Assembly (NCBI GenBank): GCA_018883785.1
Contig: JAHLFO010000132.1
Location: 1-39,710, forward strand
Direction of reading: 5' to 3'
From: Candidatus Bacteroides intestinipullorum
Lineage (GTDB): Bacteria > Bacteroidota > Bacteroidia > Bacteroidales > Bacteroidaceae
Length of the DNA stretch: 39,710 bases
Shown here: one piece after another, positions 1-39,710 of the stretch
Layout of the letters: each line of letters begins with the position of its first letter
Numbering within the stretch: the stretch's first letter is position 1
Program-made: the position numbers and the translations under genes
Notes under the pieces: generated by a model
Told to the model about the DNA's origin: nothing
The model's input: only the letters and a program-made list of their open reading frames with translations
Database searches by the model: none

Positions 1-128
1 TTCATCACTGAGGCAATCACCTCGCTGTCTGCCACGTTCATCTGGCAGCCATACGTCTCGATGTACAACTTCTTGTCGCCACCGTCGGTTGCGGATTTTA
101 AGTCCGCTCCCGTGTTCTTTTCGTTCAT
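1..128 (-). CDS. miaB: MiaB, tRNA-2-methylthio-N6-dimethylallyladenosine synthase (5' end only)
   Basis: Reading leftward from the ATG at 128-126 gives 42 codons that run off the window. The peptide contains [16 protein letters not shown], the start of the UPF0004/MTTase N-terminal domain. Its cysteine (YGCQMN) is the first ligand of the auxiliary iron-sulphur cluster. MiaB is a radical-SAM enzyme that adds a methylthio group to i6A37 of tRNAs reading UNN codons. The motif distinguishes the methylthiotransferase family. Assignment to MiaB rather than RimO or MtaB rests on the YGCQMN form and is family knowledge. The first 18 or so residues before the domain are poorly conserved and acidic/polar, as usual. 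A TATCTTTG -7 box lies about 30 bp upstream. Confidence 0.9.
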
Positions 129-156
129 AAAGCTATAAGTCTTGATTTTTCGTCTG

Positions 157-164
157 CAAAGATA
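157..164 (-). promoter_or_regulatory. Probable -7 box of the miaB promoter
   Basis: On the minus strand this reads TATCTTTG followed by C, matching the Bacteroidetes sigma -7 consensus TAnnTTTG. It lies 29 bp ahead of the miaB ATG. I see no TTTG at the usual 19-21 bp further upstream, so the -33 element is weak or absent. Confidence 0.6.
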
Positions 165-240
165 GGGGTTCGCCGGGAATCGAAGGGCATGAATCGGCAA
201 AAATCAGCCTTTTTCGCCCTTTCAAGATGGGGTATTCCCC

Positions 241-299
241 CGCCCGTGCTTAGGCGAGCTTGCGCCCGTGCTTAGGCAAGGCTGCGCCCTCGGGCGGGG
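241..299. repeat. 22-bp-period tandem repeat array (GC-rich)
   Basis: CGCCCGTGCTTAGGC occurs at 241-255 and again at 263-277, exactly 22 bp apart. A third, degenerate unit starts CGCCC at 285. The array sits in the gap between the lipoprotein gene terminator and the miaB promoter. Its unit resembles the units at 20561-20636 read on the other strand (shared CGCCCGTG and CTTAGGCG). The period is the same as in the arrays at 12158 and 31779. Apart from this array, the terminator and the miaB promoter, I see nothing in 129-469. Confidence 0.75.
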
Positions 300-349
300 A
301 TATACCTCAACTTTCAGGCGCGGATTATGCGGCAGGATGGCATAATGGC

Positions 350-377
350 AAAAAAGGGGGTGCCCCCCGGCACCCCC
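350..377 (-). terminator. Intrinsic terminator downstream of the lipoprotein gene
   Basis: GGGGGTGCC (356-364) pairs perfectly with GGCACCCCC (369-377) around a 4-nt loop. On the minus strand the 9-bp stem is followed at once by TTTTTT (355-350). It lies about 95 bp past the stop codon at 470 and would end the whole 11890-470 transcription unit. Confidence 0.85.
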
Positions 378-469
378 CTCAAACAAAACAAACATAAAGC
401 GGAAACCTTTTCCGCGAACCTCATACGCCTCACGGCGGAAAAGGTTGTATCTTAAAGCCTAATTATTAA

Positions 470-1957
470 TTATTCAGGTTTCGTGGTTTCTTCTGCATCC
501 GGATTGAGCTTGTACATACGAATGCCACTCTTACCGTAAGCCACATAGATATACTTGCTGCCGTCGTTGAATTCTCCAGCTACCACAAAGTTACAAGAAT
601 GGCGTTCTGCGGTTTCCGTTTTGGCGGGTTGGTAATTTCCATCCTCGTCGCGCTGCGGGGCACCGTTCTCATCGTAATTCTCTACCTCGAAAGCAAAGAG
701 TTCCAATCCACCATCTTCCTTGAAGGTGTATACTCGGAGACCTTGCGAAGTGGCAGCATACAGATAGTCATCATCAGCAAAAAGACCGGTAGTGTAGGGG
801 CCATTGTTTTGCTTGTCTGCGTCCTGCGTCTGCCAGCGTACTTCTCTACCATTGTCATTAAGGTCGTGTACGCGCAGACCATTCCAACCGGCTGCCACAT
901 AGGCATACCCATCTTTCACCACCAATACGTGCTTGCCATATTTTTGAGCCTCTGTACCATCAACAAGTTCCCAGCCCAAGAATTTACCGTTCTCATCCAC
1001 TTCGTATTTCTCAGCAGAACGCTCAGAAGAGAGCAGCTTGTATCCCAAGCGGTAATTAGGGTAATGTTGCTCTTCGTCATTCAGGATAATGATAGCCTCA
1101 TCCGTATCATCGCGAAGCATATACTTGGCATCATCGGTCACATACTTACCTCCCCAATCTACTCTGGGTTTAGCATCATGCAAATTCAACTCTGCGCGAT
1201 TATTGCCCTCAGCGTCTTGATAAGGACCAGCTTCAATGTTTTCATTAAAAGTTCCAAATGTTCCAGTATAACCAGAAATGGCAATTATTTGGCCGTCTTC
1301 AGTTACAGCAGTTGCGTTTACAGAAGATCCCGGGAAGCCAATAATTTCATACTCCAGTGGAGCTGTAGATCCACTTGTAGCGGCTGATACGTCTGCACGA
1401 GCAACCCCACCTCCATTCTTAACTTGCGTACCCGAAAGGAATAAGTTATTCCCCTTCCGCATGACATGTTCAAACTTCATGTCAGTAGCGACACCCGTCG
1501 AAAGGAGTTTAGGTTGAAAGTAATCTATATCGACGCCTTCATCAGCATCCCCTTGGCTATTCTTATTTATGCTGTACACATCAAAAGCGCCACCCCACAC
1601 AGCAGGCAAAGTCCCTGTCCCAGCCTGCATGTTAGAGTGCCATGTTGCATACAGGAAACTCTTTTCTGTATCAAAATAAAGAGAAGTCACCGACCAATTA
1701 TACGCTGCTTGTGGCGTCGGTACATCCACTTTAGCCACCAAGCTCAATCTCTCACTCTTCAATGCGCGAGTTTGGGGATATACATGCACACGCCCAGCTT
1801 GGGACGCCGCATCATACATCTGCATCTCGCCAACATACTCGTTGACTTCCGGCTCTGGATCCGGAGTCGGATTTTCATTCACGACGTTGTCGTCGCTGCA
1901 AGCTGCGGTCATCATGAGGGCCGCAAAGCCTGCCAACCAATAAAACTTCTTGTTCAT
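470..1957 (-). CDS. Surface-type lipoprotein with beta-propeller-like (LVIVD-like) repeats
   Basis: The 495-residue product starts with a lipoprotein signal peptide: lysines at 3-4, a hydrophobic core, and lipobox TAAC with C20. SDDN follows, the kind of acidic stretch Bacteroidetes use to export lipoproteins to the cell surface. I chose the ATG at 1957 because it places the signal peptide at the N-terminus; an in-frame ATG exists at 2011. The body contains repeats of the form DGYAYVAAGWNGLRVHD and DDYLYAATSQGLRVYTF, and near the end YIYVAYGKSGIRMY. These resemble LVIVD or related beta-propeller blades. No catalytic motif is recognisable. It follows the hybrid kinase stop by 136 bp and precedes a strong terminator, so it is probably the last gene of the exopolysaccharide operon. 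Its GC content is lower than that of the neighbouring genes. Its role is unknown; a surface polysaccharide- or protein-binding role is a guess. Confidence 0.7.
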   Translation of the reverse strand: MNKKFYWLAGFAALMMTAACSDDNVVNENPTPDPEPEVNEYVGEMQMYDAASQAGRVHVYPQTRALKSERLSLVAKVDVPTPQAAYNWSVTSLYFDTEKSFLYATWHSNMQAGTGTLPAVWGGAFDVYSINKNSQGDADEGVDIDYFQPKLLSTGVATDMKFEHVMRKGNNLFLSGTQVKNGGGVARADVSAATSGSTAPLEYEIIGFPGSSVNATAVTEDGQIIAISGYTGTFGTFNENIEAGPYQDAEGNNRAELNLHDAKPRVDWGGKYVTDDAKYMLRDDTDEAIIILNDEEQHYPNYRLGYKLLSSERSAEKYEVDENGKFLGWELVDGTEAQKYGKHVLVVKDGYAYVAAGWNGLRVHDLNDNGREVRWQTQDADKQNNGPYTTGLFADDDYLYAATSQGLRVYTFKEDGGLELFAFEVENYDENGAPQRDEDGNYQPAKTETAERHSCNFVVAGEFNDGSKYIYVAYGKSGIRMYKLNPDAEETTKPE

Positions 1958-2093
1958 AACTCTACTTTTTAAATAATTAAACAATTGTTTTTCGCTTCTC
2001 ATTTGTTTCATTTACTCCTTTCCGTTACTGCTTTAAGTTCATTACCTATTGTTTGTTTCATCTTCTTGTTATTTCTGTCTCCCGTCTTTCCTC

Positions 2094-3407
2094 CTACAGG
2101 AACACAAACGCCTGGCGGAGCAGGGTTTCCACGCGCTTGCGCAGTTGCAGTGTGTTCACCGGTTTGGACATGTACGAATTCATGCCGCTGTTCAGGATGC
2201 GCTCCTCGTCTGATGCGTAGGCATAGGCGGTGAGCGCCAATATGGGTACGTCCGTAGAGAGTTTGCGGATTTCGCGGGTGGCCTCGTAGCCGTCCATCAC
2301 GGGCATGTTGATGTCCATCAGGATGAGTTGCGGATGGCACTGGCTGAACATGTCCACCGCCTCGCGTCCGTTCCAAGCGTGATAGAGGTTGTAGTCCTTG
2401 GAGAGGATGGCCTTTATCAGCTTGTAGTTGCTCTCGTTGTCTTCCGCCACGAGGATGTTGACCCGCTGCGAAGCAGGGAGCGCCGCCTTCTGGCTCTGTG
2501 TCTTCGGCTGTGCCTGCTCCTTGGCTGGCCGGTAGGGAATGTCGAACCAGAAGGTCGACCCCCTGCCCGGTTCGGACTCCACGCCGATCTGCCCGCCCAA
2601 GGTTTCGGCTATGCTCTTGCAGATGGAGAGGCCGAGGCCCGTGCCCTGCTTGTGCGAACTGAGCTTGACGAAGCGGTCGAAGATGTCCTTCTGCCGTTCC
2701 GGGGCGATGCCGCAACCCGTGTCCTTCACCTGGAAGTGTAACAGGTCGCCCCGCCGTTCGTAGCCGAAGCTGACCGTGCCCCGCTCTGTGAACTTCAGGG
2801 CGTTGGTCAGCAGGTTGGTGATGAGCTGCGTCAGGCGGTTGCGCTCGGAATGTATCATGCACGATTCCATGCCTGTGGTGTAGGACAGCGTGACGGGCTT
2901 CTCCTCGGAGGTAAGACGCAGCTGCATGGCGTCGTAGATCTCCTTCATCAACTTGTTCAGGTCGAAGTCCGTGTAGGTGAATTCCACCGTGCCCGCCTCT
3001 ATCTTGGAGAGGTCGAGGATGTCGTTCACCAGCTGTAGCAGCAAGTCGCTGTTGTTCTCGATGATGTGGACATACTCCGTCCGTTCTTCCTCGGTCCCTG
3101 CATGGACCAGCAGCTCGCTGAAGCCCACGATGGCACTGAGCGGCGTGCGTATCTCGTGGCTCATGTTGGAGAGGAAGGACGACTTCAGTCGGCTGGACTC
3201 TTCGGCTTGCCGCTTGGCCTCCCGCAGTTGTTCCTCCAGTGCCTCGGCAACCTCCACCTTCTTGTTCAGCTCGCGGAGCTCTTCTTTCTCCTTCTCCTGC
3301 AACTTACGCAGGCTGTTGAGGGTGCGCACACGCCACAGCAGGAAGACGATGACCGCACCCAGAAGCACAGCCAAGCATACCAGCAAGATAGTTGTCGTCG
3401 TCATCAT
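2094..3407 (-). CDS. Hybrid sensor histidine kinase/response regulator
   Basis: 437 residues. A single N-terminal membrane segment (about 6-26) has no periplasmic sensor domain. A coiled coil (about 30-75) follows, then a HisKA domain with phosphoacceptor H84 in NMSHEIRTPLSAIVGFSELL. The HATPase domain carries an N box (about 190-205, NLLTNALKF), a G1 box DTGCG at 229-233, and GTGLGL at 255-260. A C-terminal receiver (about 316-435) has acidic residues ED at 322-323, phosphoacceptor D365 in LMDINMPVMDG, and K415. All catalytic residues are intact. With no extracellular domain it probably senses through the membrane or takes its signal from partners. It follows the response regulator gene by 59 bp in the same operon. 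The output is probably phosphotransfer to the upstream receiver protein (inference). Confidence 0.92.
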   Translation of the reverse strand: MMTTTTILLVCLAVLLGAVIVFLLWRVRTLNSLRKLQEKEKEELRELNKKVEVAEALEEQLREAKRQAEESSRLKSSFLSNMSHEIRTPLSAIVGFSELLVHAGTEEERTEYVHIIENNSDLLLQLVNDILDLSKIEAGTVEFTYTDFDLNKLMKEIYDAMQLRLTSEEKPVTLSYTTGMESCMIHSERNRLTQLITNLLTNALKFTERGTVSFGYERRGDLLHFQVKDTGCGIAPERQKDIFDRFVKLSSHKQGTGLGLSICKSIAETLGGQIGVESEPGRGSTFWFDIPYRPAKEQAQPKTQSQKAALPASQRVNILVAEDNESNYKLIKAILSKDYNLYHAWNGREAVDMFSQCHPQLILMDINMPVMDGYEATREIRKLSTDVPILALTAYAYASDEERILNSGMNSYMSKPVNTLQLRKRVETLLRQAFVFL

Positions 3408-3466
3408 AGTTCCGTATATGTATATATCACGTTAACGTCATCAATTCTCTTCATCAACCGTGGTGC

Positions 3467-4483
3467 TTATTGTCCCATCTGGAGCAACACCTGGAAGTGG
3501 CACTGACCGTCAGGGGTCTGCTCGTAAGTCACGGCGCCATTCATCTTCAAGGCCACCTCCAAAGCCAGGGCTACGCGGAAGTCGGTGTCCAGCTTCGCCT
3601 TGCCGTCCGGGGTGCAGGCAATGAGGATGTTGGCCAATCCTCCGTCCACGCTGCCGCTGACGGTTATGGCTCCCTTGCCCAACTGGCAGGCACAGGACAA
3701 CAGGTTGGTGAAGACCGCCTTGAGCAATAGAGGGTCTGCCATCACGTGAATCTGTCCGGCCAGCTTCACGTTCCACTTGACCTTGCGGGCTTGTGCCGCC
3801 GGGGCCAGCAGGCTGATGACGTAGTCCAAGCTGTCGTTCACCGACAGGCGTTCGGTCTTCATCTCCAGGTCCTGCACGCGCTGCGCCGCCCAGCCCACGA
3901 GGCTCTCGGACGTGTGGTCCCGCAAGGCGTAGAGGCTCTCGTCGACGAGAGACAGCGGCATGGAGAGTGCCAGGTCGCCCAAGTGGCGTGCCAGGTTGTC
4001 CTCGCCACAGCAGGCCATGCCTGCCAGCAGACGGATGGCGGCATCCCATCCCAGTCCGGCCTCGGTCTTTTGCTCCTTATCCTTCCGCTTGCTCTTCGAG
4101 AGGTTAATCTGGGTGATGATACAGTTCACGATGTGCTCCTGGATGAAGGGCTTCGTGATGAATTCGTTGGCACCGGCCTCCAGGCCCGTCTTGATGTCGG
4201 TATCCGAGTTCAATGCAGAGAGCATGATGACAGGGATGTCGGCCGTATCGGGATTGGACCGTATGGCACGTGTCGCCTCAAATCCGTTCATGCCCGGCAT
4301 GAGGATATCCATCAGGATGATGTCCGGCCGTGTACGGGTCAGCAAATCCAAAGCCTGCTGTCCGCTGTTGGCACTCACGACGTTGAATTTTAGTTTCGAG
4401 AGCATTCCCTTCACCAGCAGGATATTGGTCGGAATGTCATCCACCACCAGCACGGTGTATTTCGAGTAATCCGTTTCGTTCAT
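3467..4483 (-). CDS. Response regulator with degenerate histidine-kinase-like C-terminus
   Basis: 338 residues. Residues 9-125 are a complete receiver: DD at 15-16, phosphoacceptor D59 in LMDILMPGMNG, S89 in the MLSA motif, and K111 in TKPF. The rest (about 140-338) has no DNA-binding domain. It looks like a decayed kinase core. Helices around 150-225 sit where a dimerisation domain would be. LLLKAVFTNLLSCACQLGKG (252-271) imitates an N box but lacks the Mg-binding asparagine pattern. The DxGxG motif is replaced by TPDGKAKLD, and there is no GTGLGL. I infer loss of ATP binding and a protein-protein output. It lies between the dehydrogenase (35 bp) and hybrid kinase genes. Confidence 0.85.
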   Translation of the reverse strand: MNETDYSKYTVLVVDDIPTNILLVKGMLSKLKFNVVSANSGQQALDLLTRTRPDIILMDILMPGMNGFEATRAIRSNPDTADIPVIMLSALNSDTDIKTGLEAGANEFITKPFIQEHIVNCIITQINLSKSKRKDKEQKTEAGLGWDAAIRLLAGMACCGEDNLARHLGDLALSMPLSLVDESLYALRDHTSESLVGWAAQRVQDLEMKTERLSVNDSLDYVISLLAPAAQARKVKWNVKLAGQIHVMADPLLLKAVFTNLLSCACQLGKGAITVSGSVDGGLANILIACTPDGKAKLDTDFRVALALEVALKMNGAVTYEQTPDGQCHFQVLLQMGQ

Positions 4484-4518
4484 AATTGTACGCGCTTAGT
4501 TCCTAATAAACTTATTCA

Positions 4519-5790
4519 CTACAAATAATAGTCTGCATCGGGCAGCACGTTCATGGCATCGAACAGGATGCCGTGCTCCTTCAGCAGCGGGCGGAGAGGT
4601 ATGGACAAGAACTCCTTGTGGGCCACGCAAAGGATGATGGCGTCAAACTCGCCCTTGTGTTCCTCCAGATTGTCCAGCAGGTGGATGCGGTAGCGCTGCG
4701 CCACTTCCTCGGGCCTGACAACGGGGTCGTAGACCGATACATGGTCGGTGACGCGGCGCAGGCAGCTGTACACATCCTCCACCTTGGTGTTGCGCGTGTC
4801 GGGACAGTTGGCCTTGAAGGAAAAACCCAGTATCAGCAGCCGCGAATCCACCACGTGCAACCGCCGCTCCATCATGCACTTGGTCAGCACGCCGGAGACA
4901 AAGTGGGCCATGTTCTCGTTGATGACGCGGGCCTCCATGATGAGGCGGGGATAGACGTTGTAGGCCCATGCCCCGTGGATCAGGTAGTAGGGGTCTACAC
5001 CGATGCAATGGCCGCCCACCAGCCCCGGGCGCACGTTCAGGAAGTTCCACTTGGTGGAGGCGCAGTCCAGCACTTCGGTGGTGCTGATGCCCATGGCGCG
5101 GAAGACGGTGCACAGTTCGTTCATCAGGGCGATGTTCACGTCGCGCTGAGTGTTCTCCACCACCTTGGCGGCCTCGGCCACACGGATGGACGACGCACGG
5201 CAGGTGCCGTTGGTCAGCACGGAGTTATACAGCCGCTCCACGAAGTCGAGGGTGTCCGGTGTGGAGCCGGAAACGATCTTGGTGATGTTCTCCACGGTAT
5301 GTTCACGGTCGCCGGGATTGATGCGCTCGGGCGAGTAGCCCACGTAATAGTCCGCGTTGAAGGTCAGTCCGGACCTGCCACTGAGCATCGGCACACAGAT
5401 TTGCTCGGTGCAACCGGGGAAGACGGACGATTCGTAGATCACGACGTCGCCTTTCTTCAACAATCCGCCTACAGTGGCACTGGCCATCCTCAGCGGGGTA
5501 AGGTCGGGATTGTTGTCATCGTCCACAGGCGTGGACACGCAAATGACGTATACATTGCAGTCGCGCAGGTCTTCGGTATCGGTGGTTAGCCGCAGGTTGT
5601 TCTTCAAGCGGTCTTCCAGCGTGGCGGCGTCCACCTCGCCAGTCACGTCATAAGCATTCAACAGTTGATCCACACGCTCACTGCAGATTTCCAAGCCATC
5701 CACACGATACCGCTTGGCAAAGAGGCAGGCCAGCGGCAATCCCACATAGCCCAATCCTATAATCCCGATTCTGATGTTCTCAATCTCCAT
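4519..5790 (-). CDS. UDP-N-acetylhexosamine 6-dehydrogenase family (WbpO/TviB-like nucleotide-sugar dehydrogenase)
   Basis: 423 residues, the normal length. The NAD-binding Rossmann motif GLGYVGLP is at 12-19. The central dimerisation helix carries KVVENTQRDVNIALMNE (209-225). The catalytic loop is GGHCIGVDPYYL (259-270) with nucleophile C262. The GHCIGVDPYYL form is typical of dehydrogenases acting on UDP-GlcNAc, UDP-GalNAc or UDP-ManNAc, whereas UDP-glucose enzymes usually carry GGxCFPKD. The C-terminal UDP-binding domain (about 310-423) contains LGFSFKANCPDTRNTK. The reaction would be the NAD-dependent four-electron oxidation of C6 to a uronate. The gene lies 106 bp after the glycosyltransferase in the same orientation, so it probably supplies the charged sugar for that enzyme. 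The exact sugar cannot be fixed from sequence. Confidence 0.9.
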   Translation of the reverse strand: MEIENIRIGIIGLGYVGLPLACLFAKRYRVDGLEICSERVDQLLNAYDVTGEVDAATLEDRLKNNLRLTTDTEDLRDCNVYVICVSTPVDDDNNPDLTPLRMASATVGGLLKKGDVVIYESSVFPGCTEQICVPMLSGRSGLTFNADYYVGYSPERINPGDREHTVENITKIVSGSTPDTLDFVERLYNSVLTNGTCRASSIRVAEAAKVVENTQRDVNIALMNELCTVFRAMGISTTEVLDCASTKWNFLNVRPGLVGGHCIGVDPYYLIHGAWAYNVYPRLIMEARVINENMAHFVSGVLTKCMMERRLHVVDSRLLILGFSFKANCPDTRNTKVEDVYSCLRRVTDHVSVYDPVVRPEEVAQRYRIHLLDNLEEHKGEFDAIILCVAHKEFLSIPLRPLLKEHGILFDAMNVLPDADYYL

Positions 5791-5896
5791 AATATTCTCT
5801 AATCTACCGGTCGTTTGTTGTTTTATCTATTTTTTCTTCTCTCTTTGTTTGTTTCTCTCCATCGTGGTTCTTCTCATCGTATCGCTGCGTTTCTCC

Positions 5897-7216
5897 CTAT
5901 GCCCGCTCCAGCTGCGCCCAGACGGACGACTTGCGGGGGTTCCACGGGTCGCGGTAGGACGTGAAGAAGAACAGCTCGCTGGTATGCGCCCACAGTCTCG
6001 CCAAGCGCAGGTAGTAACCGTTGTAGAGCGACACGAGGGGCAAGTAGGCGAAGAGGTAAAGCTCTTCCCTGCGACGCTCGGTCACGATCATCACGATACC
6101 GAACGCTATCAGCGAGAAGCAGTAGCGGATGAAGAAGCCCAGGAATACCACCTCGAAGAAGTGATTGTTCTGCGTCAACACCAGGTTGATGATGTAGATC
6201 AGCCAGACGTAGTTCAGCACCGAGTCGTAGACAATGCTCTCCAGGTTCGACAGGAAGTTGAGCGTGGAGAAGTTGCGGTTGGGCAACAGGATGTCGCGGT
6301 GCTTGCGCAGGCGGAAACGCACGAGCGACTTGGACCAGCGCAGACGTTGTTTGAACAGGTTGACCCACGAAGTGGGCACGCTGGTCATGCACACGGCATT
6401 TCCGGCAAAGTGTACCTTCCAGCCTGCCTTGCGTATCTTCTGCGTGATGTCGCCGTCCAGTCCCGGGCCGATGTCCCAGTACCCTATCTGACGGAGGACC
6501 TTCGTATCGAACGCGCCGAACGCTCCAGAGATGATGTGGTAGATGCCCAGCGTACTGGTGACGGTGCGACCCACCATGATGGTCTTCAGATATTCCAACG
6601 CTTGGAGGGAGGTACAGATGGTGTCCTTGTCGTTGCGCACCTTGACGCATCCGCCCACGGCCTTGATGTTGGGGTCGAGGTAGAAGGGCAGGAGGATCTT
6701 CTCTATCGCGTCACGGTCCAAGGAAGAGTCGGCATCGAGATGCACGACATATTTCCCCCGGGCATAGTAGGCGCCGAAGTTGGCTGCACTGGCTTTGCCG
6801 CCACGCACGTTCAGGCGAAGGTAGCGGCTGATGAGGCCGCGGCGCTCCAGGTCGGTATATATCTGTGGCGTGGTGTCGTCCGAGCCGTCATCCACGATGA
6901 TGATTTCAAAGTTCTTGTACGTCTGCTCCTGTAGCGACTTGAGCAAGGCGTAGATATGCTCACCTTCGTTCTTACCGGGCACGAGGATGCTGACCAGCGG
7001 ATTGTCCTTGCGGAGCGACACGGTGGCCTGCTCGTCGGCGCGCACGATGGACTTCCACGTGGCGCAGCGGTAGAGCGTCACAAGGATCTCTGCCAGGTAG
7101 TAGCGCGGAAACTCGATGAAGAACAGGAACCAGTAGGTGTTCAGGATGCTCGAGATAGACAAACCCTCCAGGTAGGTCACAAACGTATCCAGCGTGTCGA
7201 AGATGTAGTTCATCAT
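5897..7216 (-). CDS. Processive family 2 glycosyltransferase (Alg8/HasA/PgaC-like polysaccharide synthase)
   Basis: 439 residues from the ATG at 7216, which has AAGGAGG 7 bp upstream and overlaps the previous stop as ATGA. One membrane segment lies near 28-47. The GT-A core has DD at 109-110 (VDDGSDD), the metal-binding DAD at 161-163, the presumed catalytic aspartates in GLDGD at 252-256, and QRLRW at 290-294, the QxxRW signature of processive synthases. About three membrane segments follow (near 327-347, 353-378, 385-404). This architecture polymerises a UDP- or GDP-sugar at the inner membrane while threading the chain outward. No PilZ domain is present. The next gene makes a UDP-sugar uronate, so a uronate-containing polymer is plausible. 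Sugar specificity is not deducible here. Confidence 0.9.
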   Translation of the reverse strand: MMNYIFDTLDTFVTYLEGLSISSILNTYWFLFFIEFPRYYLAEILVTLYRCATWKSIVRADEQATVSLRKDNPLVSILVPGKNEGEHIYALLKSLQEQTYKNFEIIIVDDGSDDTTPQIYTDLERRGLISRYLRLNVRGGKASAANFGAYYARGKYVVHLDADSSLDRDAIEKILLPFYLDPNIKAVGGCVKVRNDKDTICTSLQALEYLKTIMVGRTVTSTLGIYHIISGAFGAFDTKVLRQIGYWDIGPGLDGDITQKIRKAGWKVHFAGNAVCMTSVPTSWVNLFKQRLRWSKSLVRFRLRKHRDILLPNRNFSTLNFLSNLESIVYDSVLNYVWLIYIINLVLTQNNHFFEVVFLGFFIRYCFSLIAFGIVMIVTERRREELYLFAYLPLVSLYNGYYLRLARLWAHTSELFFFTSYRDPWNPRKSSVWAQLERA

Positions 7217-9357
7217 AGGCCGTCCTCCTTTCGCTTGCCTTGCGCGATCCACACCTTGTCGAGCCCTTCATTACGCACGAAAGCTTCACATTGTGCGGGA
7301 TCGGTGGAACAATAGGGCGACACCACGTAGAAGCTGCCATGCTTGTAGAGGCGGTATGCGTAGCCGGGCCGCGCCTCGGCATTCTTGTGCAGCTGCCACT
7401 CGGCATTTTCCCGCCACGTGAAGGCTCCTTCCACTACATAGTACATGCCTTTCCGGGTCTCTTCGAGTACCGGTTCGGCGGCGGTTGCTTCCGTCTTCAC
7501 GGCCTGTGGTTCTTCCGGCGCTTCGAGTTGGAGTTCTCCCGTCTCCTCCGTCCACATGGCCGAGTCGGTTCTCTCTACCGGCGTTTCCGCGAGAGCAGTA
7601 TCGGCAGACATAGTTTCTTCGGCCTCCCCAATGAGCAAGTAAGGTTCTTCCTCCTCCATCTCCGGTGTGTACCAGAGGAAGGAGAGCAAGGCAACTACAG
7701 CTCCTATGGCAAGCAGGATGACAACACCTCTGAGGAGAGAGGAACCGTTGCTGCGCGGAGTGTCTTTCTTGTTCTCCCCGTCAGCGGGTTCTTCATCCAC
7801 CGGTTCCGCGAACCCGGCATGTTCTGTTTCATCGGCCGGGTAAGCGACGGGCTCGACCGGCCTCGGACTCTCTGGCACAGCATCTTCCGGCATGGCTCCG
7901 ATGGACGCCTTAGCTTCCTGCGGTGTCTCCTCTTCCGCCTGCCGATAGGGGAAGGTCCGTTTCGGGAAGGGCGAGGTGAAATAGAGGTTGTTGGTAAACT
8001 CCTCCATGTCCCCCTCATAGCGCGACACGGCATAGCAAATCCGTTCGTCGGGCGCGATGGTCGTGGCAGCCTTGCTCAGCACGACATCCAGGCGGGCGGT
8101 CAGCTCATCGCTGGGGATATTCTCCTCATTGTCGCTGGCATAGACCGAATTGCGGATATACACCATATTGTTGGCCGAAGAGACCTTGTGCGTGGGAAAA
8201 CGCTTGCACAACAGGGAGATGAAGTCCGGATTGAGCGGACAGGATTCTTCCTGGCTGTTCAGCACCCACACTTTCACCACCACGATGTCGGCATCGGTGC
8301 TGCCTGCGCTTTTCAGGTTGGACAGCAGCCGCAGGCGGGCCATGAAGCGGTCGAACTCCATATAGTTGTCATAGAAGTCGGTGTAGACCGTGAAGCCGAT
8401 GTTGGGCGACACGATAGCCTTGCAGCCTTCGGGAGTAACTTCGAAGGCGGTGACGTCATAGGGGGTCAGACCGGTGACATCGGACCGATTGCCACAGGTG
8501 GTGCAGACGGCCGACATGCTCGGCTGGACGAAGGTCTCCTCACAATTGGAGCAGGTGTACACCACGGACGGACGGTCGTAGTCCACCCCGATGTGGCGCA
8601 GCAACTGATGGCACTTGGGACAACGGAGCTGCCCGCCAAAGTTATAAGTATGTTCCGGCGATATATTGGCACAGCGGAAGTGATGAATGACCTCCTCGCT
8701 CTTAATGTCCGAGCTGTGGCAATGCGGACAGTTCTCTATATATAATAGGTGACTGTGCAGGCACTTGGGGCACAGGTATATTTTGTTGATGAACTGCACA
8801 GGACGGATGTATCCCTTCTCCACCATCGATTGGTTGAAGATGATGTACTCGTTGAGGCTGTAAGCACCCTGGCGGTAGAACAGCTCGAAGAGGGGAATGG
8901 AGTAGCCCATGGCAGAGAGGTGGTTCAGCTCAGGCGTCAGGTTGTAAACGCGTCGCGAGATGAGGTAGCGGTACAGTCGGACGAAGAACAGGTTGCCGGA
9001 GAGGACGTCGTTGTCGTCCGGCTGCAGGTCGATGGACTCGATGTGGGTGATGATCTCCTCCACCGTGTCGAGCGTTTCGGCATCATCAATGTCGTAGGTG
9101 TAGCAGTCCACCAGTTCGTCGTATTCGTCCAGCTGGCCTTTCAAGTCACGGGACAGGAGGAAAGGCTTATAGCAGCACTTGCGCGAGGTAACCGGATTGA
9201 TGACATTCAGAATGGCCTTAGCCTCATCGGGGGATGAAGTAAAGACAAACACGGCATCAAACATCTCACGCAGGAAGTCGTTACTGTCTTCCAGATTAAA
9301 TGCGCTGTCGAAGATGAGGATGCGCCGTTGCCGTTTGTTGTTCTGAATGGTAATCAT
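7213..9357 (-). CDS. TackOD1-like zinc-ribbon protein with one membrane span and a C-terminal SPOR domain
   Basis: 714 residues. Residues 11-90 resemble a receiver fold without its catalytic pattern (RRILIFDSAF, then FDAVFVFTSS). Residues 190-290 hold six cysteine motifs: CPKC 196-199, CPHC 210-213, FRC 229, CPKC 246-249, CSNC 269-272, CTTC 285-288. They surround HIGVDYDRPS (255-264), which I recognise as characteristic of the TackOD1 (thaumarchaeal output domain 1) family. Residues about 325-460 form an alpha/beta region that could be a degenerate GGDEF-type fold (uncertain). An acidic, proline-rich linker precedes a single membrane helix (about 541-563). A second acidic linker follows, then a SPOR-like domain (about 637-707, MYYVVEGAF ... 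SFYVVSPY). The zinc part would be cytoplasmic and the SPOR part periplasmic. It overlaps its neighbours by ATGA at both ends, so it is co-translated with the adaptor and synthase. The role is inferred to be a scaffold or regulator of the synthase. Confidence 0.82.
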   Translation of the reverse strand: MITIQNNKRQRRILIFDSAFNLEDSNDFLREMFDAVFVFTSSPDEAKAILNVINPVTSRKCCYKPFLLSRDLKGQLDEYDELVDCYTYDIDDAETLDTVEEIITHIESIDLQPDDNDVLSGNLFFVRLYRYLISRRVYNLTPELNHLSAMGYSIPLFELFYRQGAYSLNEYIIFNQSMVEKGYIRPVQFINKIYLCPKCLHSHLLYIENCPHCHSSDIKSEEVIHHFRCANISPEHTYNFGGQLRCPKCHQLLRHIGVDYDRPSVVYTCSNCEETFVQPSMSAVCTTCGNRSDVTGLTPYDVTAFEVTPEGCKAIVSPNIGFTVYTDFYDNYMEFDRFMARLRLLSNLKSAGSTDADIVVVKVWVLNSQEESCPLNPDFISLLCKRFPTHKVSSANNMVYIRNSVYASDNEENIPSDELTARLDVVLSKAATTIAPDERICYAVSRYEGDMEEFTNNLYFTSPFPKRTFPYRQAEEETPQEAKASIGAMPEDAVPESPRPVEPVAYPADETEHAGFAEPVDEEPADGENKKDTPRSNGSSLLRGVVILLAIGAVVALLSFLWYTPEMEEEEPYLLIGEAEETMSADTALAETPVERTDSAMWTEETGELQLEAPEEPQAVKTEATAAEPVLEETRKGMYYVVEGAFTWRENAEWQLHKNAEARPGYAYRLYKHGSFYVVSPYCSTDPAQCEAFVRNEGLDKVWIAQGKRKEDGL

Positions 9358-10514
9358 AAGTTATTGTCTCCTTCCTGATAAATGCTATCTGACGGAACTA
9401 CTTGGTTATTTTCTCGGATCTCCAGAATGCGGCTGGCGAATTCCTCGTCCTCCGCCTGGAAATTATTGGTACGCACACGTACGGGCAGGTTGTCCGTCAG
9501 CACCCAGAAGGGCACTTGCTGACCGGGCAAGAACGTAAAGTAGGCAATCACCGCATCGATATCGTGCGCGAAGTTGCTCACCAGGTGCTTGGGAATCTCC
9601 TCCACGCGCATGCCGAGCAAGGACAGCCTCGCCTTGAGGGTGATGTCGTCGTTGACAATGATCTCCACGTTGCCTTTCTTGTTGATGTACTTCACCTTGT
9701 TGCTCGGGATATAGGCAATCACGCCCAGGTTGCACGCGGCATAGTCATCGTGCTGTAGGTCGATGATGCCCTCCTTGTGGAAGACCACGGTTTCTTCGGC
9801 CACCTTGATGTCCGTCACGACGGCATCCTTAGGGGCGCAGGCATACTTCACGAGATACTGGCTCACGTTGTTCCCGCCCGGCGCATTGGGCAAGAAGTCC
9901 GTCCCGTAGCCCGACTGGAGCAGATCCTTGGAGGCCTTGGCGGCCATGCGCCGATAGATGGCTATCTTGCGGTACAGCTCCTTCAGCCGTTCCTCCACCT
10001 CTTTGCGCTCGGCCTGCAGCATCAGCTTCTGCGTATTGTCGGTCACGCCGTAGTAGACGTCATTCTCCTCATTCTTCAGGCGCTTATCCAGCTCTTGGAG
10101 GCGTACCCGCAGGACGGGCACCTCGGCAGCGGCCAGCTCGGCCTGCACTTGCATTTTGTGATAGTCACCCACCATGCCCGGCACGGCGATGACATTCTGA
10201 TGCTCCAGCAAGTTGTCTATCAGCACGTAGGAGTAGAGGGTATCCCCAGCTTCCACCCGGTCGCCCACTTCTTTATATATGCGTAATACGAAGAGGTCAT
10301 CCACCGCCCGCATGTTGTTCTGGTCAAGCTTGATGTAGCCGTCATAATAGGTGTAGACCACGCGCCGCACCACGTAGATGGCAAGTATGAGCAACACGGC
10401 GGCAAAGATGCAACCGAAGACAATCTGCTGCTTGCGCAGGCGCTTCTTGCGACTGAGCAGGACTTCCTCCACGCTCATCTGCTGGGGTTCGGTGTTATAA
10501 CTGAAATTCTTCAT
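9354..10514 (-). CDS. HlyD-like membrane fusion (periplasmic adaptor) protein
   Basis: 386 residues. A basic N-terminal cytoplasmic segment is followed by one membrane helix (about 31-51). The first lipoyl half contains VGDRVEAGDTLYSY (83-96). A helical hairpin spans about 119-200 and is short compared with HlyD. The second lipoyl half is at about 225-253 (DAVVTDIKVAEETVVFHKEG). A beta-barrel region follows (about 255-350). This order is that of HlyD/AcrA adaptors and of the C-terminal part of Alg44. The gene overlaps the TolC-like gene upstream (ATGA, 10511-10514) and the zinc-ribbon gene downstream (9354-9357). It should bridge the inner-membrane synthase to the outer-membrane duct. No ABC or RND pump, the usual partners, is encoded nearby. 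Confidence 0.87.
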   Translation of the reverse strand: MKNFSYNTEPQQMSVEEVLLSRKKRLRKQQIVFGCIFAAVLLILAIYVVRRVVYTYYDGYIKLDQNNMRAVDDLFVLRIYKEVGDRVEAGDTLYSYVLIDNLLEHQNVIAVPGMVGDYHKMQVQAELAAAEVPVLRVRLQELDKRLKNEENDVYYGVTDNTQKLMLQAERKEVEERLKELYRKIAIYRRMAAKASKDLLQSGYGTDFLPNAPGGNNVSQYLVKYACAPKDAVVTDIKVAEETVVFHKEGIIDLQHDDYAACNLGVIAYIPSNKVKYINKKGNVEIIVNDDITLKARLSLLGMRVEEIPKHLVSNFAHDIDAVIAYFTFLPGQQVPFWVLTDNLPVRVRTNNFQAEDEEFASRILEIRENNQVVPSDSIYQEGDNNL

Positions 10515-11890
10515 CTTGTCATCTCCTTAGTTTGTATCAGGGCGGCCATGTCCGGGCAACCCGTTGCCTCCTGTAGCTCCAGCAGGCAGAGTGCACGACG
10601 GCGCAGGAGGTCGTAGGTACGCTCCAAACTTCGCAGGAACTCGTTGTACTCCTCCAGACGGGCGATGTGGTTGTAGCCGCCTTGGCTGTTCACATAGCCT
10701 TCCGTGCGGATGTCGATGAAGCGGCGCAACAGGGCGACGTGCCGTTGCTCGGAGGCAAGGGCGGTGTTCAATTGACCCAGCTGTGCAATGAGCCGCCGAC
10801 ACTCCGTGGTCACGGTTTCCGTCAGCTTCTCCCTGCCCAGAGCGGTGAGTGCCTGTTCGGTGCGCATGGCCTTGCGCTTGGCCGAGGCGTCGCCGTAGAA
10901 AGGGAAAGTGAAACGCGCGCCCACCTCCATGTTGGTGGACGAGCCGAGAGTGGTGCGCAGGTAGTGGGATACCCGCACAAAGGGAGTGAGGCGCAGCTGA
11001 TGCGCATAGTTGGTGACTTTGATTTGTGCGCCAAGGATTTCCTCGCGCACCCGCGATTCGCGGATTTGCAGGTGGCTGTCCTCCAGGGCGCCCAGCAGGC
11101 GGGCGGTGTCCAGTTCCACCCAGAGCGGTTGCAGGACGCGTACCTCCTCACCGGATGCGTCCGCGGGCATTCCCGTCTGGGCAAACGCATGCTCGATGCG
11201 CATCTTTTCACTACCCGCCTCCAGCAGCTTGTCATTGCTGGCGCGGTCGGTCTCGAGCACATAGAGGTAGGCCATGCTCAGCACCTCGTTGTTGAGCAAC
11301 TGCTCGCGCAGCACGGCGGCCGTCAGACGGTTGTAGCGCTGCTCGATGGCTTCGCGCGCATCGTCCCACAGGGGGCGGGCGTTCTGCCGCAGGTGATGCA
11401 GGCGGTCGGCCTGATTGTTCAGACTGATGAGGCGCAACTGTGGTTTCCGTTGCAGGAAAGAGCTATTAAAGAGGTTCCATCCCAGTTCGCCTTGGAATTT
11501 GGCCTTATAGCGAGAATACTGGTCGTCTTCGTCAAAACCCAGCTGATCGTCCAGCCGGTAGTAAGCCTGCCCCGTCAATTCCAGACCATGTTTCCGCTTA
11601 AAGGCTTTGCGCTCGTAGGCTTCCTTCGCCTCGAACGCGGAGTCTACCTGCTGCATGTGCGGGGTGTCTGCAAAGAGCAGGGCGCGATCCACCTCCACGT
11701 CGCTCCGCATCAGGGAGTCAAGCACGACGAAGCGGCGGCCGAAGGCTGCAATGATACTGTCGTGATTCAACCCCCGGATTTCCCACGCCTTGGCACCCCG
11801 AACCTTCTGTTCGGTCTGGGCAAGGACAGAAACCCCGGACAGCAGGAGCACAGCAACCCACAGAATACTAAAGAAAAATAAGCGTTTCAT
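10511..11890 (-). CDS. TolC-family outer membrane efflux/secretion protein
   Basis: 459 residues from the ATG at 11890, chosen because it begins MKRLFFF and gives a clean signal peptide ending at about A24 (VSVLAQ). A longer in-frame reading from 11962 would bury that signal. The mature protein is mostly long amphipathic helices (regions near 110-270 and 330-440) with TolC-like internal duplication: alternating coiled-coil segments and short strands such as QLRLTPFVRVSHY and GARFTFPFYG that suit the two halves of a 12-stranded beta-barrel. It is the first gene of the operon, preceded by a good promoter at 11984-12016, and overlaps the adaptor gene by ATGA. It should form the outer-membrane and periplasmic duct for the polymer or for an associated factor. 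Confidence 0.82.
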   Translation of the reverse strand: MKRLFFFSILWVAVLLLSGVSVLAQTEQKVRGAKAWEIRGLNHDSIIAAFGRRFVVLDSLMRSDVEVDRALLFADTPHMQQVDSAFEAKEAYERKAFKRKHGLELTGQAYYRLDDQLGFDEDDQYSRYKAKFQGELGWNLFNSSFLQRKPQLRLISLNNQADRLHHLRQNARPLWDDAREAIEQRYNRLTAAVLREQLLNNEVLSMAYLYVLETDRASNDKLLEAGSEKMRIEHAFAQTGMPADASGEEVRVLQPLWVELDTARLLGALEDSHLQIRESRVREEILGAQIKVTNYAHQLRLTPFVRVSHYLRTTLGSSTNMEVGARFTFPFYGDASAKRKAMRTEQALTALGREKLTETVTTECRRLIAQLGQLNTALASEQRHVALLRRFIDIRTEGYVNSQGGYNHIARLEEYNEFLRSLERTYDLLRRRALCLLELQEATGCPDMAALIQTKEMTR

Positions 11891-11983
11891 CTCACCGTTT
11901 GTTTGTTTATTTAACCGCCTGTTTTTCAAGGTGTTCAGGGAACAATTTTTACCCCTCCCCATTAAGGTGTTAAATACCAGCTA

Positions 11984-12016
11984 CAAAGATACCTAAAAAA
12001 ACAGCGAAATCGCAAA
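11984..12016 (-). promoter_or_regulatory. Promoter of the exopolysaccharide operon
   Basis: On the minus strand, TTTG (12016-12013), a 21-bp spacer and TATCTTTG (11991-11984) match the Bacteroidetes -33/-7 consensus. The start of transcription would be near 11976, leaving an 86-nt leader before the TolC-like ATG at 11890. The leader contains GGGGAGGGG but no clear hairpin. Confidence 0.8.
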
Positions 12017-12157
12017 ACTTTTCAAGAAAAAATTGCCGGAAATTCTGAAAAAAAATTCCACTTAAAGCAGGATATTTCAAGTATGGGTTTCGCGAATGAA
12101 TCGTCGGGGCCTTTGCCACGAAAACATTTTAAGAAAGTCCCGCCCATTTGTAGCCGG

Positions 12158-12223
12158 GCGTTTCGCGCCGGGAAGCCAAGCGTTTCGCACCGGAAAACCA
12201 AGCGTTTCGCGCCGGGAAACCAA
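12158..12223. repeat. Three tandem 22-bp units between the divergent kinase and exopolysaccharide promoters
   Basis: Units at 12158-12179, 12180-12201 and 12202-12223 each start GCGTTTCGC and end CCAA. The first and third differ by one base; the second differs from the third at two positions. Each unit has a small dyad, GTTTC and GAAAC (GAAGC in the first unit) around a CG-rich centre. The array lies about 140 bp upstream of the operon promoter and 60 bp upstream of the kinase promoter, so it could be an operator cluster, or one of the wandering 22-bp arrays seen elsewhere in this window. Between it and 12282 there is a further imperfect inverted repeat (CCTCCG / CGGAGG). Confidence 0.85.
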
Positions 12224-12281
12224 AACCGGCCTCCGCCTTGAAGCCCACCCGCCGGAGGGGGAACGAAAAAGTATAATTCCG

Positions 12282-12313
12282 TTCGTTTTTCTCCTGAATA
12301 ATGTATAACTTTG
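12282..12313 (+). promoter_or_regulatory. Probable promoter of the TPR sensor kinase gene
   Basis: TTCG (12282-12285, one mismatch to TTTG), a 20-bp spacer and TAACTTTG (12306-12313, followed by C) fit the Bacteroidetes promoter. Transcription would begin near 12320 with a leader of about 80 nt. Confidence 0.65.
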
Positions 12314-12402
12314 CACTTTGTATGGAGAAAAAGCCAGGTTTGCAAGCCAATAAACCCGACACACGATCTCCCTGTTGATGGCTTTAACCAGAAAAGACAC
12401 TG

Positions 12403-14502
12403 ATGAAAAGACTGATTTATTCCATTTTGATGGGATTACTCTTGTGGCCGGGCGCACCATTCCACCTCCATGCACAAAACAATCCCTTCAAGATCCACGA
12501 TTCGATTTATATCGAATACAAGGAGTTGCGGAAGCAAGTGACCTCGCCGGAAATCGTCGAGAAGGCAAAGGCCCTCTCAGCGAAAGCCCGTGTATTGGGC
12601 GACAAGAAGGGGGAATGCGTAGCCCTGACCATCACGGTGATCAATGCCTTCTATGGGAGCGACTCCCTCCAGCTCGTGAAGGCCGTACAACATTTGCAGC
12701 AGGTGTCGAGGGCGAACGGTTACCTGCAATACTACTACTATGCCTACAATGATTATGTTTATTGGCTTTTGAATCACAACCACACGCTGAAGGCGCTACA
12801 AGCGGCCGAACAGATGCAACGCCAGGCGGACAAGGACAAGAACGACTACGGCATCTACTCGTGCCTGAAGGCGCAAGGCTACATCTACTACACCCGCCGC
12901 GACCTGCCCAACGCCATCCGATACCACAAGGAAGCCCTGCAATACCAGCTGGCCTATATGCCCGAACAGGACGCCTCGCTGAACTATGGCCGCCTGGCCG
13001 ACCTGCACCGACAAGCCAAACAACTGGACAAGGCCATGCAATATGCCGAGAAAGGCATCAAAGTGGCCAAGACCGACACCAACCGCAAACGGGTGATGCT
13101 GGAGAAGTGCAAACTACTGTTCGAGATGGGACGCGAGGACGAATTCATGCAGTACTATGCACAATGCCAGGAGGAGATGGCCCGGTCGGGGAAAGCCAGC
13201 AACAATACCCTGAAAATCTTGGACTGCTATGTGCACATCATCCAAGGAGATTATGAAGCCGCCAAGAAGCGCGCAGGCAAGTACTACAAGCTACAGTGCC
13301 TGATTGCCGAGCGGAGCGGCGACTATAAGTCGGCTTACGAGTACAGCCGGAAGCTGGCCGACCTGAACGACTCCGTGATCCGCCAGATCCAGACGTCCGA
13401 CCTGGCCGAACTGACCGTGCAGCTCAGCAACGAACGCATGAAGCGAAAAGCCATGGACCTGGAAGCGAAGAACATCGCCCTGAACCTGTCCAACATGAAC
13501 CTCAAGCTGGAGCAAGCCAAGGCAGAAACCGAACTGGAGAAAATCAATGCGGAAAATAACGCACTTGCCTTGAAGAACCGTACGCTGGAATTGGAGCAAG
13601 TCAACACGGAGATGCAGCGGCAGCAGGATATCCTGGAGGAAGAAAAACTTCTCTCGCGCAACCGGTATATCATATTCGGCATCCTGACCATATCCCTGGT
13701 TGTGTTCATTTGCATGCTTTGCCTATACCTTTATCGCCGACGGCTGATGGTGAACCGGTTGAGGAAGAAGAATCTGGAGCTGGCCGTGGCGCGCGAACAG
13801 GCCGAAGAATCCAACCGCATGAAGACCCTGTTTATCCACAACATGAGCCATGAGATACGTACCCCGCTGAATGCTATCGTAGGATTCTCGCAACTGTTGG
13901 CCACTTCTGATTCGGATTTCAGCGAGAGCGAGAAAAATGAATTCAGCCATATCATCCTGCACAATTCCGAATTGTTGACCACGTTGGTCAACGACATCTT
14001 GGATCTGGCTGGTTTGGAAAGCGAGAAATACGTGGCGCATATCGCACCTTGCCGTTGCAACGACGCTTGCCGCATGGCTATGGATGCCGTGCGGCACCGG
14101 GTGCCGGAAAGCGTAGGATTGCGCTTTCTCACGGAAGTGCCCGATGAATACACATTGGATACGGACGAGTCACGTTTGAAGCAAGTGCTCATCAACTTCC
14201 TGACCAATGCCGTGAAATTCACGCAGACAGGAGAAATTGTCGTGGGATGCTCGCTTTCGGAAAAGCCGGGCAACATCGTGTTTTCCGTGGCTGATACCGG
14301 CCCCGGCGTGCCGCCCGACAAAGTGGATATCATATTCAATCAGTTCACCAAGGTGGATTGCTTCAAGCAAGGCACCGGATTGGGCTTGAATATCTGTCGT
14401 AATATCGCTCAAATCCTGAATGGCGAGGTGACCTACGACCACACCTATACAAAGGGGGCCCGTTTTCTCTTCATCCTCCCGGTGGAGAGAAAAAAAGCGT
14501 AA
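12403..14502 (+). CDS. TPR-containing periplasmic sensor histidine kinase
   Basis: 699 residues. A signal peptide (about 1-24, cleavage near LHAQ) is followed by a periplasmic region of helical repeats (about 30-320). These fit tetratricopeptide repeats, for example GYIYYTRRDLPNAIRYHKEA and LADLHRQAKQLDKAMQYAEK. A long coiled coil (about 330-418) leads into one membrane helix (about 422-445). The HisKA domain has H483 in NMSHEIRTPLNAIVGFSQLL. The HATPase domain has an N box around 592-606 (INFLTNAVKF), DTGPG at 631-635 and GTGLGL at 657-662. There is no receiver, so it must signal to a separate one. The orphan receivers of the divergent operon at 3467 and 2094 are the obvious candidates (inference). 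Confidence 0.92.
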   Translation: MKRLIYSILMGLLLWPGAPFHLHAQNNPFKIHDSIYIEYKELRKQVTSPEIVEKAKALSAKARVLGDKKGECVALTITVINAFYGSDSLQLVKAVQHLQQVSRANGYLQYYYYAYNDYVYWLLNHNHTLKALQAAEQMQRQADKDKNDYGIYSCLKAQGYIYYTRRDLPNAIRYHKEALQYQLAYMPEQDASLNYGRLADLHRQAKQLDKAMQYAEKGIKVAKTDTNRKRVMLEKCKLLFEMGREDEFMQYYAQCQEEMARSGKASNNTLKILDCYVHIIQGDYEAAKKRAGKYYKLQCLIAERSGDYKSAYEYSRKLADLNDSVIRQIQTSDLAELTVQLSNERMKRKAMDLEAKNIALNLSNMNLKLEQAKAETELEKINAENNALALKNRTLELEQVNTEMQRQQDILEEEKLLSRNRYIIFGILTISLVVFICMLCLYLYRRRLMVNRLRKKNLELAVAREQAEESNRMKTLFIHNMSHEIRTPLNAIVGFSQLLATSDSDFSESEKNEFSHIILHNSELLTTLVNDILDLAGLESEKYVAHIAPCRCNDACRMAMDAVRHRVPESVGLRFLTEVPDEYTLDTDESRLKQVLINFLTNAVKFTQTGEIVVGCSLSEKPGNIVFSVADTGPGVPPDKVDIIFNQFTKVDCFKQGTGLGLNICRNIAQILNGEVTYDHTYTKGARFLFILPVERKKA

Positions 14503-14546
14503 GATCTCGATTTTTTCCCACTATCATTTAGTTTTTTCTATGAATC

Positions 14547-14578
14547 TTTCTTCAGTATCAGATTTTTGCATACATTTG
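14547..14578 (+). promoter_or_regulatory. Promoter of the candidate structured RNA
   Basis: TTTC (14547-14550, one mismatch to TTTG), a 20-bp spacer and TACATTTG (14571-14578, followed by CA) match the Bacteroidetes consensus. No good protein-coding frame follows for about 700 bp. Confidence 0.7.
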
Positions 14579-14584
14579 CACCCA

Positions 14585-15141
14585 GACTCTCTGGCCTTTT
14601 GTGGCAGCCAGTGCCGTGCCAAGTGTGGGAAAGTGATATATGAATCCAGACAAAGCGGGCTTTGGGTGGAAATGAGAGTTAAGACATAATGAAAGGCGTT
14701 TACTTACGCTTTGTTCGGGACGATTCGGAATCTAGCAAATTACGGACTTGTAGTCTTGGACATAGCAACGGTAGATGCCCCGGGTGTGATATATATCGCA
14801 GCCAGCGGTGTATCCTGCCGGCCCGAACTGATTGTGTTCGGGCACACGGGTATCCTATATTTTTAGGAGAGGTGCATCGGGCGAGGCTTGTGTATATTCA
14901 TATCGGCGTGGGCTCTGACGTTGTCTGTTCGACTACAATGGGCAATGCTAGAGCCTCGAATCGTGGGACGGACAACAAGACGACCCACGTTTTTGTTATA
15001 CCGGGTCGCAAGCTGGTCCGTCCATCCCTAACGAATGGAATTAAATTCAACTTGTATTTTTCTTAGCGAATATGTTCTTACATGGCATTATTCAGTTAAG
15101 AGTAGGGAAGGCGGCTTGTGAAAGTAGCCTTCCTTATTTTT
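14585..15141 (+). ncRNA. Candidate long structured non-coding RNA (about 555 nt), unidentified
   Basis: The region has its own promoter and ends in a clear intrinsic terminator. Only one frame is open (14689-15066); its codon use is unlike the neighbours and no family is recognisable. Hairpins are dense. CCAGA/TCTGG lies near 14582-14595. CAAAG/CTTTG flanks CGGG near 14653. GCCCGAAC (14821-14828) pairs with GTTCGGGC (14836-14843). TCCTA (14853-14857) pairs with TAGGA (14864-14868). CGAGGCT (14882-14888) pairs with AGCCTCG (14952-14958) at a distance. GGACGGAC (14966-14973) pairs with GTCCGTCC (15016-15023) and encloses CGACCC/GGGTCG. I find no RNase P (GAGGAAAGTC), tmRNA or SRP RNA signature. 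5' and 3' ends are inferred from promoter and terminator. It could instead be a long leader of 15284, but a terminator intervenes. Confidence 0.6.
15106..15141 (+). terminator. Intrinsic terminator closing the candidate structured RNA
   Basis: GGAAGGC (15106-15112) pairs with GCCTTCC (15127-15133), followed by TTATTTTT. The T-run is only on the plus-strand side, which fixes the direction. Confidence 0.85.
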
Positions 15142-15201
15142 AAGAGGAGGGTTTCTGGTTAAATCTCCTTAACGTGTATCCTATAACTCATATTTTATTT
15201 A

Positions 15202-15267
15202 TTACTTTGCACCAAATTTGGGGTTACTGCGGCTCCTGCCTTCGGCGGGGACCGCAAAATCTTTTTT
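15202..15267 (+). promoter_or_regulatory. Weak promoter and terminator-like leader hairpin ahead of the methyltransferase gene
   Basis: TTACTTTGC (15202-15210) is a one-mismatch -7 box without a clear -33. About 18 bp downstream is a strong hairpin. TGCGGCTCCTGC (15228-15239) pairs with GCGGGGACCGCA (15245-15256) with one mismatch and two G-T pairs, followed by AAATC and seven T. If transcription starts near 15216 the hairpin would sit in the leader, 28 nt before the ATG at 15284, and could act as an attenuator. Alternatively it is a second terminator for upstream RNA. Confidence 0.55.
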
Positions 15268-15283
15268 TCTGAGCTGATACGTG

Positions 15284-16186
15284 ATGAATAGAGTCTTCCT
15301 AAAATCCTGCCCGCTATGTGGGGGCACGCAATTGGAGCGCACGCTGACGTGTGTGGATCATTCGGCATCGGGCGAAGTGTTCCACTTGTGCCGGTGTCGG
15401 GATTGCGGCTTCCTCTTCACACAGGACTTTCCCACCGAAGCGGAGATAGGACGCTATTACGAAACCCCTGACTACATTTCGCATTCCGACACCCGGCGGG
15501 GACTGGTGAACACCGTCTACCACTGGGTACGCGCCTACATGCTGGGCCGCAAGGCACGGCTGGTGATGCGCGAAGCACACCGCACGACAGGCCGCCTGCT
15601 GGACATCGGCACGGGCACGGGCTACTTTGCCCACGCCATGGAAGAGCGCGGTTGGCAAGTGCGGGCAGTGGAGAAGAACGGCGGCGCACGCATCTTCGCC
15701 AAGGAACACTTTGGCCTGGACGTACTGCCCGACCATGTATTGCCGACGTTGCCCGACGGAGGATTCGACGTCATCACCCTGTGGCATGTGATGGAGCATC
15801 TGGAGCACCTCAACGAGACGTGGGAACAACTGCGCCGCTTGCTTGATGCACGGGGCGTGCTGATCGTGGCGGTGCCCAACTGTTCGTCGTTCGATGCGCG
15901 CAAGTATGGCCCGTATTGGGCGGCCTATGACGTGCCGCGCCACCTGTGGCATTTCACGCCCTCCACCATCCAGCAATTTGGTACCAAGCACGGCTTCATC
16001 CTGGCCGAACGCTACCCCATGCCTTTTGATGCCTTCTACGTGTCGATGCTGACGGAACGGTACCTGCACCACCGATTGCCCTTTGTACGCGGGCTGTGGA
16101 CCGGCACGCTGGCCTGGCTGAGCGCATTGGCTGGAAAGGAACGCAGCAGTTCCATGATTTACGTATTCCGGAAGAAAAAAGGATAA
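15284..16186 (+). CDS. Class I SAM-dependent methyltransferase with N-terminal zinc ribbon
   Basis: About 300 residues from the ATG at 15284; a GTG directly precedes it at 15281. The N-terminus has four cysteines in a zinc-ribbon pattern (CPLCGG, then CRCRDCGFLF). The Rossmann methyltransferase core follows with motif I LLDIGTGTGYFA, an acidic residue at the end of strand 2 (RAVEKN), and FDVITLWHVMEHL for the motif II region. This is the Methyltransf_23 layout common in Bacteroidetes. The C-terminal part is helical and hydrophobic near the end. Substrate unknown. Many zinc-ribbon members modify sugars, lipids or quinone-like molecules, but nothing here decides it. It lies 19 bp before ftsX and is probably co-transcribed. 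Confidence 0.85.
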   Translation: MNRVFLKSCPLCGGTQLERTLTCVDHSASGEVFHLCRCRDCGFLFTQDFPTEAEIGRYYETPDYISHSDTRRGLVNTVYHWVRAYMLGRKARLVMREAHRTTGRLLDIGTGTGYFAHAMEERGWQVRAVEKNGGARIFAKEHFGLDVLPDHVLPTLPDGGFDVITLWHVMEHLEHLNETWEQLRRLLDARGVLIVAVPNCSSFDARKYGPYWAAYDVPRHLWHFTPSTIQQFGTKHGFILAERYPMPFDAFYVSMLTERYLHHRLPFVRGLWTGTLAWLSALAGKERSSSMIYVFRKKKG

Positions 16187-16205
16187 TTGAGGAGAGGCGG
16201 AATTT

Positions 16206-17084
16206 ATGGGAAAGAAAAACGGAAATAACGCGGTATCCATGTTCGACATGCAATTCGTGACGGCCACCATCAGCACGACGCTGGTCCTGTTGCTGCTGGG
16301 CATGGTGCTGTTCTTTGTGCTGACCGCCCGCAACCTGTCCGTCTACGTCCGCGAGAATATCAACTTCTCCCTGGTGCTGGACGACGGGATGGACAACCGC
16401 GACATCCTGCGCCTGCAACGCTCGCTGGAGAAGCAACCCTTCGTGAAGGAAATGACCTACATCTCGAAAGAAGACGCCTTGAAGGACTACGTCCGCGAGA
16501 TGGGCATCGACCCCCGGAGGTTCGCAGGCTTCAACCCACTGAGGGCTTCGCTGGAGATCCGCCTCAAGTCGGCCTACGCCAATACGGACAGCATCGAACG
16601 GATAGAAAAACTACTGGGACAGGAAAGCCACATCAAGGACATCGTCTACCAGCAAGAGCTGATAGACGCTATCAACAAGAATATCGGCCGCATCAGCCTC
16701 CTGCTGCTGGGACTGGCCGCCTTGTTGCTGCTGATCTCCTTCGCCCTGATCAACAATACCATCAAGCTGACCATCTACGCCAAGCGATTCCTGATACACA
16801 CCATGCAACTGGTGGGAGCCGGCTGGGGATTCATCCGACGACCCTTCCTGTGGCGCAACTTCTGGGTGGGGCTGTTTGCCGGCTTGCTGGCCGACGCCGC
16901 ACTATGGGGCTTGGCCGGCTGGCTGGTGACCAGCGAACCAGGTCTGGTAGAGGTGGTGACGTCCGAGGTGATGGGCCTGGTAGCGGCTGCGGTGCTGGTG
17001 GCAGGCGTGCTGATCACTTGCTTCTGCGCCTTGCTCTCCATCAACAAGTACCTGCGGATGCGGACAGAAGCGTTATACAGGTAA
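16206..17084 (+). CDS. ftsX: Cell division protein FtsX
   Basis: 292 residues with the FtsX topology: one membrane helix (about 20-42), a periplasmic loop of about 125 residues containing VKEMTYISKEDALKDY (the FtsX extracellular-domain signature around the second strand), then three further helices (about 165-185, 215-240, 258-281). The FtsEX complex couples cytoplasmic ATP hydrolysis by FtsE to activation of periplasmic cell-wall hydrolases at the septum. ftsE is not adjacent here. In Bacteroidetes ftsX typically heads the run with DUF3098 and uppP, as it does in this window. No anomalies. Confidence 0.92.
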   Translation: MGKKNGNNAVSMFDMQFVTATISTTLVLLLLGMVLFFVLTARNLSVYVRENINFSLVLDDGMDNRDILRLQRSLEKQPFVKEMTYISKEDALKDYVREMGIDPRRFAGFNPLRASLEIRLKSAYANTDSIERIEKLLGQESHIKDIVYQQELIDAINKNIGRISLLLLGLAALLLLISFALINNTIKLTIYAKRFLIHTMQLVGAGWGFIRRPFLWRNFWVGLFAGLLADAALWGLAGWLVTSEPGLVEVVTSEVMGLVAAAVLVAGVLITCFCALLSINKYLRMRTEALYR

Positions 17085-17141
17085 ATAACAGTTGACTATT
17101 GACAATTGAGAATTGATAATTAACCATTAATCATTAACAAA

Positions 17142-17378
17142 GTGAACAGAGAAAAATTTGCTTTTGACAAAACCAATTTCATCCTGCTGGCCGTGGGCAT
17201 GGCAGTGGTGATAGTGGGTTTCGTGTTGATGACGGGGCCTTCGTCCTCACCCACGCACTTTGAGCCAGACATCTTCAGCGTACGCCGCATCAAGGTGGCA
17301 CCCGTCATTTGCTTACTGGGCTTCGTATCCATCATTTATGCCGTGGTGCGCCGCCCCAAAAAGAGTGGATTGGAATAA
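17142..17378 (+). CDS. DUF3098 family small membrane protein
   Basis: 78 residues starting at a GTG at 17142 (no in-frame ATG fits the conserved N-terminus NREKFAFDKTNF). Two membrane helices are visible, about 13-31 and 53-68, joined by a loop containing FEPDIFSVRRIKVAP, where the FSxRRIxxAP stretch is the conserved core of DUF3098. Function unknown. It sits between ftsX and uppP in a conserved Bacteroidetes order, so a cell-envelope role is likely. The gap upstream (17085-17141) is made of AT-rich near-repeats such as AATTGA and ATTAA and shows no promoter. Confidence 0.88.
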   Translation: MNREKFAFDKTNFILLAVGMAVVIVGFVLMTGPSSSPTHFEPDIFSVRRIKVAPVICLLGFVSIIYAVVRRPKKSGLE

Positions 17379-17429
17379 CTTCCTCTCACTCCTTTCCTTC
17401 ATTTTTCATTTTTAATTTTTCATTCGGAA

Positions 17430-18284
17430 ATGGGAGATTTGACCATTTGGGAAACCATCATCATTGCCATCGTAGAGGGACTGACGGAGTTCCTGCCTGT
17501 CTCGTCCACAGGCCACATGATTATCACGCAGAATGTCTTGGGCGTGGAGAGCACGGAGTTTGTCAAGGCATTCACCTTTATTATACAATTCGGCGCTATC
17601 CTGTCGGTAGTGGTACTCTATTGGAAACGGTTCTTCCGACTGAACCACACGCCGGCCCCCGAAGGAGCTACCCCACTGAAACGCTTCCTGCACAAGTACG
17701 ACTTCTATTGGAAGCTGCTGGTGGCTTTCATCCCGGCTGCGGTGCTGGGCTTGCTGTGCAGCGACTTCATCGACGCCATGCTGGAGAGTGTTGTCGTGGT
17801 AGCCGTTATGCTCATCGTGGGCGGTGTGTTCATGCTGTTCTGCGACCGTATATTCAATAAAGGCAGCGAACAGACCAAGCTGACAGAGCGGCGTGCCTTC
17901 TGGATAGGCATGTTCCAGTGCATCTCGATGATACCGGGCGTGTCGCGCTCCATGGCCACCATCGTGGGCGGCATGGCGCAGAAGCTGACGCGCAAGGCTG
18001 CCGCCGAGTTCTCGTTCTTCCTGGCCGTGCCCACCATGTTTGCCGCCATGGGCTATAAGATGCTGAAGCTTTTCATGGACGGCGGCACGGAGATTATCGT
18101 CAACAACCTGCCTGCCTTGTTCGTGGGCAATGTAGTGGCGTTTGTGGTGGCCATGCTGGCCATTAAGTTTTTCATCAGTTTCGTCACGAAATACGGGTTC
18201 AAAGCCTTTGGCTGGTATCGCATCATCGTGGGTGTCGCCATCCTGGCCTTGCTGCTGACGGGACATTCATTGGAAATGGCATGA
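17430..18284 (+). CDS. uppP: Undecaprenyl-diphosphatase UppP (BacA family)
   Basis: 284 residues of almost continuous membrane helices (about eight). The two signature motifs are present: [17 protein letters not shown] near the N-terminus and [10 protein letters not shown] at about 172-181. UppP dephosphorylates undecaprenyl pyrophosphate so that the carrier lipid can be reused for peptidoglycan and surface polysaccharides. Its end overlaps the truB start by ATGA (18281-18284), indicating translational coupling. Normal length, no missing residues. Confidence 0.95.
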
Positions 18285-19000
18285 TGGACTTCAAGGAAGG
18301 CGAAGTATTGTATTTCGACAAGCCGCTGGGCTGGACTTCGTTCAAGGTGGTGGGGCACGTGCGCTACCACCTCTGCCGACACCTGGGCGTGAAGAAGCTG
18401 AAAGTGGGTCATGCGGGTACGCTGGATCCGCTGGCTACGGGCGTGATGATTGTCTGCACGGGCAAGGCGACGAAACGTATCGAGGAGTTCCAGTATCACA
18501 CCAAGGAATATGTGGCTACCTTACGGCTGGGTGCTACGACTCCCAGTTATGACCTGGAGCACGAGGTGGATGCTACCTATCCCACGGCACACATCACGCG
18601 CGAACTGGTGGAGGAGACCTTGCCGCGGTTTACAGGCGAAATCTGGCAGACGCCGCCCGCCTTCTCTGCCTGCATGGTCAATGGAGAGCGGGCCTACGAC
18701 CTGGCCCGCCGGGGCGAAGAAGTGAACCTTCGGCCCAAGCTACTTGTTATAGATGAAATAGAGTTGCTGGACTGCCGCTTGTATGTGCCGGAGATCACCA
18801 TCCGCGTGGTGTGCAGCAAAGGCACCTATATCCGCGCCTTGGCCCGCGACATCGGCGAGGCCCTGCACAGCGGCGCCCACCTGACGGCCTTGCGCCGCAC
18901 GCGGGTGGGAGATGTCCGCGTGGAAGACTGCCTCGACCCGCGGACGTTCCGCGAATGGGTAGACGCATTGGACAATGAACCACTGATAATTGAAAATTAA
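18281..19000 (+). CDS. truB: tRNA pseudouridine-55 synthase TruB
   Basis: 239 residues. It contains the TruB motif [12 protein letters not shown] with catalytic D49, followed by the [16 protein letters not shown] region and the motif containing [18 protein letters not shown]. It converts U55 of the T-loop to pseudouridine in most tRNAs. It is shorter than the E. coli enzyme because the C-terminal PUA-type extension is minimal, which is common in Bacteroidetes. The start overlaps uppP (ATGATGG at 18281); either of two adjacent ATGs could be used. Confidence 0.95.
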
Positions 19001-19029
19001 TCATTAACCACTAATCACTAACCACTGAT

Positions 19030-20088
19030 ATGAAACTGTCACAATTCAAGTTCAAGCTTCCCGAAGAGAAAATCGCCCTGCACCCCGCAAAGTACAGGGA
19101 CGAAGCGCGCCTGATGGTGCTCCACCGCAAGACGGGCGAGATAGAGCACCGCATCTTCAAGGACATCCTGGAATACTTTGACGACCAAGACGTCTTCATC
19201 TTCAACGACACGAAGGTGTTCCCCGCCCGCCTCTACGGCAACAAGGAAAAGACCGGTGCACGCATCGAAGTCTTCCTGCTGCGCGAGCTGAACGAGGAGC
19301 TGCGCCTGTGGGACGTGCTGGTGGATCCCGCCCGCAAGATCCGCATCGGCAACAAGCTCTATTTCGGCGAAGACGATTCGATGGTGGCCGAAGTGATAGA
19401 CAACACCACCTCGCGCGGCCGCACCCTGCGCTTCCTCTATGACGGCCCGCACGACGAGTTCAAGAAGGCACTCTACGCCCTGGGCGAGACTCCCCTGCCC
19501 CACAGCATCATCAACCGTCCTGTGGAACCGGAAGATGCCGAGCGTTTCCAGTCCATCTTTGCCTGCCACGAAGGTGCCGTGACGGCTCCGACTGCCAACC
19601 TGCACTTCAGCCGCGAATTGATGAAGCGCATGGAAATCAAAGGCATCAACTTCGCCTTCATCACCCTGCACGCCGGCTTGGGCAACTTCCGCGAGATAGA
19701 CGTGGAGGACCTGACCAAGCACAAGACGGACTCCGAACAGATGATTGTGGACGAAAAGGCCGTGTCCATCGTCAACCGCGCCAAGGATGAAAACCGCCAG
19801 GTATGCGCCGTGGGCACCACAGTGATGCGTGCCATCGAGAGCACCGTCAGCACCGACGGCCACCTGAAACCCTACGACGGCTGGACCAACAAATTCATCT
19901 TCCCGCCCTACGACTTCACCGTGGCCAATGCCATGGTAGCCAACTTCCAGATGCCGCTGTCCACGCTGCTGATGATCGTGGCAGCCTTCGGCGGATATGA
20001 CGAGGTGATGAACGCCTACGATGTAGCCCTGAAGGAAGATTACCGCTTCGGCACGTATGGCGACGCGATGCTTATTACGGACAAATGA
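19030..20088 (+). CDS. queA: S-adenosylmethionine:tRNA ribosyltransferase-isomerase QueA
   Basis: 352 residues with the typical beginning [20 protein letters not shown] and conserved segments [56 protein letters not shown] and [12 protein letters not shown]. QueA transfers and isomerises the ribosyl group of SAM onto preQ1-modified tRNA to give epoxyqueuosine. It uses SAM, made by metK a short distance downstream. It is preceded by a 29-bp spacer of ATTAACCACTAATCACTAAC-type near-repeats and overlaps folK by ATGA. Full length. Confidence 0.95.
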
Positions 20089-20534
20089 TGAGATACTATC
20101 TCAGTCTTGGGACGAACCTCGGCGACAAGGAGAAGAACTTGCGCACGGCGGTCCGCCTGTTGGAAGAGCGGATAGGGAAGGTGGATTCCCTGTCCGCTTT
20201 TTATGCCACTGAGCCTTGGGGGTTCACATCGGACAATGCGTTCCTGAATGCTGTAGCCGGATTGCACACGCCTCTGACTCCTCTGGAGGTTTTGGAACAG
20301 ACCCAAGAAATCGAGCGCATGATGGGCCGGCAACACAAATCCGTGGACGGCGTGTATGCCGACCGGCTGATAGACATCGACCTGCTGCTCGGCTTTGACG
20401 ATACCGGCGCGCTTGTCCGCATGGACACGCCCCGGTTGCGGCTGCCCCATCCGTTGATGCACTTGCGCGACTTCGTGTTGCGGCCCTTGGCCGAGATTGC
20501 CCCCGAAGTGATCCGCCATTTGAATGACTTATAG
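20085..20534 (+). CDS. folK: 2-amino-4-hydroxy-6-hydroxymethyldihydropteridine pyrophosphokinase FolK
   Basis: 149 residues. It contains [15 protein letters not shown] at the N-terminus, [18 protein letters not shown] and the signature R(x)DIDLLLG-type segment ([14 protein letters not shown]), followed by [23 protein letters not shown]. It pyrophosphorylates the pterin precursor of folate using ATP. The start overlaps queA (ATGATG at 20085-20090). The stop is followed by the GC-rich repeat region rather than a conventional terminator, though a 10-bp perfect inverted repeat (20560-20569 with 20582-20591) could end transcription. Confidence 0.95.
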
Positions 20535-20560
20535 CTTGGATTCGGACGGAGACGTTCCGG

Positions 20561-20636
20561 CCCGTGGACGGGCGGGCTTGCGTCCACGGGCGCACGGGCT
20601 TGAGCTCGCGGGCGGGCAAGCCTGCGCCTAAGGGCT
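20561..20636. repeat. GC-rich 22-bp-period repeat array between folK and metK
   Basis: Read on the minus strand, units begin at 20636 (AGCCC), 20614 (CGCCC), 20592 (CGCCC) and 20570 (CGTCC), spaced exactly 22 bp. Units are degenerate, sharing a CGCCCG start and a GCAAGCCCG or CAGGCTTGCC centre and end. GCCCGTGGAC (20560-20569) and GTCCACGGGC (20582-20591) form a perfect 10-bp inverted repeat. The unit CGCCCGTG... and the CTTAGGCG stretch match the array at 241-299. No gene is present in 20535-20902; besides this array it holds the metK promoter and riboswitch. Confidence 0.7.
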
Positions 20637-20698
20637 GGTTATTACCACGTTGCGGGCGACGTATGAAAGGGCAAGGATTGTGTTAATGTCTGTGATTT

Positions 20699-20732
20699 TT
20701 TGAGACGGTTCGCCGGAAACTTCCTATCTTTG
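20699..20732 (+). promoter_or_regulatory. Promoter of metK
   Basis: TTTG (20699-20702), a 22-bp spacer (slightly long) and TATCTTTG (20725-20732) followed by CG. Transcription would start near 20740, just before the riboswitch, leaving a leader of about 160 nt. Confidence 0.75.
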
Positions 20733-20747
20733 CGCCCGAATAACAAA

Positions 20748-20803
20748 GGTGGAAAGATTTGAGTAGCTTGCAACCACGGAAAAAAATGCTAAAACACATC
20801 CTT
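20748..20803 (+). promoter_or_regulatory. SAM-II-type riboswitch in the metK leader
   Basis: The segment carries the SAM-II (metA motif) landmarks in order. GTGG (20749-20752) pairs with CCAC (20774-20777) as P1. GATTTG follows in the first loop, then GCTTGCAACCACG, then an A-rich linker, then GCTAAA (20788-20793). TAGC (20764-20767) can pair with GCTA (20788-20791), giving the expected pseudoknot. SAM-II binds S-adenosylmethionine, the product of MetK, so feedback control is expected. Unusually, about 100 nt separate it from the start codon, with two small hairpins (near 20813-20834) between. Recognition is by eye, without a covariance search. Confidence 0.8.
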
Positions 20804-20902
20804 TTCTGACAACGGAGACTCCGCAAAGGCGGTCCGATACATCTACTCCCCTCTTTCACCTCGATTTGATTTCTAATTCTTAATTATTTAATTCCTAAAG
20901 AA

Positions 20903-22198
20903 ATGGGATACTTATTCACATCCGAATCGGTGTCTGAGGGACACCCCGACAAAGTGGCCGACCAAATATCGGACGCTGTGCTTGACAAACTGCTGGCCTA
21001 CGACCCCAGTTCGAAAGTAGCTTGCGAAACGCTGGTGACTACCGGACAGGTAGTGCTGGCCGGTGAAGTGAAAACCAAAGCCTACGTGGACATGCCGCTC
21101 ATTGCCCGCGAAGTCATCAAAAAAATTGGCTACACCAAAGGCGAATACATGTTCGAGAGCAATTCGTGCGGCGTCCTTAGCGCCATCCACGAGCAAAGCC
21201 CCGACATCAACCGCGGCGTGGAGCGTCAAGACCCCATGGACCAAGGCGCTGGCGACCAAGGCATGATGTTCGGCTATGCCACCAACGAGACGGAGAACTA
21301 CATGCCGCTGTCTCTCGACCTGGCACACCGCATCCTCCAAGTGCTGGCCGACATCCGCCGCGAAGGCAAGCAAATGACCTACCTGCGCCCCGACTCGAAG
21401 AGCCAGGTGACCATCGAGTATGACGACAACGGCACGCCCGTGCGCATCGACACCATCGTCGTATCCACCCAGCACGATGAGTTTATCCAGCCTGCCAACG
21501 ACACGCCCGAAGCCCAGCTGAAGGCTGACGAGGAGATGCTGGCCATCATCCGCTACGACGTCATCCACACGCTGATGCCCCGTGTCATCGCCTCCATACA
21601 CGCTCCCCAAGTGCTGGCCCTGTTCAACGACCAGATAAAATACTTCGTCAACCCTACGGGCAAGTTCGTCATCGGTGGTCCTCACGGAGACACCGGCCTG
21701 ACGGGACGCAAGATCATTGTCGACACCTACGGCGGCAAGGGCGCACACGGTGGCGGCGCCTTCTCCGGCAAGGATCCCTCGAAGGTAGACCGCTCGGCAG
21801 CCTACGCCGCCCGCCACATCGCCAAGAACCTGGTAGCAGCCGGCGTGGCCGATGAAATACTGGTACAGCTCAGCTATGCCATCGGCGTGGCCCGTCCCAT
21901 CAGCATCTATGTCAACACCTACGGCCGCAGCCGCGTGAACATGACCGATGGCGAGATCGCCCGGAAGATTGACCAGCTGTTTGACCTCCGCCCCAAAGCC
22001 ATCGAAGACCGCCTGAAACTGCGTAACCCCATCTACCTGGAGACCGCCGCATACGGCCACATGGGCCGCGAACCGCAGACGGTGGTGAAGCACTTCCGCA
22101 GCCGCTACGAGGGCAACAAGGACGTGGAGGTGGAACTCTTCACGTGGGAAAAGCTGGATTACGTGGACAAGGTAAAAGAAGCCTTCGGACTGCAATGA
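20903..22198 (+). CDS. metK: S-adenosylmethionine synthase MetK
   Basis: 431 residues. It has [16 protein letters not shown] (GHPDK at 13-17, ATP and methionine binding), [15 protein letters not shown] (the first PROSITE-type signature) and [28 protein letters not shown] (the second, P-loop-like signature). It makes SAM from ATP and methionine in the cytoplasm. It is longer than the E. coli enzyme (384) because of insertions typical of Bacteroidetes. It is under a predicted SAM-II riboswitch and promoter, and overlaps the LOG-family gene by ATGA (22195-22198). Confidence 0.97.
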
Positions 22199-22773
22199 AA
22201 ACCGTTTGTGTCTACTGTGCTTCAAGCACCAAGATAGACCCCGCCTATACGGAGGCCGCGCGCTGCCTGGGCACCCTGCTGGGCAGCCGCGGCATCCGCG
22301 TGGTGAACGGGGCAGGCAACATGGGCTTGATGGGCACCGTGAGCGATGCCGCCCTGGCCGCAGGCGGGCGGGTGACAGGTGTCATTCCCCGCTTCATGGT
22401 AGAGCAGAGGTGGCACCACACGGGCCTGAGCGAACTGATCGTGACGGAAGACATGCACGAACGCAAGCGGACAATGCTGCGCCTGGCCGATGCCGTCATA
22501 GCCCTGCCCGGTGGATGCGGCACGCTGGAAGAGCTGCTGGAAGCCATCACGTGGAAGCAGTTGGGCCTTTATCTGAATCCCATTGTCATACTGAACCTGA
22601 AAGGATATTACGATCCCCTGCTGGCCATGTTCGACCGAGCCATTGGCGAGCACTTCATGGGGGTGCGCCACGCCGGACTCTGGCAGGTGGCCCGTTCGCC
22701 TCAGGAAGCCGTGGAACTGGCAACCAGCCTGCCCCGCTGGGATGCCTCCATCCGTAAGTTTGCCGCTTTATGA
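22195..22773 (+). CDS. LOG family protein (TIGR00730; cytokinin riboside 5'-monophosphate phosphoribohydrolase-like)
   Basis: 192 residues from the ATG at 22195, chosen because it begins the conserved [11 protein letters not shown] and overlaps the metK stop as ATGA. The nucleotide-binding and catalytic signature [12 protein letters not shown] matches the PGGxGTxxE motif of LOG proteins, and [20 protein letters not shown] and [13 protein letters not shown] also fit. LOG enzymes release adenine-type bases from nucleoside monophosphates. In bacteria the physiological substrate is usually unknown (AMP or modified AMP). Full length. Confidence 0.92.
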
Positions 22774-23492
22774 TGAACAATCTGCTGACAACGGTAACGG
22801 GAGGAATGCCGATACCCTATACCTTCCGCATGGACGAGGTGGTGACGATCCTGTTGCTGGGATGCTTCTTCCTCTCAGCATACGTCTTGTCGCGCAGCCG
22901 GAACTATTTACTCCAAATGGGACATGACTTCCTGCTACATCGCGAACGTGCCAGTATCTTTTCGGATACGACGGGAGGAGACATACGCCATCTGTCACTG
23001 CTCGTGTTGCAGACGTGCGTGATGGTGGGCATGTACCTGTTCGTCTGCTTCGGCACAATCCAGCCCGCCTTGTTGGCCGGACAATCTACATGGAAGCTGG
23101 TAGGCGTGTATGCCGCGGTGTGTGGAGGATACCTGTTCGCCAAGTGGCTGCTCTACCTCTTCCTGGGTTGGGTTTTTCTTGACAGAGAGAAAACCCGGCG
23201 ATGGATTGAAGCTTATTCCACGCTCATTTATTACTTGGGATTCGCCTTGTTTCTGTCTGTATTGTTTATTGTCTACTTTAACCCGAAACTTGAAATTAAG
23301 ATAATAATCGGGGCTGTTTTGTTCCTTTTCCTTAAAATACTGGCATTCTATAAGTGGTTAAAGCTTTTTTGCAGCAATTTGTATGGCAGTTTCTTTTTAA
23401 TTTTGTACTTTTGCGCCGTGGAAATCATCCCTTGCCTCATGTTGTATCGAGGGTTGGTGCAGTTGAATGATTACTGGACAATAAATTATTAG
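22770..23492 (+). CDS. DUF4271 family membrane protein
   Basis: 240 residues, start ATGATGAAC overlapping the LOG gene by 4 bp. About six membrane helices (near 27-45, 70-92, 103-130, 148-168, 176-197 and 208-228). I recognise it as DUF4271, which in Bacteroidetes almost always precedes hemD. Function unknown. The conserved order with hemD, rnpA and yidD suggests a membrane or envelope role, but nothing catalytic is visible. The 3' third of the gene is notably AT-richer than its 5' part. Confidence 0.85.
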   Translation: MMNNLLTTVTGGMPIPYTFRMDEVVTILLLGCFFLSAYVLSRSRNYLLQMGHDFLLHRERASIFSDTTGGDIRHLSLLVLQTCVMVGMYLFVCFGTIQPALLAGQSTWKLVGVYAAVCGGYLFAKWLLYLFLGWVFLDREKTRRWIEAYSTLIYYLGFALFLSVLFIVYFNPKLEIKIIIGAVLFLFLKILAFYKWLKLFCSNLYGSFFLILYFCAVEIIPCLMLYRGLVQLNDYWTINY

Positions 23493-23496
23493 GACA

Positions 23497-24249
23497 TTGA
23501 AGATCAGAAAAGTACTTGTGTCGCAGCCTAAGCCGACTTCCGAAAAGTCACCTTACTACGACATCGCCGAAAAGTACGGTGTGAAAATAGATTTTCGCCC
23601 GTTTATTAAAGTGGAAAGCCTGACGGCCAAAGAGTTCAGACAACAAAAGGTTTCTATTCTTGACCATACAGCCGTTGTCTTCACATCACGCCACGCCATC
23701 GACCACTTTTTCAATCTTTGTACGGAGTTGCGTGTGACCATCCCCGAAACCATGAAGTATTTCTGTGTGACGGAAGCCATCGCACTCTACATCCAGAAGT
23801 ATGTACAGTACCGCAAGCGGAAAATTTTCTTTGGCAGTACGGGTAAATTTGATGACTTGTTGCCGGCCATCGTCAAGCACAAGAGCGAGAAGTATCTTGT
23901 GCCCATGTCGGACGTACACAACGATGACATCAAGAACTTGCTGGACAAGAACAAAATCCAGCACACCGAAGTGGTGATGTACCGCACGGTAAGCAATGAC
24001 TTCAAGCCGGGCGAGGAGTTCGACTACGACATGCTGGTCTTCTTCAGCCCTGCCGGCGTAAGCTCGTTGAAGAAGAATTTCCCCAACTTCGAGCAGAAAG
24101 ACATCAAGATCGGCACTTTCGGCAGCACCACGGCACAGGCCGTACGCGATGCCGGCCTGCGACTCGACTTGGAAGCTCCCAGCGTACAGGCTCCTTCGAT
24201 GACGGCTGCGCTCGACATGTTCATCCGGGAGAATAACAAAGAAAAATAA
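23497..24249 (+). CDS. hemD: Uroporphyrinogen-III synthase (HemD family)
   Basis: 250 residues starting at a TTG (23497), 4 bp after the previous stop. This is the only start that keeps the family's N-terminal strand KIRKVLVSQPKP. The product has the HemD two-lobe pattern: VVFTSRHAIDHFF in the first domain, KIFFGSTGKFDDLLP and KYLVPMSDVHND in the second, MLVFFSPAGVSSL and IGTFGSTTAQAVRDAGLRLD near the end. HemD cyclises hydroxymethylbilane to uroporphyrinogen III. Many Bacteroides lack a full heme pathway yet retain this gene in this position, so its role may be partial or repurposed (known context, not visible here). Confidence 0.85.
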   Translation: MKIRKVLVSQPKPTSEKSPYYDIAEKYGVKIDFRPFIKVESLTAKEFRQQKVSILDHTAVVFTSRHAIDHFFNLCTELRVTIPETMKYFCVTEAIALYIQKYVQYRKRKIFFGSTGKFDDLLPAIVKHKSEKYLVPMSDVHNDDIKNLLDKNKIQHTEVVMYRTVSNDFKPGEEFDYDMLVFFSPAGVSSLKKNFPNFEQKDIKIGTFGSTTAQAVRDAGLRLDLEAPSVQAPSMTAALDMFIRENNKEK

Positions 24250-24287
24250 ATTCCCGGCCTTGTCGCCTGCGGAATACACCTTGCTGA

Positions 24288-24707
24288 ATGATAAATACAC
24301 TGCATAAAGCCGAACGGCTGAACAGGAAGAAAGTGATAGAGAAAATGTTTGCGGGAGGTTCCCGCTCATTTTCTCTATTTCCTTTGCGGGTAGTCTGGCT
24401 GCCCGTGGAGGAACTGAGTGCGCCCGCATCCATCCTGGTCAGCGTGTCGAAACGCCGATTCAAGCGGGCGGTGAAGCGCAACCGGGTGAAGCGCCAAGTA
24501 CGCGAGGCGTATCGCCTGAACAAGCAGCCGTTGCTCGAAGCGGTGGAGCAGGCGGGGTGCCACGTGGCCATCGCCTTCATTTACCTGTCCGACCGGATAG
24601 CCGACTCGGAAGTCATCACGGGACGCATGCGGACGGCCTTGCAACGCATCGCCGAGACTTTGGCCGCACCAAAAGTCTGCGAAGAGACGGGAGGCGCGAA
24701 GGAATGA
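24288..24707 (+). CDS. rnpA: Ribonuclease P protein component RnpA
   Basis: 139 residues. The conserved RNA-binding stretch is [25 protein letters not shown], with the RNR core. An N-terminal [16 protein letters not shown] segment is followed by an aromatic [10 protein letters not shown] strand. It assists the catalytic RNA in cutting tRNA 5' leaders. The RNA subunit is not seen in this window. Overlaps yidD by ATGA. Confidence 0.95.
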
Positions 24708-24934
24708 AACGGGTGCTGAAAATGCTGTCTTCCCTCTTGTTGCTTCCTATCTATTTCTACCAGAAGTGCATCTCCCCCCTGACGCCGCCCTCCTGCCGTT
24801 TTACCCCCACTTGCTCGCAATATGCCATCGAGGCCATCCGGAAACACGGGCCTTTCAAAGGACTGTATCTGGCCGTGCGGCGTCTGTTGCGCTGCCATCC
24901 TTGGGGTGGATCCGGATATGACCCGGTGCCTTGA
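24704..24934 (+). CDS. yidD: Membrane protein insertion efficiency factor YidD
   Basis: 76 residues from the ATG at 24704 (in-frame upstream codons are not conserved). Motifs are [27 protein letters not shown] and [14 protein letters not shown]. An N-terminal amphipathic or hydrophobic stretch fits a peripheral inner-membrane location. It assists YidC-dependent insertion. It is translationally coupled to rnpA, the usual arrangement. Confidence 0.95.
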
Positions 24935-24950
24935 CCTTCCCTCCCCACCC

Positions 24951-25604
24951 ATGAATGCTTATTTTGATATTCATACACACCACAGTCCTATAGAGGCCGG
25001 CAAGGCCTGCATCGTCAATTGCTCGCCGGACAGCTTCGCGCCCGGCCCGGAAGGATGGTATTCGGTGGGAATCCATCCTTGGTCGTTGCCCGATGAAGTG
25101 CCGCAGGAGGCTTGGAAAGAGCTTCAAGCCATGGCGGGCCATCCACAAGTGTTGGCCGTGGGCGAAGCAGGATTGGACAAGCTGGCAACGGCACCGATGG
25201 AGTTGCAGGAAGCGGCCTTTGTGCGTCAGGCAGCGATTGCCGAGACGGTGGGCAAACCCTTGATTGTACATCTGGTGAAGGCCACCGACGGTTTGCTCCG
25301 CCTGAAAAAGAGGATGAACCCACGGATGCCTTGGCTGGTTCATGGATTCCGCGGGAAAGCGCAGCTGGCCGAGGAGTTGTTGCATCACGGTCTATTCCTC
25401 TCCTTCGGCGCGAAATTCCAAGAAGAAGCCATCCGGACGACGCCCATGTCCCGCCTTCTCATCGAAACAGACGAAAGCCCCGTGCCCATAGCCGAGATTT
25501 ATGCAAGGGTGGCCGCCGCGCGCCAGATTCCCCTCGCCGACCTTTGCGAAGCCGTCCGTGCCAACGTGCAATCCGTTTTCTTTCATCAATTTTCCCTCCG
25601 CTAA
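24951..25604 (+). CDS. TatD family metal-dependent hydrolase (short form)
   Basis: 217 residues from the ATG at 24951. Metal ligands of the amidohydrolase fold are visible: HTH in DIHTHH near the N-terminus, E in GEAGLDK, H in IVHLVKA, H in WLVHGFRG, and D in LIETDES. TatD enzymes are 3'-5' nucleases acting on DNA or RNA. This copy is about 40 residues shorter than E. coli TatD, mainly in the first third, a variant often found in Bacteroidetes next to tyrS. It lies 16 bp after yidD. Confidence 0.88.
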   Translation: MNAYFDIHTHHSPIEAGKACIVNCSPDSFAPGPEGWYSVGIHPWSLPDEVPQEAWKELQAMAGHPQVLAVGEAGLDKLATAPMELQEAAFVRQAAIAETVGKPLIVHLVKATDGLLRLKKRMNPRMPWLVHGFRGKAQLAEELLHHGLFLSFGAKFQEEAIRTTPMSRLLIETDESPVPIAEIYARVAAARQIPLADLCEAVRANVQSVFFHQFSLR

Positions 25605-25629
25605 GGTTGCTTCTTCGGATAAAGTGTCG

Positions 25630-25637
25630 TACTTTTG
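25630..25637 (+). promoter_or_regulatory. -7 box of the tyrS promoter
   Basis: TACTTTTG followed by CG fits TAnnTTTG. TTGC at 25608-25611 is a weak -33 with an 18-bp spacer. It gives a leader of about 35 nt before the tyrS ATG. Confidence 0.55.
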
Positions 25638-25678
25638 CGCACAATATACAATTAAACCTATAAACAGATACTCATTCG

Positions 25679-26971
25679 ATGAATTTTGTAGAAGAATTAA
25701 GATGGCGTGGCATGCTCCACGACATGATGCCCGGCACGGAAGAGCTGCTGGCCAAGGAACAAGTGACTGCTTACATCGGCTTTGACCCGACGGCCGACTC
25801 CCTGCACATCGGCCACCTGTGCAGCGTGATGATCCTGCGCCACTTCCAGCGTTGCGGGCACAAGCCGCTGGCACTCATCGGCGGTGCCACGGGCATGATT
25901 GGCGATCCCTCAGGCAAGTCGCAGGAGCGCAACCTGCTGACCGAGGAGGTGCTGCAACACAACATCGAAGGCATGAAGAAGCAGCTCTCCAAGTTCTTGG
26001 ACTTCGACTCGGACGCGCCCAACCATGCCGAACTGGTGAACAACTACGACTGGATGAAGGACTTTACCTTCCTGGACTTCGCCCGCGAGGTGGGCAAGCA
26101 CATCACCGTCAACTACATGATGGCCAAGGACAGCGTGAAGAAACGCCTGAACGGCGAGGCACGCGACGGCCTCTCTTTTACGGAATTTACCTACCAACTC
26201 TTGCAGGGCTATGACTTCCTCCACCTCTACGAGACCAAGGGCTGCAAGCTCCAGATGGGTGGCAGCGACCAGTGGGGCAACATCACCACGGGTGCCGAGC
26301 TGATCCGCCGCACCAACGGAGGTGAAGCATTTGCCCTGACCTGCCCCCTCATCACCAAGGCCGACGGCGGCAAGTTCGGCAAAACAGAGAGCGGCAACGT
26401 ATGGCTCGACCCGCGCTACACGTCGCCCTACAAGTTCTACCAATTCTGGCTCAACGTGAGCGACGAGGACGCCGCCCGCTACATCAAGATTTTCACCGCC
26501 CTGCCCAAGGAAGAGATTGAGGCACTGACCGCCCAGCACACCGAGGCTCCGCACCTGCGCGTCCTCCAGAAACGTCTGGCCAAGGAAGTGACCATCATGG
26601 TACACTCCGAGGACGACTACAATGCAGCCGTGGAGGCATCGAACATCCTCTTCGGCGGCGGCACGAGCGATGCCCTGAAGAAGCTGGACGAGCAGACGTT
26701 GCTCTCCGTCTTCGAGGGTGTACCCCAATTCGAGGTATCACGCGATGCCCTGGGCGCTGGCGTGAAGGCCGTGGATCTCTTCGTAGAAAACGCGCCCATC
26801 TTCTCCTCCAAGGGCGAAATGCGCAAGCTGGTACAAGGCGGCGGCGTGTCCCTGAACAAAGAGAAACTGACGGCTTTCGACCAGATCGTCAACACCAACG
26901 ACCTGCTGGACGACAAGTACCTGCTGGTACAGCGCGGCAAGAAGAACTATTACTTGGTGATTGCGAAGTAA
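25679..26971 (+). CDS. tyrS: Tyrosyl-tRNA synthetase
   Basis: 430 residues. The class I motifs are HIGH at 43-46 (in [11 protein letters not shown]) and KFGKT near 231-235, the KMSKS-loop equivalent in this family. The tyrosine pocket is in YQLLQGYDF and [13 protein letters not shown]-terminal S4-like RNA-binding region ([12 protein letters not shown]) ends the protein. It charges tRNA-Tyr. Full length and intact. A large hairpin follows the stop by about 30 bp. Confidence 0.96.
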
Positions 26972-26999
26972 ATCCCTTGCTGTGACTAAAAGATAATCT

Positions 27000-27073
27000 G
27001 GCGCGGATTACGCGGACTGTACGGGCAGATTTTCATTAGAATCCGTGCATTTTCGCGTAATTCGCGCCTTTTT
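27000..27073 (+). terminator. Long inverted repeat / terminator after tyrS
   Basis: GGCGCGGATTACGCG (27000-27014) pairs over 15 positions (one G-T) with CGCGTAATTCGCGCC (27054-27068), followed by TTTTT. The interior also folds (ACGG/CCGT, ATT/AAT). It works as a tyrS terminator, but the arm length and internal symmetry suggest a dispersed intergenic element. Confidence 0.7.
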
Positions 27074-27095
27074 GCTAAAAAAAAACGGTCAAATG

Positions 27096-27127
27096 TTTGC
27101 AGATTTCCCCACAACCTCCTATCTTTG
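27096..27127 (+). promoter_or_regulatory. Promoter of tRNA-Gln
   Basis: TTTG (27096-27099), 20-bp spacer, TATCTTTG (27120-27127), followed by CA: a near-perfect Bacteroidetes promoter about 30 bp upstream of the mature tRNA. Confidence 0.85.
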
Positions 27128-27156
27128 CACCGCTTTTTAACAGAAAGCCTTGTGTT

Positions 27157-27227
27157 TGGACTATGGTGTAATGGTAGCACAACAGATTTTGGTTCTGTTT
27201 GTCCAAGTTCGAATCTTGGTAGTCCAA
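27157..27227 (+). tRNA. tRNA-Gln (anticodon TTG)
   Basis: A 71-nt cloverleaf. The acceptor arms TGGACTA (27157-27163) and TAGTCCA (27220-27226) are followed by discriminator A. The anticodon stem ACAGA/TCTGT encloses loop TTTTGGT with anticodon TTG. The T arm is CCAAG/CTTGG around TTCGAAT. CCA is not encoded. Single tRNA with its own promoter and terminator. Confidence 0.96.
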
Positions 27228-27257
27228 CCTCATTTCAAAATCCATTCCCCCTCCGAA

Positions 27258-27291
27258 GAGGATGCGTCGTGCAGATGCGTCCTCTTTTTTT
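27258..27291 (+). terminator. Intrinsic terminator of tRNA-Gln
   Basis: GAGGATGCGTC (27258-27268) pairs with GATGCGTCCTC (27274-27284), 11 pairs with two G-T, loop GTGCA, then TTTTTTT. Confidence 0.9.
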
Positions 27292-27323
27292 ATATCCACC
27301 CGAAAATGCTGACGTAAGGGCAT

Positions 27324-27346
27324 AAAAAAAGGGCTCCGCTGAGCCC
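27324..27346 (-). terminator. Intrinsic terminator of the candidate small RNA
   Basis: On the minus strand GGGCTC (27346-27341) pairs with GAGCCC (27336-27331) around a 4-nt loop and is followed by TTTTTTT (27330-27324). Confidence 0.88.
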
Positions 27347-27383
27347 AACCTTTGTTAACCTTAAATCTAATACTATGAAAAAC
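27324..27383 (-). ncRNA. Candidate small RNA (about 60 nt) with start-codon-antisense sequence
   Basis: A minus-strand unit bounded by a near-consensus promoter (27390-27420) and a terminator (27346-27324). The transcript, 5' to 3', holds TTTTTCATAGTATTAG and then ATTTAAGGTTAAC before the hairpin. Its complement reads CTTAAATCTAATACTATGAA, which resembles a Bacteroides translation start region (an A/T-rich leader running into ATGAAAAA). It could therefore pair over start codons. On the plus strand the same place only offers the four-codon frame ATGAAAAACACATGA. The exact 5' end is inferred. Confidence 0.6.
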
Positions 27384-27389
27384 ACATGA

Positions 27390-27420
27390 CAAAGGTACGG
27401 CTTTCTGGCATATCTGCAAA
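27390..27420 (-). promoter_or_regulatory. Promoter of the candidate small RNA
   Basis: On the minus strand: TTTG (27420-27417), 19-bp spacer, TACCTTTG (27397-27390). The palindrome TGTTATATAACA (27440-27451) lies 20 bp upstream and may be an operator. Confidence 0.78.
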
Positions 27421-27560
27421 TATTCAGGCGGAAAGAATGTGTTATATAACATGTTTTATGCCTTGACTACATTCGTTAACCGATGTGCCCCCCTGCTTTG
27501 CAGGAAAGGAGAGCCGTCTGTGACGACTTGAACCGACATGGATCGAAGGAAGAGGAATAG

Positions 27561-29270
27561 TTAAAATTTTATTTCACAACACTTTCTTATTGTATTTGTG
27601 TTATTTTTGCAAAAAGTCTGCATGTCCAGGAAGACGTCTCCCGTTTCCTCCAGGTCGAAAGTGGCGCGGTAGTAGGCGGGACCGTCCAACTTGTCGCCTT
27701 TATTGAAGTTCTTCTGTGCGGCAAAGTCGGCATCGTTGGGGAAACTGTACACCTGCCAGTTCTTCAGCGTCTGATGTTAGTCGTCGGTCAGCAGTTCCAC
27801 CCGTTCGGTGATTCCCTTGCGGTCGTGGATGGCTCGGTCGAAGTTGACGCGCCCCATAGCCTCCACCAGGATGTCCAGCTGTGTTCCCTGTTTCAAGGCG
27901 GGCAGCGGCAGGCTGTTGTCGCCGCGGCGGCGATCCATGCGTCCCAGCAGTTTGCCGTCGGCAAAAATCTGTGCCCAGTCGTGGGCTTCGTCCACGAGGA
28001 GGACAGTGCCTTCGGCCACGTCTTGCGGCAGGATAGTGCGGTAGAGGATGGTTCCCCAACCTTGGTCAAAGGCTTCCATAGGTTGTATGCTGTCGGTCGT
28101 CTGGGGTTCGGGCAGGTTGTCGAACAAAGGTGCCACTTCCTCCAAGCGGATGGTAGGTATCTCTATGACGGGCAGGGGTTGCGGCACATTGGGGATGACC
28201 TGTCCCGAATCGGCATACTGCATCAGCAGGTCGCGCAGCTTATAGTATTTCGGGGTGGCCCATCCGGCCTCGCTGATGGGAGCGTCGTAGTCATACGAGC
28301 TGCACATGGCCGAGTAGGGCGGGCAGTTGGCGCCTCCCCAATGTCCAAAGGTGGTGCCTCCGTGGGCCATGTAAAGCGAGAAGGAGATGCCGCGGTCCAG
28401 CATGTCGCGGATGCCTGCCACCATCGTCTCGGCGTCGCGCGTCTCGTGGCGACGTCCCCAGTGGTCGAACCATCCGCTCCAGAACTCGCTGCACATCAGG
28501 GGCGTCTCGGGACGTGCCTCGCGCAGGGCCTTGAACTGGGCATCGATGTTGGCGCCCGTGCCGAAGTTGATGGTCCACAGCAGGTCACCCAACCCATTCA
28601 GCTGGAAGGTAGAGCTCCAGTCGCATTGGAACAGGGGCACGTCCGTAAAGCCGGCCCCCTTCACGATGTCGCGGATGTTGGCGATGTATTCCTTGTCCAC
28701 GGCATAGCCTCCGTATTCATTCTCCACCTGCACCATGATGATGTTGCCGCCTCGGGGTGCTTGCAGGTCGGCCAGTTGTTTGCCCACTTCGTTCATGTAA
28801 ATCTTGGTGCGTTCCAGGAAGTAGGGGTCGTTGGTGCGCAGCTGGATATCCTTTTTCTTCAGCAGCCACCAGGGCAGTCCGCCCATTTCCCACTCTGAGC
28901 AGACGTAGGGTCCGGGCCGCAGGATAATGTACATGCCATGCTTCTGTGCCAGGCGGCAGAAGCGGGCGATGTCGTTTTGTCCCTCGAAGTTGAATTCGCC
29001 GGGGCGTTGTTCGTGGATGTTCCAGAAGGCGTAGATGCAGATGGTGTTCATGCCCAATGCCTTGCACATCTCGATGCGGTGTTCCCAATATTCGGCGGGA
29101 ATGCGCGTGTAGTGCATTTCGGCGGCTTTCACCACGAAAGGCTTCCCGTCGAGCAAGAAGGTCTGGTTGCCTACGGCAAAGTCGTGCGGCTCTCCCTGGG
29201 GGGCGGAGCAGGACGTGGCCAGCAGTCCGCACGCCAGGAGACCGGAAAGTAATAGTTTTCTCACTTTCAT
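27561..29270 (-). pseudogene. Family 35 beta-galactosidase lipoprotein, interrupted by a stop and truncated at the 3' end
   Basis: The first 497 codons (29270-27780) encode a GH35 enzyme. A lipoprotein signal with C21 (LATSCSAP) is followed by the TIM barrel, with acid/base E185 in ENEYGG and nucleophile E262 in CSEFWSG. Then linker and beta domains follow. A TAA at 27779-27777 interrupts the frame, but the same frame continues at once with HQTLKNWQ, VYSFPNDADFAAQKNFNKG and GPAYYRATFDLEETGDVFLDMQT. These residues are the expected jelly-roll continuation. At about 27614 homology-like sequence ends abruptly in AT-rich DNA, and the residual frame stops at 27561. The normal WGKGMVWVNG-type segment is missing. 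The enzyme may still be made as a 497-residue fragment with an intact active site. It is the last gene of the decayed polysaccharide locus. Confidence 0.85.
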
Positions 29271-29315
29271 ACGTTTGTTTTTTTAGGTTTGTATTGGTGA
29301 ATAATATGGGTTATT

Positions 29316-29361
29316 GCAGACGACGCACGCCGTTTACTGTAGACGACGCTCGTCGCTCACC
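29316..29361. repeat. Two 23-bp near-repeats between the GH2 and GH35 genes
   Basis: AGACGACGC occurs at 29318 and 29341 (23 bp apart), each followed by a partial dyad (CGACG / CGTCG in the second). Only two copies; similar in style to the 22-bp arrays elsewhere but weaker. Confidence 0.5.
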
Positions 29362-29404
29362 ACTCGGCTGTTATCTTATTATATTGTCTTGTATTCATGT
29401 TGTG

Positions 29405-31738
29405 CTACTCTAACGTCCATGTCTTTTGGGTGTGCAGGGTGACTTCCCGTCGGTTCTCGCCGAAGGCCAAGGTGCTGTCCTTGTCCACGAGGCTGACGTA
29501 GACTATCAGCAGGTCATTCTTGGCAGCGGGCTTCCCGCTCTCGAAATACGAAATTTGCAATGCCGATACCTCGCCGGGCGTCTTCACCGCATGGCGAGCC
29601 ACCTCCCGTCCTTCCTTATAATCGACGGCCTCCAGTGTCCCGGCCTCCCACTTCACGCCGGTGAAGGTGAAGGGCGGGCAGTCCAGGTTGCGGCAGTTGC
29701 CTCCGTCGGGAGCGGACACATAGGGCGAGTCCGGACCGTTGTCGGGGCACCTCCGTGCCACGGTGCGTCCGTTGAGGCGCAGTTCCACTTCATCCACGTT
29801 GCCGAACACCTGTACCGTGTCCGACGAGCCTTCCAGCCAATGCGTGGCCACGAACACCTCGTGTGGCATCCGGACATCCGGCAGAAGAACAGCCCCCGCC
29901 TTGACCTGTGTGCGAAAGAAAGGCAGGCTGAACTTGGGCAGACGGAACACGTCGGCCACGCCGCTGTAGCAGATGTTGTCACAACAGCCGCGGTTGTAGT
30001 CGTACATGCTCCATACGGCCGCGCCCATCGTGGCGGGATAGTAAGGATTGTAGCGGTTGAGCGACCATTGGGCGTTCCACACGTTCTGCCGCAGGGCGCG
30101 GTCCCCGTCGCCCCGGCGTATGCGGGTGGTGCTGTAGTGGCCGCCGAACTCGTAGTCGTAGTATTCGCGGATGAAGCCCGGCTTCCGGGTATGGTTGGGG
30201 CGGTTGAAGCCTTCCTCCCAGTCATTGTAGCAGACGTCGAAGCCGTCATAGCCGTAGGAGTCGCCGGAGGTGAAGCACTGGTCGCCGGGATATTCCTCGT
30301 GGGCCACCCGCACCGCGCCGTCTTTCCATTCCTTGGGCGGCCACGATTCGTTAAGGGTGGTCTCCCACAGGATGATGGACGGATGGTTGCGGTCGCGGCG
30401 GATCAGGTCGCGCACGTCCTGGTAGGTATGGCGGATGAAGACCGAGTCCTTGTTGAAGAACTGCCAGCCGGGGATAGGCTCGATGGCCAGCAAGCCCAGT
30501 TCGTCGCAGGCGTCCAGCACGGAGGGATCCTGCGGGTAGTGGCCCAGGCGCACGACGTTGAAGCCGTTGGCCTTAATCTGGTAGATGTCACGGTACTGGG
30601 CGTTGTCCGACAGGGCGTTGCCCACGTAGGGATACTCCATGTGGCGGTTGGTGCCCACCAGGCGCAGGGGACGGCCGTTGATGAGGAAACCTTTCTCGCG
30701 CGACATCTCCAGGCGGCGGATGCCGATGCGGGTTTCCCGCAGGTCACGTCCTTCCTTGTCGCCGTCCACTTCCGTTTCCAGCACGTAGAGGGCGGGCGAG
30801 TCGGGCGACCACAGACGGGGATTCTCCAGCCGGATGTCGGCCTGCCACGTGGCGGTGTCGCCTGCTGCCAGCTTGAGGCTGCCCTCCACGTCGGCCACCC
30901 GGCGTCCACGTCCTGTCTGCCGGTCCCACTCATAGAGCGTGTGGCGCAGGGTGGGTTTCCGGGTCTTGGACGTGGTGTTGGCCACTTCGGTAGCAATGTG
31001 TATGAGGGCTTCCCGTTCATCGGCTTCGGGATAAGTCACGAAGATGCCTCCTCCGGCCGTATGGCGGGCCATGACGGGGTCGGTGATGTGCACGGCGGGC
31101 TTGGCCACGAGGCGCACGTCTCGGTAGAGGCCGCCGTAGTAGCAGAAGTCAAGCGTCTCCAGCGGCTTGCCCGGCGGGATGAGGGGATTGTTGCGGTTGT
31201 CCAGGCGTACCAGTACCTCGTTGGGGCGGTCGGTGCGCACCACGTCCGTCACGTCTACGGCAAAGGGCGTGTAGCCGCCCAAGTGTTGGGCCAGGTGTTG
31301 TCCGTTCACCCACACGTCGGCCAGGTGCATGGCGCCTTCGAAGTCCAGCCACAGGCGTTTCCCCGCTTCTTCGGGCTGCAGGCTGAACCGGCGGCGGTAG
31401 TAGCAGATGCCCTGCCACTGGTGCAGCACCACGAGGGGTTCGACGAAGGGGGTGTGGGGCAGCGATACCGTTTCCCACGTTCCCCGTTCCAGCAGGGCGA
31501 ACTCCCGGCGCAGGGTGTCAGCGGGTACGGCCAGTCCCTGCTGTGGCGTGCTTTGCACGTGCTCCACGTTGAATTGCGAGGCCCAGTCGCTGCCTTGGTT
31601 CCTGATTTCTCCCGTGGGGGCGGCAGTTTCCAGGCGTTGGAATTGCCAGCCGTCATCCAACAGGCGTTGCTGCTGTGCCGACAGGCTTGTGAAGGCGCCG
31701 GCCAGGCAAAGAAGGGCGATAGGTAGTATCTGTTTCAT
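29405..31738 (-). CDS. Glycoside hydrolase family 2 (beta-galactosidase/beta-glucuronidase type), possibly shortened C-terminus
   Basis: 777 residues. A signal peptide ends near SLSAQ (21). The sugar-binding sandwich domain (about 25-215) contains WQGICYYRRRF and GAMHLADVWVNGQ. An immunoglobulin-like domain (about 220-340) follows, then the TIM barrel (about 345-640). Acid/base E464 is in TLNES, and the likely nucleophile is E525 in FIREYYDYEFG. The canonical NHPSIILW precedes the acid/base. A DUF4982-like domain follows (about 645-715). The last domain starts normally (VYVSLVDKDSTLAFGENRREVTLHT) but ends after QKTWTLE, about 40 residues earlier than I would expect, so the 3' end may be deleted. 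The catalytic part is intact. It likely acts in the periplasm on host or plant beta-linked glycans imported by SusCD. Confidence 0.88.
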   Translation of the reverse strand: MKQILPIALLCLAGAFTSLSAQQQRLLDDGWQFQRLETAAPTGEIRNQGSDWASQFNVEHVQSTPQQGLAVPADTLRREFALLERGTWETVSLPHTPFVEPLVVLHQWQGICYYRRRFSLQPEEAGKRLWLDFEGAMHLADVWVNGQHLAQHLGGYTPFAVDVTDVVRTDRPNEVLVRLDNRNNPLIPPGKPLETLDFCYYGGLYRDVRLVAKPAVHITDPVMARHTAGGGIFVTYPEADEREALIHIATEVANTTSKTRKPTLRHTLYEWDRQTGRGRRVADVEGSLKLAAGDTATWQADIRLENPRLWSPDSPALYVLETEVDGDKEGRDLRETRIGIRRLEMSREKGFLINGRPLRLVGTNRHMEYPYVGNALSDNAQYRDIYQIKANGFNVVRLGHYPQDPSVLDACDELGLLAIEPIPGWQFFNKDSVFIRHTYQDVRDLIRRDRNHPSIILWETTLNESWPPKEWKDGAVRVAHEEYPGDQCFTSGDSYGYDGFDVCYNDWEEGFNRPNHTRKPGFIREYYDYEFGGHYSTTRIRRGDGDRALRQNVWNAQWSLNRYNPYYPATMGAAVWSMYDYNRGCCDNICYSGVADVFRLPKFSLPFFRTQVKAGAVLLPDVRMPHEVFVATHWLEGSSDTVQVFGNVDEVELRLNGRTVARRCPDNGPDSPYVSAPDGGNCRNLDCPPFTFTGVKWEAGTLEAVDYKEGREVARHAVKTPGEVSALQISYFESGKPAAKNDLLIVYVSLVDKDSTLAFGENRREVTLHTQKTWTLE

Positions 31739-31778
31739 GTCTCTTTAAGGAGTGATATGAAGGGGATTATTCAATCGT

Positions 31779-31866
31779 TGGTTCCAGTAGCCACGGAACC
31801 CGGTTCCAGTAGTCATGGAACTTGGTTCCAGAAGCTATGAAACTTGGTTCCACCCATACTGGAACC
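31779..31866. repeat. Four tandem 22-bp units with GGTTCC/GGAACC arms
   Basis: Units at 31779-31800, 31801-31822, 31823-31844 and 31845-31866 each hold GGTTCC near the start and GGAAC or GAAAC near the end. In the first and last copies GGTTCC and GGAACC are exact inverted arms. The centre varies most. The array lies between susD and the GH2 gene. In mRNA each unit could fold into a hairpin. There is no intervening spacer, so it is not a CRISPR. Confidence 0.92.
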
Positions 31867-31888
31867 AAGTCCTTTGTGTGGGCTACCT

Positions 31889-33883
31889 TTACTGTTCAGC
31901 TGCCAGGTCGGCCTGCGTGGGCCAATAAGGATTCTGATACAGCGGCGAGCGTTCCACGGAGGAGTGGTCGTCGGCCGTGAGCAAGAACTGGCGGATAGGC
32001 ATGGGTTGCAGGTAGTGTGCCATCTTCCAGATGTATCCGTTGCGGTACAGGTTGCCGGAGGTCATGTTCTTCTCGTAGGGACGCAGGTATTCGCTCAGCG
32101 AGGGCGAGGAGACGTTGGCCGATGCGCTGCCGTCGCTCACCAGACTGGTGTACCAGTCTTCCATCGGAGTGTTCCACAAGTGGAATCCCTCCACGTGGTA
32201 GGGCTCTTTCAGCATCTGGTCGTACGAACGCCAGCGGGAGAGGTCCATCGTGCGGTATCCTTCGCCAAAGAGTTCGCAGCAGCGTTCGCGGCGGATGTTG
32301 TAGAGCACACGGTCGGTCAGTTGCTGTCCGGCGGTGTACGAAGCCCAGTCGGAGCGTTCCCGGGCCATGTCCGTGGCCTCGATGGTGACGGTGGGGTCTA
32401 CGGCATTACCAGTGAACCCGGCTGCGGTACGCACCGTTTTCCAATACTCCAGGATGTGTCCGGAGTTGATATCGTGGGTCAGCAGATATTGGGCTCCCAT
32501 GTAGTTCAGCAGGGCTTCGGTGGCGCGGAAGGAGATGGCGCCGTTGTAGGCCAGGTAGTTTTCACACAGGGCCTTGTCGAAGGTGCCGCCTTTGCGCAGG
32601 GCGTATCCGATGTTGTAGGCTTTTTCCGCATTGCTGTTCTGGATGTCCGGATAGGGCTCGATGGGCACGGCGTGTGTAGTGTTCTCTTCCATGTTCAGGA
32701 ATACGTTCTTCTGTCCCGGTTCTTTCAGGAAGATGAACAGGCGAGGATCGGCATTCTTGCGCACAGCGGAGATAGTGGAGTCGTCGTAGGTGAAGCCGTC
32801 GTGGTCGGCATACCAAGGCTTTCCATCGCTCATCACGAAACGCTCCACGCCGTTCCGCGTTACGCCTACCCCGTGGTTGCCAAACTGTACCATCACTTCC
32901 GTGTTGTTCGTGACAATGCTCTTGTCAAAGCTGCGCCACATCAGGATGTCCGGGTAGACGGACATGTCTACTGCGCCGAACATGTAAAAGTAGGGATTGT
33001 CGTCGGCTTCGCTTTGGGGCACGATGCCGGTGTTGCGGGTGAGCGAGTTCTTGTATTTCTCGGCCAATTCTTCGGCGCTCTCGGCGGCTATTTCCAGGAA
33101 GTAGCGCACTTCGTTGTCGATGCTGCCCGACGGATATTCGTAGTTGGCGTTATAGTCCTTGCTCTTGCCCGGCCATTCCGGTCCGTTGGGAACGAAGGGG
33201 GTGTCCTTGAAGTTCTCCAGCCAGGAAGCTTCGAACAGGGCCACGCGCGACTTCACCAACGTAGCCACATCCCTTGAGACGCGGTTGCGCACAGGGTCGA
33301 AGCCGTCTTTCAGATAAGTACGTGCCGTGTCTAGGTTGGCAATGATGAAGCGTGCCACTTCGTTGCGCGGGCGGCGCTTGCTGGCAGCCACCAACACGGC
33401 TTCATCGTCGGGCATAGCTTCGGTGACAATGGGCAGGTCGCCCCAACTGCGCAACATGCTCCAATAGCGGTAGGCGCGGAAGAAGTACATCTCGCCGATG
33501 TATTGCTCAATGTTTTGCGGGCTGCCTTTTACCTCGCCGTTCTTATAGCGTTGCACCGAGGTGTTGAGCGAGTAATTGATGTTACGGACGAGCGTCCAGT
33601 CCCAGTTGCCATTGTCCAGGCCGACTCGCCATTGGCCTTCGGCATACATCCCGTTGGCCGAGAGTCCGGCTTGTATGTCGGTATAGTCGTCAGAGAAAGC
33701 TCCCTGCAAGTTGGGAACTATGTCGGTGTAGAAGGCGTTGGCGGCAGCCTGAATCTGGTCTTCCGAGCGGTAATAGTCTTCGGGAATCGCATACGAGGGC
33801 GGTTCCTTGTCCAAGAAGTCTTCACACGAGGCCAGCATGGCCGAGAGTATCAATGCGCTTGACAATATGCTAAATTTTTTCAT
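31889..33883 (-). CDS. SusD/RagB family nutrient-binding outer membrane lipoprotein
   Basis: 664 residues. The lipoprotein signal has C20 (LASCEDFLDKEPP), the standard SusD beginning. The helical core carries TPR-like pairs, with the RNINYSLN and IGEMYFFRAYRYWSMLRSWGDLPIVTEAM segments diagnostic of the family. The C-terminal region contains RRERCCELFGEGYRTMDLSRWR and ends in the usual LLPIP-like context (LQPMPIRQFLLT). It binds glycan at the cell surface as the lid of its SusC transporter. The gene is intact although the partner susC has lost its 5' part, 16 bp upstream. Its own substrate cannot be read from sequence; the linked GH2 and GH35 suggest a galactose-containing glycan. Confidence 0.95.
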   Translation of the reverse strand: MKKFSILSSALILSAMLASCEDFLDKEPPSYAIPEDYYRSEDQIQAAANAFYTDIVPNLQGAFSDDYTDIQAGLSANGMYAEGQWRVGLDNGNWDWTLVRNINYSLNTSVQRYKNGEVKGSPQNIEQYIGEMYFFRAYRYWSMLRSWGDLPIVTEAMPDDEAVLVAASKRRPRNEVARFIIANLDTARTYLKDGFDPVRNRVSRDVATLVKSRVALFEASWLENFKDTPFVPNGPEWPGKSKDYNANYEYPSGSIDNEVRYFLEIAAESAEELAEKYKNSLTRNTGIVPQSEADDNPYFYMFGAVDMSVYPDILMWRSFDKSIVTNNTEVMVQFGNHGVGVTRNGVERFVMSDGKPWYADHDGFTYDDSTISAVRKNADPRLFIFLKEPGQKNVFLNMEENTTHAVPIEPYPDIQNSNAEKAYNIGYALRKGGTFDKALCENYLAYNGAISFRATEALLNYMGAQYLLTHDINSGHILEYWKTVRTAAGFTGNAVDPTVTIEATDMARERSDWASYTAGQQLTDRVLYNIRRERCCELFGEGYRTMDLSRWRSYDQMLKEPYHVEGFHLWNTPMEDWYTSLVSDGSASANVSSPSLSEYLRPYEKNMTSGNLYRNGYIWKMAHYLQPMPIRQFLLTADDHSSVERSPLYQNPYWPTQADLAAEQ

Positions 33884-33899
33884 TTCTTCTTCATTTATA

Positions 33900-36707
33900 T
33901 TATAAGGTGATGTTTAATCCGAACGATAGTGTTTTAGATAACGGATAGGCTCCTCCGTAATAACCGCCGGTGATGGTCTCGGGGTCGAATTGCTTGTCCA
34001 CGCCTGTCAGTGTCCACAGGTTCTCGCCGGAGAAGTAAATTCGCAGGTTCTCGATGTTCCAGCGGCGGGTGATGATAGCCGGTATGGTGTAGCCAATCTG
34101 CAGGTTCTTCAGACGGATGTAGGCGGCATTTTGCAGGTAGCGGGTTTGTGTCTGCTCGTTTTTGTTGCTGTACAACGGACGTGGCAGATAGCTGTCGACG
34201 TTGGCTTCCTGATAGCCGTTCTGTACGGACCACGAGTTTTCATTGCGGAAGTAATCGCTTACGGCGTCTATGCCTGCACTCCACCACAACCCTCTGTTGG
34301 TGGTGCCGAAGGTGTACATTTCGCCTTGCCAGACATCGCGCTTCATAATGCCTTGGAAGAAGGCGCGCACGTCGAATCCTTTCCAGGCAGCATTCAGGTC
34401 AAGGCCGAAGTGGAAGCGTGGCGTGCTGTTGCCGATGACGGACAGGTCTCCAGTGTCGCCCAGCACTTCGGAGCCGGAGGAAATGCGTCCGTCGCCGTTC
34501 AGGTCGGCATACATGATGTCGCCTGCCCGCCAGTCGGAACCCAGAGCGTCTTGTCCGCCGTTGGGCAGAGTGGCCAGGTGTTGCTGCATTTCCTCGTCGG
34601 TGCGTGCCAGTCCCACGGTGGTGTAGCCCCAGATTTCACCCGTGTAGCGTCCGGCAATGTAGCTCCAGATGCTGTTGGTCGGGTTGTTGAGATAGCGGGT
34701 GATTTTGGTGCGTGCGTCGGACAGGTTGAAGGCCACGCCATAGGACAGTCCGTTCTTGAGCTGGTCTCTCCAGCTGAGCGTCAGTTCCCAACCGGAGGTG
34801 CGCAGGTCGGTGTTGTTGGTGACGGGCACGGTGGCACCCAGTATGTTGGGCAGTTCGGGAGCGTAACCTACCATGTCTTTGGTATCGCGGATGTAATATT
34901 CAAACGAACCGGTCAGCCGGTTGTTCAGCAGGCCCCAGTCCAGGCCGATGTTGGTGGTCTGTATCTTTTCCCAGCTCAGGTCTTCCGATATCAGCGCAGG
35001 TGCATAGGCCGTGTTGGGCTGCCGGCCGTTCATCAGCCAATAGCCGTTGGAGGCTCCTATGCTCATGGTCTGATAAGTTTGGTACCAATTGGTCGTATTT
35101 TGGTTGCCCAATGAGCCGAAAGAGGCACGCAGCTTGAGCATTCCGACTACATCAGCCCATGGTTCGAAGAATGCCTCGCGAGCAATATTCCATCCGATAG
35201 AGGCAGAGGGGAATACCTTCCAACGGTTGTTGGAGCGGAAACGGGATGTTCCGTCGGCGCGTACATTGGCTTCGAACAGGTATTTGTCATTATAAGCGTA
35301 GTTCACGCGGCCGAAGAATCCGGCTGTACACCATTCGGCGGTTGAGCCGTAAACGGACGGCGGCACTTCCTGTCCATCAGGGCCTAAACCTGTGGTCATG
35401 TCAACTTCCGATTTATCCTCGAACAAGATACCATCGCGTGTCAGGCCGTATTGCCTCTCCTTCAAATCTTCGGCTTGGAAACCGGCCATGACGTGCAGGT
35501 TGTGTACCTCGTTGAAGAGGTGTGTATATTCACTGTAGGCCGAGAAGTTGTAATAGTTGGTCTTGTAAAGCCCTTCATGCACTTCCGATCCGGAGCTGGC
35601 AATGTCCTGGATTAATACAGGGTCGCCATTGACATCGTGATTGTACAAGGCCTGTTTGTCCCAGTGGCGGTCATTGCTGTAGGTGCTGTAGTTGAAATCG
35701 ATATGTGTGATCCAGTTCTTGATGGGCTCTATCATGAAGTTGACTTGGTGGCTCATGCGGTCGTTCTGCCAACGGTCTTCTCCGCCTTCTGCCAATCCCA
35801 GCAACGGGGAGGGTGAAGAGTAGAGGTAGCCGTTGCGGTCATACGTGGGCAGTGTGGGCCATCCTTGTCGGGCCATGTCTTGGTACAAGGTGGAGGTCAG
35901 GTTGCTGGGGCGTTTATAGTCCTGTCTGCTGAAGCGGACGGAATAGTTGAAGCGTAACCAACTGGTGATTTCTGAATTAATCTTCAAGTTCGTGTTGAAC
36001 CGGTTCAGTCCTTCGTTGCCCAGATTGATGAAGCCGCCTTGGTTCAGGAAGTTGAAGGAAGCGTAATAGTTCAGTTTTTTAGTGCCGCCATTCACGCTGA
36101 AGTTATGCTCCTGCGAGAAGGTCCATTTCTTGAAGATAAAGTCGAAATAGTCCTCGTCATTGATACCGTAGGCGTAGCCGTCCTGCCATAGGCCGCTTCC
36201 ATCGCCACGGTCGGTTATGGAATAGAGGATTTCGCCGTCGGCTGTGATGCGTGAACCGGGTCCGTAGGGCTTGGCGTTGTGGTAGGCTACTATTTGCTCC
36301 ATGTGGTCAGGGGTGAAATATACGCCGTTTCCCCCGTTTGTATGGGCATCGTTCACCCAGCTGGCAAAGTCCACGGAGTTCATCATGTGGTTCATATTGA
36401 TAGGTGTGCCAAAGCGGAAACTGTTGTTATAGCTGACAGTCACCTTGCCTTCATCGTTGCCGGACTTGGTGGTGATGAGGATGACGCCGAACGGTGCGCG
36501 CGAACCGTAGATGGACGAGGCGGCCGCGTCTTTCAGCACGGAAATGCTGGCCACGTCTTGCGGGGCTACCGAGTTCAGGTCGCCTTCCACGCCGTCAATC
36601 AGCACAAGCGGGGAGCCGCTGGAACCTTCGCCGATGGTGGTGGTACCGCGCACGTTGATGCTGGCAAGGTTACGGGTAACGGTTTGTTTTTACGTCGGCT
36701 TTCTCAT
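33900..36707 (-). pseudogene. SusC/RagA family TonB-dependent transporter lacking its N-terminal region
   Basis: The frame from about 36689 encodes the distal plug and the whole beta-barrel (KQTVTRNLASINVRGTTTIG, then SPLVLIDGVEGDLNSV, VLKDAAASSIYGSRAPFGVI, ending LSKTLSFGLNITL). Missing are the signal peptide, the carboxypeptidase-D-like domain, the TonB box and the first plug strands, roughly 120-150 residues. An ATG at 36707 starts a five-codon peptide (MRKPT) that ends at TAA and is directly followed, in the same frame, by the surviving plug sequence. This looks like an internal deletion joining the original start to mid-plug. The only starts for the rest (for example GTG at 36653) give a protein with no export signal, so transport function is presumably lost. 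Confidence 0.88.
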
Positions 36708-36742
36708 GATTCCAGGTTGTTTTAGATGGTTTGATAGTATGG

Positions 36743-37280
36743 TTAATTAATGTAGAGTATGTTCTGTTCCACGTCGCGGCGGTAGGTAAAGTTCACGTCA
36801 AGCTGCAACACGCGCAGGATGTAGTCCAGGCCTTCGGGTATACGGAACTTGCCGGTCAGCACGATGCCTGCCAGGTGGGGATTTTCCAGTCTGATTTCGA
36901 GGTCGAAGTATTTCTCCAAGTCTTTCATGATGTCGGCCAGGGGGTTTTCATGGAAGCAGTAGAGGCCTTCGCGCCAACGGTAGACGTCGTAGTCTTCGAT
37001 GTCTTCTACCACGAACTGACCATCCTGCATCCGTGTCTTTTGGTTGGGAGCCAGGGTAACATGCTGTTCGGGATTACTGGACGAGCACACTTTGACGCAT
37101 CCGCGTATCAAGGACGTCTCAAAGCATGGAACCCAGCACAAGCATAGCATCGAACAATCTCCGCTCCCGAAGCAGGGACCGGTGGTTGTCGTCGGAGCTT
37201 TCGCTCCATTCCTTTATGGCTTTCATCTCTTCCGCCGATGCACGGCCTTCGAAGAAACGATACAATAATTCTTTATTCAT
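36743..37280 (-). pseudogene. FecR-family anti-sigma factor, central deletion and frameshift
   Basis: An ATG at 37280 opens 53 codons of a typical FecR N-terminus (MNKELLYRFFEGRASAEEMK, then AIKEWSESSDDNHRSLL) that stop at 37119. The C-terminal part continues in another frame from about 37115: TSLIRGCVKV, EQHVTLAPNQKTRMQDGQF and a DUF4974-type end DLEKYFDLEIRLENP to LDVNFTYRR, stopping at 36743. The segment between, which should hold the membrane helix and most of the FecR beta domain (about 130-160 residues), is gone. The protein normally sits in the inner membrane and controls an ECF sigma factor for the adjacent susCD operon. No sigma gene lies between it and mutS. Confidence 0.9.
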
Positions 37281-37390
37281 AATGCTTGTTTTTTGCCTTT
37301 CTCATACGAATAGCGTTTGAAGGGAGGGCATCCCTAGTGCATAATGGGATTTTTTTTTCGCAGCAGGCTGAATAATCGGGGATTTTTGTC

Positions 37391-37398
37391 TAAGTTTG
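37391..37398 (+). promoter_or_regulatory. -7 box of the mutS promoter
   Basis: TAAGTTTG followed by CC matches TAnnTTTG and lies 24 bp before the mutS ATG. No TTTG is present at the expected -33 distance. Confidence 0.55.
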
Positions 37399-37422
37399 CC
37401 GGACTAAAGCAAACTTTCCCTC

Positions 37423-39710
37423 ATGAGTAATGATAAGAATATAGTCCTCACCCCCATGATGAAGCAGTTTCTCGACCTCAAGGCCAAGCACCCGGATGCC
37501 GTGATGCTGTTTCGTTGCGGGGACTTCTACGAGACCTATTCCACCGATGCCGTCGTGGCCGCTGAAATCCTGGGCATCACCCTGACCAAGCGCAACAACG
37601 GCAAGGCGGGACAGACCATCGAAATGGCCGGCTTCCCGCATCACGCCCTGGATACCTACCTGCCCAAACTGATCCGGGCCGGCAAGCGCGTGGCCATCTG
37701 CGACCAGCTGGAAGACCCCAAACTGGCGAAGAAGCTGGTGAAACGCGGCATCACCGAGCTGGTGACCCCGGGCGTGTCCATCAATGACAATATATTGAAT
37801 TATAAGGAGAACAATTTCCTGGCTGCCGTCCACTTCGGCAAAGGGGCGTGCGGCGTGGCCTTCCTGGACATCTCCACGGGCGAGTTCCTCACTTCGGAAG
37901 GGACGACGGACTACGTGGACAAGCTGCTGAACAACTTCGCGCCCAAGGAGGTGCTGTTCGAGCGGGGCAAGCGTCTGATGTTCGAAGGGAATTTTGGCAG
38001 TAAATTCTTCACTTACGAGCTGGACGACTGGGTATTCACCGAAAGCACCGCCCGCGAGAAGCTGCTGAAGCACTTCGAAGTGAAGAACCTGAAAGGCTTC
38101 GGCGTGGAGCACCTGAAGAACGGCATCATCGCCGCAGGCGCCATCCTGCAATACCTCATCCTGACGCAGCACACGCAGATAGGGCATATCACCTCCCTGG
38201 CCCGCATCGAGGAGGAGAAATATGTACGCCTGGACAAATTCACCGTGCGCAGCCTGGAGCTGACGGGCTCGATGAACGACGGGGGCAGCAGCCTGCTGGG
38301 CGTCATCGACCGGACCATCAGCCCCATGGGCGCCCGACTGATGAGACGTTGGCTGCTCTTCCCGCTCAAAGACCTGAAACCCATCAACGACCGGCTGGAC
38401 GTGGTGGACTACTTCTTCCGCCATCCCGACTTCCGGCAGCTCATCGAAGAGCAGCTGCATCCGGTGGGCGACATGGAGCGCATCCTCTCCAAGGTAGCCG
38501 TGGGACGTGTGTCGCCCCGCGAGGTAGTGGCGTTGAAGGGAGCCTTGCAAGCCCTCGAACCCATCAAGATGGCGTGCCTGGAGGCGGACAATGCCAGCCT
38601 GAACCGCATCGGCGAGCAACTGAACCTCTGCCAGTCCGTGCGCGACCGTATCGAGCACGAGATCAACAACGACCCGCCCCTGCTGGTCAACAAGGGAGGC
38701 GTCATCCGCAGCGGCTTCAACGACGAGCTGGACGAACTGCGCCGCATCGCCTACTCCGGCAAGGACTACCTGCTCCAGATCCAGCAGCGCGAGAGCGAAC
38801 AGACCGGCATCCCCAGCCTGAAAATAGGCTACAACAATGTCTTCGGCTACTACATCGAGGTGCGCAACGCGCACAAGGACAAGGTGCCCCAGGAGTGGAT
38901 ACGCAAGCAGACCCTGGCCAACGCCGAACGCTACATCACGCAGGAACTGAAGGAATACGAGGAAAAGATACTGGGCGCCGAGGACAAGATACTGTCGCTG
39001 GAGACGCAACTGTTTGCCGACCTGGTGCAGTCGCTCGTCGAGTTCATCCCGCCCATGCAGATAGACGCCAACCAGCTGGCCCGACTGGACTGCCTCCTGT
39101 CCTTCGCCAACGTGGCGCGGGAGAACAAGTACATCCGCCCCGTCCTGGCCGATGATGACGTGCTGGACATCCGCCAGGGACGTCACCCGGTCATCGAGAA
39201 GCAGCTGCCCGTAGGCGAGCCCTACATTGCCAACGATGTCCGCCTGGACACCGAAACACAACAGATTATCATCATCACAGGTCCGAACATGGCCGGTAAG
39301 TCCGCCCTCCTGCGCCAGACGGCCCTCATCACGCTGATGGCGCAGATAGGCTGCTTCGTCCCGGCAGAGCGCGCGCACATCGGCCTGGTGGACAAGATAT
39401 TCACCCGCGTGGGTGCCAGCGACAATATCTCCGTGGGCGAATCCACCTTCATGGTCGAGATGAACGAGGCGGCCAATATCCTCAACAACCTCTCGCCCCG
39501 CAGCCTCGTGCTGTTCGACGAACTGGGGCGCGGTACGTCCACCTACGACGGCATCTCCATCGCCTGGGCCATCGTGGAGTACATCCACGAGCATCCCAAG
39601 GCCCGGGCACGCACCCTCTTCGCCACGCACTACCACGAGCTGAACGAGATGGAGAAGAACTTCGCGCGCATCAAGAACTTCAACGTCAGCGTGCGCGAGG
39701 CCGGCGGCAA
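37423..39710 (+). CDS. mutS: DNA mismatch repair ATPase MutS (3' end outside the window)
   Basis: 762 complete codons from the ATG at 37423, still open at the window end. Domain I has the mismatch-reading motif GDFYE (F35, E37) after FRC. The connector, lever and clamp domains follow (about 130-560). The ATPase domain has Walker A GPNMAGKS at 620-627, Walker B/signature region [14 protein letters not shown] near 697-710 and the FATHYHEL loop near 733. MutS recognises mispairs and starts repair with MutL. It is divergent from the decayed fecR gene. No defects in the visible part. Confidence 0.97.

Follow-up and report, generated by a model that had tools for sequence, protein, structure and literature searches.

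An operon of Candidatus Bacteroides intestinipullorum raises the question of how a membrane glycosyltransferase might export its polymer when its neighbours encode a HlyD-like adaptor and a TolC-like channel but no pump. Other HlyD/TolC pairs work with pumps, and the known synthase-dependent systems use porins such as PgaA, AlgE and BcsC. The operon lies on the minus strand at positions 2094-11890 of the window, by which we mean the whole 39,710-nt forward-strand stretch analysed (assembly GCA_018883785.1, contig JAHLFO010000132.1). An earlier note had proposed that the glycosyltransferase is itself the exporter and that the HlyD/TolC pair replaces a porin, giving a distinct tripartite system. 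Judging from the sequence, we consider it likely that the operon encodes an Mxd-type, synthase-dependent exopolysaccharide system with its own envelope conduit. Its gene content, conserved linkage and catalytic motifs are matters of observation, and no adjacent pump was found.

Gene content of the operon

The genes run in a single orientation in the order given by the earlier note, and each was found at its place: a TolC-like outer-membrane channel protein (10511-11890; 459 aa), a HlyD-like periplasmic adaptor with one N-terminal transmembrane (TM) candidate (9354-10514; 386 aa), a TackOD1 zinc-ribbon protein (7213-9357; 714 aa), a PgaC/IcaA-like GT2 membrane synthase (5897-7216; 439 aa), a TviB-like nucleotide-sugar 6-dehydrogenase (4519-5790), a receiver-domain protein with an extra C-terminal region (3467-4483) and a hybrid histidine kinase (2094-3407). 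The ATGA overlaps previously described across the first four genes were read in the DNA at three junctions (TolC/HlyD, HlyD/TackOD1 and TackOD1/GT2), and a 106-nt gap separates the GT2 and dehydrogenase genes. Of the two receiver proteins that had been named, one carries a Response_reg domain (Pfam, 5.7e-29), whereas the other is the hybrid kinase (HisKA-HATPase-REC by Pfam). A promoter-like site of the Bacteroides type, TTTG-N21-TATCTTTG (11984-12016, minus strand), precedes the TolC start by about 95 nt. The Bacteroides promoter consensus is TTTG/TAnnTTTG, and the pattern had three matches in the window compared to 0.18 expected from shuffles.

Missing from the earlier gene list was a beta-propeller-like lipoprotein (470-1957, minus strand, with an alternative upstream start at 2011) bearing a lipobox-like MTAAC motif. 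The window protein had no Pfam match and, among the relatives scanned, LVIVD was weakly matched by only two, both under the cut-off (L073, 0.046; L078, 0.0017). The family is present in 25 of 30 GT2 loci, and the gene probably belongs to the operon. A TPR sensor kinase identified by Pfam is encoded divergently (12403-14502, plus strand), and its orthologues adjoin the operon in L031, L033 and L086, a link of neighbourhood only. The GT2, SPOR, GH18 and lipobox motifs are used throughout in their accepted meanings.

The GT2 was assigned from Pfam, NCBIfam, motifs and hydropathy. The D, DAD and QxxRW motifs cited previously are present (DDGS 109-112, DAD 161-163, QRLRW 290-294), and no variation was seen in the D, DxD and QRxRW residues across 29 aligned sequences, including that of the window and leaving out the split GT2 of L079. 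The best NCBIfam model was PgaC_IcaA (172.9 bits, 1e-50; equivalog cut-off of 422.3 not reached), which was also the best model for the six GT2 relatives scanned. A non-processive best match would have counted against the earlier note; the best alignment of the protein was to PgaC/IcaA, a processive family. Neither PilZ nor cellulose synthase was among the families listed for it in the Pfam and NCBIfam scans. Hydropathy gave about four TM candidates, which is few for a pore. The dehydrogenase matched TviB best (442 bits, under the cut-off of 592), and the GGHCI motif was found in 18 of 18 dehydrogenases. Since the dehydrogenase gene occurs in only 18 of the 30 loci, the uronate polymer previously expected is not an intrinsic feature.

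The TolC-like and HlyD-like proteins of the window had no match of their own in Pfam or NCBIfam, and no convincing match in a sequence-only search of the PDB; the identities proposed earlier hold through profile links to relatives rather than through a direct family match. The OEP cut-off was exceeded by three of seven TolC-like family members scanned, window included (L024, L026 and L109), and the HlyD_3 cut-off by two of five HlyD-like members (L024 and L026). Comparison by hhalign linked the TolC-like families (98.7%, E 2.9e-16) and the HlyD-like families (99.7%, E 4.3e-26), and the distant HlyD-like set on the L024/L026 side was joined to proteobacterial HlyD by profile comparison (99.8%). 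Against the PDB, the HlyD profile of relatives returned EmrA (0.00084) and lipase C (0.0085) alongside tektins, with nothing convincing. AF2 models, with five-sequence alignments, were unusable (pLDDT 46.0 for TolC and 40.8 for HlyD). A GH18-like domain is found on the outer-membrane partner in 8 of the 30 loci and also in Aeromonas; support for GH18 was weak, with a match in three of the eight domains (that of L026 under the cut-off), and the GH18-like profile had no convincing match in the PDB. Genes of 690-730 aa upstream of HlyD were considered as ABC exporters and rejected, being TolC-like proteins with a GH18-like C-terminus.

The TackOD1 protein (Pfam TackOD1, 3.4e-48) has its zinc ribbon at residues 127-306 and a TM candidate at about 537-555. 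The earlier description of a zinc-ribbon/SPOR protein was upheld for TackOD1, whereas the SPOR-like C-terminus was recognised by alignment only and was undetected by Pfam in the window. Five TackOD1 proteins of the window's branch were scanned for SPOR, with no match in three and matches under the cut-off in two (L032, 0.0012; L086, 0.006), and SPOR was clear on HlyD in L029, L034 and L075. Such a distribution, in which HlyD bears SPOR in some loci and TackOD1 has a SPOR-like end in others, is expected of partners. The N-terminus, which was aligned with receiver-like ORFs of relatives, appears to be a degenerate receiver-like domain. Pfam found no GGDEF in the window protein, a weak match in L026 (0.0084) and none in the TackOD1 proteins of Phyllobacterium, Roseibium and Rhodobacteraceae M382; those of Plesiomonas, Aeromonas and Photobacterium exceeded the cut-off.

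Conserved linkage and the search for a pump

The TolC, HlyD, TackOD1 and GT2 genes lie close together on the same strand in all 30 GT2-bearing Bacteroidota loci read, which are related rather than independent and include five from the window's genus. Among 29 other genomes with a family-level match, flanks were read for 21 and 8 were left out, as were L011-L013, whose TackOD1 matches were under the cut-off. A GT2-centred search of 395 genomes of the phylum gave 12 positive genomes with 13 loci, and the cassette was present in 13 of 13; a further search gave 13 positives among 128 genomes, four new ones being left out of the neighbourhood reading. Across 28 loci the four proteins have correlated pairwise identities (r 0.88-0.96, with species phylogeny uncontrolled). 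Motif and membrane-segment scans, which covered operon neighbourhoods rather than whole genomes and in some cases short stretches, found no ABC or RND exporter gene beside the operon in the 30 loci, while seven SufC-like ORFs were recovered as a positive control for the ABC motif scan. The earlier note had proposed looking for conserved co-occurrence without an ABC or RND partner, and this is what the stretches scanned in all 30 loci display; a regularly accompanying pump, which it had named as contrary evidence, was found neither there nor in 14 plasmid clusters.

A GT2 gene follows TackOD1 in 14 of the 15 bacterial plasmid records with TackOD1, and the remaining record ends at that point. 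HlyD is present in 12 of these 14 clusters and TolC in 3; the count of 11 clusters with no TolC gene refers to the stretch read and to a PLSDB gene table that is incomplete. None of the 14 clusters contains an ABC or RND exporter gene. The TackOD1 gene overlaps GT2 in 10 of 13 annotated plasmid loci, and the two adjoin each other in Bacteroidota, Alpha- and Gammaproteobacteria. The plasmid loci of Plesiomonas and Photobacterium (one of two places read in the latter record) have the order TackOD1-GGDEF, GT2, HlyD, and that of Aeromonas is similar, with TolC before HlyD. The Bacteroidota TolC profile gave no match to the TolC portion of the protein from Aeromonas, and TolC partners may thus have been recruited more than once. 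A haloarchaeal plasmid, from a host without an outer membrane, carries TackOD1-DUF2334-GT2 with no HlyD beside it, and no glycosyltransferase lies within 6 kb of TackOD1 in two of three archaeal records.

Proposed mechanism and alternatives

In the mechanism that we propose, the GT2 would polymerise a glycan, probably HexNAc-containing, on the cytoplasmic side and, because of its likeness to PgaC, would be expected to translocate the chain by way of its own membrane domain. The HlyD-like adaptor would join the GT2 to the TolC-like channel, which would replace a porin of the PgaA/AlgE/BcsC type. The constant linkage without a linked pump points to HlyD/TolC in the porin's place, and from sequence we infer that the polymer takes this route. 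The TackOD1 protein would be a regulatory subunit, the counterpart of MxdA, and phosphorylated receivers, either fused to it or adjacent, may switch synthesis on or off, replacing c-di-GMP or acting together with it. The dehydrogenase would add a uronic sugar in the window's lineage, and the propeller-like lipoprotein would have a surface or periplasmic function.

The HlyD/TolC pair could instead be the partner of a pump (ABC, RND or MFS) whose gene lies elsewhere, and export a protein, lipid or drug, the glycan of the GT2 being unrelated. Pumps are the usual partners of such pairs, the window's genome is 83.7% complete and the pump search was limited to neighbourhoods. Moreover, an MFS-HlyD-outer-membrane set adjoins both Methylocystis loci, although this divergent set comes with a HlyD and an outer-membrane gene of its own, and three plasmid records (H2, H7 and H14) have ABC genes beyond the cluster but within the stretch, although these genes are annotated as substrate-binding, permease or glycine-betaine genes and not as exporters. 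Given that HlyD/TolC is constantly linked with GT2 across several classes and that no linked pump was found, that the Aeromonas cluster combines TolC, HlyD and GT2 without a pump gene, and that the channel bears a GH18-like domain in several loci, we regard a pump elsewhere as quite unlikely. We consider it very unlikely that the GT2 is non-processive and that its product is a short glycan or a lipid-linked one, which would decorate a partner such as the propeller-like lipoprotein and be secreted or placed by HlyD/TolC. PgaC_IcaA outscored the oligomer-making NodC for the window (172.9 vs 66 bits) and for the six relatives scanned, even though NodC was among the matches (99 bits in Phyllobacterium), the TM candidates number only about four and the lipoprotein family is linked in most loci.

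Finally, the TackOD1 protein, receiver and kinase might form an independent signalling unit that stands beside polysaccharide genes by operon economy only. GT2 is missing from 9 of the 11 g152 loci fetched, which do have TackOD1 and a receiver, and 16 of 18 g152 genomes had no GT2 match better than 4e-14, indicating that TackOD1 works elsewhere too. However, the adjacency of TackOD1 and GT2 recurs in Bacteroidota, Alpha- and Gammaproteobacteria, frequently with gene overlap, and MxdA, the likely counterpart of the TackOD1 protein, is needed for aggregation and biofilm in the parts available of PMC3691769, PMC7666153, PMC3409153 and PMC11395469. We consider an independent unit unlikely, and favour a synthase-dependent system in which TackOD1 is the regulatory subunit.

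Comparison with known systems

Among the literature matches listed, no title or abstract start ties TackOD1, Mxd or HlyD-TolC synthase export to Bacteroidota, and the available text of a review of tripartite systems (PMC8277102) contains neither "glycosyltransferase" nor "cellulose". TackOD1 is an output domain of archaeal response regulators, which share the Pfam domain and include REC-TackOD1 fusions; in contrast to the operon, their function was termed obscure in 2018 and no polysaccharide link is described in the portion available (PMC5847659). The PNAG Pga/Ica systems supply the best GT2 match, but only 172.9 of the 422.3 bits of the equivalog cut-off, and no Pga porin, deacetylase or PgaD was found by Pfam and NCBIfam among the nine window proteins scanned. 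In contrast to type 1 secretion, RND and ABC tripartite pumps, no energised inner-membrane pump gene was found beside the operon in the neighbourhoods scanned.

The rhizobial BgsBA bicistron for mixed-linkage glucan likewise pairs a GT2 with a HlyD-like protein, whereas its GT2 is of the CESA_CelA type with a c-di-GMP-binding C-terminus, and the operon as described in the available text has no TackOD1 or TolC (PMC9495663, PMC7902896). Alike in its conduit is the XcsA-XcsB-TolC model of cyanobacterial cellulose secretion (Maeda 2018, as reported in the available part of PMC12430437), with a synthase, HlyD-like adaptor and TolC-like channel and no linked pump, although that synthase is a cellulose synthase with PilZ and the three genes do not form one operon. 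According to the same 2025 review, as far as available, the synthase-HlyD-TolC model lacks experimental validation and its use for operon-organised clusters was left open (PMC12430437). The synthase, HlyD and TolC genes occur together in 30 of 30 loci, which makes the model directly testable by deletion in a culturable host.

The operon resembles mxdABCD of Shewanella oneidensis, in which a regulator with a degenerate GGDEF is followed by a membrane GT2 and an efflux-pump-like protein. In the available texts, mxd mutants form flat biofilms, and MxdA binds c-di-GMP and contacts a CheY receiver, CheY3 (PMC3691769, PMC7666153, PMC3409153, PMC11395469). The window has the MxdB-type feature of a synthase-type GT2 and, by profiles, the MxdC-type feature of a HlyD-like adaptor beside it, MxdB and MxdC being likened by description and not by sequence; the likeness of MxdA to the TackOD1 protein similarly comes from published descriptions, which in the parts available do not mention TackOD1, and not from comparison with the MxdA sequence. 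The Plesiomonas, Photobacterium and Aeromonas plasmid loci bridge mxdABCD and the window operon, which differs in adding TolC, the dehydrogenase, the propeller-like lipoprotein and the kinase, in the unmatched GGDEF and in having no stated counterpart of mxdD.

With BgsBA, XcsAB-TolC and mxdABC as similar precedents, the claim of a distinct tripartite system was not borne out; the likeness to mxdABCD and the match with the XcsA-XcsB-TolC conduit model indicate that the original reading was partly right and not categorically new. What is new here is the TolC gene inside the operon and the GH18-like domain on TolC in 8 of 30 loci, together with TackOD1 and receiver domains as a likely switch, and the propeller-like lipoprotein. 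The orphan TackOD1 domain thereby gains a concrete role that is open to test, and the arrangement suggests that receiver phosphorylation may control polymer secretion in Bacteroidota. We give even odds to the broader view that TackOD1-GT2-HlyD(-TolC) sets form a widespread and as yet unnamed type of glycan secretion system in Bacteroidota and Proteobacteria, in which a HlyD-TolC conduit would replace the porin, phospho-receivers would act as a switch through TackOD1 and the channel would be glycosidase-like in several lineages, with Mxd as its sole studied member.

Operon layout and conservation in Bacteroidota

The earlier note had described an operon in one orientation with ATGA overlaps, and its gene set was confirmed; we located the genes, their order and the junctions in the window. 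From a match to the consensus pattern of Bacteroides-type promoters at the operon start (11984-12016, minus strand), the minus strand encodes a TolC-like protein (10511-11890) and an HlyD-like protein (9354-10514), both assigned by profile family, a protein with the TackOD1 zinc ribbon (7213-9357), a GT2 glycosyltransferase (5897-7216), a TviB-like nucleotide-sugar 6-dehydrogenase (4519-5790), a receiver protein (3467-4483), a hybrid kinase (2094-3407) and a beta-propeller-like lipoprotein (470-1957). ATGA overlaps form all three junctions among the first four genes, hereafter the cassette. The kinase has 437 aa, compared with 710 aa in its orthologues in the related loci L031 and L033, which align from window kinase residue 57 onward and differ in the sensor part. 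Two more Bacteroides promoter-like sites, at 27096-27127 (plus strand) and 27390-27420 (minus strand), flank a tRNA-Gln gene (27157-27229). The named matches of the window TackOD1 protein ('Candidatus Bacteroides pullicola', 'Ca. Bacteroides merdigallinarum' and two uncultured Bacteroides) indicate that the source genome is a Bacteroides relative.

A search of 296 phylum genomes detected the Pfam TackOD1 domain in 13, with 10 above the cut-off; the window protein was matched in 5/119 genus and 30/301 family genomes, its own genome counted in both. The cassette was present in all 11 loci with Pfam TackOD1 above the cut-off (the window and L021-L030) and in all five genus-level loci (the window and L031-L034). 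A GT2-based search was positive in 12 of 395 genomes and gave 13 loci, every one with TolC, HlyD and TackOD1. Across 30 GT2-bearing loci, which are related to one another and include two from one genome (L021 and L029), TolC, HlyD and TackOD1 genes were each found in 30, the propeller family in 25 and the dehydrogenase in 18; since some contigs end near the cassette, missing copies of the last two may not be real absences. The four core genes are directly consecutive in 26 of the 30, six of these having a receiver-like ORF of about 110-130 aa between HlyD and TackOD1. The dehydrogenase gene separates HlyD from TackOD1 in L021-L024, joined there by the propeller gene in L022-L024, and the L079 GT2 is divided between two ORFs. 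In the 28 loci that remain when L079 and L080 are excluded, pairwise identities of the four core proteins correlated at r 0.88-0.96, with species phylogeny uncontrolled.

Several variants were seen beside these genes. The interposed ORF (L025, L026, L027, L029, L030 and L110) resembles the degenerate receiver-like N-terminus of the window TackOD1 protein. A propeller-family relative at L022:12273-14237 has a C-terminal DUF4114 domain, and longer relatives in L073 and L083 have an extra N-terminal region.

Channel, adaptor and synthase, and the search for a pump

The window TolC and HlyD proteins gave no Pfam or NCBIfam match; an iterated profile search over the ORFs of the fetched loci grouped them with proteins from other taxonomic classes. 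Pfam OEP (cut-off 22 bits) was reached by three of seven TolC family members scanned (L024, 24.5 bits; L026, 44.5; L109, 22.0) and not by the window, L028, L073 or L083. HlyD_3 (cut-off 22.2 bits) was reached by two of five HlyD members (L024, 33.8 bits; L026, 22.8), fell below the cut-off in L029 and L073 and did not match the window protein. Profile-profile comparison joined the two branches of the TolC family (98.7%, E 2.9e-16), the two branches of the HlyD family (99.7%, E 4.3e-26), and a distant Bacteroidota HlyD set with proteobacterial HlyD (99.8%).

The DDGS, DxD, acid-site (D254/D256) and QRxRW motifs are invariant across 29 aligned GT2 sequences, the window's included. PgaC/IcaA was the top NCBIfam model for the window GT2 and six relatives scanned, each time below the equivalog cut-off. 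Family-averaged hydropathy marked candidate membrane segments, one at the N-terminus and three at the C-terminus; an extra candidate inside the catalytic domain is probably no membrane segment. Judged by its motifs, the PgaC/IcaA match and hydropathy, the GT2 is synthase-like, and it may also act processively and translocate the polymer.

The only matches of a scan for Walker A plus signature motifs, run on ORFs of at least 60 aa in the window and 38 loci, were an ABC-F-like ORF in L076 and seven ORFs of SufC type, each of them in a TackOD1-only locus. None of 28 membrane-rich non-core ORFs exceeded 900 aa, and of the eight scanned with Pfam, seven matched Na/H exchanger, DctM, AI-2E, Na/Ca exchanger, EamA, Na/Pi and MutS, one family each, and the eighth had no match. 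By these motif and length criteria, applied to genes near the loci, the proposal that no pump accompanies the set withstood the ABC scan and the membrane-rich ORF check.

TackOD1 beyond the cassette and beyond the phylum

In one genus (g152), nine of the 11 fetched loci (L064-L072) pair TackOD1 with a neighbouring receiver gene and have no GT2, HlyD or TolC gene beside it; the full cassette is present in the other two (L073 and L111). TackOD1 is thus not bound to this export system. Genome-wide, a GT2 orthologue was found in two of 18 g152 genomes, the remaining 16 having no GT2 match better than 4e-14; in the loci found, a GT2 of this type is always accompanied by TackOD1.

A tblastn search of plasmid records with the window TackOD1 protein gave 18 records (15 bacterial, 3 archaeal), all of which were read. 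TackOD1 is followed by a GT2 in 14 of the 15 bacterial records, with one small ORF between them in Alisedimentitalea; in the fifteenth (Aeromonas, H22) the stretch stops at the record end after TackOD1, while H23, of the same species, record length and protein, does show the GT2. By annotation or Pfam, HlyD lies in 12 of the 14 clusters (Plesiomonas, Phyllobacterium x3, Aminobacter x2, Rhodobacteraceae M382, Alisedimentitalea, Roseibium, Palleronia, Photobacterium and Aeromonas). In the two from Methylocystis the third gene is annotated 'hypothetical', the one scanned giving only weak lipoyl and M23 matches. TolC is present in three (Aeromonas and both Methylocystis). No pump gene was found inside the 14 clusters; outside the clusters, the stretches read from H2, H7 and H14 contain ABC genes, and both Methylocystis clusters adjoin a divergent MFS-HlyD-outer-membrane set. 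Seven plasmid GT2s compared with the window GT2 scored 142-236 bits. A haloarchaeal Halorussus plasmid (L140:6046-9007) has TackOD1, DUF2334 and GT2 genes in succession without HlyD beside them; the other two archaeal records had no glycosyltransferase within 6 kb of TackOD1. On a mobilizable Aeromonas caviae plasmid (L142:6521-12343), partition and toxin-antitoxin genes lie close to genes for TackOD1-GGDEF, GT2, a TolC whose C-terminus is GH18-like, and HlyD.

Accessory domains move among these proteins. Pfam SPOR lies on HlyD in L029 (3e-9), L034 (4e-12) and L075 (4e-8), and in the branch that includes the window it is the TackOD1 protein that ends in a SPOR-like region, which Pfam matched in two of five, below the cut-off only. 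L026 and Roseibium have a receiver fused to TackOD1; in L073, L111 and the nine TackOD1-only loci the receiver has an adjacent gene of its own. The TolC-like channel has a GH18-like C-terminus in 8/30 loci, three of the eight with a weak Pfam GH18 match; the dehydrogenase is missing in seven of the eight, an association among related loci. Aeromonas TolC has the same GH18-like domain (31.7 bits), and the Bacteroidota TolC profile did not match its channel part.

Relation to known systems

According to a published account, the mxdABCD genes are a putative cluster for exopolysaccharide, with MxdB similar to a type II glycosyltransferase of the membrane and MxdC to an efflux pump; mxdA and mxdB mutants are aggregation-deficient, and mxdB mutants form no 3D biofilm (PMC3691769); MxdA is described as binding c-di-GMP and interacting with CheY3 (PMC7666153, PMC11395469). 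The TackOD1-GGDEF, GT2, HlyD order of Plesiomonas and Photobacterium matches the description of Shewanella mxd, and MxdA, judged from its description, is very probably a TackOD1 protein. An XcsAB-TolC model has been reported, its application to operon-organised clusters being called open there (PMC12430437), and BgsBA has also been described (PMC9495663). The earlier note had proposed that the GT2 itself exports the polymer and that the HlyD/TolC pair replaces the porin in a distinct system; the GT2-HlyD-TolC mechanism is plausible, but its kind is already known or proposed and the claim to a distinct new system is not supported. The new elements are the operon-encoded TolC, the link to TackOD1 and receivers, the propeller-like lipoprotein, the fusion of the channel to a glycosidase-like domain, and how widely the module occurs.
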